Shown here piece after piece: positions 1 through 64,000 of a stretch of DNA of 64,000 nucleotides; positions within the stretch are counted from its first letter, which is position 1, and the number at the start of each line of letters is the position of its first letter. The notes beneath the pieces were generated by a model. That model saw only the letters and a list, made by a program, of their open reading frames with translations. It did not search any database and was not told the origin of the DNA. The DNA is from Hanstruepera flava (GTDB lineage: Bacteria > Bacteroidota > Bacteroidia > Flavobacteriales > Flavobacteriaceae), in NCBI RefSeq assembly GCF_023634025.1, contig NZ_JALJCW010000004.1, forward strand, positions 186,001-250,000, read 5' to 3'. The translations under genes and the position numbers were made by a program.

Positions 1-2
1 TT

Positions 3-734
3 ATTGGTGATATACCACGTTCTAACAAACGAGCACAATTAATAAATAAAGTTGATTATTCGCCAAAAGCGGAAGCCTTTAGAATGGTTCGTACGAATAT
101 CGACTTCATGCTTAAAAGTATAGACAATAGAGCAAAAACTATATTTGTAACATCTACTACTAGTAAAGAAGGAAAATCCCATACTTCAATAAATCTAGCC
201 CTGTCATTATCTTTTTCAGAAAAGAAAGTTTTATTGATTGAAACAGATATTAGAGTGCCAAAAGCTACAAACTACTTAAATGTAAAAAATGAAATTGGTT
301 TAACTAATTATATTAGCGACCCTCATTTAACTCTAAAAGATGTTATAAAGAACCTTGAAGGCAACGAATTTCTTGATGTTATTCCATCTGGTGTTATCCC
401 ACCTAACCCAGCGGAACTACTTATGAGTGACCGCATGCAGGAATTATTTGATGACATTAAGAACAAATACGACTATATTATTGTAGATACGGCAGCTGTT
501 GGTTTAGTAACAGACACTATGCTTATTGGTCATCATGCCGATTTATTTATTTATGTAGTTCGCGCCAATTATATTGACAAACGCCAATTGCATTTAGCTG
601 AAAGCATCTATAACGAAAAGCGCCTTCCGAATATGACCATATTGCTGAATGCAGTTAATCAGAAAAAAGGAAATGGCTATGGTTACGGCTATGGAAAGAA
701 TCCAAATAAAAGAAAATGGTGGAAATTTTCTTAA
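3..734 (+). CDS. Tyrosine-protein kinase / exopolysaccharide chain-length protein, C-terminal part (5' truncated)
   Basis: The reading frame is open from the first bases of the window, so this is the C-terminal 243 residues of a longer gene. The segment carries the bacterial tyrosine kinase (BY-kinase, Wzc/CpsD) fold: an SPKAEAFR lead-in, a Walker A loop (SKEGKS), Walker A' (ETDIRVPK) and a Walker B-like strand (YIIVDTA). The tail is a Gly/Tyr cluster (GYGYGYGK), the usual autophosphorylation site. In this family such proteins sit in the inner membrane and control polymerisation and export of capsule or exopolysaccharide; the transmembrane N-terminus would lie outside the window. It converges on proline dehydrogenase with two bases between stop codons. 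Family is firm; substrate is unknown. Confidence 0.85.
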   Translation: MGDIPRSNKRAQLINKVDYSPKAEAFRMVRTNIDFMLKSIDNRAKTIFVTSTTSKEGKSHTSINLALSLSFSEKKVLLIETDIRVPKATNYLNVKNEIGLTNYISDPHLTLKDVIKNLEGNEFLDVIPSGVIPPNPAELLMSDRMQELFDDIKNKYDYIIVDTAAVGLVTDTMLIGHHADLFIYVVRANYIDKRQLHLAESIYNEKRLPNMTILLNAVNQKKGNGYGYGYGKNPNKRKWWKFS

Positions 735-736
735 AA

Positions 737-1912
737 TTACTTAAGCTTACGCCTTTCTTTTTCTCTTTTAATTAAAGCCAGTTCTCTTCCTGTTTGTCCA
801 GCCACAGAAGTGTTTTCTTCAGCTCTTCGAATTAAATAAGGCATAACATCTTTTACAGGACCAAAAGGCACATACTTGGCAACATTATAACCGTAATGCG
901 CTAAATTGAAACTAATATTATCACTCATACCAAATAATTGCCCAAACCAAACACGATTGTCATTTTTTTCAATTCCTTTTTCAGCCATCATATCCATTAT
1001 AAGATAGCTACTTTCTTCATTATGTGTGCCTGCAAAAAGTGAAATAGTATCTAAATGGTCTAAAATATATTTAGCGGCAGCATTAAAGTTTATATCTGTA
1101 GCCTGTTTGGATTCACAAATTGGGGTTTGGTAGCCGTTTTCCAATGCTCTATCATTTTCCTTCTCCATGTAGGCACCTCTAACAATTTTATAGCCTAATG
1201 AAAAACCTTCTTTCTTGGCTAGCTTATGCTGTGCTTTTAAAAAATCCATACGATCGTGCCTATACATTTGAAGCGTATTATATACTATGGTTTGTTCTGT
1301 ATTATACTTTCTCATCATATCTGTAACCAGCTCATCTGCCGCGTCTTGCATCCAGCTTTCTTCCGCATCAATCAAAATTTCGACATCTTTTTCTTTAGCC
1401 AATTTGCAAACAGCATCATAACGCGCTACTACTCTATCCCATTCGGCTTGTTCGGATTCATTAAAAGATTTCCCCTCTCCTTTTTTCTGATACAAATAAA
1501 ACCGCCCAAAACCAGTAGGCTTAAACACAGCAATTGGCATGGCTTCTTTTTCTGCAGCAAAACGAATAATTTTTAAAGTCGTTTCTAATGCAGCATCAAA
1601 GTGCGATTCCGTTTCCTTACCTTCTACTGAAAAATCTAATACAGAACTCACGCCTTTAGAATACATGGCATCTATAACATCCAAACAATCTTCTTCATTT
1701 ACACCACCACAAAAGTGGTCGAAAACAGTAGAACGAATAAGCCCTTCAACTGGCAAACTAGCTTTAATTGCAAAATTAGTAACCGCTGTCCCTATACGGA
1801 CAAGTGGTTCTATTGAAATCATTTTGAATAAAAAATGAGCTCTTTCTAACTCGGTATCGCTTTTTAACTCAAAGGCGATTTCAGTATTATCAAATATTTT
1901 TTCACTTGCCAT
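737..1912 (-). CDS. Proline dehydrogenase (PRODH domain)
   Basis: A 391-residue stand-alone proline dehydrogenase, the FAD-dependent TIM-barrel enzyme that oxidises L-proline to pyrroline-5-carboxylate and feeds electrons to the respiratory chain. Family hallmarks are visible: the KIVRGAYMEKE strand near the middle and the C-terminal QLFGMSDNISF, KYVPFGPV and PYLIRRAEENTS blocks that bind FAD and proline. No aldehyde dehydrogenase domain is fused, so this is the split form, not PutA. It faces aroB divergently across about 95 bases. A direct functional partner (P5C dehydrogenase) is not in the window. Name rests on motif recognition; confidence high. Confidence 0.92.
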   Translation of the reverse strand: MASEKIFDNTEIAFELKSDTELERAHFLFKMISIEPLVRIGTAVTNFAIKASLPVEGLIRSTVFDHFCGGVNEEDCLDVIDAMYSKGVSSVLDFSVEGKETESHFDAALETTLKIIRFAAEKEAMPIAVFKPTGFGRFYLYQKKGEGKSFNESEQAEWDRVVARYDAVCKLAKEKDVEILIDAEESWMQDAADELVTDMMRKYNTEQTIVYNTLQMYRHDRMDFLKAQHKLAKKEGFSLGYKIVRGAYMEKENDRALENGYQTPICESKQATDINFNAAAKYILDHLDTISLFAGTHNEESSYLIMDMMAEKGIEKNDNRVWFGQLFGMSDNISFNLAHYGYNVAKYVPFGPVKDVMPYLIRRAEENTSVAGQTGRELALIKREKERRKLK

Positions 1913-2006
1913 AAGCGCTAGGTTTATTATGACAAATATAATTATGATTCAGTTACTTTTTTATAAAAAAAACCTCTTATTTTTACATCGCTATTCAAAA
2001 TATTAC

Positions 2007-3074
2007 ATGGACTCCATACAGACTTCAGATTACTTCATCCATTTTAATTCTACTTGCTATAATAAGTTAAATGCTCATTTAGCTGAACACAACTACTCTA
2101 TTATTTTTGTTTTAGTTGATGCAAACACACATAACTATTGTCTTTCCAATTTCTTACGTCAAGTAGAAACAACTTGTCAAATAGAGATAATTGAAATTGA
2201 ACCGGGTGAACAGCACAAAACCATCGACACCTGTGTTGGTGTTTGGAATGCATTATCTGAATTAGGTGCTGATAGAAAAAGCTTACTAATTAATCTAGGA
2301 GGTGGTGTGATAACTGATATTGGAGGGTTTATAGCTTCTACTTTTAAACGCGGAATTAATTACATTAATGTTCCAACATCATTATTAGCCATGGTTGATG
2401 CCTCTGTTGGAGGTAAAACCGGAGTAGATTTAGGTCATTTAAAAAATCAAATTGGTGTAATAAACACTAGTGAAATGGTATTGATTGATACTGCCTATTT
2501 ACAAACACTTCCACAAAACCAACTGCGCTCTGGAATGGCAGAAATGCTAAAACATGGACTTATAGCAGATAGAGCTTACTGGGATGTGTTTGAAAACCCA
2601 AGTAAACTAAATGTCAATGACTTAGATTCATTAATCTATGATTCTGTTTTAATCAAAAAAAATATAGTAGAAAAAGACCCTAATGAAAATGGCCTACGAA
2701 AAACACTTAATTATGGACACACTTTAGGACATGCTATAGAATCTTATTTTCTATCTCATTCAAACAAAGACAGTTTGTTGCATGGTGAAGCTATTGCTAT
2801 TGGCATGATTTTAGCCACATATATTTCAATTAAAGTAAGTGGATTTTCAATGGAACAGTGTGAAAATATCAAACAAACCATCTTAAACTACTTTCCTAAA
2901 GAAACTATTCAGGATTCTGATTACTTGCCAATAATTGAACTTTTAAAATTCGACAAGAAAAACGAACATGGCAATATAAACTTTGTTTTACTTGAAGATA
3001 TTGGTAAACCAAAGGTTGATTGCAAGGTATCTAACGACATTATAATTGAGGCTTTTAATTATTATAAAGCATAA
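2007..3074 (+). CDS. aroB: 3-dehydroquinate synthase
   Basis: Converts DAHP to 3-dehydroquinate, the second step of the shikimate pathway, using NAD and a divalent metal. I see the nucleotide-binding GGGVITDIGGF loop, the NVPTSLLAMVDASVGGKTGVD block and the metal-binding TLNYGHTLGHAIE and LLHGEAIAIGM segments, all diagnostic of the family. An in-frame ATG exists at 1929, but the upstream residues are a Leu/Phe/Lys-rich stretch unlike the family, so the ATG at 2007 (MDSIQTSD, 355 aa) is chosen. aroC lies 16 kb away on the other strand, so the pathway genes are dispersed. Confidence 0.93.
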   Translation: MDSIQTSDYFIHFNSTCYNKLNAHLAEHNYSIIFVLVDANTHNYCLSNFLRQVETTCQIEIIEIEPGEQHKTIDTCVGVWNALSELGADRKSLLINLGGGVITDIGGFIASTFKRGINYINVPTSLLAMVDASVGGKTGVDLGHLKNQIGVINTSEMVLIDTAYLQTLPQNQLRSGMAEMLKHGLIADRAYWDVFENPSKLNVNDLDSLIYDSVLIKKNIVEKDPNENGLRKTLNYGHTLGHAIESYFLSHSNKDSLLHGEAIAIGMILATYISIKVSGFSMEQCENIKQTILNYFPKETIQDSDYLPIIELLKFDKKNEHGNINFVLLEDIGKPKVDCKVSNDIIIEAFNYYKA

Positions 3075-3161
3075 ATTAAATTAAGAATTAATTTGTAACT
3101 TTAAGACATTGCATGAAAGGAAATAATTAAGGGATTAATACAATTCAAATAATTATGAATC

Positions 3162-3464
3162 ATGAAACGCGTTATAGTTGACTATAAAAAACTAACTCCT
3201 AACCTGTTACAGCTACTTACAGAAAAATATCCTGATGGTTATGGAGATGATGATATAATTGTTTTTGACAATCATAAAAATGAAACTATTGAAGCTGTTG
3301 AAATTAAAACAGATGAAACCATCTATTTAGTTAAGGTAAGCAGCAAATTACATTATACTATGGCTAATTTTGATGTTAATGATGATTTAGAACTAAACGA
3401 CCTTGGCCATATTGTTGTAAATGAAGATATAAGAAATGAAAAACTGACAGATGAAGAAGAATAG
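3162..3464 (+). CDS. Conserved acidic hypothetical protein
   Basis: A 100-residue, strongly acidic protein with no signal peptide or membrane segment. The core is DGYGDDDIIVFDN, then a predicted beta-rich stretch, and the end is rich in Glu and Asp (KLTDEEE). It resembles short acidic proteins of unknown function found in Flavobacteria; I do not recognise a domain and assign no role. The ATG at 3162 is preceded by an out-of-frame ATG at 3155. Its stop codon abuts the stop codon of the convergent DinB-like gene with no base between them. The gene lies 87 bases after aroB and could be co-transcribed. Confidence 0.7.
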   Translation: MKRVIVDYKKLTPNLLQLLTEKYPDGYGDDDIIVFDNHKNETIEAVEIKTDETIYLVKVSSKLHYTMANFDVNDDLELNDLGHIVVNEDIRNEKLTDEEE

Positions 3465-3980
3465 TTACAGATAACGCTCTTTAACAATTTCAATATGATG
3501 TTTTTCATGCCCAATAATTACAAATCCAATTGCTCTTACTGACATATTAGAACCACTAGCCTTCCCTATTTGCAATAGCATATCAGTTGTAAAACTCTCA
3601 AACAAACTCACCGTTGATGCTCTTAATAATTTATAAGATTCTAGCAATGCTTCCATATCAAGGCTATTAGCATTACTATAACGAACATAATCATTTTCTT
3701 CAAAGCCAGGAAGTGCTGTAGGATCTTGACGCGCAAAACGTAATGCCCTGTAAGCAAAAACACGTTCTGCATCAATGATATGAAGTAAAAGCTCTTTAAT
3801 AGTCCACTTACCTTTTAAATAGGCATACTCCTGTTTTTCTTGTGGAATGGCCTCAAAAAATGTTAAGGTATCGCTTCCGCTTTGTTTTAACCCGGTAAGC
3901 AGATCCAAACCACTGGCTTTATTAATATAACCACTGTAGAAGTCTGCAAATTCATTATATTTTAATTCAGAAACTATCAT
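3465..3980 (-). CDS. DinB-family four-helix metalloprotein
   Basis: A 171-residue protein of the DinB/YfiT-like superfamily, four-helix bundles that hold a metal through three histidines. Likely ligands are H67 in the LLHIIDAERVFAYR helix and H158/H162 in the HEKHH motif near the C-terminus. Members include thiol-dependent transferases (bacillithiol or mycothiol S-transferases) and proteins of unknown function. Since this genome encodes BshA (25041-26177), a bacillithiol-dependent transferase role is possible, but that is inference only. Length and motif placement suit a complete gene. Confidence 0.85.
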   Translation of the reverse strand: MIVSELKYNEFADFYSGYINKASGLDLLTGLKQSGSDTLTFFEAIPQEKQEYAYLKGKWTIKELLLHIIDAERVFAYRALRFARQDPTALPGFEENDYVRYSNANSLDMEALLESYKLLRASTVSLFESFTTDMLLQIGKASGSNMSVRAIGFVIIGHEKHHIEIVKERYL

Positions 3981-3998
3981 ATTTAAAACATTTCAGTA

Positions 3999-4025
3999 TA
4001 AAAAAAGCCTTAATTACTTAAGGCT
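3999..4025 (-). terminator. Rho-independent terminator after the Lrp-type regulator
   Basis: An 8-bp perfect stem (4006-4013 with 4018-4025, AGCCTTAA/TTAAGGCT) with a 4-base loop. On the minus strand it is followed by a run of seven T (4006 down to 4000), which fits termination of the lrp-like transcript ending at 4041, just before the DinB-like gene. Confidence 0.8.
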
Positions 4026-4040
4026 GTTTTGTGTTTTTAA

Positions 4041-4520
4041 TTACATATTGTTAAATATGGAATGCATCAAACGCTTCTTATCATTAATACTTTCCTCCAA
4101 CGAAATCATGGTTTCGGTTCTATAAACACCTTCAATATCATCTATCATAAAAATCACATCTTTAGCATGCTCTGTATTTCGAGCTCTTATTTTACAAAAC
4201 ACATTAAATTTACCAGTAGTTATATGAGCAACAGTAACAAATGGAATTTCGTTAATTCTCTCTATTACAAATTTAGTTTGGGAAGTTTTATTTAAAAACA
4301 CACCTACATATGCAATAAAAGAATATCCTAATTTTTTATAGTCTAAAGTTAAAGAAGAGCCCTTTATTATTCCAGCTTCTTCCATTTTTTTCACTCTTAC
4401 ATGTACTGTACCAGCAGAAATTACCAACTTTTTAGCTATATCCGTAAACGGAACTCTTGTATTATCGATCAGCATATCAAGTATTTGATGATCAATTTCG
4501 TCTAATTTAAACTTTCCCAT
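4041..4520 (-). CDS. Lrp/AsnC family transcriptional regulator
   Basis: A 159-residue regulator with an N-terminal winged helix-turn-helix (about residues 5-50; FTDIAKKLVISAGTVHVRVK is the recognition part) followed by an RAM/AsnC ligand-binding domain (about 65-150). The family forms octamers that sense amino acids and control amino-acid metabolism or transport. An extended tail (SLEESINDKKRLMHS) follows the core. A terminator lies directly downstream (3999-4025), so it is a single-gene unit. No ligand can be assigned; proline is a tempting guess because proline dehydrogenase is nearby, but a different strand and two intervening genes make it weak. Confidence 0.9.
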   Translation of the reverse strand: MGKFKLDEIDHQILDMLIDNTRVPFTDIAKKLVISAGTVHVRVKKMEEAGIIKGSSLTLDYKKLGYSFIAYVGVFLNKTSQTKFVIERINEIPFVTVAHITTGKFNVFCKIRARNTEHAKDVIFMIDDIEGVYRTETMISLEESINDKKRLMHSIFNNM

Positions 4521-4585
4521 TTGTTAATTTTGTTTAGATAAAAATCAAAAATAATACAATTTTGTTGAATTATCTCTATCTAAAA

Positions 4586-5743
4586 TCAAGATTCACTTAA
4601 TAAAAGTGAATATTCTTCATTATTTATCAAAACGAAATCGTTTGCGAAGCCTACCTGTATTTCTTGGAAGTTTGGTGCTGAAACAAGGCTACCATTGGCA
4701 TTGTATTCCCTATGTCCAAAAAATTTATCTAAATTTTCATTTTTTTCTAAAATAGGCTTGAATTTTATGTGATTATCAACCAATTGCTCTTGATATTGAA
4801 AGGCTAAATCCGTAACAAACCCACTTTTACCAACTTTAGCATTCCTAATTATAATATCAAAAAAGCATTTTTCATTTTGGGGAATGTCAAAATAAGGCTC
4901 GTAATTCTCCCCACTTACCTCTTTAGTTGCTATGTAATGTAAAGCAATCAGTAAAGATTGATAAATAAACTCACGAGTTTGTTCCCTTGCATAATCTTTT
5001 GAAAAATGCCCAGCCTCATAAAGAATCGTTGGCACACCAAGACTCTGGAAGGTGTCACCAACACAATTTTCATTATAAGTATCGTCGTATCTCCCTATTT
5101 GATTTGGAATAACTTGTTGCATACAATTGTTTACTGCAGAAATGACTTCCATGGCTTTTTTACGCGTATTAGTAACCAATCTAGATGATTCTTCTGCAGG
5201 AGATAAAAATGACAACGTAGCCGCGCTATCTGTATTACCTGCAGAAAATATGGTACGTTGTCCATGCAAATTAAAGCAGAAATGCGGCTTAAAATCATCA
5301 AATAACTTACGTAATACAACACTTTCGGGTTGCGACAATGCCTTTGCATCTCGATTTAAATCAACCGAATTGGCATTAGGTCGCGTATAGGCTTGAGCGC
5401 CGTCAGGATTTAAAATAGGAATAAACAACAATGTACATGTGCTTAATATTTCTAAACAAACACTATCTGAACTCTGAAATGCATTAAAAATATCAAAAAT
5501 AGCTTTTGTTGTTGTCGATTCGTTTCCATGCATTTGAGACCACAACAAAATGCGCTTATTACCATTTCCGATTTTAACCGCATAAATTGGTCTATCCAAT
5601 ACTGACTTACCCACAACATTAAGACTAAAGCTTTCTGGTAGTTTTTTTAATAACGGCATTATCATTTCATTATGAATATACCTGTGAAATAATTGTGATT
5701 CCTTATAATTTTTATAGGTTGAAAAAAGCGTTGAAAATGCCAT
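4586..5743 (-). CDS. M14-family zinc carboxypeptidase
   Basis: A 385-residue zinc peptidase of the carboxypeptidase A (M14) clan. The zinc ligands are visible as H72 and E75 (QMHGNES) and H160 (CFNLHGQ), with NPDGAQAYTRPN and DLNRD segments for substrate carboxylate binding and the catalytic Glu as E243 (ILYEAGHF). There is no signal peptide, so it should act in the cytoplasm, perhaps on peptides or amidated amino acids. It is transcribed divergently from an XRE regulator across 292 bases that hold a good minus-strand promoter and repeated palindromes, suggesting regulation by that neighbour. The substrate is unknown. Confidence 0.88.
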   Translation of the reverse strand: MAFSTLFSTYKNYKESQLFHRYIHNEMIMPLLKKLPESFSLNVVGKSVLDRPIYAVKIGNGNKRILLWSQMHGNESTTTKAIFDIFNAFQSSDSVCLEILSTCTLLFIPILNPDGAQAYTRPNANSVDLNRDAKALSQPESVVLRKLFDDFKPHFCFNLHGQRTIFSAGNTDSAATLSFLSPAEESSRLVTNTRKKAMEVISAVNNCMQQVIPNQIGRYDDTYNENCVGDTFQSLGVPTILYEAGHFSKDYAREQTREFIYQSLLIALHYIATKEVSGENYEPYFDIPQNEKCFFDIIIRNAKVGKSGFVTDLAFQYQEQLVDNHIKFKPILEKNENLDKFFGHREYNANGSLVSAPNFQEIQVGFANDFVLINNEEYSLLLSES

Positions 5744-5761
5744 AGTTTACGTTTGCAATTA

Positions 5762-5789
5762 CAAAGGTAAACAAATCAATATTTACAAA
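5762..5789 (-). promoter_or_regulatory. Bacteroidota-type promoter for the M14 carboxypeptidase
   Basis: On the minus strand, TTTG (5789-5786), 16 bases, then TACCTTTG (5769-5762) match the TTG...TAnnTTTG form of flavobacterial housekeeping promoters, about 20 bases upstream of the start codon at 5743. The -33 part overlaps a palindrome at 5782-5795, which itself contains TACATTTG on this strand and could be an alternative -7 element. Confidence 0.65.
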
Positions 5790-5795
5790 TGTAAA
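5782..5795. promoter_or_regulatory. Operator-like palindrome 1 (TTTACA-AA-TGTAAA)
   Basis: Perfect inverted repeat with 6-base arms and a 2-base centre, in the promoter of the M14 gene. It contains the TACAnnTGTA core also present at 5818-5827 and 5996-6005. The inner 12 bases are the reverse complement of the site at 5995-6006. Confidence 0.55.
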
Positions 5796-5815
5796 CACGT
5801 AATTTAAATCCACAA

Positions 5816-5829
5816 TATACAATTGTATA
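5816..5829. promoter_or_regulatory. Operator-like palindrome 2 (TATACAATTGTATA)
   Basis: A perfect 14-base palindrome with the same TACAnnTGTA core, lying between the two divergent promoters. Candidate binding site for the adjacent XRE regulator; no direct proof from sequence. Confidence 0.5.
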
Positions 5830-5994
5830 CAATAAGGCTTAAAAGACGGCATCAAAAATTAGAAAATAACTAGCATTTAATTTTAAATTTATTATTTAAT
5901 TGTTTTTCAGTATTTTATATTATATGATATGAACTTTAAATTTAAATTTAAAATACAAATAATAGTGAGATTTATATTTAATCATATATTTTAT

Positions 5995-6006
5995 TTACAT
6001 TTGTAA
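5995..6006. promoter_or_regulatory. Operator-like palindrome 3 overlapping the XRE gene -7 element
   Basis: TTACATTTGTAA is an inverted repeat that contains the plus-strand -7 element TACATTTG (5996-6003), placed 32 bases before the XRE start codon. No clear -33 TTG is visible upstream. Occupancy would block transcription of the regulator gene, as expected for autoregulation. Confidence 0.5.
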
Positions 6007-6035
6007 CATTATTATAGCCCACTTTAAAGTTCACA

Positions 6036-6398
6036 ATGATAAACACTGATGATTTTTCGAAACGCCTCCAAAAAGTGATTAAATTCTACGATGAATCGGC
6101 TGCATCTTTTGCAGAAAAAATTGGTGTGCAACGCTCTAGTATTTCTCATATTCTTTCTGGAAGAAATAAGCCCAGTTTAGATTTTGTTTTAAAGGTGCTT
6201 TCATCCTACCCTGAAGTCGAATTATATTGGTTGCTGAATGGCAAAGGAACTTTTCCGAAACAAAAGGAAACCGTAAAGATCAATAATCCTCAACCTACTA
6301 TTCCAGATATTCCAAAAAGAACTTCTGTAAATAAGGAGATTGACAGGATTGTCATTTTCTATAAGGATGGTACTTTTAAAAATTATGACGAGTCATAG
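6036..6398 (+). CDS. XRE-family helix-turn-helix regulator
   Basis: A 120-residue protein with an N-terminal HTH_3 (Cro/CI-like) DNA-binding domain: helices at about residues 8-65, with ESAASFAEKIGVQRSSISHI as the HTH and LSGRNKPSLDFVLKVL after it. The C-terminal half has a Pro/Thr-rich linker and ends in a short beta-like segment (DRIVIFYKDGTFKNY) that may dimerise or bind another protein. No protease (S24) domain is present. It is divergent from the M14 peptidase gene, and three copies of a palindrome lie between them, so local repression and autoregulation are likely but inferred. No phage genes surround it. Confidence 0.88.
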   Translation: MINTDDFSKRLQKVIKFYDESAASFAEKIGVQRSSISHILSGRNKPSLDFVLKVLSSYPEVELYWLLNGKGTFPKQKETVKINNPQPTIPDIPKRTSVNKEIDRIVIFYKDGTFKNYDES

Positions 6399-6450
6399 TT
6401 TTTGGGCAAAATATCCTGATAACAATCACATGTTAGAGTTTTTAGTTTAT

Positions 6451-6458
6451 TAATTTTG
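6451..6458 (+). promoter_or_regulatory. Candidate -7 element (TAATTTTG) for the lipoprotein gene at 6475
   Basis: TAATTTTG fits TAnnTTTG, 16 bases before the start codon, followed by the A-rich leader common in Bacteroidota. No good -33 TTG is seen, so the call is tentative. Confidence 0.4.
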
Positions 6459-6474
6459 TAAAAAAAATAATTTA

Positions 6475-6846
6475 ATGAGATCTATTTTCTTGTGTATTGT
6501 TTTGTTCATGTTTGTGAGCTGTTATGAAGTTGAGCGTAATTGTAAAGACTATCAGATAGGAACATTTAAAAGCGAAATAAAAATTAATGATTCCATATAC
6601 ACATCAGAATTTATTAGAACTAATAACCTTCAAATAGAAACCTACAATAATAAAGTAGATAGTTCTGAAGTACGATGGATAAACGATTGTGAAGTTGTAT
6701 TTAAAACCATAAATCCTAAAAACAGAATAGAAAGAAAAGATATTCACTTAAAAATTTTAACTACCACAGATTCATCTTATACCTTTGAATACTCGTATGT
6801 AGGCGATAAAACAAAACAAAAAGGTATTGCTAAAAAAATAGATTAA
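6475..6846 (+). CDS. Small putative lipoprotein
   Basis: A 123-residue protein with a lipoprotein signal peptide: Met-Arg, a hydrophobic stretch and a lipobox ending at C16 (FVSC). The mature part is polar and predicted to be mostly beta strands; two further cysteines (in ERNCKDY and NDCEV) could form a disulfide. No domain is recognised and no function assigned. One base separates its stop from the terC start, so they are probably one transcript, which hints at a membrane-related role only. Confidence 0.75.
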   Translation: MRSIFLCIVLFMFVSCYEVERNCKDYQIGTFKSEIKINDSIYTSEFIRTNNLQIETYNNKVDSSEVRWINDCEVVFKTINPKNRIERKDIHLKILTTTDSSYTFEYSYVGDKTKQKGIAKKID

Positions 6847-6847
6847 C

Positions 6848-7636
6848 ATGCTAGATTTTTTACTTACTAGCGACGCAATAATGGCATTGCTAACATTAAC
6901 TTTTCTTGAAATAATTTTAGGGATTGACAATATTGTGTTTATATCTATTGCAGCCAACAAACTTCCCGAATCCCAACGCAGCAAAGCTACCAATATTGGT
7001 TTATTATTAGCAATGGTGCAGCGCATTATATTATTATTTTTTGTATCGTTTTTAATAAGCCTAAAGGATCCTTTTTATACTATTGAAACAGAATGGCTTT
7101 ATGTTGGTATTAGCTGGCAGGCTTTAATACTGTTTTGTGGTGGTTTGTTTTTAATTTACAAAAGCACTTCAGAAATTCGTGAAAAAGTTGAAGAGCCAAA
7201 ACATGATGAAGATTCAGTAAAACAGAAAAAAATAAAATCGTTTTCTCAAGCCATTACTCAAATTCTTATTATCGATTTTATTTTTTCAATAGACTCAATT
7301 TTAACTGCTGTTGGTATGACAAATGGTTTGCATGAAAACCACAACTACAACCTAGTGCTTATGATAATAGCCGTGGTAATATCTATTGCGATTATGATTG
7401 GTTTTGCTAACCCAATACGGAAATTTATTGATACACACCCCAGCATTCAAATGCTTGGCTTGGCGTTTTTAATTCTTATTGGCTTTATGCTAGTTACAGA
7501 GGCTGCGCACTTATCTGAAACTGAATTATTTGGTAAATCTGTAGGCGCTATTCCAAAAGGATATTTATACTTTGCAATAGCATTTTCACTATTTGTTGAA
7601 TTTTTAAATTATAGAATAACCAGAAAACAAAAATAG
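6848..7636 (+). CDS. TerC-family integral membrane protein
   Basis: A 262-residue TerC/Alx-type membrane protein with about seven transmembrane helices. Conserved acidic motifs within the helices are visible: LEIILGIDNIVF near the N-terminus and DFIFSIDSILTAVGM in the middle, the signature of the family. A charged cytoplasmic loop (EEPKHDEDSVKQKKIK) separates the two halves. Homologues export manganese or act at the membrane during metal or tellurite stress and metalate exported proteins. It follows a lipoprotein gene by one base and converges on a hydrolase gene six bases later. Confidence 0.92.
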   Translation: MLDFLLTSDAIMALLTLTFLEIILGIDNIVFISIAANKLPESQRSKATNIGLLLAMVQRIILLFFVSFLISLKDPFYTIETEWLYVGISWQALILFCGGLFLIYKSTSEIREKVEEPKHDEDSVKQKKIKSFSQAITQILIIDFIFSIDSILTAVGMTNGLHENHNYNLVLMIIAVVISIAIMIGFANPIRKFIDTHPSIQMLGLAFLILIGFMLVTEAAHLSETELFGKSVGAIPKGYLYFAIAFSLFVEFLNYRITRKQK

Positions 7637-7642
7637 CTAGAG

Positions 7643-8596
7643 CTAGTTCTTTAGAAATTCTATCATTTTGGCATTTACTGCATCTGCTTGGTCTATTGAA
7701 AGAAAATGGCCAGCATTAGAGATCACTTCAGCTTGCCCACTTCCAATAAGTTCTTTTGTCAACCGTATTGATTTATCATTATTAATCATATCATCATCGC
7801 CAATTAAAACCAAAACCGGCATTTTTAAAGACTTTAAATCGTTTTTGCTAAATGGCGTCATGTCTAAAGTAAATTCGTTTAAAGAGTCTCGTTTAGTTGC
7901 TAGATAGTATTGATCCAGATATTTTTTTTCAATATTGGCTGGGTTTATAGACATTGTTTTCAAACTGGTTTCAAATTGTTTGTCATCTGAAGAAAACAAA
8001 CTCACAATATTTTCAAATAAATTGGCGCTAGGCCTAATCCAAATAAACGTTTGGGCAGGACTTAATAATACCATTTTTTTAATCTTATCCTGATTGTATA
8101 AAGCTAAATTAACAGCCATCCACCCGCCTTTTGATGCACCAATAATACTATACTCTTTAAGCTTTAATTTTTCAATAACTTCAAAATACCAAGCAGAAAC
8201 CTGCTCTATTTCATTAATTTCTGCTTCTTTATACGATTTCCCTGGCTCTAACAGAAAGTCTATGGCAAATACCTGAAAATCTTCAGATAGCGCTTTTATA
8301 TTTGGATACCACATAGTGCTACTAGCATTCATACCATGCAACAATACCAGTGATTCTGAATTTCCCAAACCACTAGCTATAACATGTGCTGTTCCATATT
8401 GTGTTGGGATATATAGTTCTTGATAATCAACATCCCACAATTCAAGGGTTTTATCATAAGCATCAAAATATTTTTGGTTTGCAGGCTGTAAATTGTTAAC
8501 GTATTCCGGTACTTTGGTGTATTTTGAATAATCATTTTTACAACTAACCAAGGCAACAATTAGCAAAACAAAAAATACTAATTTATATAGCTTCAT
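7643..8596 (-). CDS. Alpha/beta-hydrolase lipoprotein
   Basis: A 317-residue hydrolase with an N-terminal lipoprotein signal (lipobox VSC, C19), so it is probably anchored in an envelope membrane. The fold shows the oxyanion segment LLHGMNASS, the nucleophile elbow G-A-S155-K-G, an acid in LIGDDDMIN and the catalytic histidine in NAGHFLSID. Such enzymes hydrolyse esters or peptides; the substrate cannot be told. It ends six bases from the convergent terC gene and has mutS2 divergent upstream. Confidence 0.85.
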   Translation of the reverse strand: MKLYKLVFFVLLIVALVSCKNDYSKYTKVPEYVNNLQPANQKYFDAYDKTLELWDVDYQELYIPTQYGTAHVIASGLGNSESLVLLHGMNASSTMWYPNIKALSEDFQVFAIDFLLEPGKSYKEAEINEIEQVSAWYFEVIEKLKLKEYSIIGASKGGWMAVNLALYNQDKIKKMVLLSPAQTFIWIRPSANLFENIVSLFSSDDKQFETSLKTMSINPANIEKKYLDQYYLATKRDSLNEFTLDMTPFSKNDLKSLKMPVLVLIGDDDMINNDKSIRLTKELIGSGQAEVISNAGHFLSIDQADAVNAKMIEFLKN

Positions 8597-8669
8597 AATT
8601 TAATTTATATAATTTCAAATCTACACAATTATAAAAACACCAAAACAATTTTACTTTAAGTTTTATACT

Positions 8670-8677
8670 TAAATTTG
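8670..8677 (+). promoter_or_regulatory. Candidate -7 element (TAAATTTG) of mutS2
   Basis: TAAATTTG matches TAnnTTTG. It lies 21 bases before the ATG at 8699, and would place transcription start after the upstream in-frame ATG at 8675, supporting the later start. No strong -33 TTG is visible. Confidence 0.45.
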
Positions 8678-8698
8678 CACGTCATTAAGAGACAATGC

Positions 8699-10867
8699 AT
8701 GATAAATATTCATAAAAAAACATTGCAAGATTTAGAATTCGCTACTGTTTTGGAACAAGTAAGCGAGCTTTGCATTACAAATCTTGGTCATGAAAAAGCA
8801 CTACTAATAACACCTTATAAATCTAGACATGAGGTTATAGATGCTTTGAGCTTAACCAATGAATACGTCTCCTCTTTTTTTAATGACAACCGAATACCAA
8901 ATCATGGTTTTGAAAGCATTGCCAAGGAATTACAACTTTTAAAAATAGAAAACACATTTTTAGAAACCCATAGTCTTAAAAAAATTGCTTCAACTTCTTT
9001 GACCGTAAACGAAATCCTTCTGTTTTTTAAGAAGTTTAAAGAATACTACCCAAAATTACAAGCTTATTCTGAAACAGTAGATTACACCAAAGTCATCATT
9101 GAAAAAATTGACAGTATAGTGGATAGGTTTGGCGATGTAAAGGATGAATCATCTGTATTGCTTGCAGAATTGCGCCAACAAATAAACAAGCTTAAAGGAA
9201 AAATTAACCAAAGCTTTGCCACAGCATTGAATTTGTATCATGGTCTAGAATATTTAGATGATATTCGGGAGTCTGTTGTAGACAACAAGCGTGTTTTGGC
9301 TGTAAAAGCCATGTATAGGCGTAAGGTTAAAGGTGCTATTATGGGTGGTAGCAAAACAGGCAGTATTGTTTATATTGAACCTGAAACTACATTACAACAT
9401 ACTCGAGAGCTTAACAATTTGGAGTACGAAGAGCATGAAGAAGTTATCAGAATACTTAAAGAGGTTACTAATTTTATTCGTCCATATCGTGAATTACTGA
9501 TACAATATCAGGATTTTTTAACTGAACTGGATGTCATTTCAGCAAAAGCTAAATACGCAAAGGCTCTTAATGCTGTATTACCTGAATTAACCGACGATAG
9601 ATCTATGTATTTGCGAGATGCCTTTCATCCGCTGTTGTTATTAAGCAATCAAAAGAAAAAAGAAAAAACATATCCTCAAACCATAGAACTTAACCAGGAC
9701 AATAGAATTATTGTTATTTCCGGACCCAATGCTGGAGGAAAAAGTATTACATTAAAAACTGTTGGTTTGTTGCAACTTATGCTGCAAGCCGGCTTGTTAA
9801 TACCGGTTCATGAGCGCAGTAAAGTGTTTTTATTTGATAGAGTTATTTCTGATATTGGAGATAATCAATCAATTGAAAATCATTTGAGTACATATAGCTA
9901 TCGTTTAAAACAAATGAATTATTTCTTAAAAAAATGTAATAAAAACACCTTATTCCTAATTGATGAATTTGGAACTGGAAGTGACCCAGAATTGGGTGGC
10001 GCTTTAGCTGAAACATTTCTTGAAGAATTTTACCACAGAGAGGCATTTGGCATCATAACCACACACTACTCCAATCTTAAGATTTTGGCTAATGAGTTGC
10101 CATTTATGCAAAATGCCAACATGATGTTTGATGAAAAAACATTAGAGCCCATGTATAAACTGGCTTTAGGCCAAGCAGGTAGCTCTTTCACTTTTGAAGT
10201 AGCACAAAAAAACGGTATTCCCTACAGCTTAATTAATCGTGCTAAAAAGAAAATTGAACGCGGAAAAGTGCGTTTTGACAGAACAATTGCCAAGCTCCAA
10301 AAAGAACGCTCAAAACTTGAAAAAACAGAGCAATCATTAAAACTCAATGAGCGAAAAAAACAAGATGAAGCCGAAAAACTTGAAGAGATTAACAACAAAA
10401 TTCAAAAAAAGCTTGAAAGCTACCAAGAATTATATGATAACAATCAACGATTAATTTATTTAGGGCAAAAAGTAAACGATTTAGCCGAAAAATATTATAA
10501 TAATAAACAGAAGCGTGAGTTACTGAACGAACTTTTTAAATTAGTTCAAATTGAAAATTCAAAACGCAAAAAGGTTTCTGTAAAACAGCAAAAAGTAGAG
10601 AAAGCTAAAGCAAAGCTGGTTAAACAAGAAGCAGAAAAAAAGGTTGAAGTTATTAGAAAAAAGAAAAAAGAAGCCAAGAAAAAAGAAGCCTTAAAACCTC
10701 CTTCACCAAAACCAGTACTTAAAATTGGAGACCGCGTACGTCTTGAAGATGGCCGAGCCATTGGTAGTATTGACAAAATTGAGAAAAACAAAGCCACAGT
10801 TAACTATGGCTTGTTTACCACAAATGTAAGTTTAGAACAGTTAGAACTGGTTGAAGCAAAAAAGTAA
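8699..10867 (+). CDS. mutS2: MutS2-type DNA/ribosome ATPase lacking an Smr domain
   Basis: A 722-residue MutS2 family protein. It has the core (lever/clamp) helices, then the ABC-type ATPase with Walker A GPNAGGKS at residues 342-349, a Walker B LFLIDEFGTGSDP and TTHYSNLK switch. A long Lys/Glu-rich coiled coil follows, and the protein ends with a KOW-like barrel (LKIGDRVRLEDGRAIGSIDKI). Most MutS2 proteins end in an Smr nuclease domain of about 80 residues; none is present here. MutS2 suppresses recombination or rescues collided ribosomes in other bacteria; without Smr, cleavage activity is unlikely. Start chosen at 8699 because of the promoter position. Confidence 0.9.
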   Translation: MINIHKKTLQDLEFATVLEQVSELCITNLGHEKALLITPYKSRHEVIDALSLTNEYVSSFFNDNRIPNHGFESIAKELQLLKIENTFLETHSLKKIASTSLTVNEILLFFKKFKEYYPKLQAYSETVDYTKVIIEKIDSIVDRFGDVKDESSVLLAELRQQINKLKGKINQSFATALNLYHGLEYLDDIRESVVDNKRVLAVKAMYRRKVKGAIMGGSKTGSIVYIEPETTLQHTRELNNLEYEEHEEVIRILKEVTNFIRPYRELLIQYQDFLTELDVISAKAKYAKALNAVLPELTDDRSMYLRDAFHPLLLLSNQKKKEKTYPQTIELNQDNRIIVISGPNAGGKSITLKTVGLLQLMLQAGLLIPVHERSKVFLFDRVISDIGDNQSIENHLSTYSYRLKQMNYFLKKCNKNTLFLIDEFGTGSDPELGGALAETFLEEFYHREAFGIITTHYSNLKILANELPFMQNANMMFDEKTLEPMYKLALGQAGSSFTFEVAQKNGIPYSLINRAKKKIERGKVRFDRTIAKLQKERSKLEKTEQSLKLNERKKQDEAEKLEEINNKIQKKLESYQELYDNNQRLIYLGQKVNDLAEKYYNNKQKRELLNELFKLVQIENSKRKKVSVKQQKVEKAKAKLVKQEAEKKVEVIRKKKKEAKKKEALKPPSPKPVLKIGDRVRLEDGRAIGSIDKIEKNKATVNYGLFTTNVSLEQLELVEAKK

Positions 10868-10889
10868 ATTGCCTTTTAACGCAATTTTT
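10866..10889 (+). terminator. Weak terminator-like hairpin after mutS2
   Basis: AAATTGC (10866-10872) pairs with GCAATTT (10881-10887) across an 8-base loop, followed by T residues. It overlaps the mutS2 stop codon. The AT-rich 7-bp stem makes it a weak call. Confidence 0.4.
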
Positions 10890-10924
10890 AAATTCCATAA
10901 AAGTTTATAGCTTATTTTTGTTGT

Positions 10925-11344
10925 ATGCTAAACCTTATACCAACAGAAAAAAATCTTATTCTATTTGATGGTGTTTGCAATTTATGCAACTCTAGCATTC
11001 AGTATGTTATAAAGCATGATAAAAAAGACCATTTTCTATTCGCACCACTACAAAGTGAGATTGGACAAAATATAATAAACCATTATAATATTGACACTTC
11101 TAAAGTTGATTCTATCCTGGTTTATTCTGAAGAAAAGGGAATTTCTTATAAGTCGACAGCAGCGCTTAAAATAGCTTCAAAATTAGGTTTTCCAATTAAT
11201 ATGCTCTCAATATTTTTTATTGTGCCTCCCTTTATTAGAAACTGGGTATACGATTTTATAGCCAAGAACCGCTACAAATGGTATGGGAAAAAAGATGAAT
11301 GCATGATACCCACACCTGAATTAAAATCGAAATTTTTGAACTAG
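10925..11344 (+). CDS. DUF393 / DCC-family thiol-disulfide protein
   Basis: A 139-residue member of the DCC (YuxK, DUF393) family. The defining motif is near the N-terminus: LFDGVCNLC with C18 and C21, a CxxC arrangement in a thioredoxin-like fold. An Arg/Trp-rich end (NRYKWYGKKDEC) completes the domain. Members are thought to be small redox proteins; some occur in operons with membrane proteins. A TATTTTTG element sits only a few bases upstream (10913-10920), so the mRNA could have a very short leader. No membrane segment except a hydrophobic stretch near residues 90-110. Confidence 0.88.
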   Translation: MLNLIPTEKNLILFDGVCNLCNSSIQYVIKHDKKDHFLFAPLQSEIGQNIINHYNIDTSKVDSILVYSEEKGISYKSTAALKIASKLGFPINMLSIFFIVPPFIRNWVYDFIAKNRYKWYGKKDECMIPTPELKSKFLN

Positions 11345-11386
11345 CCCTGAAAATATTTCTTATTTTTATACTACATTTGAATATAT

Positions 11387-12136
11387 ATGAAAACTACAAT
11401 CAACCAATTGTTATTCGTTCTTGTTTTATTCATGTCCTTTTCATCTTTTGGACAGGAATTAGAAGATGATAATACAACTCGAAATGTAAAAAATGAATTT
11501 TCTTTTGAGCTTTTACAAATAGTTAATGGTGTTTATCAAGTTTCATACGAACGCCATATTTGGAATAATTTTTCTGCCGCAATTGCACTTGGATATAAAG
11601 GAAAAGAAGGGTTGATAAAACTTTCAGGAATTGATGGAGAAAAAATAAAAACTGGTGATATTTACTATACAGGCTTTCAAATTGTACCAGAAATTCGCTA
11701 TTATATAAATGGAACCAATAAGTTTAACCAAAAACTTAATGGGTTTTATTTAGGTCTCTATTACAAATATTCGAGTTATACATCTGAATTAACAGGTAGG
11801 TATATCGCTTCAGACAATACCAATTACGACTTGGCTTTTGATATGGATTTAGACATATCTTCTGTTGGCTTGCTTATTGGATATAAATTAGCCATTACTA
11901 AACGATTTACTATAGATTTTATGATTGCTGGGCCTGGAAGTGGTGATTATAAATTCAAAATTGTCAATAAAAAAGATTTACCAGATGAATTCTATGATGA
12001 CTTAAATGAGGCATTGGAGGATTATGATTTATTAGACTTTATAAATGGAGATTTCAGATTCTCTAATGTAAATAATAAATCCAATTTTAATACCTTTTCA
12101 TTTAGATATGGTATAGCTGTAGGATACACTTTTTAA
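11387..12136 (+). CDS. Outer-membrane beta-barrel protein
   Basis: A 249-residue exported protein with a Sec signal peptide cleaved after about FSSFGQ. The mature part is composed of alternating amphipathic strands with aromatic girdles (SFELLQIVNGVYQVSYERH, GFYLGLYYKYSSY) and ends in an aromatic strand with terminal Phe (RYGIAVGYTF), as in BamA substrates. It fits a small porin-like barrel of about eight to ten strands (DUF3575-like). Function unknown. It is followed after 27 bases by a lipoprotein gene, probably co-transcribed and ending at the terminator at 12861. Confidence 0.8.
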   Translation: MKTTINQLLFVLVLFMSFSSFGQELEDDNTTRNVKNEFSFELLQIVNGVYQVSYERHIWNNFSAAIALGYKGKEGLIKLSGIDGEKIKTGDIYYTGFQIVPEIRYYINGTNKFNQKLNGFYLGLYYKYSSYTSELTGRYIASDNTNYDLAFDMDLDISSVGLLIGYKLAITKRFTIDFMIAGPGSGDYKFKIVNKKDLPDEFYDDLNEALEDYDLLDFINGDFRFSNVNNKSNFNTFSFRYGIAVGYTF

Positions 12137-12163
12137 TCAATAAACAACAATAAAAAATTAATT

Positions 12164-12838
12164 ATGAAAAAAACTTTTAGAATATTTACTTTATTATTCG
12201 TAGCACTATTTACATTTGGTTGTTCTGGTGTTAAAGTATTGGATTCATGGAAATCTGACAATCTAGCAGATATAAAAGATAATAACATTTTGGTTATTGC
12301 TAGAACAGAAAATAAGCAAGCTAGAATTGCATTCGAACAACAAATATCAGAACAATTGCGAGCTAACGGTGTTAAAGCCACTGAAAGTTTTAGAGAACTC
12401 CCAGAATTTAATCATGACAATAAAGAGATAACCGAGCAACAAAAGAAAAATTTTCAAGATTTTTTAAAGAATGAAGGTTACAATGGTATAATTCTAACAG
12501 TGCTCAAAGATTATCAAGAACGTACTGAAACAACTCAAGATGGCGGTTATTATGCAGGAGCCACCTATATGCCGGCTTACTACCCTGGATACTATGGTGG
12601 GTTTTATGGCTATTATTACCATCCTCTATCGTATTCAACGTACGGAAGCTATGTACCTTCATCAACTACAACGCGAACTGTAAAAACATTTATTCTTGAG
12701 ACAGTTATTTACGATTTAACTAAAGATGAAAAACAACAATTAGCAGCTGTAGTAACAACACAAATTGAAGATCCTCAAGATGTTACAAAAAATGCAGCAG
12801 AATATACACAAAAGGTTACAAAAGCTTTAACCGAATAA
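12164..12838 (+). CDS. Putative envelope lipoprotein with Tyr/Gly-rich loop
   Basis: A 224-residue lipoprotein (lipobox FGC, C20). The first half resembles DUF4136-like proteins: a SGVKVLDSWKSDN start and a predicted alpha/beta domain that handles a repeated ANGVKATESF-type unit. A low-complexity stretch rich in Tyr, Gly and Pro (about residues 125-160) separates it from a C-terminal domain (VKTFILETVIYDL). It follows the outer-membrane barrel gene and precedes a strong terminator. No function can be given; an outer-membrane-associated role is inferred from the signal and neighbour. Confidence 0.72.
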   Translation: MKKTFRIFTLLFVALFTFGCSGVKVLDSWKSDNLADIKDNNILVIARTENKQARIAFEQQISEQLRANGVKATESFRELPEFNHDNKEITEQQKKNFQDFLKNEGYNGIILTVLKDYQERTETTQDGGYYAGATYMPAYYPGYYGGFYGYYYHPLSYSTYGSYVPSSTTTRTVKTFILETVIYDLTKDEKQQLAAVVTTQIEDPQDVTKNAAEYTQKVTKALTE

Positions 12839-12860
12839 AAATACAACACTCATATTTTAA

Positions 12861-12893
12861 AAAAAAGGTCTTGATATTTTCAAGACCTTTTTT
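12861..12893. terminator. Strong terminator hairpin after the lipoprotein gene
   Basis: A perfect 14-bp stem (12861-12874 with 12880-12893, arms AAAAAAGGTCTTGA) with a 5-base loop and T run on both strands. It ends the plus-strand transcript from 11387-12838. It could also act on minus-strand transcripts from the operon ending at 13117. Confidence 0.9.
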
Positions 12894-13116
12894 CATAACT
12901 TAACTAACCAAAAAAATTAAACAAACAAAATTTGTGCTGATATTTAAGCATTTAGCACTTCATTTTGATATTTAAATTTAGGAATACTAATTAATCAAGC
13001 ATCTTTTAATCGACAAACTGGTAAAATTAATTGTTAACCTATTAATTTTTGTAAAAAAAATCTATGAAATGCATAATTACCTCATATTGAATAGATTACA
13101 AGATAAATTAGTATGA
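12894..13116. other. AT-rich intergenic segment with an orphan leader-like stretch
   Basis: About 220 bases between the terminator and the convergent end of the QEGLA gene. It contains ATTAATTTTTGTAAAAAAAA (13041-13060), similar to promoter-plus-leader sequences seen before true genes here, followed by an 8-codon open frame (ATG 13064 to TGA 13090). The -7 match is imperfect and no gene follows, so this may be a decayed remnant or a tiny RNA/peptide. No other signal is seen. Confidence 0.3.
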
Positions 13117-14277
13117 TCACTTCAAGCTCTTTAGTATAAAATCTAAATTCTTATTAATGTTAGTATCATTAAGATAAGAATCCGTAAAGTATTTTGAAGA
13201 ATTTGCCAGTCCTAAATTTTGAAGCTTGTCAATAGTTTTCAAATACTCTAAAGACACTTTCCCAGTTAACAACGGATTTAAATCTTTGCCTTTTTTAGCA
13301 TATTTATATACCTTCTTTAAACCTGATAGATACAAATGGTCTTTTGTAAATCCGCCTCCCCTGTGCACACGTAAAGTTATAGCAAATGCTTTATCACGAT
13401 CTAATTTATACTGGCTGTATAATAAATCAAACGTATCTGAAAACGTATATCCTTTTATCAAGCTATCTACAGCTATAACCCGGTATGATAATTCTTTTAA
13501 ACGCGATAAGGTTAAACAACCCGACATATATTCAGAATAAACCGCTAAACCCTCTTGAGTCTCTACATTATTTGGAAAACCATTAGAAAAAATATGCAAC
13601 GGTTGCTTTACAGCATTAAAAGTTGTGACCAAATGCACACCTATTTCATGATTAGCAAGAACTTGTAATTGATTTTTACTGAATTTATGATTCTTTCTTA
13701 AAACCAAAGTTTTGGCATGGTTTTGCACCATTGCTGCTGCAGAAATATTGGTTGAAAATTTAATATGATATTCAAAATCATAACGCTTTGAAAAGTCTTC
13801 AAAATACGTTTTAGCATCTTGAGCATTATATAGCGGCAACATATCTTGATTAAAATCGCTATCATCAAAGCGCAAAACAAATTTGGCATTGTCTAGACTT
13901 TTTTCTGTGGGAGTACCAAAGCTTTTTAGACTATTATAATAAAATTTACGCCCTTGGTTAATGGTTTCAATACATTCAATCAACCCAGAATATTCATAAA
14001 TTATATCTTCATATAAATTTCGAATATCCTCATCTTCAATACGCTCAAGACGTTGAGAAAAAAATAGCCTATGTAATTTATAACCGTTGAACTTTAATTT
14101 TGGATAGTGAAAATTAGGCTCGTAATTAAACTTTGAGGCGTAGAATTGTTTTTTTTCACTTTCTATATTAAGTGGATTAATATAATTAAGCAATTCTATT
14201 TTTTTTACCAACCGGTTTAGATTGGCATCGATATCAAATAGGTCTTGATACTTACTTGTTAACTTTTCTGAAATCAT
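13117..14277 (-). CDS. QEGLA-motif (DUF1704) metallopeptidase-like protein
   Basis: A 386-residue member of the DUF1704 family, usually labelled flavohemoglobin expression-modulating QEGLA motif protein. It shows a zinc-peptidase core: H210-E211-x-x-x-H215 (HEIGVH) followed by Q241-E242-G243 in ETQEGLA, the likely third ligand. Eukaryotic relatives (MATCAP) are tubulin tyrosine carboxypeptidases, so C-terminal residue removal from a peptide is a sensible inference. No signal peptide. It is the last gene of a five-gene operon; its ATG overlaps the upstream stop codon by four bases. The bacterial substrate is unknown, and the historic name reflects an indirect effect. Confidence 0.88.
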   Translation of the reverse strand: MISEKLTSKYQDLFDIDANLNRLVKKIELLNYINPLNIESEKKQFYASKFNYEPNFHYPKLKFNGYKLHRLFFSQRLERIEDEDIRNLYEDIIYEYSGLIECIETINQGRKFYYNSLKSFGTPTEKSLDNAKFVLRFDDSDFNQDMLPLYNAQDAKTYFEDFSKRYDFEYHIKFSTNISAAAMVQNHAKTLVLRKNHKFSKNQLQVLANHEIGVHLVTTFNAVKQPLHIFSNGFPNNVETQEGLAVYSEYMSGCLTLSRLKELSYRVIAVDSLIKGYTFSDTFDLLYSQYKLDRDKAFAITLRVHRGGGFTKDHLYLSGLKKVYKYAKKGKDLNPLLTGKVSLEYLKTIDKLQNLGLANSSKYFTDSYLNDTNINKNLDFILKSLK

Positions 14278-15107
14278 TTACCTTGAAATGTATTATAAAA
14301 CGTTTCTGCGTGTTGAGGCAATCGCTCTTTTAGCTCACATTCAACAGAAGCAACTACTTCCGGGTATATAATTTGCTTGTATTCATCACAGTAAACTTTA
14401 GCAATTTCTGTTGCCAAAACTAAAGTATTTTTAAAGTTATTGGTTATATATCTTAAAAAATATCCGTTGCCATAGAACGTATCGTTTATTTTTGCGGTAG
14501 ATTTAATACCATTAGGTAATTTAATCTCTCCAAGACTATGCCTCCAAGACTCAATAATGCCTCCAAACCGCTCGTTGTCAACGTTGCTCGTGCCTAAATT
14601 CCAAGTTGGGACTTCCCTTTCCCAGCGTTGCCAGTTATAGCTGTGCATGTCATAAACAATACACACTCCAAACTTTTCTTCAATTTTAGAAATCAATGCG
14701 TTAACAACCTTATAAAAATTAGTATGCTTTTTTAGGCTCTTTTGTTTTTGTTCTTCTGTTAATGATTCTTTCCATAATTGTTTTCCCCAAGCAGTATCAA
14801 AAATAGCATCTTCAGGGAAACGGTTTAAATCGTACTCAAAACGGGAATCACAGCCAGCAATTACAATGGGATGGGACCATATCATCTTTTTGGTTTCTGG
14901 ATCTTCTTCATACCATCTATCATATTCAGTATGCAAGCAATTATCCCATAGTTCTTTTCGAAATTGATGACCGTCATGTACTGCTCCACAAACATAATGC
15001 ACATAATTATCAATTTTTAATGTAAAGCTGTAATCATCTGAAACAGCATGAAAAGTTTCTTCTGCCTCTATTTTTCTAATAATTTGACTAACCGATAGCT
15101 TTATCAT
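14274..15107 (-). CDS. N-formylglutamate amidohydrolase-like enzyme
   Basis: A 277-residue protein of the N-formylglutamate amidohydrolase (HutG-type) fold. Characteristic parts are GAVHDGHQFR (H44, H47), the DSRFEYDLNRFPE block at about 87-99 and VYDMHSYNW (D153, H155), which supply zinc ligands and substrate contacts. Classical members finish histidine degradation by releasing formate from N-formylglutamate, but no other hut gene is nearby. In this operon an amidase acting on a ligated small molecule is more likely. It overlaps the TerB-like gene upstream and the QEGLA gene downstream by four bases each, indicating translational coupling. Confidence 0.87.
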   Translation of the reverse strand: MIKLSVSQIIRKIEAEETFHAVSDDYSFTLKIDNYVHYVCGAVHDGHQFRKELWDNCLHTEYDRWYEEDPETKKMIWSHPIVIAGCDSRFEYDLNRFPEDAIFDTAWGKQLWKESLTEEQKQKSLKKHTNFYKVVNALISKIEEKFGVCIVYDMHSYNWQRWEREVPTWNLGTSNVDNERFGGIIESWRHSLGEIKLPNGIKSTAKINDTFYGNGYFLRYITNNFKNTLVLATEIAKVYCDEYKQIIYPEVVASVECELKERLPQHAETFYNTFQGK

Positions 15108-15445
15108 GCTGCATCATTTATAATTCGTTTTAACCAATTGAATACAACATGTTCCACTTGGTCGAATTCTCCATCGGCAAAAAATAGAATTTTCATATCT
15201 AAAAACAATTGTTTTAAATCTGATTTTGAATAATCATGTGTTTCCAGACCTTTTACAATCTTTTGGATACATTGATAATCATTATCATTTTTAAACTCAT
15301 CATAGACCATTTGATACGTATTCATATCTACTTTAGATAAAATAACATTACGTTCCTTATTTGTTTCTGATAAATTTGAATTTGCAGCATAAAACAATAT
15401 ATATGCTACCAATTCCTTTTTCGACCAATTTTGAACACTATCCAT
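15104..15445 (-). CDS. TerB-like small helical protein
   Basis: A 113-residue all-helical protein. The C-terminal LFFADGEFDQVEHVVFNWLKR matches the tail helices of TerB-like (tellurite-resistance/DjlA) domains, where an ADGxxxxxE motif binds metal or partners. Only part of the fold is clear, so the family call is moderate. It is sandwiched between the sulfurtransferase (nine bases upstream) and the amidohydrolase (four-base overlap). A scaffold or metal-sensing role in the operon is inferred, not shown. Confidence 0.6.
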   Translation of the reverse strand: MDSVQNWSKKELVAYILFYAANSNLSETNKERNVILSKVDMNTYQMVYDEFKNDNDYQCIQKIVKGLETHDYSKSDLKQLFLDMKILFFADGEFDQVEHVVFNWLKRIINDAA

Positions 15446-15454
15446 ATCTTTTCT

Positions 15455-16279
15455 TTAAGTTAAAGTGCCATATTCTGTCCACGAACCATCATAGACAGAC
15501 ACATTATTCTCTCCTATTAATTCTGCTCCCAATGCTAAAACACAAGCTGTAATTCCAGAACCACACGAAAAAACCATTGGCTTTTTAACGGTTTGAAAGT
15601 CTTGAAAAATATCTCGTATTTCATTTTCAGATTTCATTTTCCCATCATTCAATAAATATTGGAACGGCAGGTTTATTGAATTAGGAATGTTTCCACTACG
15701 CAACCCCTCACGTGGTTCTGCTTCCAAACCCTTGAAACGGGATTCGGAACGCGCATCTATAATTTGATGGGATTCATTTATGACGGCTTTTTGCATATCA
15801 TCAAAAAAGAGCATATTCCCCTGTCTTTCTAAAGCTAAAAAGTTTCCTTTTTCACCATTATAACTTTCCTTTTGACTTACTGGAAAAAACGCTTCAATCC
15901 ATGCTGGCAAACCTCCATCTAAAACCGCAATACTATTAAAACCAAACGACTTGAACAACCACCAAGCTCTTGGACTTGAATAAATACCCTTATCATCATA
16001 AACAACAATAAAGCTATCATTGTTAATACCTAAATTTTTAGCTTCTGTTTCAAACTGTTCTTTAGATGGAAAGGTATTAGGGAATTGTGCAGATGTATTA
16101 CTAAACTTATTTTTTATATCAAAAAAACGGGCTTGTGGAATACAAAAATTGTTTGTTACACTATCGCCTTCTGTGACTTTTGGAATAGAAGCATCAAGAA
16201 CAATTAAATTGGTTGCGTCTAAATTTCTCTTTAACCACTCCACAGAAACAATGGGCTTATGGAATTTTGTTATCACCAT
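15455..16279 (-). CDS. Sulfurtransferase (3-mercaptopyruvate sulfurtransferase / rhodanese type)
   Basis: A 274-residue protein with two rhodanese domains in tandem. The N-terminal one is inactive (about 1-135) and contains VYDDKGIYSSPRAWW and VLDGGLPAW. The C-terminal one carries the catalytic loop C239-G-S-G-I-T, the CGSGxT form typical of mercaptopyruvate sulfurtransferase as opposed to the CRKGVT of thiosulfate rhodanese. It would move sulfur from 3-mercaptopyruvate to a thiol acceptor in the cytoplasm. It lies 13 bases after the ATP-grasp gene and 9 before the TerB-like gene. The operon context suggests its sulfur may go to the operon product, which is speculation. Confidence 0.9.
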   Translation of the reverse strand: MVITKFHKPIVSVEWLKRNLDATNLIVLDASIPKVTEGDSVTNNFCIPQARFFDIKNKFSNTSAQFPNTFPSKEQFETEAKNLGINNDSFIVVYDDKGIYSSPRAWWLFKSFGFNSIAVLDGGLPAWIEAFFPVSQKESYNGEKGNFLALERQGNMLFFDDMQKAVINESHQIIDARSESRFKGLEAEPREGLRSGNIPNSINLPFQYLLNDGKMKSENEIRDIFQDFQTVKKPMVFSCGSGITACVLALGAELIGENNVSVYDGSWTEYGTLT

Positions 16280-16292
16280 AGCTCGTCTCTAA

Positions 16293-17330
16293 TTAGGCAT
16301 CTTCAACAGCTTTACGCAATCTAGAACGTCTATTAAAAGCTTCTAAATTATCTAAAACCTTACTTTCAAGAAAATCGATAACTCGTTCTTCTACTCTATA
16401 CTTGTTTTTGTAAACCTTATTAATATAGGTTATACCGCCAGGTGACATAACGTTTACTTCTACAAGTTTACCACCAATAACATCAATACCTACAAAGTAT
16501 AATCCGTCTTTTACTAGTTTTGGACCAATTTGTTTACAAAGGGCTTTTTCGGCTTTTGTAAGTGAATGTTTCTGCACCGATCCTCCTGCTGAAACATTAG
16601 AACGATGGTCATCATTACCTGGAACACGTTTCATAGCTCCAATTGGTTCGCCGTTAAGCATTAAAATTCTAACATCGCCTTCGTCTGCCCCTTCAATATA
16701 ATCTTGTAAAATAACATAGTTCGATGTTCCGTCACCACTGTTAATATAGAAATCCAATAAGGAGTTAATATTACTCATCGCAGATTTTTCAATCAAAATA
16801 ACGCCAGAACCACCAAAACCATTTAAAGGTTTCAGTATCATTTTATCCGCTTTAGATTCTTTTATCTGCCTAATAAGGTAATTCTTGTTTTTAGACACAT
16901 GTGTGTTAGGGATAATATTACTATGGGCATCACCAAAAGCTGCAGTATAGAGCTTATTGTTTGCCTCACGCATACCTTGCAAAGAATTTATAATAAACAC
17001 ATCATCTTTTACGGAATCCAAAAAATTAAGCATCAAGGGATCTAAAGGTGGATTGGCTCTAAAAAAAATAGCATCAAAACCAGCCAAAGGCAACATTTCT
17101 TCTCGTAATTGTGCTTTTTTATAGAATGCTTTTAATGAAGAAGGTACTTTTTCCATGCGCCCTATGACAGTACAAAACGCGTTGGTTACACTATCCCTTA
17201 TGGTTAGATTTGCTGGTGTGCAAATGGCTACTCCATGCCCTCTTTTAACACACTCTTTTATTAGCGCTAAACTTGTATCGTTATCAGGATCAATATGCTC
17301 CCAAGGGTACATTAAAAAACAAACATTCAT
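16293..17330 (-). CDS. GshB-like ATP-grasp ligase
   Basis: A 345-residue ATP-grasp enzyme related to prokaryotic glutathione synthetase. The N-terminal preATP-grasp part has FLMYPWEHIDPDNDTSL and FFRANPPLD; the ATP-grasp core shows KPLNGFGGSGV (167-177), DVRILMLNGEPIGAMKR (219 on) and the Mg-binding VEVNVMSPGGI (290-300), close to the ENVTSPTG of GshB. Such enzymes join a carboxylate to an amine through an acyl phosphate. No glutamate-cysteine ligase is in the window and the organism encodes BshA, so glutathione is a doubtful product. First gene of the five-gene operon; upstream AT-rich spacer of 45 bases to the symporter gene. Confidence 0.87.
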   Translation of the reverse strand: MNVCFLMYPWEHIDPDNDTSLALIKECVKRGHGVAICTPANLTIRDSVTNAFCTVIGRMEKVPSSLKAFYKKAQLREEMLPLAGFDAIFFRANPPLDPLMLNFLDSVKDDVFIINSLQGMREANNKLYTAAFGDAHSNIIPNTHVSKNKNYLIRQIKESKADKMILKPLNGFGGSGVILIEKSAMSNINSLLDFYINSGDGTSNYVILQDYIEGADEGDVRILMLNGEPIGAMKRVPGNDDHRSNVSAGGSVQKHSLTKAEKALCKQIGPKLVKDGLYFVGIDVIGGKLVEVNVMSPGGITYINKVYKNKYRVEERVIDFLESKVLDNLEAFNRRSRLRKAVEDA

Positions 17331-17375
17331 ACTTTATTTTTTTGGAAGGTTACTATACTAATAAAAGTAATTATT

Positions 17376-18698
17376 TTATTTGACTTCATCGTAATGGTCA
17401 TCCCAATTCTTAACTTTTGGAGCACCCAACTTCCCTACAGATTTGGCTACTAACATAGATACTGTAGCATCTCCCGTTACATTAACAACAGTTCTACACA
17501 TATCTAAAGGTCTATCTACTGCGAAAATCAAAGCTAAACCAATGGGCAATAATTCTGCGGGCATCCCAACAGACTCAAGCACTATAACCAACATAACCAT
17601 TCCTGCACCAGGTACTGCTGCACTACCTATTGAAGCCAACAATGCGGTTAAAACAATGGTAATTTGGTCGGCAAAAGTCAACTCTAATCCCAAAGCTTGA
17701 AAAATAAAAACAGCCGCTACAGCTTGATATAAGCTAGTACCATCCATATTTATGGTGGCACCAACGGGTAAAACAAAACTTGAAACTTCTTTATCAACAC
17801 CAATATGTTCTTCAACACGTTCCATCGTTACTGGTAACGTAGCAGCACTACTACTTGTAGAAAAAGCTAGCAACTGTGCTGGACTGATTTGCTGTAAAAA
17901 CCAAAATGGATTCTTCTTTGTCATGGTACCGACCAAAATAGAATAGAAAACTATCATCAAAGCTAAACCTAACAACACCACACCTGCATATTTTATTAAA
18001 GCCAACAAAATATCTGGATCATCTGAACTCACAACAACATTAGCTAAAAGCGCAAAAACAGCCACTGGTGCTGTAAGCATAATTAAATCAACCATCTTGA
18101 GTACGACATCATTAAGGGAATCAAATATGTCCTTTAATGGTTTTGATCTGTCCTCTCCTATCAATAGCATAGAAATACCTAGAAATATTGAAAAGAAAAT
18201 AACCTGAAGCATCAAACCATTATCACTCAATGCGCTAAATGCATTATCTGGAACCATATCCTCTAAAAACTGTAATGGCCCACTCTCTTTTTGTTTAGAG
18301 GCTTCTGCTATTTTGCCTTGAACACTGCTATTTGTTGAGTACGTTTGTGTTAATTTCTCTATTGTCTCATCAGAAACACCATTACCAGGATTAAAAGTGT
18401 TTACTAATAATAGGCCTATACTTATGGCTATTACAGTGGTAAAGACATAAGTAACTATGGTTCTCAAGCCAATATTCTTAAATTTAGAAATGTCTTTTAA
18501 ATCTGAAATTCCCTTAATTAAGGATGCAAGAATTAAAGGAATGGCAATCAACTTCAAGAGTTTCACAAAAATACTTCCAATGGGTTTTATCCAATCAACA
18601 GTAAAATCTTTTCCTCCAACCTGAAGCATGATAAATCCAAAAACTAGACCTAAAACCATGCCTATCAATATTTGCCAATGTAATGCGAGTTTTTTCAT
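17376..18698 (-). CDS. Dicarboxylate/amino acid:cation symporter (DAACS family)
   Basis: A 440-residue transporter with about eight transmembrane helices plus two re-entrant loops. The family hallmarks are present: the serine-rich hairpin STSSSAATLPVTM, the NMDGTSLYQAVAAVF helix and the C-terminal DRPLDMCRTVVNVTGD segment that binds substrate and sodium. It imports glutamate, aspartate or C4 dicarboxylates with Na+ or H+. The cytoplasmic loop (about 110-150) is longer and polar. It sits 27 bases downstream of aroC and 45 bases before the ATP-grasp gene on the same strand; a shared transcript is possible but not shown. Confidence 0.93.
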   Translation of the reverse strand: MKKLALHWQILIGMVLGLVFGFIMLQVGGKDFTVDWIKPIGSIFVKLLKLIAIPLILASLIKGISDLKDISKFKNIGLRTIVTYVFTTVIAISIGLLLVNTFNPGNGVSDETIEKLTQTYSTNSSVQGKIAEASKQKESGPLQFLEDMVPDNAFSALSDNGLMLQVIFFSIFLGISMLLIGEDRSKPLKDIFDSLNDVVLKMVDLIMLTAPVAVFALLANVVVSSDDPDILLALIKYAGVVLLGLALMIVFYSILVGTMTKKNPFWFLQQISPAQLLAFSTSSSAATLPVTMERVEEHIGVDKEVSSFVLPVGATINMDGTSLYQAVAAVFIFQALGLELTFADQITIVLTALLASIGSAAVPGAGMVMLVIVLESVGMPAELLPIGLALIFAVDRPLDMCRTVVNVTGDATVSMLVAKSVGKLGAPKVKNWDDHYDEVK

Positions 18699-18725
18699 AT
18701 TTAATACTATAAATCTATTTTGAAT

Positions 18726-19787
18726 TTATTGATATAATTTATTTAAAAGATAAAAGTCAGCCATAACCAATGCCGCCATAGCTTCAACTATTGGAATAGC
18801 TCTTGGAACCACACAAGGGTCATGTCGTCCTTTTCCTTGCATTTCAACAATATTTCCAGATTTATCCAATGCATCTTGTTTTTGAATAACAGTTGCAACT
18901 GGTTTAAAAGCCACTCGAAAGTAAATATCCATGCCATTGCTTATGCCTCCTTGAATACCACCTGATAAATTGGTTTTGGTACTACCGTCATTATTAAACA
19001 AATCGTTATGATCACTTCCTTTCATTTTTGCCCCACAGAATCCACTGCCATATTCAAAACCTTTTACTGCATTTATGGACAACATCGCTTTTCCTAATTC
19101 GGCATGCAGCTTATTAAAAACAGGTTCTCCAAGCCCTATTGGTACATTTTGAAGAACACAAGTAACTGTTCCTCCAATTGTATCTCCAGCTTTACGAATC
19201 TCCTTTATGCGTTTTATCATTTTATCTGCTACTTCAGCATCAGGACAACGCACTGCGTTTGATTCAGTTTTAGAAAAATCTAAATCTTGATACGGTTTTT
19301 CTAAAAAAATATCTCCAACAGAAGACGTATAGGCATTTATCTTAATTTCAGAAATTATTTGCTTGGCTAATGCTCCAGCAACTACGCGGCAAGCTGTCTC
19401 ACGTGCTGAACTACGACCACCACCTGTATAATCGCGAATACCATATTTTTTTTCATAAGTATAATCGGCATGACTTGGCCTAAAAACATCTTTAATATGT
19501 GAATAGTCTTTGGATTTCTGATTTGTATTTTTAATTATAAATCCTATCGAAGTTCCTGTGGTAATGCCCTCAAAAACACCAGATAAAAATTCAACTGTAT
19601 CTGGTTCTTTACGTTGTGTTACAATTTCAGACTGACCAGGTTTACGCCTATTGAGTTCGTTTTGAATAGCTTCAAAATCTAAACTGATTCCTGATGGGCA
19701 TCCATCTATTACACCTCCTATAGCTACACCATGCGATTCTCCAAAAGTGGTTAGTTTTAATATATTTCCAAAGCTATTTCCAGCCAT
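18726..19787 (-). CDS. aroC: Chorismate synthase
   Basis: A 353-residue chorismate synthase, which removes phosphate from EPSP using reduced FMN to give chorismate, the last shikimate step. Signatures: [21 protein letters not shown] at the N-terminus, [30 protein letters not shown] and the C-terminal [20 protein letters not shown] block with conserved Arg and His residues. Length is normal for the bacterial bifunctional-independent form. Catalysis needs FMN reduced by another protein. The gene heads a minus-strand group with the symporter. Confidence 0.97.
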
Positions 19788-19964
19788 ACTTACGATTTTA
19801 ATGCTAATGTAATTGTAATATTACAGAAACAAAAATAGAATTCTTTCAACTCACACTATTTATCAATATTCCAAGTAACAATTAATTAACAAACTCCTCA
19901 CAGTTAATTAATTAGTCCTTAATATTCAAATAACATTGGTAAGCGATTTTTGTAGCGTTAAATT

Positions 19965-20816
19965 ATGTCTTATTTGAAAAACAAAAGAAAAATAGAGATA
20001 GCTGTAATCTCAGACGTACATTTAGGAACCTACGGTTGCCACGCCAAACCTTTATTGACCTACTTAAATAGTATTCAGCCAAAAAAACTGATTTTAAATG
20101 GAGATATAATTGACATCTGGCAATTTAGCAAACGGTATTTTCCTAAATCGCACATGAAAGTTATTAAGCGCATCATGGATATGGCTTCTAATGGCGTTGA
20201 AGTTATTTATATTACTGGAAACCATGATGAAATGCTTCGAAAATTTAGCGGTACTTATATTGGAAATATTTCAATAGTAGATAAAGCCATAATTGAATTA
20301 GACGGTAAACGTGCCTGGTTTTTCCATGGTGATGTTTTTGATTTATCTATACAAAACGCCAAATGGCTGGCTAAATTAGGTGGTTATGGTTACGACACGC
20401 TTATTCTTTTAAACCGAATGGTTAATTGGTGTTTAGAAAAATTAGGACGCGAGCGTTACTCGTTAGCCAAACGCATTAAAAACCGTGTTAAAGGCGCAGT
20501 TAAATACATTAGTGATTTTGAAAATGTTATAACAGATTTAGCCATTGAAAATGGCTATGACTATGTGGTTTGTGGGCATATACATCAACCAAAAATGCTT
20601 ATAAAATCAAATAAGTATGGTGAAACCCAATATTTGAATTCGGGAGATTGGGTTGAAAATTTTACAGCTTTAGAATATCAATTTAAACGTTGGAAATTAT
20701 ACCGCTATAGTGAAGACAAACTCTCTCCATTTTTTGCAGATGAAGATATTAAGGAAATGGAAATAAAAGATCTAATAGCAGCCATTACTATTGTTGATCC
20801 AAAAACCTCAAAGTAA
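19965..20816 (+). CDS. UDP-2,3-diacylglucosamine diphosphatase-like metallophosphatase
   Basis: A 283-residue calcineurin-type phosphoesterase. Metal ligands are seen in the order expected: D17 and H19 (SDVHLG), D47 (NGDIIDIW), N86-H87 (GNHDE), HGDVFD and GHIHQP. This matches LpxH, which cleaves UDP-diacylglucosamine to lipid X and UMP in lipid A synthesis at the inner membrane, and is the usual form in Flavobacteria (longer than the 240-residue E. coli LpxH). Other metallophosphatase roles cannot be ruled out. Its stop overlaps the convergent oxidase gene by nine bases. Confidence 0.8.
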   Translation: MSYLKNKRKIEIAVISDVHLGTYGCHAKPLLTYLNSIQPKKLILNGDIIDIWQFSKRYFPKSHMKVIKRIMDMASNGVEVIYITGNHDEMLRKFSGTYIGNISIVDKAIIELDGKRAWFFHGDVFDLSIQNAKWLAKLGGYGYDTLILLNRMVNWCLEKLGRERYSLAKRIKNRVKGAVKYISDFENVITDLAIENGYDYVVCGHIHQPKMLIKSNKYGETQYLNSGDWVENFTALEYQFKRWKLYRYSEDKLSPFFADEDIKEMEIKDLIAAITIVDPKTSK

Positions 20817-23726
20817 AGCTTCTTTTAAAATAGTAATTGGGTGTTTTGCATTGCGTCCAGTCCCATCTTTTATTTGATGTCTACAACTGGTTCCATTGGC
20901 AGCAATAACAACTTCATCACCAGATTTTCTAACAGCTGGAAATAAAGTCTGTTCCCCTATAGCCATACTTACATCATAGTGTTCTTTTTCATAACCAAAA
21001 CTTCCAGCCATACCACAACAACCACTTGGTATAATGGTTACCCTATAGTTTTTAGGTAAATTCAAAACGTCAAAAGTTGATTTTTGATTACTTAAAGCTT
21101 TTTGATGACAATGCCCATGAAATTTGATGGTTTTAAATTCTGAAGTAAATTGTTCAGTACGAATATTTCCCAATACTATTTCGTTTTGAAGAAACTCCTC
21201 AATTAGATAGGTATTTGAAGCTATTATCTTTGCATTGGTCCTATCATCTGCTAATTTTAAATATTCATCTTTAAAAGTTAAAATTGCTGAAGGCTCAATA
21301 CCTATTAATGGTGTTTCTTTTGATAATAAATTCTTATAAAGTCGAACATTTTCATTAGCCACCTGTTTGGCTTGTTCCAGAAAACCTTTAGATAAAAACG
21401 CGCGACCAGACTCCTTATTAGGCAATATATTCACCTTATAATTTAGTTGCTCTAGAAGATTAATAGCATCCTGACCAATAATGGTATCTAGATAGTTGGT
21501 AAACTCATCAACAAAAAAATAAACTTCTTTAATATAATTATTACTAATATCCTCTTTTTCTTTGTTTTTAAACCAATTATATAAACTAACACTATAAATG
21601 TTTGGAATAGTCCGATTTGGAGCTATACCCAATGATTTTTTTAAAAGAAAACCGGAAACTTGATTAGAAAACATAAAATTGATAAAACCCGAAAAAGTAC
21701 TTCCAATAGCATTTAGCTTATTGTTATACGCGAATACTTTAGCACGCAAACTCGAACCATTTACTTTTTGATATTGATACTCAAATTCTGCTTTTAATGC
21801 TGCAACGTTAACACTACTTGGACATTCACTAGCACAAGCTTTACAACTTAAGCACAAATCAAAAACTTCAACTAATTCTTGATGGTTGAATTTGTTAACT
21901 TCATCAGATTGGGTTAAAAATTCCCGAAGTGCATTTGCCCTCGCTCGCGTTGTATCCTTTTCACTCCTAGTAGCACGATAGCTTGGGCACATGGTTCCAC
22001 CAAACTCTGGTAGTTTCCTACAATCTCCTGAACCATTGCATTTTTCTGCTTCACGCAAAACACCTAATGACTCTGAAAAATCTAAAAGCGTTTCTATTCC
22101 AGGTTCTACTCGACCTGGTACATAACGTAAGGATTCATCCATAGGAAACGCATCTACAATCTTTCCTGGATTAAAAATATTGTTTGGGTCGAAAGCTTTC
22201 TTTATCTGCTTAATAATCTCATAATTCTTTTCACCAATCATCAACGGAATAAATTCTGCTCGCACAATGCCATCACCATGTTCACCACTCATAGAGCCAC
22301 CATATTTTTTAACTAAATGTGCAACATCGGTAGTTATTTTTCGAAATAATGCAACATCAGCTTTCTTTTTTAAATTCAAGATTGGTCGTAAGTGCAACTC
22401 GCCTGCTCCAGCATGAGCGTAATAAACGGCTTGTTGTTGGTATCCATCCATTATTGCAGTAAAGTCCCTGATGTAATGGTTTAAATCGGGTATTGCAACA
22501 GCAGTGTCTTCAATACAAGGGGCTGTTTTTTTATCGCCAATAATATTACCCAATAGGCCCAATCCCGCTTTTCGCAAATTCATAGCCTTGTCTATATCTT
22601 CACCTATCAATAATGGATTAGCATAACTCAACCCTACAGATTGTAATGTTTCCACCAAAGCAATGGCCTTTGCATGGGCAGTATCTAAATTTGCATCTCG
22701 AACTTCACACATTAAAATGGCCACAGGATCGCCTTGTATAAACTGTCGATTAGCCTCTTGCGTTTTATTGTGTTTAGTAAGGTCCAAAATGGTTTTGTCC
22801 ATCATTTCACAAGTAAACAAATCGTGCTGCATAACTGGTTGAACAGTAGTTAAACAATCATCAATACTTGAAAAGTGAGCCGCAACCATAATACTGTTTT
22901 CAGGAGGCAAACTATCTAACTTTAAAGTGATCGCGGTTGTAAAAGCCAGAGTTCCTTCACTGCCTGATAAGAGTTTACACAGGTTTAAAGGTATGTCAGA
23001 ACCTGAAAATGGTTCAGTTTTAATAATTTCATCGACAGCATATCCTGTATTACGTCTATGAATGGTTTCTTTTGGAAATTGGGTTCGGATTTCTTCTTGA
23101 ACACGTTCTGAATGTAATTCCTGATTAAGTGTTCGGTATATACTACCCTCTAAATTTTTCAATTTTAGTTTATCTTGAAATTCAGATTCAGTGATATTAC
23201 TAAAAGTAACCGGACTTCCATCAGACAACAAAGTTTTTAAAGCCAAAACTTTATCACGTGTCACACCGTACTTAATAGATGTTGTTCCTGACGAATTATT
23301 ACCTATCATCCCACCAATCATACAACGGTTAGAAGTGGACGTGTTCGGGCCAAAAAACAGTCCGTGAGGTTTTAAAAAATTATTGAGTTCATCACGAACA
23401 ACACCTGGCTGTACAGTTATGGTTTTATTGGTTTTGTTAAAATCTAAAATAGCATTGAAGTGTTTTGAAACATCTACAACAATGCCTTTGCCTACACATT
23501 GGCCAGCCAATGACGTTCCTGCTGTTCTGGGAATTAAAGACGTTTTGTGCTGATTCGCAAAATCAATAAGGCACTTTAAGTCGTTTTCGTTTTTTGGAAC
23601 AGCAACAGCTAACGGTAACATTCTATAAACTGATGCGTCTGTGGCATAAAGTGTTTTCATTAAATCATCAAAATGAAGCTCACCTTCCAATAATTCATTC
23701 AGTTTATTTAAGTATTTTAATTCCAT
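20808..23726 (-). CDS. Fused GlcD/GlcF-type FAD and iron-sulfur oxidase
   Basis: A 972-residue flavoprotein joining two modules. The N-terminal half is an FAD-binding oxidase of the D-lactate/glycolate type (LIPRTAGTSLAGQCVGKG, MIGNNSSGTTSIKYG, SGEHGDGIVRAEF). The C-terminal half is an electron-transfer part with a 4Fe-4S site (CLSCKACASECPSSVNV), a second Cys set (CNGSGDCRK, GTMCPSYRATRSEKDTTRARA) and cysteine-rich CCG segments (FHGHCHQKALS, SGCCGMAGSFGYEKEH). It probably oxidises a 2-hydroxy acid and passes electrons to quinone. The substrate is unknown; D-lactate is a fair guess. No signal peptide. Confidence 0.9.
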   Translation of the reverse strand: MELKYLNKLNELLEGELHFDDLMKTLYATDASVYRMLPLAVAVPKNENDLKCLIDFANQHKTSLIPRTAGTSLAGQCVGKGIVVDVSKHFNAILDFNKTNKTITVQPGVVRDELNNFLKPHGLFFGPNTSTSNRCMIGGMIGNNSSGTTSIKYGVTRDKVLALKTLLSDGSPVTFSNITESEFQDKLKLKNLEGSIYRTLNQELHSERVQEEIRTQFPKETIHRRNTGYAVDEIIKTEPFSGSDIPLNLCKLLSGSEGTLAFTTAITLKLDSLPPENSIMVAAHFSSIDDCLTTVQPVMQHDLFTCEMMDKTILDLTKHNKTQEANRQFIQGDPVAILMCEVRDANLDTAHAKAIALVETLQSVGLSYANPLLIGEDIDKAMNLRKAGLGLLGNIIGDKKTAPCIEDTAVAIPDLNHYIRDFTAIMDGYQQQAVYYAHAGAGELHLRPILNLKKKADVALFRKITTDVAHLVKKYGGSMSGEHGDGIVRAEFIPLMIGEKNYEIIKQIKKAFDPNNIFNPGKIVDAFPMDESLRYVPGRVEPGIETLLDFSESLGVLREAEKCNGSGDCRKLPEFGGTMCPSYRATRSEKDTTRARANALREFLTQSDEVNKFNHQELVEVFDLCLSCKACASECPSSVNVAALKAEFEYQYQKVNGSSLRAKVFAYNNKLNAIGSTFSGFINFMFSNQVSGFLLKKSLGIAPNRTIPNIYSVSLYNWFKNKEKEDISNNYIKEVYFFVDEFTNYLDTIIGQDAINLLEQLNYKVNILPNKESGRAFLSKGFLEQAKQVANENVRLYKNLLSKETPLIGIEPSAILTFKDEYLKLADDRTNAKIIASNTYLIEEFLQNEIVLGNIRTEQFTSEFKTIKFHGHCHQKALSNQKSTFDVLNLPKNYRVTIIPSGCCGMAGSFGYEKEHYDVSMAIGEQTLFPAVRKSGDEVVIAANGTSCRHQIKDGTGRNAKHPITILKEALL

Positions 23727-23759
23727 ATTACCTTAAAAACGCTCATGCATTAAAAAAAT

Positions 23760-23789
23760 AAAAGTAATATTAATAACGTTATTACTTTT
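23760..23789. promoter_or_regulatory. AT-rich dyad between the divergent oxidase and OMP genes
   Basis: AAAAGTAATA (23760-23769) is complementary to TATTACTTTT (23780-23789). Within it TAATAACGTTATTA (23771-23784) is a perfect 14-base palindrome. Lying upstream of two divergent genes and lacking a T run, it looks more like an operator than a terminator. Function unproven. Confidence 0.4.
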
Positions 23790-23875
23790 AAGTATCTTCA
23801 ATTAATTTGTTATTACTATAATCTAATGACAGATGAATTTACGTATATAACATGAAATCAAAAAAACTAATAAGT

Positions 23876-24397
23876 ATGAAGAAAATAATCTTATCTGTGA
23901 TTGCCGGGTTGGGTTTTATTACATTAACAAATGCACAAGACATTAGTAAAAACGCTATTGGTTTACGTTTAGGAGACAGTGATGGATTTGGAGTTGAAAT
24001 ATCCTATCAACGAGCTGTTGGACAAAGCAACAATCGATTGGAGTTTGATTTTGGATGGCGAGATGGCAAAAATTACGATGGTATAAAATTAATTGGACTA
24101 TACCAATGGGTATGGAACATTGAAGGTGGTTTCAATTGGTATGCTGGACCTGGTGCGGGATTTGCTGCATTTAGACATGAGTACGAAAGATACGTTCCTG
24201 GTCAGAATTATTACTATTATGAAGAAAATAGAGATGCCTTTCCTATTCTAACCGGAACAATTGGCATAGAATATAGTTTTGACTTTCCTTTACTACTATC
24301 ATTAGATGTAAGGCCTGAATTGGGATTTGGTGATGATGTTTACGATAATAACGATTTAGATTTTGATGTTGGATTAGGCGTTAGATACCAATTCTAA
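23876..24397 (+). CDS. Small outer-membrane beta-barrel protein
   Basis: A 173-residue exported protein starting at ATG 23876 (MKKIILSVIAGLG...), chosen over the in-frame ATG at 23852 because the later start gives a clean signal peptide ending LTNAQ. The mature protein is made of short amphipathic strands typical of eight-stranded OmpA/OmpW-like barrels (EISYQRAVGQSNNRLEFDF, GIEYSFDFPLLLSLDVRPE) and ends in a Phe (GVRYQF). Function unknown. A terminator with GC-rich stem follows. Confidence 0.75.
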   Translation: MKKIILSVIAGLGFITLTNAQDISKNAIGLRLGDSDGFGVEISYQRAVGQSNNRLEFDFGWRDGKNYDGIKLIGLYQWVWNIEGGFNWYAGPGAGFAAFRHEYERYVPGQNYYYYEENRDAFPILTGTIGIEYSFDFPLLLSLDVRPELGFGDDVYDNNDLDFDVGLGVRYQF

Positions 24398-24417
24398 ACC
24401 ATTTTAGAATAAATTAC

Positions 24418-24443
24418 AAGCCACCACGCGTTGGTGGTTTTTT
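24418..24443 (+). terminator. Rho-independent terminator after the small OMP gene
   Basis: CCACCA (24421-24426) pairs with TGGTGG (24432-24437) across a 5-base loop, extended by A-T and G-T pairs, and followed by a run of T. Clear terminator shape for the plus strand. Confidence 0.8.
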
Positions 24444-24508
24444 TGTGTATTACTAGTTTTCAAGCATTAAATATATACCTATTAAACTTATTCTATTATC
24501 TTTCCGTA

Positions 24509-25033
24509 ATGAATTTAGAAATCTTAAATACTGCTAGATTACAACTGCGACCATTAACAATTGAAGATGCTCCACAAATTCAGTTTTTGAGATCTAATGC
24601 CATTGTTAATCAATATGTAAAGCGTCAAAAAACAGAAACCATTAAGGATGCTTTAAATTTTATAAAACGTATACGCTCATCAGTTTCAAAACAAGAGGTA
24701 CATTATTGGTGCATTAGTTTGAAAAACAACCCAGAACTTAAAGGCACTATTTGCCTCTGGAATTTCTCTAAAGATTTAAAAACTGCTGAAGTGGGTTATG
24801 ATTTACATCCTGACTTACATGGTCAAGGCATCATGAGTGAAGCCCTTGCTACTGTTGTCAATTATGGATTTAAAACGCTTAATCTGAATACTATTGAAGC
24901 CTATACCCAACAAGATAATTTAAGCTCTGTTTATCTTTTAAAAAAAGTAGGATTTCAGCACCAACCAAACCGTATAGATGAAGAAAATGCGAAAAACATA
25001 ATATTTGTTTTAGAAAACAAAGTTCAAAAGTAG
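24509..25033 (+). CDS. GNAT-family N-acetyltransferase (RimJ/RimL-like)
   Basis: A 174-residue acetyltransferase of the GNAT type with the order beta1 (RLQLRPLTIEDAP), the acetyl-CoA loop (EVGYDLHPDLHGQGIMSEAL, containing the G-Q-G pattern) and the C-terminal NTIEAYTQQDNLSSVYLLKKVGF strand-helix. This resembles RimJ/RimL proteins that acetylate protein N-termini or small amines. The frame opens at 24431 but begins with a non-family stretch and lies in the terminator, so ATG 24509 is used. It converges on bshA eight bases away. Substrate unknown. Confidence 0.87.
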   Translation: MNLEILNTARLQLRPLTIEDAPQIQFLRSNAIVNQYVKRQKTETIKDALNFIKRIRSSVSKQEVHYWCISLKNNPELKGTICLWNFSKDLKTAEVGYDLHPDLHGQGIMSEALATVVNYGFKTLNLNTIEAYTQQDNLSSVYLLKKVGFQHQPNRIDEENAKNIIFVLENKVQK

Positions 25034-25040
25034 TCTAAAT

Positions 25041-26177
25041 TTACAATTGCATACATTTTGACAATGTGTTTTCATAAATAGCTTCGTATTTAGGAACAAT
25101 ATTATGAATATTAAACTTTTGGGCTTGCTGCTTAGCCTGTTCCTTAAATTGCCTTAAAACTGCCTCTTCACTTAATATAGAAATTGCATTTTTACTCATA
25201 TCGTCCACATCTCCAACCGGACTTAAATAACCTGAAAAGCCATGCGTATTAACTTCTGGTATTCCACCAGAATTACTTGATATAACTGGTACTCCAGATG
25301 CCATAGCCTCTAATGCAGCCAAACCGAAACTTTCAGTTTCAGATGGCAGTATAAATAAATCAGAAAAGCATAAAATTCGATCAATTTCATTGCTGTTACC
25401 AAAAAACACAACTTTTTCTTCAATGCCTAAATTAGCACAGAGCTCTTCTGCAGCTTCCTTTTCAGGACCTTCACCAACCATCATGAGTTTAGCTGGAATT
25501 TCTTTTTGAACATTATAAAACACATTTATAACATCTTGTATACGCTTTACAGGCCTAAAATTACTAATATGGGTTATAATTCTTTCATCGTCGTTAGCCA
25601 TCATGGAACGTTGGCAATCTGTAAAACCATAGTTATGCTTATCTAAATCTATGAAGTTTGTAACAACATGAATATCGTTTGTAATATCAAATAATCGTAA
25701 GGTGTCCTGTTTCAAACTTTCGGAAACCGATGTTACAGCATCCGATTTATTAATACTAAACTCAACTGCTGTTTTATAAAATGGATGACTACCAACTAAT
25801 GTAATATCGGTACCATGAAGCGTTGTAACAACTGGCAAATACACACCAGCTTCATGAAGCATTTTCTTTGCCATATATGCTGCATAGGCATGCGGAATAG
25901 CGTAATGCACATGCACAATTTCTATTTGATGCAACTTAACCATATCTACTAACTTACTGGAAAGTGCCAGTTCGTATGGTTGATAATGAAATAAAGGATA
26001 CTCTTGAACTACTACTTCGTGAAAATGTACATTGCTTCCAAGTAGTTCCAATCTAACAGGTTGCTTGTATGTTATAAAATGTACTTCATGACCACGTTTG
26101 GACAATTCAATACCTAATTCTGTAGCCACCACGCCACTACCTCCAAAGGTTGGATAACAAACAATACCTATTTTCAT
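25041..26177 (-). CDS. bshA: N-acetyl-alpha-D-glucosaminyl L-malate synthase
   Basis: A 378-residue GT4 glycosyltransferase that joins GlcNAc from UDP-GlcNAc to L-malate, the first step of bacillithiol synthesis. Recognised by the start KIGIVCYPTFGGSGVVATELG, HVHYAIPHA, LHGTDITLVG and the donor-binding ETESFGLAALEAMASGVP loop, all hallmarks of BshA as opposed to other GT4 enzymes. bshB and bshC are not in this window. This gene implies that bacillithiol rather than glutathione is the main low-molecular-weight thiol of the organism. It lies 67 bases downstream of the GH3 gene on the same strand. Confidence 0.9.
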   Translation of the reverse strand: MKIGIVCYPTFGGSGVVATELGIELSKRGHEVHFITYKQPVRLELLGSNVHFHEVVVQEYPLFHYQPYELALSSKLVDMVKLHQIEIVHVHYAIPHAYAAYMAKKMLHEAGVYLPVVTTLHGTDITLVGSHPFYKTAVEFSINKSDAVTSVSESLKQDTLRLFDITNDIHVVTNFIDLDKHNYGFTDCQRSMMANDDERIITHISNFRPVKRIQDVINVFYNVQKEIPAKLMMVGEGPEKEAAEELCANLGIEEKVVFFGNSNEIDRILCFSDLFILPSETESFGLAALEAMASGVPVISSNSGGIPEVNTHGFSGYLSPVGDVDDMSKNAISILSEEAVLRQFKEQAKQQAQKFNIHNIVPKYEAIYENTLSKCMQL

Positions 26178-26244
26178 TTAATTAAATTTACTATTCTTGG
26201 TCGTAAGAAATAACATTTCCGTACATAAAGTTATATTTCTTTTT

Positions 26245-29163
26245 TTAATCAATAATCGACTCGTAGATAAGTCGTTGTATTTCAGTCCTAATATTTTCTT
26301 TAAGCAATGTATTGGTATCAGAACTTGGAAATGTTCTATTGGCCAAAAACACATAAACAATTTCTTCATCAGGATCAGCCCAAGCATAAGTGCCAGTAAA
26401 TCCAGAATGACCAAAACTGGTCATGGATAAACAGCCACAGGTTGGGCCAGAATCACCTAATTGAGGTTTGTCAAACCCAATACCTCTCCTATTGTCGTTG
26501 TCACAATAATAGCAGGTATTAAACTTATCTAAAGTTTCTGTTTTAAAATAACGTTTGCCACCATAATAACCCTTTTGTAAATACATTTGCATGATTTTAG
26601 CAACATCGTTAGCATTGCTAAAAACTCCTGCATGACCACCAACACCGCCTTGCATTGCAGCTCCCATATCATGAACATAACCCTGTACTATTTGGTATCG
26701 GTAATATCTATCATCTTCAGAAGGCACAATATTCTTATTACTAAACTTACTGCTTGGGTTGTAAGTGGTATAATTAGCTCCTAAAGACTTGTAAAAATGA
26801 TCCTGAACCAACTCACTTAACGATTTATTGTAATATCCTTCAATATACTTCTTTAAAATGTAGTAAGGCAAATCACTGTAACGATAACGCAAACGACTTA
26901 ATAATTCTGAATCTCTAATAATAACTTGCATACTGTCTACATAGTCCTTACGTAAATACAACTCATCGGCTACTTTTATGTTAAAATCAGCAGTTGGTGC
27001 TTTTCTATAATACTTAATACTAGGATGCTTTGTTGAGTCAAGCGTGGCAAAATAAAATGGAATCCAAGGTTTTAACTTGGCATAATGCGACAGCATTTCT
27101 TTTAGAGTAACATTGGCTTTGTTTGAGTTTTCATAATCTGGTAAAATTTCTGATAACTTGGTATCTAAACTTACAACACCTTTTTCTTCCATTTCCATCA
27201 ATAAAGGTAATGTTGCCAAAATTTTTGTTAGTGAAGCTACATCATAAATATCATTAAACTTTACTGGTTCTGCATCTTTACCATAAGTATGTCGTCCAAA
27301 GTTCTTATTATATATAACTTTACCCTTTCTAGCTACAAGCAATTGAATGCCAGGAGTCATTTCTTGATCTACAGCATATTGAGCAACAGAATCTATTTTG
27401 CTCAATCGTTTAGAATCCATTCCTACACGCTCCGGAATGCTATAACTTAAATTTGACAGCGTATTATATGATATTCCATCTCCAAATTTATATGCATCTT
27501 GTATGGAAACTGGCAATACGCCTTTGGCTGGAACTGATCCAAAAATAATCTGTGCTGATTTTTCTTGCGCTGTCTTACTGTTTTGATAACTAACCACTAA
27601 CCCATCTATATTTTCAAACGTATCAATATCAATAAGCGCATAAGGTTTAACAAAGGCATCCAAAATAACCGTGTTATTTCGGGCAATTTCGTACAACCAT
27701 ACCAATTCTATATCCGTAAACTTATAGTCTTTCCAAGGGTGGTCGTTAGAACGATGAAATCCTACAACAACAGTATTGTAAGCTTTTAGCTTTGTTATTA
27801 GCTCATCAAGATTCTCTGCTGATACCTCATGTACTTTAGTATATTTTTGAAGTTCTTTAAAAAAAGGCGAACCATCATCATCGCCCAATTTCACATAAGC
27901 AACTTTTTTAGATTCTAGTTTTCTAATAGGAAGGATACTATTTTTGTTTTTAACAACAGTAATCGCATTTTCAATAGCGGTTTCATACAATAACTGATCC
28001 GAAATACGATTTAAATCTTCAACTAGGTTTTCTGTTTCAATAGGCTTAAAGTCATGCAAGCCTACTTTGAATTTTGCCATCAGTATTTTTTTTACTGAAT
28101 GCGCCAATCGCTCTTCAGTTATAACTTCGGTTTCATAAGCTTCCTTAATTTTTTGAATCGCTTTTGGCACATCTTCTGAAATTAACAATACATCATTTCC
28201 AGCTAAAAAAGCCGCCAAATCAATATTTCCTGGCTCACTGAATTCTGAAACGCCTTTCATTTCCAAAGCATCGGTATAGATAAGTCCTTTAAAGCCAAGG
28301 CTGTCTTTTAAAATATCTGTAACAATGTGTTTAGAAATTGACGATGGGAATCCAGAACGCGATTCTAAGGCAGGAACATTTAAATGTGCAACCATAACAC
28401 TAGACAAACCATGCTTAATAAGCTCACGATAAGGATATAGCTCTACAGAGTCAATACGTTTTTCATCAAAATTGATTGTAGGCAATGTTTTATGCGAATC
28501 GGTTTCGGTATCTCCATGTCCAGGAAAATGCTTTGCATTTGCCAAAACTCCAGCATCTTGCATACCTTTCATAAAAGCCAACGCTTTTTCTGTTACATTG
28601 TCTTTATCTTCGCCAAAAGATCGATTACCAATTATTGGATTTAATGGATTGGTATTGATATCAACCACTGGAGCAAAATTGAAATGCACGCCTATTCGTT
28701 TACAATGTTCACCAATATGATAACCTACTTGCTCAACTATTTTATTGTCTTTAATAGCCCCTAAAGTCATATTCCAAGGAAAAGCAAAAGTAGAATCTAA
28801 ACGCATGTTTAAACCCCATTCTGCATCCATCCCTATCAATAATGGTGTTTTAGATAACTCCTGTAATCTATTGTTTAATTTTGCCTGCGCGACTGGACCA
28901 CCTGTAGAATAAATAATCCCTCCAATATGCTGATTCATTATAAGCTGACTAATAATATTTTCATGCTTTAAACCTTGATTGGAAAATGCTCTAACCATGA
29001 AAAGTTGCCCAATTTTTTCGTCAACAGACATGCTATTATACACACTATCTACCCATTGTTCTTGTTTAACGACATCAGCAGCCAACAATGGACTAGTGGT
29101 ATTTTGAGCAATAATAAAATTAAAGGGTAGGATAATCGTCAAAAGGACTAATATCTTGCGCAT
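26245..29163 (-). CDS. Secreted GH3 beta-N-acetylglucosaminidase fused to a serine hydrolase (beta-lactamase-like) domain
   Basis: A 972-residue exported protein (signal peptide about 1-20) with two enzymes. The N-terminal GH3 domain (about 40-370) has KHFPGHGDT (211-219), the D222-S-H224 acid/base pair of NagZ-type enzymes and D298 in YTDALEM as likely nucleophile; a GH3 C-terminal domain follows (about 400-555). The C-terminal part (about 585-965) is a class C beta-lactamase/penicillin-binding-like serine hydrolase with S644-L-T-K647, YSD and an HSGFTGT box. Together they suit peptidoglycan turnover: amino-sugar removal plus peptide or ester hydrolysis in the periplasm or surface. The pairing is known in Bacteroidota, and the substrates are unproven. 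Confidence 0.9.
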   Translation of the reverse strand: MRKILVLLTIILPFNFIIAQNTTSPLLAADVVKQEQWVDSVYNSMSVDEKIGQLFMVRAFSNQGLKHENIISQLIMNQHIGGIIYSTGGPVAQAKLNNRLQELSKTPLLIGMDAEWGLNMRLDSTFAFPWNMTLGAIKDNKIVEQVGYHIGEHCKRIGVHFNFAPVVDINTNPLNPIIGNRSFGEDKDNVTEKALAFMKGMQDAGVLANAKHFPGHGDTETDSHKTLPTINFDEKRIDSVELYPYRELIKHGLSSVMVAHLNVPALESRSGFPSSISKHIVTDILKDSLGFKGLIYTDALEMKGVSEFSEPGNIDLAAFLAGNDVLLISEDVPKAIQKIKEAYETEVITEERLAHSVKKILMAKFKVGLHDFKPIETENLVEDLNRISDQLLYETAIENAITVVKNKNSILPIRKLESKKVAYVKLGDDDGSPFFKELQKYTKVHEVSAENLDELITKLKAYNTVVVGFHRSNDHPWKDYKFTDIELVWLYEIARNNTVILDAFVKPYALIDIDTFENIDGLVVSYQNSKTAQEKSAQIIFGSVPAKGVLPVSIQDAYKFGDGISYNTLSNLSYSIPERVGMDSKRLSKIDSVAQYAVDQEMTPGIQLLVARKGKVIYNKNFGRHTYGKDAEPVKFNDIYDVASLTKILATLPLLMEMEEKGVVSLDTKLSEILPDYENSNKANVTLKEMLSHYAKLKPWIPFYFATLDSTKHPSIKYYRKAPTADFNIKVADELYLRKDYVDSMQVIIRDSELLSRLRYRYSDLPYYILKKYIEGYYNKSLSELVQDHFYKSLGANYTTYNPSSKFSNKNIVPSEDDRYYRYQIVQGYVHDMGAAMQGGVGGHAGVFSNANDVAKIMQMYLQKGYYGGKRYFKTETLDKFNTCYYCDNDNRRGIGFDKPQLGDSGPTCGCLSMTSFGHSGFTGTYAWADPDEEIVYVFLANRTFPSSDTNTLLKENIRTEIQRLIYESIID

Positions 29164-29270
29164 AAATTAAGGGCTGAATTTTTAAAGTTAAATAACGTTA
29201 CCAATTTAAAGCATTTTGCAGACAGAATACTAAACTTTAAGATAGATTTATAAAGAAGGTAATTAACAAT

Positions 29271-29756
29271 TTACTTTATGAATCGCGAATGCCAACTTTC
29301 GCTTGCCGGAACTTCCCAATGTTCTTCAAATTCAGCTTTGTTGGCCACTAAATTATTAAACACAATAGTGTTTTTTGAAACGGCTCGGTCTTTTGCCATT
29401 TGTCTGAAGTCTGATAATGACTTATAGGCTACATATTCACCTTGTTTGTAAGACACATTCATTTTATCCATTAAATCAACATTGTAATCTTTCTCCAATT
29501 GTTGAATAAAATGCACTGACGCATCAATTGAACAGCCTGTTGCCTTATTTAAGTTTTGGTTTAATCCAATGATTATAAAACGCTTATATTTAATGGTATA
29601 TCCTGATTGTAAATCGCTGCCGTGTGCTGTCCAGTTACCAATGAATATATTTAACTTATCCTCAATTTCCGAAATTTCATCATCGGTAAATGTACGGTTG
29701 GCTTGATATATCCAAACACGTGATTCTTCGGGTAAATCTTTAAAATCTACTAACAT
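29271..29756 (-). CDS. Conserved hypothetical protein (not an ABC ATPase)
   Basis: A 161-residue soluble protein with WIYQANRTFTDDEISEIEDKLNIF and GNWTAHGSDLQSGYTI near the start and many aromatic residues in the middle. Flavobacterial homologues are, as far as I recall, often labelled ABC transporter ATPase, but no Walker A, Walker B or signature motif is visible and it is far too short. The name should not be trusted and I assign no function. It is the last gene of the minus-strand operon starting near 34034 and overlaps the preceding gene by one base (TAATG). Confidence 0.75.
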   Translation of the reverse strand: MLVDFKDLPEESRVWIYQANRTFTDDEISEIEDKLNIFIGNWTAHGSDLQSGYTIKYKRFIIIGLNQNLNKATGCSIDASVHFIQQLEKDYNVDLMDKMNVSYKQGEYVAYKSLSDFRQMAKDRAVSKNTIVFNNLVANKAEFEEHWEVPASESWHSRFIK

Positions 29757-29962
29757 TATTTCTTTTCTTTAACAACTTCATATCTAAACATCCAAGACAT
29801 TAAAAGAGAAAATCCAATCCCTTGAAAAGCATACCTCCAATATTGTAAATCGTCTCCTTTAAAGTAATCCCAAAGCCCTATACCAACAGCTAAAACAATG
29901 GTTTGAATAATTCCGACAATAATTCTAGTTTTTAGAGGTATTTTCTCTCGCCTATAATTCAC
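29756..29962 (-). CDS. Micro membrane protein, paralogue 2
   Basis: A 68-residue protein with two predicted transmembrane helices and a basic tail ending EKK. It aligns along its length with the 66-residue protein encoded immediately upstream: both share LKTRI, GxIQ, a W-x-Y-F-x-G-D loop, WR, and FRY-x-V-x-KEKK. It is a tandem duplicate. ATG overlaps the upstream stop by four bases and its stop overlaps the next ATG by one base. Function unknown; perhaps a membrane partner of the iron-sulfur proteins of the operon. Confidence 0.7.
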   Translation of the reverse strand: MNYRREKIPLKTRIIVGIIQTIVLAVGIGLWDYFKGDDLQYWRYAFQGIGFSLLMSWMFRYEVVKEKK

Positions 29963-30159
29963 TTTTTTTCTTTTCTTACTTTATACCTAAATGTTAAAGC
30001 CATAAAAAAACCAAAAAAAGTACCATGAAATAAAAAGCGCCATATTGAAAATGAATCTCCATCAAAATAATACCAGACTTCCATAGCAATGGCAAAAAAC
30101 AAACCTTGTATTGCCCCTTGCTTAATACGTGTCTTCAATAGCAACTTCTCTTTTTTCAT
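29959..30159 (-). CDS. Micro membrane protein, paralogue 1
   Basis: A 66-residue two-helix membrane protein, about 60 residues alignable with its downstream neighbour (shared LKTRI, WxYFxGD, WR, FRYxV, KEKK). Its start codon directly follows the stop of the iron-sulfur gene at 30160, so it is translationally coupled. The invariant Gly-Asp in the loop between helices and the charged ends are the only clear features. No known domain. Confidence 0.7.
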   Translation of the reverse strand: MKKEKLLLKTRIKQGAIQGLFFAIAMEVWYYFDGDSFSIWRFLFHGTFFGFFMALTFRYKVRKEKK

Positions 30160-30951
30160 TTATAAATCTTCAGCATTAGCAATAAGTTCAGCTATATCCA
30201 TAACTTGAACGCTAGCTTCTTTTTCTTTCGCTTTTACACCATCTGTCATCATAGTGTTACAAAATGGGCATCCCGCGGCTATTATTTCTGGCTGTGTATC
30301 TAAAGCCTGTTCTGTGCGCTCTACATTTATATCTTTATCTCCTTTCTCTGGTTCTTTAAACATTTGGGCACCTCCTGCTCCGCAACATAAACCGCGACTT
30401 TTACAACTTTTCATTTCTACTAATTCGGCATCCAACTTTCTAATTAAATCGCGTGGTGCTTCATACACATTATTGGCTCGACCTAAATAACAGGGGTCGT
30501 GAAATGTAATTCGCTTACCTTTAAACTGGCCTCCTTCAATAGTTAATCTACCATCAGACAGCAATGATTTTAGGAATTGTGTATGGTGCATGACTTCGTA
30601 TTGACCACCAAGTCCTGGATATTCATTTTTTATAGTATTAAAGCAATGCGGACACGTAGTAACTATCTTCTTTATTTCGTAAGCATTAAGAACCTCAATA
30701 TTAGTTACAGCCTGCATTTGAAATAAAAATTCATTACCAGCACGCTTTGCAGGATCACCCGTACAACTTTCTTCAGTTCCCAGAACTGCAAAATCAACAT
30801 TGGCTTTATTTAATAACTTTACAAAAGCTTTCGTTATTTTTTTTGCCCTATCATCAAAACTTCCTGCACAACCAACCCAGAATAACACTTCAGGTTGTTT
30901 GCCTTCAGCCATATATTCTGCCATTGTTGGCACTTTTAATACTTCGCTCAT
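30160..30951 (-). CDS. Cysteine-rich CCG-domain protein (HdrB/LutA-like)
   Basis: A 263-residue protein with two CCG-type cysteine-rich domains, as in heterodisulfide reductase subunit B and LutA/GlpC. The motifs are FWVGCAGSFDDRAKK with CPHCFNTIKNEYP for the first, and HDPCYLGRANN, LCCGAGG and GCPFCNTMM for the second. These bind unusual iron-sulfur clusters and transfer electrons. The matching HdrC-like partner lies upstream (31767-33074), with a HAD protein and a small secreted protein between. The electron donor and acceptor are unknown; an oxidoreductase linked to quinone is inferred. Confidence 0.9.
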   Translation of the reverse strand: MSEVLKVPTMAEYMAEGKQPEVLFWVGCAGSFDDRAKKITKAFVKLLNKANVDFAVLGTEESCTGDPAKRAGNEFLFQMQAVTNIEVLNAYEIKKIVTTCPHCFNTIKNEYPGLGGQYEVMHHTQFLKSLLSDGRLTIEGGQFKGKRITFHDPCYLGRANNVYEAPRDLIRKLDAELVEMKSCKSRGLCCGAGGAQMFKEPEKGDKDINVERTEQALDTQPEIIAAGCPFCNTMMTDGVKAKEKEASVQVMDIAELIANAEDL

Positions 30952-30957
30952 ATCTTT

Positions 30958-31404
30958 TTAATCATGTTGACCATCATCAAATACTTGGATGGTTACGTTT
31001 TTATCAACTAAATCTGTAAATTTTCCTTTATACCTTGTAGCTTTAACCAAGTGATTATCAATCCAATGGTAGTTTCCGCCACGAGGCTTCCCCATTAGTA
31101 AGCTGTGGAATTTAAAGCCATGCTTATTTAACCAATTTTCGGTTACTGCTCTGTGTTCCTCTGTTCTAGAAGTAAAATAACATATTAAATGGCCTTCCTC
31201 ATACCATTTATTGCATGTAGCCAATGCATCCGGATATGGCTCGCAAGTTGCCATACGTTCTGGCTCTTCGTTAGGTATATCATCTGTTATTGTACCATCA
31301 ATATCAATTAAATAGTTTTTAACACCTTTTGGCAAAATAGGACTAACTTTTTCTCCAGCCTCTACTTTTTCATGTAATAATTTATCTGCGTCTTCTCTTT
31401 TCAT
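30958..31404 (-). CDS. HAD-superfamily phosphatase-like protein
   Basis: A 148-residue HAD-fold protein. Motif I is YLIDIDGTITDD (two Asp of the DxDGT signature), motif II is CYFTSRTEEH, and a C-terminal DDGQHD supplies acidic residues. The length and the NHGFKFHSLLMGKP segment resemble short HADs that act on small phosphates; homologues may carry unrelated labels such as phosphoheptose isomerase, which this sequence does not support. It sits six bases upstream of the CCG gene in the operon. Substrate unknown. Confidence 0.82.
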   Translation of the reverse strand: MKREDADKLLHEKVEAGEKVSPILPKGVKNYLIDIDGTITDDIPNEEPERMATCEPYPDALATCNKWYEEGHLICYFTSRTEEHRAVTENWLNKHGFKFHSLLMGKPRGGNYHWIDNHLVKATRYKGKFTDLVDKNVTIQVFDDGQHD

Positions 31405-31423
31405 AATACCTGTGTTAAATAAC

Positions 31424-31774
31424 TTATATTGAATCGTTTTTTATTTCTTTAAAATCTTCTTTAGAAATACGGATAATAATAGCCAACTTTTTTGTCCCGT
31501 TTTCTAGTACATTTTTGGGGTCATAACGTTCTGCATGTGCACGCCTTAAAGCGCCATATCCAATTTTGCTTATTTGCGCATCTGTACAGTAATCGCAAAA
31601 AACTTTAAGTAATCTAATATCTTTAGCCTCGCGATTCACATAATCTATTTCGGTATACACTTTTATTTGTAAAGAATCTTTACTGTAACCCGTATTATAA
31701 GTTTGCGCTTCAATAGTATTAAGCCCAAAACATAAAAACATAAAAAACAGATATGTCAAACCAAATCTACTCAT
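31424..31774 (-). CDS. Small secreted hypothetical protein
   Basis: A 116-residue protein with a signal peptide (hydrophobic start, ending near IEAQ). The mature part has a C-x-x-C pair (VFCDYCTD) and a KKLAIIIRISKEDF strand. Not recognised beyond that. The ATG overlaps the 3' end of the iron-sulfur gene by eight bases, so it is part of the operon. The presence of paired cysteines in an exported protein is worth noting in a redox operon, but role is unknown. Confidence 0.7.
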   Translation of the reverse strand: MSRFGLTYLFFMFLCFGLNTIEAQTYNTGYSKDSLQIKVYTEIDYVNREAKDIRLLKVFCDYCTDAQISKIGYGALRRAHAERYDPKNVLENGTKKLAIIIRISKEDFKEIKNDSI

Positions 31775-33074
31775 TCTTCCAGTTCAATCTATCCATTTGA
31801 TTGTAAGGCCAAGGCGCACCATTATTTTCAATATTTGTCATCATATTGTTTAATTCAACAGGTGCGGCAGATTGCTCCATAACCAAATAACGACGCATAT
31901 CCATGATAATAGACAAAGGATCTATGCTAACTGGACAAGCCTCTACACACGCGTTGCATGATGTACAAGCCCATAATTCCTCACGCGTGATATAATTGTC
32001 TAAAAGTTGTTTGCCATCTTCTATAAATTCACCTTTATTAGCGTCTATATTTTTTCCTACTTCTTCTAACCTATCACGAGTATCCATCATGATTTTTCGT
32101 GGTGACAATTTTTTTCCGGTTTGGTTTGCTGGACATTCACTAGTACAACGTCCACATTCTGTACAGGTGTAGGCATTTAACAATTGAACCCAGTTTAAAT
32201 CTTTAACATCACTGGCTCCAAACTTTTCTGGCATGGTATTTTCCGCTCCTTCAGCTGGTGCGGCAAAGGGATCTACATTGGGATCCATCATCATTTTAAC
32301 TTCGTTTGTTACCGCCTCAAGATTATCAAATTCTCCTTTTGGGTTGACACGACCATAATATGTATTTGGAAATGCCAACAGAATATGCAAATGCTTTGAA
32401 AAATATAAATAGTTTAAAAACACCAATATACCCAATATATGCAACCACCAAGCACTTCTTTCAATAATATGCAAGGTAGAATCTGATAAACCATTGAATA
32501 ATGGCACTAAATACTGGCTAATTAGATTTCCTGAATCCATGGCTTGAAAATGAACATCTGTTGCATTCATTACCAAAAATAAGGTCATTAAAACCATTTC
32601 GAAATACAAAATATAGTTGGCATCATTTTTTGGCCAACTTGTCATCTCTGAATTCCAAAATCGTTTGAGTTTGATTACATTTCTTCTTATCCAGAAAATT
32701 ATTACCGAAACAAAAACTAATGCAGCAAGTATTTCAAAAGAGCCTATTAAAATGCCATATAGTGAACCCATAGAAGAAAATACACGATGTGTACCAAAGA
32801 GACCATCTATAATTATTTCTAAAACCTCAATATTAATTACAACAAACCCAACATAAACTATAACATGCAAAATTCCGGCAATTGGTCTTTTAACCATTTT
32901 ACTTTGCCCTAAAGCAATCATAGTCATATTTTTCCAACGTTGGGCTTTATTGTCACTAACGTCTTTGTCTCTACCCAACTTAATATTTCGGATAAGCTTC
33001 TTTACATTTTTAGCAAAATAACCTACACCTAAAATTAAGGCTGTTGCAAAAACAATATTTGGAATGAAATTCAT
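31767..33074 (-). CDS. Membrane iron-sulfur protein (HdrC/NarI-like fusion)
   Basis: A 435-residue protein with an N-terminal region of about five transmembrane helices similar to NarI/cytochrome-b-like anchors, then a cytoplasmic ferredoxin with two 4Fe-4S motifs: CTECGRCTSECPANQTG and CTSCNACVEACPVSIDP. This is the usual arrangement of HdrC/GlcF-like electron-transfer subunits that connect to the quinone pool. It pairs with the CCG protein at 30160-30951. Histidines in the helices (YVGFVVI..., WWLHILGIL) may bind haem, but this is not certain. The physiological substrate is unknown. Confidence 0.88.
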   Translation of the reverse strand: MNFIPNIVFATALILGVGYFAKNVKKLIRNIKLGRDKDVSDNKAQRWKNMTMIALGQSKMVKRPIAGILHVIVYVGFVVINIEVLEIIIDGLFGTHRVFSSMGSLYGILIGSFEILAALVFVSVIIFWIRRNVIKLKRFWNSEMTSWPKNDANYILYFEMVLMTLFLVMNATDVHFQAMDSGNLISQYLVPLFNGLSDSTLHIIERSAWWLHILGILVFLNYLYFSKHLHILLAFPNTYYGRVNPKGEFDNLEAVTNEVKMMMDPNVDPFAAPAEGAENTMPEKFGASDVKDLNWVQLLNAYTCTECGRCTSECPANQTGKKLSPRKIMMDTRDRLEEVGKNIDANKGEFIEDGKQLLDNYITREELWACTSCNACVEACPVSIDPLSIIMDMRRYLVMEQSAAPVELNNMMTNIENNGAPWPYNQMDRLNWKNE

Positions 33075-33086
33075 GATTAGTTGGTT

Positions 33087-34034
33087 TTATTGGCGTTCGT
33101 CTTCAGGCTTTTGGTAGTCATCTTTATTTTTTCCACCAAAAACGGAAACTTTTACATAACGGCTTGGATTCAACTTAAAGTCCTGAAGCAATTCTTTTAA
33201 TTGATGACTTGCAACCTCTAAATTGTTATATAATTTTTCGTCTTTTAAAAGCAAACCTAATGTTCCTTCTCCATTTTCTAAATCGTCGAGTAAAGCATTA
33301 ACACTTAACAAGGTTTGATCTAAATCGTTTATGGTTTTAGCGATTTCAGCTTCCTTTAAATCTTTGGACAAGCTTGCTAAATCTGCACTTATAGAATCAA
33401 AATTATTGATTACCGCTGTTAACCCTTCTTGATTTTTAGCCACTAAATTAGTTACAGAATTAGACATCGACCTAAATGAGATTAATGTTTTGTTAAGTTC
33501 GGCTATGGCTTGCTTGAGTCCTTTTTCTGATTCATCTTCAACCAAACTATTCAGATTAAGCAATAGCGAATCGGCTGATTTAAGTGTTGTATCCAAACCA
33601 GTACTTAAACCTGAAAAGTTGCTGGTTAGGCTATTTACCAAACCTGTTTCAACTTCAGACTCTAAAACATCGCCGCTTTTCGCTATCTCATTATCGTTTG
33701 CAGGAATAATAGCCAAACCGTTGCCTCCCATTAAACTCGTTTCGTATAGCCTAATCTTACTGTTTTTTGAAAATTTCAGTTTATTGTCTACAGTAAATGA
33801 TACACGCGTTTTTCCAGTATTAAAATCGTATTTAATTTCTTTAATTTTACCAACAGAATTACCCTTAATTGTAACGGGAGATGCTTCAGTTAGAGCGTTA
33901 TAATCAAATTCGGTGTAATAGGTACTATTTGAATCTAATAGATCGATGCCCTTTAAATAGTTGATACCATAAATTAGAAAGACAATTCCTAAAATGACTA
34001 AAATTGCAGTTTTTACTTCGTTAGATACTTTCAA
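33087..34034 (-). CDS. MlaD/MCE-family phospholipid transport protein
   Basis: A 315-residue protein with one N-terminal transmembrane anchor (residues about 9-27), a single MCE domain (about 35-115; TEASPVTIKGNSVGKIKEI is its core) and a long helical coiled-coil tail. MCE proteins form hexameric rings that move lipids between the inner and outer membranes as part of Mla-like ABC systems. The MlaE/MlaF partners are not in this window. It is 12 bases upstream of the iron-sulfur gene and 55 bases downstream of the amidase gene, in a group of envelope genes. Confidence 0.9.
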   Translation of the reverse strand: MKVSNEVKTAILVILGIVFLIYGINYLKGIDLLDSNSTYYTEFDYNALTEASPVTIKGNSVGKIKEIKYDFNTGKTRVSFTVDNKLKFSKNSKIRLYETSLMGGNGLAIIPANDNEIAKSGDVLESEVETGLVNSLTSNFSGLSTGLDTTLKSADSLLLNLNSLVEDESEKGLKQAIAELNKTLISFRSMSNSVTNLVAKNQEGLTAVINNFDSISADLASLSKDLKEAEIAKTINDLDQTLLSVNALLDDLENGEGTLGLLLKDEKLYNNLEVASHQLKELLQDFKLNPSRYVKVSVFGGKNKDDYQKPEDERQ

Positions 34035-34089
34035 AAGCCTTTTTTTTGGTTACTAAACAAAATTAGAAATAAATTTATTAAGAATAACT

Positions 34090-35223
34090 TTAATTTGCGG
34101 TAGATTTCAATGCTTCATCTAGGGTTACCTGCCTACCCCCTTTAAAAGCCACAATAAAGCAACTACTATAACCTTTGGCTTTGGCCTGCTCTTGCATTTG
34201 TTTAATTTTGGCATAATCTGATGTGCTTCCGTAATAGTACTTATAAAGGTTATCAAACTGCTCTCTAGATATATTATCTAGTCCCTTAAAGTTATAAGGT
34301 TTTGGCTGTAATTTTCTTGAGCTTGCTGCTATTTGCACTTTAAATGTAATGTCTTTATATATTTCAGGTTCATTTGACGACACCGATTCTACAATTCTAT
34401 CATTATCTGAAACTTCATTATTTGTTATAACAATATTACCTATGTTCTGATCTAAATTACTTTTATAATTTAAAATAGCATTTGTAATTGCATTAGCCAT
34501 TTCATTCTGCCCTTTATTTGAGTTTAAATACGAACCTTCGGGTTTATAGGTTAAAAATCCTGTTTCAATTAACACACTAGGCATATAGGTATTGTGCAAA
34601 ACCCAAAATCCAGCTTGCTTTACACCACGGCTCTTACGCTTTAATTTATTTGTGAAGTTGTTTTCTATTAAACCGGCCAACTGAATACTTTGGTCTAGAA
34701 ATTCCTCTTGCATTAATGTCAAACCAATCATAGACTCGGGAGAGTTGGGGTCAAATCCCTCGTAATGCTTTTCATAATCATCCTCTAAATAAATAACCTC
34801 ATTTTCTTTTTTTGCAATATTAAAATTACGTTCATTAGCATGTAAACCTAACACAAAAGTTTCTGTTCCATGAGCGTTGTTCGTAAACGAATTACAATGT
34901 ACAGACACAAATAAATCTGCATCAGCTTTATTAGCAATAGCCGCTCGCTCATGTAGTTCTAAAAATACATCTGTCTTACGCGTGTAAATAACTTTAATAT
35001 CTTTATTTTTTTCAAGCTCCTTGCCTACATCCAAAACAATATTTAGGGCAATGCTTTTTTCTTTATAACCGTTCCCCAAATTACCAGGGTCGTGTCCACC
35101 ATGACCAGCATCTAAAACCACAACAAATTTATTTGATGAGCCTTGAGCTAAAAGGCTATTTGGGGACACAAATGTTAAAAGTATCGTAAAGCAAAAGAAA
35201 AGTAATATTTGGTTCGTTTTCAT
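34090..35223 (-). CDS. N-acetylmuramoyl-L-alanine amidase
   Basis: A 377-residue exported amidase_3 enzyme that cleaves the bond between N-acetylmuramic acid and the stem peptide. Zinc ligands: H41 in VVLDAGHGGHDPG, E55 in YKEKSIAL and H109 in FVSVHCNSF; a further VLIETGFLTY holds the catalytic Glu. The signal peptide ends near LLAQ. The C-terminal part (about 290-377, including FKVQIAASSRK and YKYYYGSTSDY) resembles an SPOR-type peptidoglycan-binding segment. ATG 35223 is preferred over 35238. The gene is divergent from lptD. Confidence 0.93.
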   Translation of the reverse strand: MKTNQILLFFCFTILLTFVSPNSLLAQGSSNKFVVVLDAGHGGHDPGNLGNGYKEKSIALNIVLDVGKELEKNKDIKVIYTRKTDVFLELHERAAIANKADADLFVSVHCNSFTNNAHGTETFVLGLHANERNFNIAKKENEVIYLEDDYEKHYEGFDPNSPESMIGLTLMQEEFLDQSIQLAGLIENNFTNKLKRKSRGVKQAGFWVLHNTYMPSVLIETGFLTYKPEGSYLNSNKGQNEMANAITNAILNYKSNLDQNIGNIVITNNEVSDNDRIVESVSSNEPEIYKDITFKVQIAASSRKLQPKPYNFKGLDNISREQFDNLYKYYYGSTSDYAKIKQMQEQAKAKGYSSCFIVAFKGGRQVTLDEALKSTAN

Positions 35224-35305
35224 ATAAATGTATAACAACTTTTTCGAGGGTTTATTTTAAATTTCAAATTTTTGCCTTTATTAAATTAATCACAAAAAAT
35301 ATATG

Positions 35306-35313
35306 TAATTTTG
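35306..35313 (+). promoter_or_regulatory. Candidate -7 element (TAATTTTG) near lptD
   Basis: TAATTTTG fits TAnnTTTG and overlaps the TTG at 35311 that opens the lptD frame. A TTTG at 35271-35274 is 31 bases upstream, too far for a classic -33 element. If used, translation would have to start downstream, for example at TTG 35362. Confidence 0.4.
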
Positions 35314-38061
35314 GCAATTCAAAAACCGAGCCATACTTTTACAAAAATACATTTAAAAGCGTTGCGTACAAACAACTTCCACATACTTTTTATCTTAAGT
35401 TTTACAGTGTTTATCAACACTTTTGGCTTCGCTCAAGATGTTCCAAAACAAGGTGGGACTGTTAATCCTGAAAAGGAAAATGACTCTACAAGCTTAAATG
35501 CAAACGACTTAATCAAACCTGAAATATCTGAAAAGGGTCAGGACTCCATTTTAACCGATTCGGTTAAACCAATAAAAGAAACCCTAACAGGTCCAGTAAC
35601 TTACAAGGCTACAGATTATACTTCCTTCAATAATAAAGAGCAAAAACTGTATTTATATAATGAAGCTGAAGTGTATTATGAAGACATGGAAATTAAAGCT
35701 GGAGTAATTATAATAGATTACAATACGCAAACGGTTTTTGCCACAGGAATTGTAGATACTTCTGGAGTTTACACACAAGCCCCTATTTTTAAGCAAGCAA
35801 ATAATGTGGTTGAACCAGATTCTATTAAGTTTAATTACGATAACCAAAAAGCCTTGGTTTTCAATTCTAAAACAGAGCAGGCAGGCATGCAAATTTTTGC
35901 ACCAGTTACCAAAAAAATTAACGATTCCACTGTTTTCTTATATAAAGGACGTTTTACCACATCAAAAGATATTGAAGATCCTGAATACTATTTTAAGGCC
36001 AATAAAATAAAAGTTGTGCCGGGTGAAAAAATTGTAGTTGGACCTACCAATATGGTTATCCAGGATGTGCCTACTATTATTGGTTTACCTTTTGGTTTTT
36101 TCCCACTAACGGACAAACAAACGTCTGGTGTTATTATTCCAACTTTTGGAGAAGATAACAATCGTGGTTATTTTATTCAAAATGGCGGTTATTACTTTGC
36201 TTTAAGTGATTATTTTGATCTTGCCGTATTAGGCGATTACTATACGAATGGTAGTTATGGACTCCGCTTTGAAAGTTCTTATGCCAAACGTTATCGTTTT
36301 AGCGGTAATGCAGGCTTTAGATATGAAAATCTAATTAATAGCGAGCGTGGTTTTCCAGATTATAGCAGGTCTACAATTTATAATATAAGATGGTCGCACA
36401 CTCAAGATGCCAAAGCAAATCCCAGTTCTAGGTTTACTGCTTCTGTTAACTTGGGAAGTAGTAGATACTATCAGCAATCGGTTAATCAAGTAAACACACC
36501 TAATTTTTTAAATAACACGTTAGCGTCCTCTATATCGTATTCAAAAACATTTTCTGGTGAACCTGAAGTCAACCTAAGTGTTGCGGCTACTCACTCTCAA
36601 AACACCAATACCGAAGTCATAAACATGACCTTGCCAACTATTCAGGCAAGTGTAAATCGTATATTCCCTTTTGAGCCCAAATCTGGTATAAAAAAAGGCA
36701 TAATACAGAATATAAATTTTCAGTATAATGTAAGAGCTGAAAACAGAATCCAGACCACAGATTCGCTTTTCTTTAAAAAAGAAATGTGGGATGATGCCGA
36801 AAATGGTATAAGACACAGCATCCCAATAGCAACAAACTTTAAACTTTTAAAATATTTAAGTTTAAGTGCTAATGCTGCTTACGATGAAACTTGGGTTTTT
36901 GAAACCGTTAACAAGTATTATGACATTGAAGAAGACATTGTGGTAACCGATCCTGTAAAAGGTTTTGATGCTTTTAGAACTTACAACTTTAATACCAATT
37001 TAGGTACTACTTTATATGGTATGTTTGATTTTAGAAAAGAAGGAAAAGACCCAAAAATTCAACGTATCAGGCATATTATGAGGCCTTCTATTAGCTACAG
37101 TATCAATCCTTCATTCAATAATTATTATGAAACCTATAATGTTATCGATGCGGATGGTAACACCCAAGAAGTTGAATATACCCGATTTGAATCTAGCATC
37201 TATGGTGCTCCAAACAACCGCTATTCAAGTTCAATGGGCATTGCTATTTCAAATAATATTGAAGCAAAAGTTAGGGATCGTGATTCAACAAAAACAGAAG
37301 CTAAAACCATAAAGCTGCTAGACAATTTAAATTTTGCAACTTCATATAATTTTGCTGCCGACTCTTTAAATTGGAGCTCACTGCGTGTAAGTGGTAATAC
37401 ACAAATACTGCAAAATAAAATGAATATCAATTTTGGTATGACGTTAGACCCTTATGCCCTTGATAATGAAAACAGAAAAATTGATATGTTTAATATTGAT
37501 AATGGAGGAAGTTTATTTAGACTAACCAGCGCCAATGTTACAATGAACTACACCATTAATAGTGATATTTTTAGTGATAAAGCTAGTGAAACCAGTAGAC
37601 AAGAAACATTACAAAGTGGTGGCCGTGCTGATGATCTATTTGGTCGAGCACAGGATTTTTCAGACCCACGATTTAATGAAGATTCTGAAAAAGAAGAACA
37701 GACAAGTCCTAGCCCATTATACACATCCAAAATTCCTTGGAATTTAAAACTGGCCTATGCTGTTAATTATACCAACATTGCTCGAGAAAATGAAATTTCA
37801 TCTCATTCTTTAATGTTTTCTGGTGATATTGAATTTTCTCCACGATGGACAGTTGGTGCTTCATCTGGTTACGATTTTAAAAATAAAGGGTTTACTTATA
37901 CCCAATTACGATTTGAACGTGATTTATTAAGTTGGCGAATGAGTTTTAGTTGGGTACCTTTTAGTTCGCGTACATCATGGTATTTCTTTATAGGAATAAA
38001 ATCAAACATCCTAAAAGACATTAAGTATGATAAGCGTAGACAACCCGATCAACAGTTATAA
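35311..38061 (+). CDS. lptD: LPS-assembly protein LptD homologue
   Basis: A 916-residue outer-membrane protein. It has a signal-peptide-like stretch (ILFILSFTVFINTFGFAQ), an OstA/LptA-like beta-jellyroll region (about 100-230, with NEAEVYYEDMEIKAG), then a large C-terminal barrel domain of alternating aromatic strands. Flavobacterial homologues are the final LPS transport component, moving lipid A-linked LPS to the surface. The reading frame opens with a TTG at 35311; a TTG at 35362 would give a shorter, cleaner signal peptide, so the true start is uncertain. RidA follows 17 bases downstream. Confidence 0.85.
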   Translation: MAIQKPSHTFTKIHLKALRTNNFHILFILSFTVFINTFGFAQDVPKQGGTVNPEKENDSTSLNANDLIKPEISEKGQDSILTDSVKPIKETLTGPVTYKATDYTSFNNKEQKLYLYNEAEVYYEDMEIKAGVIIIDYNTQTVFATGIVDTSGVYTQAPIFKQANNVVEPDSIKFNYDNQKALVFNSKTEQAGMQIFAPVTKKINDSTVFLYKGRFTTSKDIEDPEYYFKANKIKVVPGEKIVVGPTNMVIQDVPTIIGLPFGFFPLTDKQTSGVIIPTFGEDNNRGYFIQNGGYYFALSDYFDLAVLGDYYTNGSYGLRFESSYAKRYRFSGNAGFRYENLINSERGFPDYSRSTIYNIRWSHTQDAKANPSSRFTASVNLGSSRYYQQSVNQVNTPNFLNNTLASSISYSKTFSGEPEVNLSVAATHSQNTNTEVINMTLPTIQASVNRIFPFEPKSGIKKGIIQNINFQYNVRAENRIQTTDSLFFKKEMWDDAENGIRHSIPIATNFKLLKYLSLSANAAYDETWVFETVNKYYDIEEDIVVTDPVKGFDAFRTYNFNTNLGTTLYGMFDFRKEGKDPKIQRIRHIMRPSISYSINPSFNNYYETYNVIDADGNTQEVEYTRFESSIYGAPNNRYSSSMGIAISNNIEAKVRDRDSTKTEAKTIKLLDNLNFATSYNFAADSLNWSSLRVSGNTQILQNKMNINFGMTLDPYALDNENRKIDMFNIDNGGSLFRLTSANVTMNYTINSDIFSDKASETSRQETLQSGGRADDLFGRAQDFSDPRFNEDSEKEEQTSPSPLYTSKIPWNLKLAYAVNYTNIARENEISSHSLMFSGDIEFSPRWTVGASSGYDFKNKGFTYTQLRFERDLLSWRMSFSWVPFSSRTSWYFFIGIKSNILKDIKYDKRRQPDQQL

Positions 38062-38078
38062 TTAAAAACAGATGGTTT

Positions 38079-38459
38079 ATGAAAAAAATTATACAAACAC
38101 CGAAAGCTCCAGCACCAATAGGGCCATACAATCAAGCTGTTTTAAGTGGCAATACCTTGTACACATCTGGACAAATAGCTATAAACCCTGAAACTGGCGA
38201 GTTGGTAATAGATGACATTAAATCTGAAACCAAACAAGTTATGGAAAATATGAAAGCCGTTTTAGAGGCTGCCAACATGACGTTTGACCATGTTATAAAA
38301 ACGTCTATTTTTATAAGTGATATGCATAACTTTTCGCAAATCAATGAAGTTTATGCAGCATATTTTAATGAAGAAACTGCACCAGCACGAGAAACCGTAG
38401 AAGTAGCAAACTTGCCAAAATTTGTTAATGTTGAAATCAGCATGATAGCTGTAAAATAA
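38079..38459 (+). CDS. RidA-family enamine/imine deaminase
   Basis: A 126-residue RidA (YjgF/UK114) protein that hydrolyses reactive 2-aminoacrylate-type enamines to ketoacid and ammonia, protecting PLP enzymes. Visible marks are the start IQTPKAPAPIGPYNQAVLSG, the LYTSGQIAIN strand and the active-site Arg in APARETVEVANLPK. Complete length for a trimeric RidA. It follows lptD and converges on a membrane protein gene seven bases away. Confidence 0.95.
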   Translation: MKKIIQTPKAPAPIGPYNQAVLSGNTLYTSGQIAINPETGELVIDDIKSETKQVMENMKAVLEAANMTFDHVIKTSIFISDMHNFSQINEVYAAYFNEETAPARETVEVANLPKFVNVEISMIAVK

Positions 38460-38465
38460 TTGAAT

Positions 38466-39404
38466 TTAAAACAATACTGAATAGCCAAAGCCTATAGAAT
38501 TTGTATCAGAACCAATTGATTTAACAGATTCTGAATGCAAATAAAAAACCTTAATACTTTGTTTTTTTGTTATGGGCACTCCCAAAGCTAAAGATGATAA
38601 AAAATCGCCTCGTTCATCATTATTGGGTTGACTATTAACAATGGACTGACCTCCTAGTCCATATCCTGCACTAACCGAAGCCCACATTCTGTTTTTAAAA
38701 CGCTTAATCAAATGGGTTTGAATTGCAAATGTAGGATCTTGTCTTCTTTCTTGATTATTAAAGAAGTCTGAATTTACAGTGTAGAAAAAAACAGAAGCCG
38801 TAAGCTCGTAAGACCATAAACCCCAATTATGAACAAATCCAATTTGCGGCCTAATTACAAATCTATTCTGACCTAAATTCAACAATCTGTCTTCTGCATA
38901 TTGACCTAAAGGAAATGTAACCGAAACCGATGCGCCCAACATAGTACTTTTAGGATTCTCTTTATAATAATTAAGCATACCTTTTGTGTCTAATGCTTGT
39001 GGTCCAATCAAATTAATAGAAAAACGTACCCTTGGATCACTAAAACCTGTTCGTGTAACCGTGGTTGGAACACCACGTAATAATCCATTCCATTTTGCAT
39101 CTGCATAAGGCAATAACACATCAATTCGTCCTAATTTATTTCCAACTTTTAAGGGCTGTACATAAGACAATGCAGCAGCATGTACTGTTATGGTTACATC
39201 TTCGGCCTGAAGTACAGGGTCAAAAATCAAATCGCCAAATGTATGAACATAACCACCTCCAACTACGTGAACCCCTAATGGTAAAGGCGTCCATCGACGT
39301 GGTTCTATGTCTTGAGCATTTAATCTTGTAAGACAACTAAATAAAAAAGTAAATATTACTAATAAACTATAGGATTTAGAAGCTAAACACTTATAACTAA
39401 TCAT
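38466..39404 (-). CDS. Outer-membrane protein of the phenol-MetA-like transporter family
   Basis: A 312-residue exported barrel protein (signal to about LNAQ), with many strands ending in GFGYSVLF. The middle contains RIDVLLPYADAKWNG and GASVSVTFPLGQYAEDRLLNLGQNRFVIRPQIGF, which match the Phenol_MetA_deg (PF13557-like) barrel family. Homologues are outer-membrane channels with varied or unknown substrates. Divergent from guaC. The family call is moderate; substrate unknown. Confidence 0.7.
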   Translation of the reverse strand: MISYKCLASKSYSLLVIFTFLFSCLTRLNAQDIEPRRWTPLPLGVHVVGGGYVHTFGDLIFDPVLQAEDVTITVHAAALSYVQPLKVGNKLGRIDVLLPYADAKWNGLLRGVPTTVTRTGFSDPRVRFSINLIGPQALDTKGMLNYYKENPKSTMLGASVSVTFPLGQYAEDRLLNLGQNRFVIRPQIGFVHNWGLWSYELTASVFFYTVNSDFFNNQERRQDPTFAIQTHLIKRFKNRMWASVSAGYGLGGQSIVNSQPNNDERGDFLSSLALGVPITKKQSIKVFYLHSESVKSIGSDTNSIGFGYSVLF

Positions 39405-39514
39405 ATTGAAAACAAGTATTTAAAACAAATGTAATGAAAAATTGTATGCCCTTCTCTGTTAGTAAATAAGCTGTAGTATTATAATCTTATCATAAAATAA
39501 ACCTATGAAAAACG

Positions 39515-39522
39515 TATATTTG
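39515..39522 (+). promoter_or_regulatory. Candidate -7 element (TATATTTG) for guaC
   Basis: TATATTTG matches TAnnTTTG, 25 bases before the guaC start. A TTG -33 element is not evident. No purine riboswitch structure was recognised in this 143-base intergenic region. Confidence 0.45.
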
Positions 39523-39547
39523 AGTATCGAAGACTAAACAAAAAGCT

Positions 39548-40588
39548 ATGCGCATAGAATACGATATAAAATTAGGTTTTAAGAATGTTATGATTCGCCC
39601 AAAACGATCAACTTTAAAAAGTCGATCTCAAGTGAATTTGGAACGCGATTTTAATTTTATGCATAGCACGTTTAAATGGAAAGGCATACCAATAATGGCT
39701 GCAAATATGGATACGGTAGGTACTTTTAAAATGGCTCAAGCACTATACCGCCATAATTTATTCACGACCATCCATAAACATTATGCTGTTGAAGAATGGA
39801 AAGACTTTTTTAACACTTCACCAAATGATATAGCTAATTTTATAGCCGTTAGTACAGGAACTAGTTCACAAGATGCAAAAAAATTACGTGAGGTCTTTTT
39901 GGCTTGTCCACAACTCAACTTCATTTGTATAGATGTTGCCAACGGTTATTCTGAACATTTTGTGGCCTTTGTAAAGAAAACACGTGAGCAATACCCGAAT
40001 AAGGTAATCATTGCAGGAAATGTAGTAACTGGTGAAATGGTTGAAGAATTGCTTCTAGCTGGAGCCGACATTATAAAAGTTGGTATTGGTCCTGGCAGCG
40101 TATGCACTACGCGTGTAAAAACAGGGGTTGGTTATCCGCAATTATCGGCAATTATTGAATGTGCAGATGCAGCTCATGGTTTGGGAGGGCAAATTATAAG
40201 CGACGGCGGCTGTACAACTCCTGGTGATGTTGCAAAAGCATTTGGAGCTGGAGCAGATTTTGTGATGCTTGGCGGTATGTTTTCTGGCCATGAGGAAAGT
40301 GATGGAGAATTAATTGAACGTAACGGAAAAACCTTCAAAAAGTTTTATGGTATGAGCTCTGAAACTGCCATGGAAAAGTATGTTGGAGGTGTTGCTGAAT
40401 ATAGAGCAAGTGAAGGGAAAACAGTTGAAGTGCCTTATAAAGGCCCTGTTGAAAATACAATACAGGACATTCTAGGTGGATTAAGAAGTACTTGCACGTA
40501 TGTAGGAGCACAACGTTTGAAAGAGTTAACAAAACGAACTACCTTTATACGCGTAGAAGAGCAAGAAAATAAAATTTACAAGGAATAA
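39548..40588 (+). CDS. guaC: GMP reductase
   Basis: A 346-residue IMPDH/GMPR-fold enzyme that reduces GMP to IMP with NADPH, returning guanine nucleotides to the purine pool. GMPR features are visible: catalytic C186 in [32 protein letters not shown] at the N-terminus, and [13 protein letters not shown] with a [14 protein letters not shown] loop. Unlike IMP dehydrogenase it lacks CBS domains and is short. Converges on mgsA six bases away. Identification is confident. Confidence 0.93.
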
Positions 40589-40594
40589 TGAAAA

Positions 40595-40957
40595 CTAAAG
40601 TGCTTTCATAAGTAATTCGGCTGTGGCAGGATTCGTAGCTAAAGGCACATCGTGTACATCACATAAACGCATAAGCATTAAAACATCAGGTTCGTGAGGG
40701 TGTTTTTCTAGTGGATCTCTAAAAAATAATACCATATTACACTGTCCCTCTGCCACCCTAGCTGCAATTTGGGCGTCACCTCCAAGTGGCCCGGATAATA
40801 ATCGTAATACTTCAAAGCCAGCCTTTTTTACTTTTTTACCAGTAGTTCCCGTTGAAACCAACGTTATCTTCTTTTGTAATAAAATTTCTTTATGCTCATT
40901 TAAAAACTGAACCATTTCGGCTTTTTTTCCATCATGCGCTATTATAGCTATCTCCAT
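40595..40957 (-). CDS. mgsA: Methylglyoxal synthase
   Basis: A 120-residue enzyme that converts dihydroxyacetone phosphate to methylglyoxal plus phosphate, a relief valve for glycolysis. Diagnostic pieces are the H8 start IIAHDGKK, TGTTG phosphate loop (36-40), SGPLGGDAQIAARV with catalytic D61, and RDPLEKHPHEPDV. It lies two bases downstream of the sugar kinase gene and near gap and pfkA, which all handle phosphorylated hexose and triose. Homologue length and motif order are normal. Confidence 0.95.
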   Translation of the reverse strand: MEIAIIAHDGKKAEMVQFLNEHKEILLQKKITLVSTGTTGKKVKKAGFEVLRLLSGPLGGDAQIAARVAEGQCNMVLFFRDPLEKHPHEPDVLMLMRLCDVHDVPLATNPATAELLMKAL

Positions 40958-40959
40958 TA

Positions 40960-41817
40960 TTAAGAATTTGTGTGATAATTTACTAAACCTTCTATAGGGC
41001 GACGAACAATATTACCAACAGTAAAATTAAATTCTCGTGAAACCTCCTCAATTTCTTCACGCGAAAAATAAGCAATAGACCCTGCAAAGTGAACGGGAAC
41101 AGACTTAATTTCAGATTTAAACTGAAGTATCATGTTTTGGGTAAATAAACGTAACCCCTTTTTAATAAGCTCTCTAATATATTTTGAATCCTTATTTAAA
41201 AACATAAACTCTGCAAAAGAAGCCAGATAGGCATTGGGGTTTGGTTTTTTGTATAGGTTTTGTTTTATAAAGTCTGCCTCTAAATTATATTTATGGGCAA
41301 ATGCTACATGTATGCTTTCTGGCATATGATTAAAATAGTAATCCCGAATTAATTGTTTACCGTAATAGTTTCCAGAAGCATCATCCATTAACGTATATCC
41401 CAATGAAAACACACGCTGGTGTAAATTTTGACCATCAAAATAACTACAATTTGACCCTGTGCCAAGAATACAAACAACTGCTGCCTCCTCTGGGTGGTTT
41501 AGCGTAGCTCTAACAGCAGCAAAGGTGTCCTCTTGGACTTCACATTCGGCATTTATGAAAATTGATTCTAAAACACCTTTCAGCATTAATCGCGGTTTCT
41601 CGGTACCACAACCGGCTCCATAAAAGTAAACCTTTTTGACGTCCTCTTTGTGCATATTAAGATCTTTATGGCTATTAATAATTTCGAACAACTTACCTTC
41701 ATCTAATATAGCCGGGTTAAGACCATCTGTTCTTATCTTATCCAAAAGCTGGTTTCCATTTTCGTCTACTGAAATCCAATCACACTTTGTAGAACCACTA
41801 TCAACAATTAAAATCAT
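40960..41817 (-). CDS. N-acetylglucosamine-kinase-like ATPase (BadF/BadG fold)
   Basis: A 285-residue member of the BadF/BadG/BcrA/BcrD ATPase superfamily with an ASKHA fold. The phosphate-binding loop is LIVDSGSTKCDWI at the N-terminus; a second glycine loop is CILGTGSNCSY, and the adenosine pocket lies near AGSIAYFSREE. Bacterial relatives phosphorylate N-acetylglucosamine or related amino sugars. Placement beside glycolytic genes supports a sugar kinase, but glucokinase or amino-sugar kinase cannot be told apart here. It is followed immediately by mgsA. Confidence 0.8.
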   Translation of the reverse strand: MILIVDSGSTKCDWISVDENGNQLLDKIRTDGLNPAILDEGKLFEIINSHKDLNMHKEDVKKVYFYGAGCGTEKPRLMLKGVLESIFINAECEVQEDTFAAVRATLNHPEEAAVVCILGTGSNCSYFDGQNLHQRVFSLGYTLMDDASGNYYGKQLIRDYYFNHMPESIHVAFAHKYNLEADFIKQNLYKKPNPNAYLASFAEFMFLNKDSKYIRELIKKGLRLFTQNMILQFKSEIKSVPVHFAGSIAYFSREEIEEVSREFNFTVGNIVRRPIEGLVNYHTNS

Positions 41818-41827
41818 ATATACTAAT

Positions 41828-41869
41828 AAAAAAATCCGTAGTTTAATTAAAATGGGAAACTACGGATTT
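41828..41869 (-). terminator. Terminator of the gap transcript
   Basis: A perfect 13-bp stem (41832-41844 with 41857-41869, AAATCCGTAGTTT) with a 12-base loop, followed on the minus strand by seven T. It lies just downstream of the gap stop codon, before the sugar kinase gene. Confidence 0.88.
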
Positions 41870-41888
41870 ATATTTAATTTTTAAATCA

Positions 41889-42905
<1,017 letters not shown>

Positions 42906-42918
42906 TTAATTTATTGAT

Positions 42919-43905
42919 TTAAGTTGTCATGATATCTGACACTCGTAATAATTCTTTATTTATTTCTGTTTTTCCTTTTACGGCTTGATCTAAAGGCGTT
43001 AATTCCATTTTGTTGTCTAAAATACCAACCATATAATTGGTTTTACCATCCAATAACGCTTCAACAGCCTTTACACCCATTCTGGATGCCAAAACACGAT
43101 CAAAACAGGAAGGTGAGCCACCACGTTGCATATGACCTAAAACTGAAACACGAACTTCGTATTCCGACATGTTTTCTTCAACATAGTCCTTTAATTCAAA
43201 TACATTTTTTCCAATTTTATCACCTTCGGCAACAACTACAATGCTTGATGATTTTCCAGATTGCTTACTTCTACGTAAGGATTCCAATAACCTATCGAGG
43301 CCTAGATCTTCTTCAGGGATTAATATTTCTTCAGCACCTGCTCCAACTCCAGCATTCAAAGCAATATGACCTACATCACGCCCCATTACCTCAACAAAAA
43401 ACAATCTTTTGTGTGAGCTCGCTGTATCTCTAATTTTATCTATTGCATCAACTACTGTATTTAATGCTGTATCGTAACCTAAAGTAAAATTTGTGCCAAA
43501 AATGTCATTATCAATAGTTCCAGGAATTCCTATTACAGGAAAATTAAACTCTTCATTAAAAAACATTCCTCCTGTAAACGTTCCATCACCTCCAATTACT
43601 ACCAATGCATCAATACCTACACTTTTTAACTGTAAATACGCTTCTTGTCTACCTTCTTTGGTTTTAAACGCTTCAGATCGTGCTGATTTTAAAATGGTGC
43701 CTCCTGTATGTATAATATTATTTACACTTCGTGCGGACAAAATTTTAAAATCACCTTCAATTAGCCCTTCATAACCACGATAAACGCCTATACACTCTAT
43801 ATTATGAAAAGCACAGGTTCGAACCACAGAACGAATAGCTGCATTCATTCCAGGAGCATCTCCACCCGAAGTTAAAACACCTATTTTTTTTATAATTTTT
43901 GCCAT
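42919..43905 (-). CDS. pfkA: ATP-dependent 6-phosphofructokinase
   Basis: A 328-residue Pfk of the bacterial A type. It phosphorylates fructose 6-phosphate at C1. Seen: LTSGGDAPGMNAAIR (ATP site, GGD), VIGGDGTFTGG (105-113), PGTIDND with catalytic D132, the GYDTALNTVVDAID segment and VLGHMQRGGSPSCFDRVLASRMG near the effector site. Glycine in GGDG at 105-108 suggests the ATP rather than PPi specificity. It leads the pfkA-gap unit. Confidence 0.95.
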   Translation of the reverse strand: MAKIIKKIGVLTSGGDAPGMNAAIRSVVRTCAFHNIECIGVYRGYEGLIEGDFKILSARSVNNIIHTGGTILKSARSEAFKTKEGRQEAYLQLKSVGIDALVVIGGDGTFTGGMFFNEEFNFPVIGIPGTIDNDIFGTNFTLGYDTALNTVVDAIDKIRDTASSHKRLFFVEVMGRDVGHIALNAGVGAGAEEILIPEEDLGLDRLLESLRRSKQSGKSSSIVVVAEGDKIGKNVFELKDYVEENMSEYEVRVSVLGHMQRGGSPSCFDRVLASRMGVKAVEALLDGKTNYMVGILDNKMELTPLDQAVKGKTEINKELLRVSDIMTT

Positions 43906-44055
43906 ATTAATTTACTTTAGCAAAGTAAAGCTACTAAAGAAAAACAATATAAAACAAGGTATTTAGGATATTTTATGAGTTGAACAAAAACTCAAACGTT
44001 TTCGTTAATAAATAAATTGAAAAAAGGAAAGGAATAGCTCAAAAAAGCATAAAAA

Positions 44056-47000
44056 TCAATCTTCTTTTTTCTTTTTGAAGCCTACATATTCAGGATACAA
44101 ATTATCGGAATTATCTGTTTCTTCTTCTTCTTCTTCTGGTGCTTCCTGCTTTCTTTTTTTGCCTTTAAATATAATATCTATTAATTCTCCAAACCTATCA
44201 AAATCTACATTCCAAGCAATACCAACTCCTTGGGTGTACCCTATTTCCTCTCCAAAATTTCGAATACTGTTTTCTCTATTAAAAACTTTAGCCGTTAAAG
44301 TGCCTTCTTCGTTCAACAAAAAGTCTATTTGAACATCACCTGCTATTACAGTTTCACTAACACCACCAACAGGTACGCCTACTTTCCCGTTAATTAATAT
44401 ACGATCGCTAATATTAGTTTGGAGGGTAACACCTAATCTATCATCAGTATTGTATTCTGGTGTATTTTCACCTGCTTCAAAATTTAGACCAATATTTACC
44501 TTATTATCACTAGATGCAAATAATCCATTAATAATACCATTTAGACGTTCAGTAATTGTACCCGTAAAACTAATATTATTCAATTGGCTCGAAAAAGCTC
44601 CTGTGGCCAACAAATATAAAGCTTGGTTATCTCTATCTTCTTTAGAGTCTAGTCTATATGCTAATTCCGATCGTATAGTAGAATTAACAGACGGAAACTC
44701 AAAATTAAAATCAATTTCGGGTTTTTCTAATGGCCCACTTAAACTGGTTTCTACCAAAACAGGAATGCTTCTGTTTATTGGATTATCTAATAAAGGTGAA
44801 GGGTTTGCTTGGGTTTTATAAATGGCTCGTATTTCTAACTGCGCATTAAACGGGTCGCCTTCCCATGCCAAAGTACCACCAGGTTGAACAGTAAATTCCT
44901 TTTGAACAATACCACCATACAAGAAATTATAAACACCTTCGAATACTGAAAAGTCACCGTAAATATTAAATTTACCATTAGTGTTTATATCTATAAGCAA
45001 GTTTCCAACACCATTACCTTCAATGGTACTACCTGAAACCTTATCTATAACAATTTTTATATTGGCATCTCGAGTAATATCCAATTCAAAATCAAGCTCA
45101 AGCCCAGATACCTTTTTGGTTTCTACTTCAGTTCCTGCAAGCTTTGCTCTTTTTTCTTCTGGAGTTAAAAAATGAATAAATGAATTATCACCAAAAGTTT
45201 CGGCATCAGTTAATGGAATAACAAAATTGGTTCCTTTTTGGGTTTCACCAACCACATTAATAACCAGCTCATCCGCTGGCCCACTAATTGTTGCCACACC
45301 GCCAATAAAACCTGTTCCATAATAAGGAGCATCTTCGGTTTCTTCTTCAGTATTAAGGACTAACAACCTATTTGTAGAAAGGCTTAAGTCTAAACTCCAA
45401 TCAGAAAAATTAACATGGTTAATAGATCCGTCTAACTGACCTTTAGTATTGAATGCTGTATCTGTAATTTGTATGTTGTTAAATATAAAACTTTGGTTTT
45501 TTAACGTAACTGAAGAACGTGGATCAAAATCAAAATCTACATTTAGATAAGGTATCATCAATCCTGCGTTGTTTAGAACCAAATCTCCATTGATTTCAGG
45601 TTTCCTCAAACTACCTTGAACTTTTGCCACACCATCAACATAACCGCGTATATTAGAAAGAACATCAGCAAGAAATGGGTTTAGGGGCTCTATACTAAAC
45701 TTATTAAAACTCAAGTCTACATCAATTGACGATGTATTTGAAGCCACATTAATATTACCAACTGCACTGAAGGATTCAGAAACATCATCTTTTATTTTAG
45801 CATTTACCTGATAATTTGTTAAGGATTCATCGCCAATAATATTAGCTTCAAATGAGCCCAATGCAAGATGGTTAACTTTTAAATCGTCTATGGTTATCTC
45901 TGAATCGGGTAAGTATTGTCCTTTACGTTGCGTAATTACAAGTTTACCGTTAACATTCCCAGCTAAATCTAAACTGTCTATTGAAGGGGTGATTTTCGCC
46001 AAATCAACATCCTTAAAACTCAAGTTAATATCTTTATAAGTAGAGTCTCGCAAAACACCTGAAAGCTTGATTTCCTCATTATGATGATTCATCCTAAATG
46101 AATCAATTTTCATATTTTTTAATCCCTTGTCAAATACTATTTTGTTATTAAAATCACGTCTTTCGTTAATAACCCATTTATTCCCCTTAAATGTGGCATC
46201 AGATCGTTTAAAACCTACAACACTTTTATTATCGTCATTAATTGTGTGGTATAAACTTAAATCGAAATTATCATTATTGTTCTTTCCTCCACGAAATTCA
46301 GAACGCATAAACAAGGTATCGTTTAATGTAACATTAATTAGTTTTAATTCTGATAAGTTGTAGAAATTAGTATTTAAGCTATCTACTTCTACGTAAGTAT
46401 TATATAACGGATTATTATTATCCAGTTGCAATGTAATTTGGTCTGCAAAATAATCGAACAGCTTTATTTTAGGCGATTTAAAGGTAAGCTTAAACTCCTT
46501 TTCATCAGACTCTACCCTACCACGTATATAAGTATTCTTCCCCAATTGAATATCGGGTACAAATATTTCAACAATTTTGTTATGTATAGTAAAGTTAAAG
46601 TCTATATATTCGTTCTCTGCTACCTTATGCGGAATGTAATTGGTATATATATTACCTAGTGCATTCTCGAACAATTTTTCTATGTCTTCAAAAAGAAAAA
46701 CTCCGCTTAATTTACCAGTAATTATATCTGGTGAATTTACATGAACATGCCTGACCTCATCTCTAAACGACGATGTTATTTGAAAATCCTCAAAATAGTA
46801 ATCATCATATTCATTTTTGTACAAGGTGTTTTCAAAATTGATAAAACCTATAGCATCGTTAATAGTTTTTCCTTTCATTTTTGTGGTTACAATACCTCTA
46901 AATGTTGCCAAGCTATCATTTTTAACAAACTTCATAGCTTTTAAATTGGCGTATTCTATATCAGCTATAAAATCTACTTCATTAACTTCATTCGAGAAAT

Positions 47001-48552
47001 CTGCCAAACCATCAAAACTAAACTTAAAGTTTTCATCATTTGATACTAACTTGCCATCGTAAACATTGTCTCCTAAATTACCTGATAACGTCAAATCATT
47101 ATACTCATAACCTCTATATGTTATTTTATGCACATCGCCTAACAATTTTGTATCCAAACTTTTTACCGAAAATCCTTTACCATCTACATCTAAATCTAAA
47201 GATGTCAAACCCCATTTTGGATTATCCATAAACTCCCCCAAATTGAAATCGACAAAAACAATATTACCAACATAAGACGCATTATCGATTTCATTAATTT
47301 TATCTAACTCTAAATTAGAATTAATAAAACCTAATTCGGTATTAATATCTATATTGGCCTTTATATTGGTAGTTGTAATTTCTGAATTACCAACTATGGT
47401 AAATTCACCTAGTTTATCAAAGGCACTTGGTATAGATTCACCTAGAACATTAGGCAATAAAGCCTTTAAATCTCTATAATTTGAAGATAAATTTTGAAAC
47501 TGACCGTTCATGTAAAAATTATCGTCTTCTGCATTGAATAGGTTTACAAAATTTATATCACCATAAATTTTACTATTGGAACTCGTGTTGAGTTTTAAGT
47601 CATTAACATGCATATCGTTTAATGTTCCTGTAATGCTTGCTGAAAGCTCCGCGTGTTGATTAACACCAAACTCATCATAGAATGTATTTAATTCATTAAG
47701 CGCTATATAGGCATCAGTAAAATTGGCTTCTACCTGAACTTTATCTGTAAAGTATTGTAAGTCTTCACGCTTATAATTAAACTTAACCGAACCCTCTAGT
47801 TTAGATTGGGCTGTATTAATTTTAAGATTATCTAAAAATATCTGTTCTCGTGTATATGAAAAATCTGTAACTAAATTTTTCATTTGTAAACCACGGCTAT
47901 CCTGAAAAGCCAACGTATTAACCCTTGTGCTTACATTGGGTCCATTAATCAACAAATTGGTTGTATTGGTAAACAATTCTGTAAACTCCAGAATTAAAGG
48001 TTTTTCCTTATTGTAGTCAATAAGCCTAAAAGTCCCATCTGAAATGGTAACATCGCTAGACGATAATAAAAAATCACTAGGATCTTGTTTTGGTTGATCT
48101 TCGTCAAAACGTGCAACAAAAACATCTAAATTAGTATCTGTTTCACCTTTGTAAGTAACAATATTAAAGACTAGCCCATATAAATCAATATCTCCAAAAA
48201 CCAGATTGCCTTGATATAAATTCCTGAAATTTAAGATTGACGTGTTTATTTCTGTTGCTTGTATTAGCGTGTTCTTTTTATAATCTTTTATATGAACACC
48301 TTTAAGTTCTACATCGCCATTAAATTGCAACCCAATTTTTTCAATGTTTATGTTGGTTTTAAAATCTTCGTTAAGGCGTTTTGTAACGTAGTTTCCAATA
48401 CCAGATTGCACGAATGGTAATGATAGTATCAAAACTAAAATAATGAACAGCATCAAGACTGTTGCTACAATTCTTCGTAGTATTTTTAAAAATTTTTTGA
48501 TACGTATTAAAGTTATAACTTTGAAACCAAAATTAACAATAATTATGCCCAA
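44056..48552 (-). CDS. TamB-like translocation/assembly module (DUF490)
   Basis: A 1498-residue envelope protein with an N-terminal membrane anchor (TVLMLFIILVLILSLPFVQS), a very long run of short repeating beta strands (AsmA/TamB-type lipid-binding groove) and a C-terminal DUF490 domain of about 400 residues (NGVGNLLIDINTNGKFNIYG, RILINGKVGVPVGG). TamB-like proteins bridge the inner and outer membranes and move lipids or help assemble outer-membrane proteins. The only in-frame start at the expected position is TTG 48552; ATG at about 48453 would remove part of the basic N-terminus, so the start is uncertain. It is divergent from tsaD. Confidence 0.88.
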   Translation of the reverse strand: MGIIIVNFGFKVITLIRIKKFLKILRRIVATVLMLFIILVLILSLPFVQSGIGNYVTKRLNEDFKTNINIEKIGLQFNGDVELKGVHIKDYKKNTLIQATEINTSILNFRNLYQGNLVFGDIDLYGLVFNIVTYKGETDTNLDVFVARFDEDQPKQDPSDFLLSSSDVTISDGTFRLIDYNKEKPLILEFTELFTNTTNLLINGPNVSTRVNTLAFQDSRGLQMKNLVTDFSYTREQIFLDNLKINTAQSKLEGSVKFNYKREDLQYFTDKVQVEANFTDAYIALNELNTFYDEFGVNQHAELSASITGTLNDMHVNDLKLNTSSNSKIYGDINFVNLFNAEDDNFYMNGQFQNLSSNYRDLKALLPNVLGESIPSAFDKLGEFTIVGNSEITTTNIKANIDINTELGFINSNLELDKINEIDNASYVGNIVFVDFNLGEFMDNPKWGLTSLDLDVDGKGFSVKSLDTKLLGDVHKITYRGYEYNDLTLSGNLGDNVYDGKLVSNDENFKFSFDGLADFSNEVNEVDFIADIEYANLKAMKFVKNDSLATFRGIVTTKMKGKTINDAIGFINFENTLYKNEYDDYYFEDFQITSSFRDEVRHVHVNSPDIITGKLSGVFLFEDIEKLFENALGNIYTNYIPHKVAENEYIDFNFTIHNKIVEIFVPDIQLGKNTYIRGRVESDEKEFKLTFKSPKIKLFDYFADQITLQLDNNNPLYNTYVEVDSLNTNFYNLSELKLINVTLNDTLFMRSEFRGGKNNNDNFDLSLYHTINDDNKSVVGFKRSDATFKGNKWVINERRDFNNKIVFDKGLKNMKIDSFRMNHHNEEIKLSGVLRDSTYKDINLSFKDVDLAKITPSIDSLDLAGNVNGKLVITQRKGQYLPDSEITIDDLKVNHLALGSFEANIIGDESLTNYQVNAKIKDDVSESFSAVGNINVASNTSSIDVDLSFNKFSIEPLNPFLADVLSNIRGYVDGVAKVQGSLRKPEINGDLVLNNAGLMIPYLNVDFDFDPRSSVTLKNQSFIFNNIQITDTAFNTKGQLDGSINHVNFSDWSLDLSLSTNRLLVLNTEEETEDAPYYGTGFIGGVATISGPADELVINVVGETQKGTNFVIPLTDAETFGDNSFIHFLTPEEKRAKLAGTEVETKKVSGLELDFELDITRDANIKIVIDKVSGSTIEGNGVGNLLIDINTNGKFNIYGDFSVFEGVYNFLYGGIVQKEFTVQPGGTLAWEGDPFNAQLEIRAIYKTQANPSPLLDNPINRSIPVLVETSLSGPLEKPEIDFNFEFPSVNSTIRSELAYRLDSKEDRDNQALYLLATGAFSSQLNNISFTGTITERLNGIINGLFASSDNKVNIGLNFEAGENTPEYNTDDRLGVTLQTNISDRILINGKVGVPVGGVSETVIAGDVQIDFLLNEEGTLTAKVFNRENSIRNFGEEIGYTQGVGIAWNVDFDRFGELIDIIFKGKKRKQEAPEEEEEETDNSDNLYPEYVGFKKKKED
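48496..48523 (+). promoter_or_regulatory. Promoter of tsaD
   Basis: TTTG at 48496-48499, 16 bases, then TAACTTTG at 48516-48523 (fits TAnnTTTG), about 39 bases before the ATG of tsaD. It lies inside the first codons of the divergent tamB gene. Consistent with Bacteroidota sigma-ABfr promoters. Confidence 0.6.
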
Positions 48553-48561
48553 TTTTCAGTA

Positions 48562-49584
48562 ATGGCTTCAGAAAATATTTACATCTTAGGAATTGAATCG
48601 TCATGCGATGATACCGCGGCTTCAATAATTAACAACGGAAAGGTTTTAAGCAATGTTGTAGCCAATCAAAAAATACATGAAGAATATGGTGGTGTGGTTC
48701 CTGAATTGGCATCTAGAGCGCATCAACAAAATATTGTTCCAGTAGTACATGAAGCCTTAAAAAAGGCTGGGATATCTAAAGACCAACTTCATGCTATAGC
48801 ATTTACCAGAGGGCCTGGATTAATGGGTTCTCTTTTAGTCGGAACTTCTTTTGCCAAATCGTTAGCCTTTGGTCTAGATATCCCGCTAATCGAGGTCAAT
48901 CACATGCAAGGTCATATCTTGGCACATTTTATTGAAGAAGATGGTTTTAATAAACCACCCTTTCCTTTTTTGGCTATGACAATCTCTGGAGGTCATACAC
49001 AAATCGTTAAAGTTTCTGGTTATTTTGATATGGAGGTAATAGGAGAAACTATTGATGATGCTGTTGGCGAGGCTTATGATAAAAGTGGTAAGATTTTAGG
49101 TTTGGGTTACCCTGCAGGACCTGAAATAGATAAACGAGCTCAATTGGGAAATCCTAAAGCATTTTCGTTTACCAAACCTAAAGTAGGCGGTTTAAACTTT
49201 AGCTTTTCAGGCTTAAAAACAGCCATTATGTATTTCATTCAAAGGGAAACGAAAAACAATCCAAATTTTATAGCAGAAAATTTAAATGATATTTGTGCGT
49301 CCATTCAATATACCATAATTGGCATTTTAATGGATAAATTAAAACTTGCCGTTAAAGAAACCGGAATTAAGCACATAGCAATTGGCGGTGGTGTTTCTGC
49401 GAATTCTGGTATACGAAAAGCCTTAAAAATGGGTGAGCAAAAATTTGGATGGACTACCTACATTCCAAAATTTGAATTCACTACAGATAATGCGGCCATG
49501 ATTGCAATTGTTGGCTATTTAAAATATTTAGAAGGCACTTTTTCTGAAAGTGATGTAACTGCTTCGGCAAGACTAAAAATTTAG
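48562..49584 (+). CDS. tsaD: tRNA N6-adenosine threonylcarbamoyltransferase
   Basis: A 340-residue Kae1/TsaD protein that, with TsaB and TsaE, transfers the threonylcarbamoyl group onto A37 of ANN-decoding tRNAs. Landmarks: ILGIESSCDDTAASI, metal ligands H114 and H118 in EVNHMQGHILAH, MTISGGHTQIV, the KVGGLNFSFSGLKTA segment and the IGGGVSANSGIR loop followed by FTTDNAAMIA. Normal length. The three tRNAs of this window include Ser(GCT) and Arg(TCT), whose codons begin with A and are TsaD-type targets. Confidence 0.96.
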   Translation: MASENIYILGIESSCDDTAASIINNGKVLSNVVANQKIHEEYGGVVPELASRAHQQNIVPVVHEALKKAGISKDQLHAIAFTRGPGLMGSLLVGTSFAKSLAFGLDIPLIEVNHMQGHILAHFIEEDGFNKPPFPFLAMTISGGHTQIVKVSGYFDMEVIGETIDDAVGEAYDKSGKILGLGYPAGPEIDKRAQLGNPKAFSFTKPKVGGLNFSFSGLKTAIMYFIQRETKNNPNFIAENLNDICASIQYTIIGILMDKLKLAVKETGIKHIAIGGGVSANSGIRKALKMGEQKFGWTTYIPKFEFTTDNAAMIAIVGYLKYLEGTFSESDVTASARLKI

Positions 49585-49646
49585 GGCATAAAATTGCATA
49601 AAATATCTTTAGTATTGTATTTTTAAAGTGTTATTAATTACATCTT

Positions 49647-50279
49647 ATGAAGAAGCTTCAACTTTTAGTCTTTATTTTACTACCCTTATTCAACGTTTTT
49701 GCTCAAGAAGATTTCACTGAACAGGAATTAGATTCCATTTTAAACTTAAACCAGGCTGAACGGTTTTTAGAAATGAACCCTAAAAAGGGCAATGAAATTA
49801 TAACGTTTAATGAAGAAAACCATCAAACCAATATGGTTCGTGATCTTTTTAGTAGAGGTCGTGTAACTGTTGAATCTGGAACTTACAATACACACTACAA
49901 AGTTGTAGAACGCAATTCTATTCCGCATTATCGTGCAAGCTATATTTATTTAGATGGTTCAAAAATGAGCGATTCTGAAATTAATACAACTCGAAATAGA
50001 ATTATCAAAAAATATAAAGAGGGTATTCCTTTCAGCCAACTGGCTTTACAGTATTCAATGGATGGCAATGCCAATAAAGGTGGTGATTTAGGGTGGTTTA
50101 CAAAAGGGACTTACTATCCCGATTTTGAATATTCTATTACTAATGGCAATCATCAATTAAATGATATTTTTACATTAGACATTGATGAAAAAAATTGGCA
50201 TTACGTCATACTCATAACATATGATATGAAAGAAATTAGAGAGGTTAAAGCATTAAAAATAGTAACGCCAAAAAGTTAA
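49647..50279 (+). CDS. Periplasmic parvulin-type peptidyl-prolyl isomerase
   Basis: A 210-residue exported protein (signal ends near VFAQ) with a parvulin domain at about 90-195: HYRASYIYLDGS, RIIKKYKEGIPFSQLALQYSMD, GGDLGWFTKGTYYPDFE. It likely helps fold outer-membrane or periplasmic proteins. The conserved active-site His/Asp pair is only partly clear, so activity is uncertain. The stop codon overlaps the rsmE start by one base (TAATG). Confidence 0.85.
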   Translation: MKKLQLLVFILLPLFNVFAQEDFTEQELDSILNLNQAERFLEMNPKKGNEIITFNEENHQTNMVRDLFSRGRVTVESGTYNTHYKVVERNSIPHYRASYIYLDGSKMSDSEINTTRNRIIKKYKEGIPFSQLALQYSMDGNANKGGDLGWFTKGTYYPDFEYSITNGNHQLNDIFTLDIDEKNWHYVILITYDMKEIREVKALKIVTPKS

Positions 50280-50983
50280 TGCAGTTATTTTATAATCCAA
50301 ACTTAACTAAAGAATCCCATCAAATTATTTTTGATAAAGATGAAAGCAGACACATAGCAAAAGTCTTAAGAAAGAATATCAATGATGAGCTACATATTAC
50401 CAACGGAAAAGGCCTTCTCTTTACTGCATCTATTTTAGAAAACCATATTAAGCAATGTATAGCCCAAGTAGTAAGTGTTGATACTAAAATTAAACCAAAA
50501 TATAATCTCCATCTTGCTGTTGCCCCAACTAAAATGAACGATCGCTATGAGTGGTTTCTAGAAAAAGCAACCGAAATTGGTGTTTCTGAAATCACACCAA
50601 TAATTTGTGATCATAGCGAGCGTAAAGTAATAAAGCATGATCGCTTTGAGCGTATAGTTCAATCGGCATTAAAGCAATCATTACAGTGCTATATACCAAA
50701 GCTAAACCCTACAGTTAATTTTAACGATTTTATCCATCAAAAACATACCGGTCAATTATTTATTGCACACTGTGAGGAAACTAAAAAGCAATCACTAAAG
50801 CAGCTTATTCAACAAAAAAAAGATATAACCATTTTAATTGGACCTGAAGGTGATTTTAGTGTTAAAGAAATTGAAACTGCAACAGAAAATAATTTTATTC
50901 CTGTAACTTTGGGAGAAACACGTTTGCGAACTGAAACAGCTGCTATTGTTGCTTGCCATAGTGTGGCTTTTGTTAATGAATAA
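50279..50983 (+). CDS. rsmE: 16S rRNA (uracil1498-N3)-methyltransferase
   Basis: A 234-residue SPOUT methyltransferase of the RsmE family, acting on U1498 of 16S rRNA with S-adenosylmethionine. Evidence: a small PUA-like N-terminal domain (HIAKVLRKNINDELHITNGKG), then LAVAPTKMNDRYEWFLEKATEIGV and the knot motifs SERKVIKHDR, ILIGPEGDFSVKEI and TLGETRLRTETAAIVA. Close coupling with the upstream isomerase and the downstream DUF4159 gene. Confidence 0.95.
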   Translation: MQLFYNPNLTKESHQIIFDKDESRHIAKVLRKNINDELHITNGKGLLFTASILENHIKQCIAQVVSVDTKIKPKYNLHLAVAPTKMNDRYEWFLEKATEIGVSEITPIICDHSERKVIKHDRFERIVQSALKQSLQCYIPKLNPTVNFNDFIHQKHTGQLFIAHCEETKKQSLKQLIQQKKDITILIGPEGDFSVKEIETATENNFIPVTLGETRLRTETAAIVACHSVAFVNE

Positions 50984-50986
50984 TCT

Positions 50987-51628
50987 ATGAAATATCTATA
51001 TATTGTTTTAATTTTTTTGCTGTATGGTCTTACCTATTCGCAAGAAATTGCTATTCTAAAATATAAAGGAGGAGGCGATTGGTACAGCAACCCAACTGCA
51101 GTTCCTAACCTTATTACGTATTGTAACAACAGTATTAACACTAAAATAAATCCAAAACCTGAAACTGTAGAGGCTAATAGTATCGATATTTTTCAATACC
51201 CCTTTTTGCACATGACAGGACATGGTAATGTGTTTTTTAATGATGATGATGTCAATAATTTAAGAAATTATCTTATTTCTGGCGGCTTTTTGCATATAGA
51301 TGACAACTATGGTATGAAACCCTATGTTGTTGAAGAGCTCAAGAAAGTATTCCCAAATACTGATTTGGTTGAACTTCCTGTAACACATCCTATTTTCAAT
51401 ACAGCTTATAATTTTCCTAATGGGCTGCCCAAGATTCATGAGCACGATGGCAAACGGCCTCAAGCATTAGGCATTTTTTATGAAGGCAGGTTAGTCCTAC
51501 TGTTTACAGTTGAAAGTGATTTGGGTGATGGCTGGGAAGACCAAAGTGTACACAACGACCCACCTGATGTGAGAGAAAAAGCCTTAAAAATGGGTGCGAA
51601 TATTGTTAAATATGCTTTTGAAAATTAG
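50987..51628 (+). CDS. DUF4159-domain protein
   Basis: A 213-residue protein with a signal peptide (to about TYSQ), then a DUF4159 domain: EIAILKYKGGGDWYSNP, a middle FPFLHMTGHGN and GGFLHIDDNYGMK, and ELPVTHPIFNTAYNFPNGLPKI. The fold is flavodoxin/GATase-like, and members occur in gliding or regulatory gene sets in Bacteroidota. The function is unknown. It starts three bases after rsmE and is followed by a zinc-ribbon protein, so the four genes are probably one transcript. Confidence 0.82.
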   Translation: MKYLYIVLIFLLYGLTYSQEIAILKYKGGGDWYSNPTAVPNLITYCNNSINTKINPKPETVEANSIDIFQYPFLHMTGHGNVFFNDDDVNNLRNYLISGGFLHIDDNYGMKPYVVEELKKVFPNTDLVELPVTHPIFNTAYNFPNGLPKIHEHDGKRPQALGIFYEGRLVLLFTVESDLGDGWEDQSVHNDPPDVREKALKMGANIVKYAFEN

Positions 51629-51631
51629 ATA

Positions 51632-51964
51632 ATGAAATTAAGCTACTATTGCAATTATTGCAGAAAGGAAAATTATCTTAAAACAAAGTCGCATGATAGG
51701 CATGGTTTATTGTTGGAATTAGGCACCAATGAAATTGAAAACACCTGTTCAAATTGTAACAAAACAACAACCAAACATATAAATCGTTTACATGCTGAAC
51801 CTAATTATAAAATAATAATAGGCAGTCTTATTGTAGCTGCTTTAGGAACGTTACTACTTTGGAATTATGGGTTTGTAAGTATTTTAAGCGGTACTATTCC
51901 AATAGCAGTTTGGATGGACCAAAACAAAAAAACAAGTATTTTTAATAAATCGCGTGTAAAGTAA
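51632..51964 (+). CDS. Small membrane protein with N-terminal zinc ribbon
   Basis: A 110-residue protein. An N-terminal treble of Cys pairs (YCNYCRKEN and TCSNCNKTT, two CxxC motifs) forms a likely zinc ribbon, followed by a transmembrane hairpin (IIIGSLIVAALGTLLLWNY and FVSILSGTIPIAVWMD). Function unknown. It sits between DUF4159 and a TrmH-family gene, and starts three bases after the DUF4159 stop codon. Confidence 0.7.
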   Translation: MKLSYYCNYCRKENYLKTKSHDRHGLLLELGTNEIENTCSNCNKTTTKHINRLHAEPNYKIIIGSLIVAALGTLLLWNYGFVSILSGTIPIAVWMDQNKKTSIFNKSRVK

Positions 51965-51972
51965 ATTCTGTT

Positions 51973-52497
51973 TTGCAATTAACCCACTACAATTCCAAAT
52001 TCAAAGAACGAGAATTTCCAATAACCATAATTTGTGACAATATTTCTAATGCTCCAAATATTGGTAGTTTATTTCGTATGGCTGATGCATTTGGTGTAGA
52101 AAAAATTATATTTTGCGGCAACAATATTACCATGGGGCGCAAAATGACCAAGACATCAAGGGCAACAGAACAATATGTTAATTATCAAGTTCAAGATTCA
52201 GCTTTTACAGAAGTAACTAAATTAAAAGAGAAGGGCTATCTAATTATTGCTTTAGAAATCACAGATAACAGTATTCCCATAGGAGGTTTATTATTCCCTA
52301 ACAACCAACACATTGCTCTTATAATAGGTGATGAAAACTTTGGTGTTTCTGAAAATGTCCTAAAATTATCTGATAAGATTGTCCACATTGAAATGTTTGG
52401 AAAAAATAGCAGTATGAATGTTGTGCAAGCAACAAATATTGCACTTTATGAAATAACGAAACAATTAAATACAAATAGTAATCTCATTAAAGAGTAA
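51973..52497 (+). CDS. TrmH/SpoU-family RNA 2'-O-methyltransferase
   Basis: A 174-residue SPOUT methyltransferase of the TrmH group. Motif 1 is DNISNAPNIGSLFRMADAFGV (binds RNA), motif 2 is ALIIGDENFGVSENVL, motif 3 is HIEMFGKNSSMNVVQATNIALYE. It likely 2'-O-methylates a tRNA or rRNA ribose; TrmL, TrmH and RlmB-type targets cannot be separated. It begins with a TTG at 51973 (QLTHYNSKF), since no ATG precedes the first motif. Eight bases after the preceding stop codon. Confidence 0.88.
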   Translation: MQLTHYNSKFKEREFPITIICDNISNAPNIGSLFRMADAFGVEKIIFCGNNITMGRKMTKTSRATEQYVNYQVQDSAFTEVTKLKEKGYLIIALEITDNSIPIGGLLFPNNQHIALIIGDENFGVSENVLKLSDKIVHIEMFGKNSSMNVVQATNIALYEITKQLNTNSNLIKE

Positions 52498-52513
52498 TAC
52501 GTATATTTACTTT

Positions 52514-53602
52514 ATGAATTCTAAAATTATTGCCAACGGAATACTTAGAGCTTTAGCCGTAGTCTTTGGACTATTTATTATTTGTTTTTTTTTATATAAA
52601 ATACAATCTGTAATCGTCTATATTGTTTTAGCGGCAGTTATTTCGTTAATAGGGCGACCAATTGTGTTTTTTTTAACCAATAAATTAAAGCTTAAAACTG
52701 TTTTTGCTGTAGCTATCACTATGGTACTACTTTTAGGGTTAGTGCTAGGTCTAATAGGACTATTTATCCCTTTGGTGGCAGAACAAGGTCAAAATTTATC
52801 CCTGTTAAATATTGAGCAGTTAGAGCTTAACGTTAAAAATTTATACATAGAGGCAACCAAACATTTTGGCGTAACAACTATGGAGGTTGAAGAATCTCTA
52901 AAAGAAAGCCATATTCTATCCAGAATCGATTACAGCATAATTCCAAATTTCCTCAATACTTTTTTAAGTGGCCTTGGGAATTTTAGCATAGGTTTATTTT
53001 CTGTGTTGTTTATATCATTCTTCTTTTTAAAGGACAGTAAGCTATTAGAAAGTAGTGTTTTAACACTATTTCCAGATAACAAAGAAGAACGGATAAAAAA
53101 ATCTTTTTATAAAATTAAAGATTTGTTATCTCGTTATTTTGTTGGACTAATATTACAAATCACTGTTTTATTTATAATTTATACTATTGGTCTACTAATT
53201 ATAGGTGTTGACAATGCTGTGGTAATTGCTTTTCTATGTGCATTAATTAATTTAATACCATACATAGGCCCACTTATTGGAGGTGTGCTTATGATATTCT
53301 TAACGATGACAAGTAATTTAGGTAATAGCTTTAGTTTAGTAATACTACCTACAACATTAAAAGTTTTAAGTGTTATTGTTGTTGGTCAATTGTTCGACAA
53401 TTTTATAAGCCAACCCGTAATTTTTTCAAAAAGCGTCAAATCGCACCCATTAGAAATTTTTCTTGTCATCATAATTGGTGGTATTCTATTTGGAATTATA
53501 GGCATGGTTATAGCAGTACCAACCTATACGGCTATAAAAGTTATCTTAAAAGAGTTTTTATCAGAAAATAAAATTGTTCAAAAACTCACTAAAAATCTTT
53601 AA
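52514..53602 (+). CDS. AI-2E family transporter (membrane permease)
   Basis: A 362-residue membrane protein with about eight transmembrane helices and a periplasmic insertion (about 95-150). Family marks are the LRALAVVFGLFIICFFLYK start, KDLLSRYFVGLILQ in the middle and the C-terminal ALINLIPYIGPLIGG and QPVIFSKSVKSHP helices. Members export small molecules or act as Na+/H+-linked transporters; despite the name, quorum-signal transport is proven for few. Substrate unknown. Confidence 0.88.
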   Translation: MNSKIIANGILRALAVVFGLFIICFFLYKIQSVIVYIVLAAVISLIGRPIVFFLTNKLKLKTVFAVAITMVLLLGLVLGLIGLFIPLVAEQGQNLSLLNIEQLELNVKNLYIEATKHFGVTTMEVEESLKESHILSRIDYSIIPNFLNTFLSGLGNFSIGLFSVLFISFFFLKDSKLLESSVLTLFPDNKEERIKKSFYKIKDLLSRYFVGLILQITVLFIIYTIGLLIIGVDNAVVIAFLCALINLIPYIGPLIGGVLMIFLTMTSNLGNSFSLVILPTTLKVLSVIVVGQLFDNFISQPVIFSKSVKSHPLEIFLVIIIGGILFGIIGMVIAVPTYTAIKVILKEFLSENKIVQKLTKNL

Positions 53603-53610
53603 GTTAAAAA

Positions 53611-54792
53611 TTGAACGAAGCTTTATTAAATAAAGAGTATCAGGCCTACATTAATGCGAATTTAAGCACTGACATTCAAAGTTTAATTTTAAACCCAAAA
53701 ATAAACCCTCCTTTTGATTTTAAAGATTTAATCCTTCAAATTGAATCTAAAAAGAAGTGTAAAAAAAAATTACCTACTTGGTTTAATTCAAAAAACATAT
53801 ATTTTCCCAATAAGCTCAATATTGAACAGACCTCATCTGAAACTACTGCTAAATACAAAAGTCAGTTAGTATCTGGAAAACGGTTAATTGATATAACGGG
53901 AGGTTTTGGCGTAGATGCTTTTTATTTTTCAAAAGTTATAGATCAGGTTATTCATTGTGAAATATCAAAGTCCTTATCTGAAATTGTAGCTCACAATTTT
54001 AAGGAATTACAAGCCGAAAATATTAAAACTGTATCTGGAGACGGACTGAAATTCCTAGAAAAAAATGATGTAGCTTTCGACTGGGTTTATATTGATCCTT
54101 CCAGACGACATGATGACAAAGGCAAGGTTTTTTTTCTAAACGATTGTTTGCCCAATGTACCTGAAAACCTGGAAGAAATATTCAACAAATGTTCTAACAT
54201 ACTTATCAAAACATCGCCTCTATTAGATTTATCTGTAGGGCTAAACGAATTAAAACATGTAAAGGAAATTCATATAGTTGCCATTGATAATGACGTTAAG
54301 GAGCTCCTTTGGGTTTTGCAAAAAGATTATTCAGGAGGTGTAGCGATAAAAACTATAAACTATTCAAAAACCAAAAATCAGTTATTTGATTTTAATTTAT
54401 CAAAAGAAAAGGAATCAGTACCAAATTATTCATTACCACAAAATTATTTGTACGAACCCAATTCAGCTATTTTAAAATCTGGTGCTTTTAATTTGATAAG
54501 TACTGAATTAATCCTTAACAAGCTTCACCAGCATTCACATTTATATACATCTAAAAACCAAATTAAGTTTCCCGGTAGAGTGTTTGCTATTAGAGCTTAT
54601 TTTCCGTACAATAAAGAAACTATGAAACGGTTTAAAAACTTAAAAGCAAACGTTAGTATTCGTAATTTCCCTGGATCTGTTAAGTCATTACGAACAAAAC
54701 ATAAGATTAAAGATGGCAGCAATTTATACTTGTTTTTCACAACAGACTTAAATGAAAAACGAATTGTGATTGAATGTAAAAAACTTAACTAA
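53611..54792 (+). CDS. THUMP-like domain SAM-dependent methyltransferase
   Basis: A 393-residue class I methyltransferase. The N-terminal helical domain leads to the Rossmann core with motif I LIDITGGFGVDAFYFS, acidic motif II HCEISKSL, and YIDPSRRHDDKGKVFFLNDC as motif IV; the C-terminal THUMP-like beta-rich part (PGRVFAIRAYFPYNKETMK) probably binds RNA. Starts at TTG 53611, nine bases after the AI-2E gene. A role in tRNA or rRNA modification is inferred from the fold and the neighbours. Confidence 0.82.
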   Translation: MNEALLNKEYQAYINANLSTDIQSLILNPKINPPFDFKDLILQIESKKKCKKKLPTWFNSKNIYFPNKLNIEQTSSETTAKYKSQLVSGKRLIDITGGFGVDAFYFSKVIDQVIHCEISKSLSEIVAHNFKELQAENIKTVSGDGLKFLEKNDVAFDWVYIDPSRRHDDKGKVFFLNDCLPNVPENLEEIFNKCSNILIKTSPLLDLSVGLNELKHVKEIHIVAIDNDVKELLWVLQKDYSGGVAIKTINYSKTKNQLFDFNLSKEKESVPNYSLPQNYLYEPNSAILKSGAFNLISTELILNKLHQHSHLYTSKNQIKFPGRVFAIRAYFPYNKETMKRFKNLKANVSIRNFPGSVKSLRTKHKIKDGSNLYLFFTTDLNEKRIVIECKKLN

Positions 54793-54802
54793 AAATAGAT
54801 TT

Positions 54803-55471
54803 ATGCTAAAAGCTGTAATTTTTGATATGGATGGTGTAATTGTAGATACAGAACCTTTACACCATAAAGCCTATTTTAACATGTTTGAAAATGTGAAAAT
54901 TGATGTTTCCGAAGAATTATATCAATCGTTTACTGGTCAGTCTACAATGAATATCTGTAAATATCTGTGTCATCATTTTAATTTAAATAAATTGCCAGAA
55001 GAGCTTGTTCAAATAAAACGAAAAGCGTTTACACATTTGTTTTTTAACGATCCTGATTTGCAACTTATTGATGGTGTTCGCGATTTGATAGAAGATTACT
55101 ACAATAATAATTTAACTTTAATTTTAGCGTCATCGGCTTCGATGTTTACAATTGATAATGTATTTTCAAGATTTGAGTTAAACCCTTTTTTTAAAGCAAA
55201 ATTAAGCGGTGCCGATTTGAAAGCCTCTAAACCACATCCCGAGATTTTCATAAACGCTACCGAAGCTTCAGGATACAAAAAAGAAAACTGCATAGTTATC
55301 GAAGACTCAACAAATGGTATAAAAGCAGCACATTCCGCCGGAATATATTGTGTAGGCTACAAAAGTTTACATTCAAAAAATCAAAATTATAGTTTAGCAA
55401 ATAAGGTTATTTCAGATTTTAAGGAAATAGATTACCCAAATGCTTCAAAATTATTACAATCTAAAAATTAA
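54803..55471 (+). CDS. HAD-superfamily phosphatase (beta-phosphoglucomutase-like)
   Basis: A 222-residue HAD hydrolase with motif I FDMDGVIVDTEPLHHKAY, the cap domain (GQSTMNICKYL), motif II LILASSASM, Lys in KASKPHPEIF and motif III CIVIEDSTNGIKAAHSAG. The DMDGVIVDTEP start resembles beta-phosphoglucomutase-type or phosphatase members. The ATG at 54803 is chosen over 54770, which overlaps the preceding gene. Substrate unknown. Confidence 0.9.
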   Translation: MLKAVIFDMDGVIVDTEPLHHKAYFNMFENVKIDVSEELYQSFTGQSTMNICKYLCHHFNLNKLPEELVQIKRKAFTHLFFNDPDLQLIDGVRDLIEDYYNNNLTLILASSASMFTIDNVFSRFELNPFFKAKLSGADLKASKPHPEIFINATEASGYKKENCIVIEDSTNGIKAAHSAGIYCVGYKSLHSKNQNYSLANKVISDFKEIDYPNASKLLQSKN

Positions 55472-55541
55472 GTATTTACATTTTATTTTAATTAAACAAA
55501 TATAATTCTCATTAAAATAGAATAAAAAAACAAAAAAATAG

Positions 55542-55572
55542 TTGCGTTCTTTGCTATATAAAGTTACATTTG
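55542..55572 (+). promoter_or_regulatory. Promoter of the tRNA cluster
   Basis: TTG at 55542-55544, 20 bases, then TACATTTG at 55565-55572 (TAnnTTTG). It lies 37 bases before the first tRNA and is the best match to the flavobacterial consensus in this part of the window. Confidence 0.7.
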
Positions 55573-55609
55573 CATCCGCATTAAAAGAACGTTCTTTTAT
55601 AATTTTATT

Positions 55610-55693
55610 GGAGAGGTGCCAGAGTGGTAATGGAGCAGATTGCTAATCTGTCAACGCGTAAGTGTTGCCCGGGTTCGAATCCCGGTCTCTCCG
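55610..55693 (+). tRNA. tRNA-Ser(GCT)
   Basis: An 84-base serine tRNA with a long variable arm. Acceptor GGAGAGG pairs with TCTCTCC (one G-T pair), the anticodon loop is TTGCTAA with anticodon GCT, and the T arm is CCGGG-TTCGAAT-CCCGG. It decodes AGC and AGU. CCA is not encoded in full, as the sequence continues CAAA. Its A-starting codons are targets of TsaD. Confidence 0.95.
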
Positions 55694-55715
55694 CAAACAG
55701 TATAATAAAACTATT

Positions 55716-55790
55716 CGGGGTGTAGCGTAGCCCGGTTATCGCGCCGCGTTTGGGACGCGGAGGTCGCAGGTTCGAATCCTGCCACCCCGA
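55716..55790 (+). tRNA. tRNA-Pro(TGG)
   Basis: A 75-base proline tRNA; acceptor CGGGGTG pairs with CACCCCG, with A as discriminator. Anticodon loop TTTGGGA gives anticodon TGG, and the T arm GCAGG-TTCGAAT-CCTGC is intact. It decodes CCN. Confidence 0.95.
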
Positions 55791-55818
55791 CTTTTTATTT
55801 ATTTACTAAACTTCTTTT

Positions 55819-55892
55819 GGTCGCGTAGCTCAGCTGGATAGAGCATCTGCCTTCTAAGCAGACGGTCACAGGTTCGAATCCTGTCGCGATCA
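55819..55892 (+). tRNA. tRNA-Arg(TCT)
   Basis: A 74-base arginine tRNA; acceptor GGTCGCG pairs with CGCGATC (one G-T), discriminator A. Anticodon loop CTTCTAA gives anticodon TCT, which reads AGA and AGG. Last of the three-tRNA cluster; a terminator follows four bases later. Confidence 0.95.
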
Positions 55893-55895
55893 CTT

Positions 55896-55926
55896 AAAGC
55901 CTTAACATAATAGTTGAGGCTTTTTT
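55896..55926. terminator. Bidirectional terminator between the tRNA cluster and pgpH-like gene
   Basis: An 11-bp stem (AAAGCCTTAAC with GTTGAGGCTTT, one G-T pair) with a 6-base loop ATAATA, followed by T on the plus strand and preceded by A. It can end both the tRNA transcript and the convergent phosphodiesterase gene. Confidence 0.85.
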
Positions 55927-55928
55927 GT

Positions 55929-57977
55929 TTATTCTGGGTATTCGATTCGTAAATGGTAAATATTGGCCAATTTATGCTTCAATACTTTTTTGATTGACTG
56001 AATCTCTTTAAACGTAATGTTTGCGTTTAAAAATTGTTCGTTTTCCATTTGTTTGGTAATAATAGACTCAACAAAATCATCAATTTTACTTGATGTTGGC
56101 TCTTTTAAGCTTTTTGATGCTGCCTCAACACTATCGCACATCATAAGTATTGCTGTTTCTTTGCTAAAAGGCTTTGGTCCTGGATACTTAAACGAAGATA
56201 AATCGGTATCCTCAAAACGTTCCTTTTCTTTCATATAAAAATAATATACAACACTAGTTCCATGGTGTGTTCTAATAAAATCTATAACCCGATCAGGGAG
56301 ATTATTTTTTCTTGCTATTTCTATACCATTAATAACATGGTCAATTATTATGGAAGCACTTTCCTTTGCCGATAATTCATCATGAGGATTTATTCCAGTA
56401 GATTGGTTTTCGGTGAAGTATGTTGGGTTTTTCATTTTACCGATGTCATGATATAATGCGCCCACTCTAACCAACATAGCATTTGCGCCTATTTCGTTAG
56501 CTGCAGCTTCTGCCAAGTTGGCTACATTAAGCGAATGGTGAAACGTACCTGGTGCTTTGTTTGATAGTTCTTTAAGTAGCTTTGTGTTGGTATCTGAAAG
56601 TTCTAACAAGGAAACATCTGAAACCAATCCAAACAACTTTTCGTAAGCATAAATTAAAGGCTGTACAAATAACGTTGCCAAGCCGCACAATACAAACAAA
56701 CCAAAAGTTTCCCATTTTAGAGTTTCTATACTACCTTCATGAATAACAAAGAAAGCGAAATAGGCTACAATATAAATTAAAGTTATCTGTCCTACTGAAA
56801 TGAATAAGTTTGCTCGTTTGTATAATTCAGATACAGTTAAAATTGTCACTATACCAGCTATAATCTGTAAAAACATATACTCATAACTATTCGAAACTAT
56901 AAACCCGAGTAACAGAACAGTGATAACGTGTGCAAACAACCCTAATCGTGCATCAAAAAACGCCTTTAATACAAGTGGTAAAATACAAATGGGAACTATA
57001 TATATATATTGAGAATTATACCCTACTACTAATGTCGTAATAAGAATCATCAATAAAATATTAAAGAAAATAAAGGTTACTTTGGTATTGTTATCAAAAA
57101 CTTCCCGTCTGTATTTTCGGAGAAATAATAACAACATAAGTAAGGCCAGTGCAACCAATACAGTGTAGGCTACTACAACCCATATATAATTTGATTTACT
57201 CCAAACCTGTGATTCATACTCTGCCTCTAACGATTTTAATATTTGAAGCTTATCGCCTTCTACAACTTCCCCTTTAGAAATTATTAGTGTTTCTCTTTCA
57301 ACAATACCGCGCGCAAATGATATCTTATTCAGTTCGTCCTGCAGAGCTTTGTCTGTCAATTCTTTGTTGTAGCTTAAATTGGGATTTACAATATCAAAGA
57401 AAAGTGAAGTATATTCTTTTTCATAATCAAGCAACGCATTTCGAGATAAATGCCTCCTAATTACCTGTGTAACTTCAGCTTGATTTATCAATGAAGAAAA
57501 TTGCGTCTGTGCTGTTTCAATTCTATTGTTCAAAACAGCTATTGTTTGATTAGGTGGAAAATCATAATCTTCACCTAACACTCCAAACTCATAAAGTGTA
57601 TTTAAAATTTGATTCCCAGTGTTATATATTTCTAAACGATTTGATAAAGCAATTGAATCTGGAAACACTTTCTTAAACGCATCATCATAATTATCTTTTA
57701 TGGTATTAAAAATTTGCTCGTCTAAATCAAAATACAATATGCTATTTTCTTCTATCTGTTTTCTCTCCTCTTGTATTTCAGCATCAGTTTTCTTGATGGC
57801 GAAATTAAACGGCGCATACAAATTTTCAGATTGCCAAGGCTTGCCCTTTTCAAAATCATACTTAAACTTTCCGCTTTTTGGAAATAGGTAAACTATTAAA
57901 AATGTGGTAGATAAAAACAACAATAATTTATAACCTAAAGAATGGTTTCTGTATAAATAATTTATAAGGTCTTTCAT
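55929..57977 (-). CDS. 7TM-HD phosphohydrolase (PgpH-like cyclic-di-AMP phosphodiesterase)
   Basis: A 682-residue membrane enzyme: a short N-terminal helix, a long extracytoplasmic domain (about 40-270; 7TMR-HDED), about seven transmembrane helices, and a cytoplasmic HD domain (about 470-640) with GTFHHSLNVANLAEAAA, ALYHDIGKMKNPTYF and RTHHGTSVVYYF supplying the metal ligands. In PgpH this domain cleaves cyclic-di-AMP to pApA, controlling envelope stress and osmotic balance. No synthase is in the window. The substrate assignment is by family; other cyclic nucleotides are possible. A terminator lies at its 3' end. Confidence 0.87.
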   Translation of the reverse strand: MKDLINYLYRNHSLGYKLLLFLSTTFLIVYLFPKSGKFKYDFEKGKPWQSENLYAPFNFAIKKTDAEIQEERKQIEENSILYFDLDEQIFNTIKDNYDDAFKKVFPDSIALSNRLEIYNTGNQILNTLYEFGVLGEDYDFPPNQTIAVLNNRIETAQTQFSSLINQAEVTQVIRRHLSRNALLDYEKEYTSLFFDIVNPNLSYNKELTDKALQDELNKISFARGIVERETLIISKGEVVEGDKLQILKSLEAEYESQVWSKSNYIWVVVAYTVLVALALLMLLLFLRKYRREVFDNNTKVTFIFFNILLMILITTLVVGYNSQYIYIVPICILPLVLKAFFDARLGLFAHVITVLLLGFIVSNSYEYMFLQIIAGIVTILTVSELYKRANLFISVGQITLIYIVAYFAFFVIHEGSIETLKWETFGLFVLCGLATLFVQPLIYAYEKLFGLVSDVSLLELSDTNTKLLKELSNKAPGTFHHSLNVANLAEAAANEIGANAMLVRVGALYHDIGKMKNPTYFTENQSTGINPHDELSAKESASIIIDHVINGIEIARKNNLPDRVIDFIRTHHGTSVVYYFYMKEKERFEDTDLSSFKYPGPKPFSKETAILMMCDSVEAASKSLKEPTSSKIDDFVESIITKQMENEQFLNANITFKEIQSIKKVLKHKLANIYHLRIEYPE

Positions 57978-58105
57978 GTATTGCGTTTATATTGTCAAAT
58001 GTAATAAAAATATAGTCTTAAATGAGTTGCTATAAAATGCTAATCATTCTAAATTCTACCAAAAATTGATTAATTTTACAGCTTCAAAAATTAAAAACAA
58101 ATAAA

Positions 58106-59284
58106 ATGAGTAAAGAAGTCGTTATTGTTTCTGCAGCTAGAACTCCAATAGGAAGTTTTTTAGGATCCTTATCCACCATCCCTGCGCCTAAATTAGGAGC
58201 CATTGCTATAAAAGGCGCATTAAACAAAATAAACTTGAAACCAGAAATGGTACAAGAGGTGCTTATGGGTAATGTGGTACAAGCTGGAACGGGTCAAGCT
58301 CCTGCAAGACAAGCGGCTATTTATGCTGGAATACCAAATACTGTACCTTGTACTACCATAAATAAAGTTTGTGCATCTGGAATGAAATCTGTTATGCAGG
58401 CTGCGCAATCTATTGCCCTTGGAGATGCCGATATAATTGTAGCTGGAGGTATGGAAAACATGAGTTTAATACCGCATTATCTACATGCCAGAACGGGAAC
58501 CAAGTTTGGCCCTACTACTTTAGTAGATGGCATGCAAAAAGATGGATTGGTTGATGCTTACGATCAAAACGCTATGGGTGTTTGTGCAGATGCTTGTGCT
58601 ACAGAGTATAATTTCTCAAGAGAAGATCAAGATGCTTTTGCCATTCAATCTTATATGCGTTCAGCTGAAGCCTGGGAATCTGGTAAGTTTGATAATGAAA
58701 TTGTACCTGTTGAAGTACCACAAAGACGTGGTGAGCCATTAGTAATCTCAAAAGATGAAGAGTTTACTAATGTTAAAATGGAAAAAATTCCAGCTTTACG
58801 TCCTGCGTTTACAAAAGATGGAACTGTAACAGCAGCAAATGCTTCTACAATTAATGATGGTGCTGGCGCCATGGTTTTAATGAGTAAAGAAAAAGCTGAT
58901 GAACTTGGTTTGAAAGCTTTAGCAACTATTACAGGTTATGCAGATGCCGCACATGAACCAGAGTGGTTTACTACTGCACCAGCAAAAGCTTTGCCTAAAG
59001 CTTTAAACAAAGCAGGTATAAAAATTGAAGATGTAGACTTCTTTGAATTTAACGAAGCCTTTTCTGTTGTAGGCTTGGCAAATATGAAAATTCTAGGGTT
59101 AAATGACTCAAACGTCAATGTCAATGGAGGAGCAGTTTCTTTAGGACATCCGCTAGGTTGTTCAGGTGTTAGAATCTTAATTACTTTACTAAATGTTCTT
59201 GAACAAAACAACGCTAAAATTGGTGCTGCAGCTATTTGTAATGGAGGTGGTGGCGCTTCTGCTGTTGTAATTGAAAGAAACTAA
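58106..59284 (+). CDS. Acetyl-CoA C-acyltransferase (thiolase)
   Basis: A 392-residue thiolase with the three catalytic residues in place: C89 in NKVCASGMKS, H348 in GHPLGCSG and C378 in AICNGGGGAS. It makes or cleaves acetoacetyl-CoA or longer 3-ketoacyl-CoA for fatty-acid breakdown or acetoacetate synthesis. The GNVVQAGTGQAPARQ segment suits the acetyl-CoA C-acetyltransferase branch. No other beta-oxidation gene is adjacent, so the exact substrate is open. An NlpC/P60 gene follows eight bases later, probably co-transcribed. Confidence 0.95.
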   Translation: MSKEVVIVSAARTPIGSFLGSLSTIPAPKLGAIAIKGALNKINLKPEMVQEVLMGNVVQAGTGQAPARQAAIYAGIPNTVPCTTINKVCASGMKSVMQAAQSIALGDADIIVAGGMENMSLIPHYLHARTGTKFGPTTLVDGMQKDGLVDAYDQNAMGVCADACATEYNFSREDQDAFAIQSYMRSAEAWESGKFDNEIVPVEVPQRRGEPLVISKDEEFTNVKMEKIPALRPAFTKDGTVTAANASTINDGAGAMVLMSKEKADELGLKALATITGYADAAHEPEWFTTAPAKALPKALNKAGIKIEDVDFFEFNEAFSVVGLANMKILGLNDSNVNVNGGAVSLGHPLGCSGVRILITLLNVLEQNNAKIGAAAICNGGGGASAVVIERN

Positions 59285-59291
59285 ATAATCC

Positions 59292-60041
59292 ATGCAATAC
59301 GGTATTTGCAATCTAAGCATTGTTCCCTTAAGGCTAGAACCTTCAGATACATCTGAATTGGTTTCGCAAGTACTGTATGGCGACTATTTTAAAGTTCTAG
59401 AAAAGCGAAAATCTTGGAGTAAAATCAGGTTAGGTTTTGATAAATACGAAGGATGGATTGATAATAAGCAATACCTTGAAATATCAAAAGAAGATTACGA
59501 TAGCCTAAAAGAGGAAACGCCTAAACTATCAACAGATTTAGTAGAATTTGTTCAAGATTCAGATGAACAGCTTTATCCAATTCCTTTAGGTTCTGCCTTA
59601 AATGGTTTAGATATTGTTAAACATACTTTTGATGGTAATTATATTCAAGAACAATATGCAAAAGATCATATAGTTAAGACTGCTTTCTTATATTTAAATG
59701 CACCGTACCTTTGGGGCGGTAAAACTCCATTTGGTATAGACTGCTCGGGTTTTACACAAATGGTTTACAAATTGAATGGATATAAATTGTTGCGTGATGC
59801 ATCACAACAAGCTACACAGGGTGAAGCTTTAAGTTTTATTGAAGAAAGTGATCCTGGAGATTTAGCCTTTTTCGATAATAATGAAGGGCATATAGTACAT
59901 GTAGGTATAATTATGAAAGATAATTTTATAATTCATGCGCATGGCAAAGTACGCATTGATAGGTTGGACCATTCTGGAATTTATAATATGGAAAGAGGAA
60001 TTCATACCCATAAACTTCGAGTGATAAAAAAAATATTGTAA
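59292..60041 (+). CDS. C40-family (NlpC/P60) peptidoglycan hydrolase
   Basis: A 249-residue protein with two N-terminal SH3-like repeats (about 1-75 and 80-125) that bind cell wall, and an NlpC/P60 cysteine peptidase (about 125-249). The catalytic set is C151 (IDCSGFTQ), H203 (IVHVGI) and H215 (IIHAHG). It cuts peptide stems of peptidoglycan. No signal peptide is obvious at the start, MQYGICNLSI, so it may act on recycled wall fragments in the cytoplasm, as in related Bacteroidota enzymes. Followed by a strong terminator. Confidence 0.9.
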   Translation: MQYGICNLSIVPLRLEPSDTSELVSQVLYGDYFKVLEKRKSWSKIRLGFDKYEGWIDNKQYLEISKEDYDSLKEETPKLSTDLVEFVQDSDEQLYPIPLGSALNGLDIVKHTFDGNYIQEQYAKDHIVKTAFLYLNAPYLWGGKTPFGIDCSGFTQMVYKLNGYKLLRDASQQATQGEALSFIEESDPGDLAFFDNNEGHIVHVGIIMKDNFIIHAHGKVRIDRLDHSGIYNMERGIHTHKLRVIKKIL

Positions 60042-60042
60042 C

Positions 60043-60076
60043 AAAAAAATCCACTAATTAATTAGTGGATTTTTTT
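60043..60076. terminator. Bidirectional terminator between the NlpC/P60 and TPR genes
   Basis: A 34-base perfect palindrome (AAAAAAATCCACTAATT and its complement) that folds with a small AATTAATT-type loop and has T runs on both strands. It ends the plus-strand hydrolase and the minus-strand gyrA-TPR transcripts. Confidence 0.92.
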
Positions 60077-60094
60077 GTTCATTTTAGTTGATAT

Positions 60095-61339
60095 TTAATT
60101 TCCTGATAACTCCTCAACTTTCGCTTTCATAGCTTTGTAATTGTTTGTATTTCCAATGGCACTATAGATATTCATCAGCGTTTTGGAAGCTTGAAGATTG
60201 TTAGGCTCTTCTTTTAAAACATTCTCTAAATAAGGAATTGCATCATTATAAAGCTGCATACGTTCTTCTTTTAATTCATCATAACGCTTGTTATCAGCAG
60301 CAGAACTACCTAGGCTGTTCATTTCCTCAATTAAGGCTTGCTCTCCTTCTAATATCATAGCAGCCATGTTGGTTTGTGCATTAACATAAGATGGGTCTAA
60401 CTCTATAACTTTGGAATAGTAATTTTTAGCAGCTTCATTATCTCCAATTTGCGAAGAAATTACGCCTAAATTATAAAGTAAATCTACATCATTAGGATTT
60501 AAGGCCACTGCTTCTTCAACTAAACCTTTATAACTGTCGATATCTCCTAGTTTGTAATACAGGTCTGCTTCTGTTAATATTAAACTAATATTATCTGGTT
60601 CATTTTTTCTAGCTTTCTTAATAGCAGCAATAGCTTCGTCTTTTTTATCCAACTGTACATATATCAATGCAATGTTTTTGGTTATTTCACCAGATTTAGA
60701 TTCAGTTAAGCGCTCACCTGCTTTTATATATTCTCCAGATTTTAAATATAGATCACGAGTCTGCTTATCCATTACTTCCTCTACACCGGTTTCCTTATTG
60801 GTTGCGAAATACTCTGTTTGCTGTCCTTTGTAACCTAATTTGTCTAACTCTAAATAATAATCTAAAGCTGTTTCATAATCCTGTCCTGTTACGGCACTAA
60901 CTGCAGCATAATACAAATATGTCGTGTCTGAAGGAACCGTTTGATATAATTGACTAAATTTTCTAGCAGCAGAATCATAATTTTTACCTTGGTACAAATC
61001 ATTTGCTTTGGTTAATAATGAATTTTCTATTACCGATTGAAATTCAGCAACATCAGAATCATTCTTATTTGATTTGTTAAGATGCTCTATAGCACTGTCA
61101 ACATCATTATCATTTCCTGTGCCATTAGCAAATAATGCTTTGGCACGTAATAAGTTGTATTGAGCCTTTTGCTTATCATCCATTGCCGACATCATTGATT
61201 CAGCTTGATTTAATGCTGCATTAGCTTCAGCATAGTTACTATTTTTTATTGCCTTATCAGCTGCTTTAAGTTCTTTTTTTTGTGCAAAAGACAGTGTGCT
61301 AATCAATACTGCTAAAGCAAATAATACTGATTTATTCAT
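60095..61339 (-). CDS. Exported tetratricopeptide-repeat protein
   Basis: A 414-residue protein with a signal peptide (MNKSVLFALAVLISTLSFAQ) and a chain of about eight TPR helical repeats (e.g. YAEANAALNQAESMMSAM and DVDLLYNLGVISSQIGDNEA). TPR arrays mediate protein contacts. The longer frame starting at 61411 overlaps gyrA, so ATG 61339 is preferred; it begins ten bases after the gyrA stop codon. Probably co-transcribed with gyrA, though no functional link is known. Ends at the terminator at 60043-60076. Confidence 0.83.
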   Translation of the reverse strand: MNKSVLFALAVLISTLSFAQKKELKAADKAIKNSNYAEANAALNQAESMMSAMDDKQKAQYNLLRAKALFANGTGNDNDVDSAIEHLNKSNKNDSDVAEFQSVIENSLLTKANDLYQGKNYDSAARKFSQLYQTVPSDTTYLYYAAVSAVTGQDYETALDYYLELDKLGYKGQQTEYFATNKETGVEEVMDKQTRDLYLKSGEYIKAGERLTESKSGEITKNIALIYVQLDKKDEAIAAIKKARKNEPDNISLILTEADLYYKLGDIDSYKGLVEEAVALNPNDVDLLYNLGVISSQIGDNEAAKNYYSKVIELDPSYVNAQTNMAAMILEGEQALIEEMNSLGSSAADNKRYDELKEERMQLYNDAIPYLENVLKEEPNNLQASKTLMNIYSAIGNTNNYKAMKAKVEELSGN

Positions 61340-61349
61340 TTTTTTTATT

Positions 61350-63917
61350 TTAATTTTCGTTGTTATTGTTTTCATTCTCTGCTTCATTATCAATTGCTGT
61401 GCCATTTTCATTTTCGGCTGTTAAATCAATTACTTCTTCATTAATACCTTCTTCTTCATCTTTCATTACTTTAGCAACAGCGGCTATGGAATCGTTGCCC
61501 TTTAGGTTAATTAATTTAACACCTTGAGTAGCACGACCCATGACACGCAAATCATTTACTTGCATACGAATGGCAATCCCTGATTTGTTTATAATCATTA
61601 AATCGTCATCATCTGTCACCGATTTAATAGCTACTAAATGACCTGTTTTTTCGGTAATTGATATAGTTTTAACACCTTTACCTCCACGATTGGTAATACG
61701 GTAAACTGCTTCGCCATCTTCTGGATCATCTATATAAGTCCGTTTACCATATCCTTTTTCAGAAACTACTAAAACAGATTCTTCTTGTGGATTTTCAATG
61801 GCAATCATTCCAATTACTTCATCTTGGTCATTAGCAAGTGTTATTCCACGAACACCAGAAGCATTTCTACCCATTGGTCTTGTTTTCGCTTCTTCAAAAC
61901 GAATAGCCTTACCCGACTTTAATGCCAACATAACTTGACTGTTACCTGTTGTTAATTTTGCCTCTAAAAGCTCATCACCATCTTTAATAGTGATAGCGTT
62001 TATACCATTGGTCCTAGGTCTAGAATATTGTTCAAGTGATGTTTTCTTTACTTGACCATTTTTGGTCGCCATAATTACATAATGGCTGTTAATATAATCT
62101 TCATCCTTAAGGTCCTGTGTACAAATGAAGGCCATAACCTTATCATCTTGTTCAATATTAATTAAATTCTGAATGGCACGTCCTTTTGATGTTTTGCTAC
62201 CTTCAGGAATTTCATATACACGCATCCAGAAACATTTTCCTTTTTGAGTGAAGAATAACATGTATTGATGGTTTGTACCCACAAATAAATGCTCAAGGAA
62301 GTCTTCATTTCGAGTAGTTGAAGCTTTTTGTCCTACCCCACCTCTATTTTGTGTCTTATATTCGGTTAGCGATGTTCTTTTAATATATCCAGCATGTGAA
62401 ATAGTGATTACCACTTGTTCGTCTGGAATCATATCTTCAATACTTAAATCACCACCTGCATATTCAATTTGAGAACGACGCTCATCGCCATACTTCTCCT
62501 TAACTTCAAGAAGCTCTTCTTTAATGATATCCATACGACGTTCCTTTTTATCTAGGATATCTTTTAAGTCTTCTATGGTCTTCATCAACTCTTCATATTC
62601 CGAACGCAACTTATCTTGTTCCAGTCCGGTTAATTGACGTAATCGCATTTCTACGATTGCTTTCGCTTGAATTTCTGAAAGCTTAAAACGTTCAATTAAC
62701 TTTTCACGAGCTTCTTCTGCATTAGAGGACGCACGAATTAAAGCAATAACTTCATCAATATTATCTGAAGCAATAATTAAACCTTCTAAAATATGAGCGC
62801 GCTCTTCTGCCTTACGTAATTCGTAAGTTGTACGTCTTACAACTACATCATGTCTATGCTCAACAAAATGATAGATTAAATCTTTCAGATTCAATAATTG
62901 AGGTCTTCCATTTACAAGTGCAATATTATTGACACTAAATGAAGATTGTAGAGCTGTATATTTAAAAAGCTTATTTAATACAATGTTAGGAATAGCATCA
63001 CGCTTCAATACATAAACAATACGCATACCATTTCTATCAGATTCATCACGAATAGTAGATATACCTTCAAGTTTCTTATCGTTAACTAAATCGGCAGTCT
63101 TTTTAATCATGTCTGCCTTGTTAACTTGATAAGGAATTTCAGTAACAACAATGCACTCACGACCTTGAACTTCTTCAATATTAGCCTTACCGCGCATGAC
63201 AATACGTCCACGCCCTGTTTTAAAAGCTTCAATTACACCATCGTAACCATAAATGGTTCCACCAGTTGGAAAATCTGGTGCCTTAACATGAGTGATTAAT
63301 TCATCTATTTCAATGTTATTATTATCAATATAAGCAACAGTGCCATCCACTACTTCAGATAAATTATGAGGCGGCATATTGGTTGCCATACCTACTGCAA
63401 TACCAGAAGCACCATTAACCAATAGCCCTGGAATACGGGTTGGCAATACTGTTGGCTCTTGTAGTGTATCATCAAAATTTAATTTATGATCTACCGTTTC
63501 TTTATCAATATCAGCAAGCATATCTTCAGAAATTTTACGCATTCTTGCCTCTGTATAACGCATTGCTGCAGGGCTATCACCATCAATTGATCCAAAGTTA
63601 CCTTGACCATCAACCAACATATAACGTAAACTCCATTCTTGGGCCATACGAACCATTGTGTCATAAACTGAAGTATCACCGTGTGGGTGATATTTACCTA
63701 GTACTTCACCAACAATTCTAGCTGATTTCTTATGAGCTGAATTAGATCTAACACCCAATTCGTGCATACCGTAAAGTACACGCCTATGAACAGGCTTTAA
63801 ACCATCTCTTACATCTGGTAAAGCACGTGACACAATGACCGACATTGAATAATCAATGTAGGCTGATTTCATTTCATCTTCAATGTTAATCGGAATCAAT
63901 TTTTCTCCTTCTGCCAT
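61350..63917 (-). CDS. gyrA: DNA gyrase subunit A
   Basis: An 855-residue type II topoisomerase A subunit. The catalytic tyrosine is Y121 ([10 protein letters not shown]); the quinolone-resistance region reads [11 protein letters not shown], with T82 and D86 at the E. coli S83 and D87 positions. T82 is the usual residue in Flavobacteria. The C-terminal beta-pinwheel has a QNRGGVGQ box typical of gyrase and not of topoisomerase IV, and ends in a long acidic tail. With GyrB it introduces negative supercoils. Downstream TPR gene is ten bases away. Confidence 0.97.
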
Positions 63918-63928
63918 ATATAAATAAA

Positions 63929-64000
63929 TTAGTTTTTGTGTAGGTTTTCAAAACGTGCTAATATAACCATTTCATCAGTGATAGCAAGACCTAGCTTTTT
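63929..64000 (-). CDS. C-terminal end of an unidentified protein (5' beyond window)
   Basis: On the minus strand a frame is open from the window edge to a TAA at 63931-63929, encoding 23 residues (ending ARFENLHKN). It lies 11 bases upstream of gyrA in the same direction. The short length makes it weak; the identity is not recognised. Confidence 0.35.

Follow-up and report, generated by a model that had tools for sequence, protein, structure and literature searches.

In GshB, the ATP-grasp domain carries at its C-terminal end a PT loop that has been linked to glycine binding. Relatives of N-formylglutamate amidohydrolase (NFGAH) act on small N-acyl amino acids, and a CGSGxTA active-site loop is the rule in 3-mercaptopyruvate sulfurtransferases. 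Gene neighbourhoods tying ATP-grasp ligases to unrelated peptidases were reportedly described by Iyer, Abhiman, Burroughs and Aravind in 2009, who are said to have predicted peptide-synthesis or tagging systems. To our knowledge, the only characterised relatives of the MATCAP peptidases have a protein substrate, the tails of tubulin. Tubulin tails are the target of TMCP1/2 (PMC10499314). Within the open-licence PMC literature, as represented by titles, the starts of abstracts and some passages, no paper was found on the trio of ATP-grasp ligase, NFGAH-like hydrolase and QEGLA (MATCAP-type) peptidase.

This trio is encoded in Hanstruepera flava (Flavobacteriaceae), within a 64,000-nt stretch of DNA referred to here as the window (GCF_023634025.1, NZ_JALJCW010000004.1, positions 186,001-250,000, forward strand). 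It belongs to a run of five minus-strand genes with 13- and 9-base gaps and two 4-base overlaps, a layout given in the original prediction with which the open reading frame coordinates agree (Table 1). A symporter gene and aroC, absent from that prediction, lie upstream. As for the five family names it had proposed, ATP-grasp, Rhodanese, FGase and MATCAP are supported by profiles, whereas TerB found no profile match. Scans for promoters and terminators gave site numbers no higher than in shuffles.

Table 1. Genes of the locus and its upstream neighbours, in window coordinates.
Gene product	Role	Position	Strand	Features
GshB-related ATP-grasp ligase (GRASP1)	core	16293..17330	-	345 aa; GSH-S_N + GSH-S_ATP
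3-mercaptopyruvate-type sulfurtransferase (MST)	accessory	15455..16279	-	274 aa; Rhodanese; loop CGSGITA
TerB-like helical protein	accessory	15104..15445	-	113 aa; predicted fold
N-formylglutamate-amidohydrolase-like (NFGAH) hydrolase, M14-like fold	core	14274..15107	-	277 aa; PF05013
MATCAP/DUF1704/QEGLA metallopeptidase	core	13117..14277	-	386 aa; PF08014; HEIGVH + QEGLA
Dicarboxylate/amino-acid symporter (SDF)	upstream neighbour, outside module	17376..18698	-	family profile
aroC	upstream, same strand	18726..19787	-	

The core can tentatively be read as a cycle that makes and then unmakes, or trims, an amide (peptide) bond, a reading to which a probability of roughly 0.4 is given. Its activities, the direction in which it runs, and its substrate and product are inferred as follows. 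The GshB/RimK-related ATP-grasp enzyme would spend ATP on coupling an amino acid, probably an acidic or small one, with a small peptide-like acceptor. An amide adjoining a free carboxylate would be cleaved by the NFGAH-like zinc hydrolase, and C-terminal residues would be removed by the MATCAP-type peptidase. The role of the operon may be the modification of a protein or peptide, and a small glutathione-like (iso)peptide is a more likely product than a protein tag. Counted against the amide cycle are the PRK05246 cut-off passed by the ligase, the persistence of QEGLA alone, and the action of characterised MATCAP relatives on protein.

The module consists of a core of three genes, GRASP1, NFGAH and QEGLA, plus two optional genes, and the core set is tightly conserved in marine flavobacteria. 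Among 149 genomes sampled from the family, NFGAH was found in all 60 that bear GRASP1, 60 of the 63 NFGAH genes have GRASP1 no farther than 8 kb away, and a short QEGLA lies within 8 kb of 59 of 61 GRASP1 matches; these counts left out weaker ATP-grasp matches, of about 64 bits and below, and scored as present the matches broken by contig ends (the ATP-grasp of G162 and the QEGLA of G194). Among those of the weaker matches that were listed, one in G152 is a 72-residue fragment with 49% identity and a stop codon, possibly a remnant of GRASP1. The counts are given without Fisher p-values, which would disregard relatedness. The order ATP-grasp, NFGAH, QEGLA is kept at 72 of the 80 named loci, which are the best 80 of 588 and, like the 60 neighbourhoods picked among QEGLA-positive ones, lean to close relatives. 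Rhizobial plasmids carry a run of NFGAH, QEGLA and a "glutathione synthetase/synthase" gene, Sinorhizobium meliloti bears a related trio (strain 1021, pSymB, about 1122942-1126743), and a Photobacterium plasmid holds a GRASP1 (60% identical) adjoining an NFGAH-QEGLA fusion. Since core order and co-occurrence persist within the family and across phyla, the linkage goes beyond chance; the scattering of genes that had been named as speaking against the original prediction was not seen. Mirror-tree partial correlations, given AroC distances, are 0.44 for GRASP-QEGLA, 0.33 for GRASP-NFGAH and 0.22 for NFGAH-QEGLA, and 0.06-0.25 for pairs involving the symporter. This signal is modest and has no clean reading, because GRASP-symporter (0.25) exceeds NFGAH-QEGLA.

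MST is present at 23 and the TerB-like gene at 21 of the 80 named loci (best 80 of 588), and both are therefore regarded as optional accessories. The linked ligate-and-trim system originally proposed holds for the three core genes but not for these two, and the idea of a sulfur-bearing product is weak, given how few of these loci carry MST. The MST protein matches the Rhodanese profile (3.2e-25) and has two rhodanese stretches; its loop reads CGSGITA in the window and in 29 of 35 relatives, the others having CGTGITA (3), CGSGLTA (2) or CGSGVTA (1). The two domains and the CGSGxTA loop point to a putative sulfurtransferase, which scores 209.6 bits against the NCBI 3-mercaptopyruvate sulfurtransferase equivalog PRK11493, under its cut-off of 250. 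The 113-aa protein matched no TerB profile in Pfam or NCBIfam at E-values up to 0.1. The fold modelled for it (pLDDT 90) is closest to PG1108 (2h5n; Foldseek probability 1.00, E 0.2, TM 0.60), which we take to be TerB-like, and it contains ADGEFDQVE, presumably a TerB-type motif. MST and the TerB-like gene share one reading frame at four loci (L065, L125, L127 and L128); where present, they would probably form one accessory unit adding a sulfur- or metal-related step.

The NFGAH-like protein matches the FGase profile PF05013 above cut-off (4.8e-12), and its predicted structure (pLDDT 87.5) is closest to 2q7s (E 1.2e-10, TM 0.71), the NFGAH-fold matches spanning TM 0.71-0.74. Residues H44, E67, E68, R89, D93, N95, R96, D153 and E234 are invariant in 13 NFGAH sequences from Bacteroidota and Pseudomonadota, and H155 is replaced by Tyr in Vibrio (L181). 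Profile, fold and these conserved presumed metal/base residues place the protein in PF05013. The QEGLA protein matches MATCAP (PF08014) above cut-off (2.6e-100) and the KIAA0895L structure 7z5g (2.1e-6); H210, E211, H215 and E242 are invariant in the aligned sequences, and HExxxH with a downstream EG is found in 125 of 125 short QEGLA sequences. Its profile match and predicted HExxxH...E metal site argue for membership of PF08014; against the NCBI QEGLA family TIGR02421 it scores 308.8 bits, under the 338.65 cut-off. A "long" QEGLA form has an N-terminal domain related to NFGAH (hhalign 95.2%, E 2.7e-8) and devoid of the two presumed metal-binding histidines of NFGAH. The AIHxG, DLNR and DxHSYN motifs are missing from this domain in 9 of 9 sequences, one of which keeps an EEDP remnant. 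FGase and MATCAP are fused in single proteins at L093 (667 aa) and in Vibrio (663 aa), the NFGAH-QEGLA fusion being known from one relative of the same class and from Vibrionaceae.

A cycle of protein C-terminal modification, in which the ATP-grasp enzyme adds a residue that MATCAP and the M14-like NFGAH remove, is a rather unlikely alternative. The ligase would then work on protein C-termini as tubulin tyrosine ligase or RimK do, and the set would be the bacterial equivalent of the enzymes of tubulin tyrosination/glutamylation. The MATCAP membership and invariable motifs of the peptidase are consistent with it, as are the tubulin-directed TMCP1/2, a match of GRASP1 to the RimK profile (7.4e-18), and the M14 metallocarboxypeptidases that rank next after the NFGAH structures in the fold search (4b6z, E 7.8e-4, TM only 0.39). 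Moreover, no recurrent small precursor gene appeared in the 60 neighbourhoods, among open reading frames of at least 70 aa. However, the GSH-S_N domain of the ligase is typical of small-peptide substrates, and the relatives of NFGAH work on small N-acyl amino acids. The more specific proposal that the ATP-grasp, MATCAP and M14-fold enzymes of the operon place an amino-acid mark at the C-terminus of a cellular protein and take it off again, as a bacterial counterpart of the tubulin toolkit, is unlikely, and slightly more so; if true, the ligase/MATCAP pairing would be older than, or independent of, its use on tubulin.

A catabolic or salvage role, with the hydrolases degrading N-acyl or gamma-linked peptides, whether imported or waste, and the ligase rejoining or capping one product, is decidedly unlikely. 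It would suit a module with two hydrolases and one ligase, and the retention of QEGLA alone in some lineages: at 7 of the 80 named loci (best 80 of 588) the peptidase is present, motifs intact, where GRASP1 and NFGAH are absent, and 5 of 65 family genomes with a short QEGLA lack both, suggesting that it can act alone. It would also suit a variant found at six loci, where a gene of one cluster follows a second ATP-grasp; the one member of that cluster that was profiled encodes a deacylase of AstE/AspA type (PF24827), which hints at acyl-acidic-amino-acid chemistry and also counts in favour of the amide cycle. Against this role, the ATP-grasp enzyme is the most conserved core member (mean pairwise identity 0.81, with 0.77 for AroC, 0.66 for NFGAH and 0.63 for QEGLA), which suggests that synthesis is central to the system, and there is no dedicated transporter. 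The adjacent symporter was rejected as a module member and regarded as background synteny, because 13 of 20 QEGLA-less genomes have aroC and a symporter of the same family no more than 1 kb apart, a count made by eye that includes G157, which retains NFGAH (12 of 19 without it). Three of these neighbouring symporters (in G021, G171 and G174) are just 35-60% identical to that of the window, two of them over part of its length.

Ordinary glutathione synthesis, with the ATP-grasp enzyme as GshB and the two hydrolases as unrelated peptidases, is very improbable. GRASP1 matches GSH-S_ATP (1.7e-55) and GSH-S_N above the Pfam cut-offs, passes those of the NCBI glutathione synthetase model PRK12458 (463.7 vs 408) and glutathione synthase model PRK05246 (280.2 vs 272), and has E. 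coli GshB (1gsa) as its top solved-structure match (phmmer, 5.6e-38). However, it falls below the cut-off of the glutathione synthetase model TIGR01380 (236.4 vs 299.05), and its C-terminal loop, EVNVMSPGGI in the window, departs from the GshB type. All 115 GRASP1 sequences aligned have PGG in this loop (that of the window and 114 others, 109 of them distinct, some genomes being present in both the neighbourhood and named-locus sets), and 15 of 15 sequences of the second ATP-grasp, GRASP2, have PGG or PGA; the PT loop was absent from the module sequences examined, the comparison set being only four GshB-type proteins, from E. coli, Gordonia, Paracoccus and Desulfocapsa, with PT[CG] at the equivalent place. 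The Gordonia gene adjoins a glutamate-cysteine-ligase-family gene. A profile search whose positive controls matched found neither GCS2 nor Glu_cys_ligase (PF04262) in the window's genome, for which reason the standard pathway is disfavoured. Across 20 module-bearing genomes, GCS2 occurs in 3 and Glu_cys_ligase in 0; PF08886, searched without a positive control, had no match in the window's genome. Among the matches counted, GRASP1 without NFGAH was never found in the 149 genomes. The product of the system is unlikely to be ordinary glutathione.

That the cluster is mere frozen gene order within one bacterial family, of the kind that aroC and the symporter exemplify at this locus, is extremely improbable and already contradicted by the trio in Pseudomonadota, by the core trio standing without aroC or symporter in the sequence available at 11 of the 80 named loci (best 80 of 588; some contigs short), and by the NFGAH-QEGLA fusions. 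A phage or defence origin was also rejected, as PADLOC gave no match and the sole PHROG match was weak and RimK-like.

Database names for these proteins, glutathione synthetase/synthase for the ligases and "flavohemoglobin expression-modulating" for the peptidase, may be misleading. With GRASP1 and NFGAH together in 60 of 149 genomes and the related trio in S. meliloti, knocking the genes out in a tractable bacterium might bring to light a new mark, be it a thiol, a peptide or one on protein, as well as roles of MATCAP-type enzymes beyond tubulin.

GRASP1 shares both GSH-S domains with E. coli GshB, but has an SPGG loop in place of SPTC, comes from a host in which no GCS2/PF04262 partner was found, and is accompanied by NFGAH in every family genome that bears it. 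The NFGAH-like protein shares fold and FGase profile with N-formylglutamate amidohydrolase (2q7s; HutG), but scores only 17.4 bits against the HutG equivalog model (cut-off 278.75), and the ten window proteins profiled include no histidine-utilisation family. With the MATCAP/TMCP tubulin carboxypeptidases (KIAA0895L, 7z5g), the peptidase has in common PF08014, HExxxH and the downstream E of (Q/E)EGLA; in contrast, it is a bacterial enzyme of 386 aa that shares an operon with a ligase, and a tubulin substrate is not expected. Finally, the linkage of ATP-grasp and peptidase genes is what the window operon reportedly has in common with the predictions of Iyer and colleagues.

The ligase and the two hydrolases form a real, conserved module that extends across phyla, with three genes as its core: the GshB-related ATP-grasp ligase (GRASP1), the N-formylglutamate-amidohydrolase-like enzyme (NFGAH), and the MATCAP/DUF1704 metallopeptidase (QEGLA). 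They follow this order on one strand in 72 of 80 named loci (the best 80 of 588); QEGLA stands alone behind aroC and the symporter in seven, and one, L113, begins too near for GRASP1 to show. GRASP1 adjoins NFGAH directly in 43 loci, with overlapping tblastn matches in 31 of them. Among 149 family genomes, whose figures are counts and not independent events because the genomes are related, short QEGLA was found in 65, NFGAH in 63, GRASP1 in 60, and long QEGLA (with an extra N-terminal domain) and the second ATP-grasp, GRASP2, in 21 each. All 60 genomes with GRASP1 carry NFGAH. Of the 63 NFGAH genes, 60 have GRASP1 at most 8 kb away, and the count is likewise 60 for short QEGLA; long QEGLA lies within 8 kb of all 23 GRASP2 matches.

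H. flava has a single PF08014 (QEGLA) gene, and the family occurs in 10/148 genomes of the phylum sample and 77/149 of the family sample, H. flava being counted in both. Of 296 phylum genomes, eight hold GRASP1 (E up to 1e-60): seven of the same family (H. flava included) and one of another family of the class. The nearest named relatives among the best 80 of 588 loci, where the nearest records may be absent, are Hanstruepera and Formosa.

The five open reading frames lie where the original prediction had placed them; 13 and 9 bases separate the first three, and two 4-base overlaps follow. Pfam profiles bear out four of the five family names, including both GSH-S domains of the ligase; the 113-aa protein named TerB gave no TerB match in profile searches. 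Its confident predicted model (pLDDT 90) resembles 2h5n (probability 1.00, E 0.2, TM 0.60), making a TerB-like nature plausible, not proven. The core does without this gene and without that for the mercaptopyruvate-type sulfurtransferase (MST), present in 21/80 and 23/80 named loci, respectively, always between GRASP1 and NFGAH. Since four loci (L065, L125, L127, L128) join the two in a single reading frame of 381-386 aa, their products probably work together.

The symporter was ruled out as part of the module and is background gene order: in 13/20 genomes without QEGLA, aroC has a symporter of this family no more than 1 kb away, and the module occurs at 11 named loci that show neither gene, in some cases on short contigs. 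The 13 were counted by eye, and the figure becomes 12/19 when G157, which still has an NFGAH, is set aside; in G021, G171, and G174 the symporter next to aroC shares only 35-60% identity with that of the window, in two of them over part of its length. In G157 (G157:C49:7469-12288), which gave no QEGLA or GRASP1 match, the NFGAH (52% identical) sits some 2.7 kb beyond the symporter, as if the module had been lost in part.

Other genes in the window
Feature	Position	Strand
972-aa protein, glycoside hydrolase family 3 domain and beta-lactamase-type serine hydrolase domain	26245-29163	-
972-aa FAD-linked oxidase, 4Fe-4S domains in second half	20808-23726	-
Three consecutive tRNA genes	55610-55892	+

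The QEGLA peptidase seems to serve some purpose apart from the module. HExxxH and the downstream EG are kept in 125/125 short-QEGLA sequences (with QEGLS in three and QEGMA in one), including 11 whose loci lack GRASP1 and NFGAH (L042, L058, L063, L076, L151, L161, L162, L167, L175, L176, L179). In three family genomes (G202, G263, G284), neither GRASP1, NFGAH nor GRASP2 was found.

NFGAH, long QEGLA, and a "glutathione synthase/synthetase" occur together on plasmids of rhizobia (Pararhizobium, Aminobacter, S. meliloti), and in Photobacterium plasmids a GRASP1 60% identical to that of the window adjoins a 662-665 aa NFGAH-QEGLA protein. Single proteins match FGase and MATCAP in L093 (667 aa, another family of the class) and in Vibrio (663 aa), the latter with no ligase annotated alongside and, as a single case, with conserved H155 replaced by Tyr. 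A 426-aa QEGLA protein of Pseudoalteromonas has neither partner annotated alongside. In the two proteins scanned, no Pfam family matched the N-terminal ~230 residues of long QEGLA; a nine-sequence profile of this region nevertheless aligns with NFGAH (probability 95.2%, E 2.7e-8). AIHxG, DLNR, and DxHSYN are missing from all nine and an EEDP remnant persists in one. We read the region as a degenerate NFGAH domain. Genes of one cluster lie 3' of GRASP2 in six loci (L082, L085, L089, L092, L095, L096), and the sole member profiled, from L082, is an AstE/AspA-type deacylase. L078 and L079 are hybrid operons, with GRASP1, MST (in L078), and NFGAH ahead of long QEGLA and GRASP2, thus holding both ligases in one cluster. 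Another ligase-peptidase pairing is L190, a Desulfocapsa plasmid where a gshB-annotated ATP-grasp adjoins a C45 peptidase and a radical SAM gene.

Across phyla, NFGAH keeps the presumed metal ligands, base, and carboxylate-binding arginines, roles that we assume by analogy to M14 enzymes; its model matches NFGAH structures (2q7s, E 1.2e-10), with M14 carboxypeptidases next as weak matches. Our tentative reading, with a probability of roughly 0.4, is a make-and-trim amide cycle whose product is small and peptide-like. The main rival, a mark on protein C termini, is rather improbable. H. flava is on balance unlikely to make glutathione by the usual route: neither of the glutamate-cysteine ligase types GCS2 and PF04262 was found in its genome, whereas control genomes gave matches. 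Among 20 module-bearing genomes, GCS2 occurs in three and PF04262 in none; PF08886 was also absent from the 20, but the controls gave no match either. Counting toward glutathione, the window ligase scores above the cut-off of PRK05246, one NCBI glutathione synthase equivalog model.

The families of the module are already known, and Iyer et al. 2009 may have published a similar prediction. Searches of open-licence PMC literature found no paper on the degenerate NFGAH-like domain, the paired GRASP2/long-QEGLA subsystem, or the MST-TerB fusion. The C-terminal loop of the ligase reads SPGG in 115/115 GRASP1 and SPGG or SPGA in 15/15 GRASP2 of the neighbourhood set; the four rhizobial copies inspected have TPGG, whereas GshB-type proteins of E. 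coli, Gordonia, Paracoccus, and Desulfocapsa differ from GRASP1 in carrying PT[CG].
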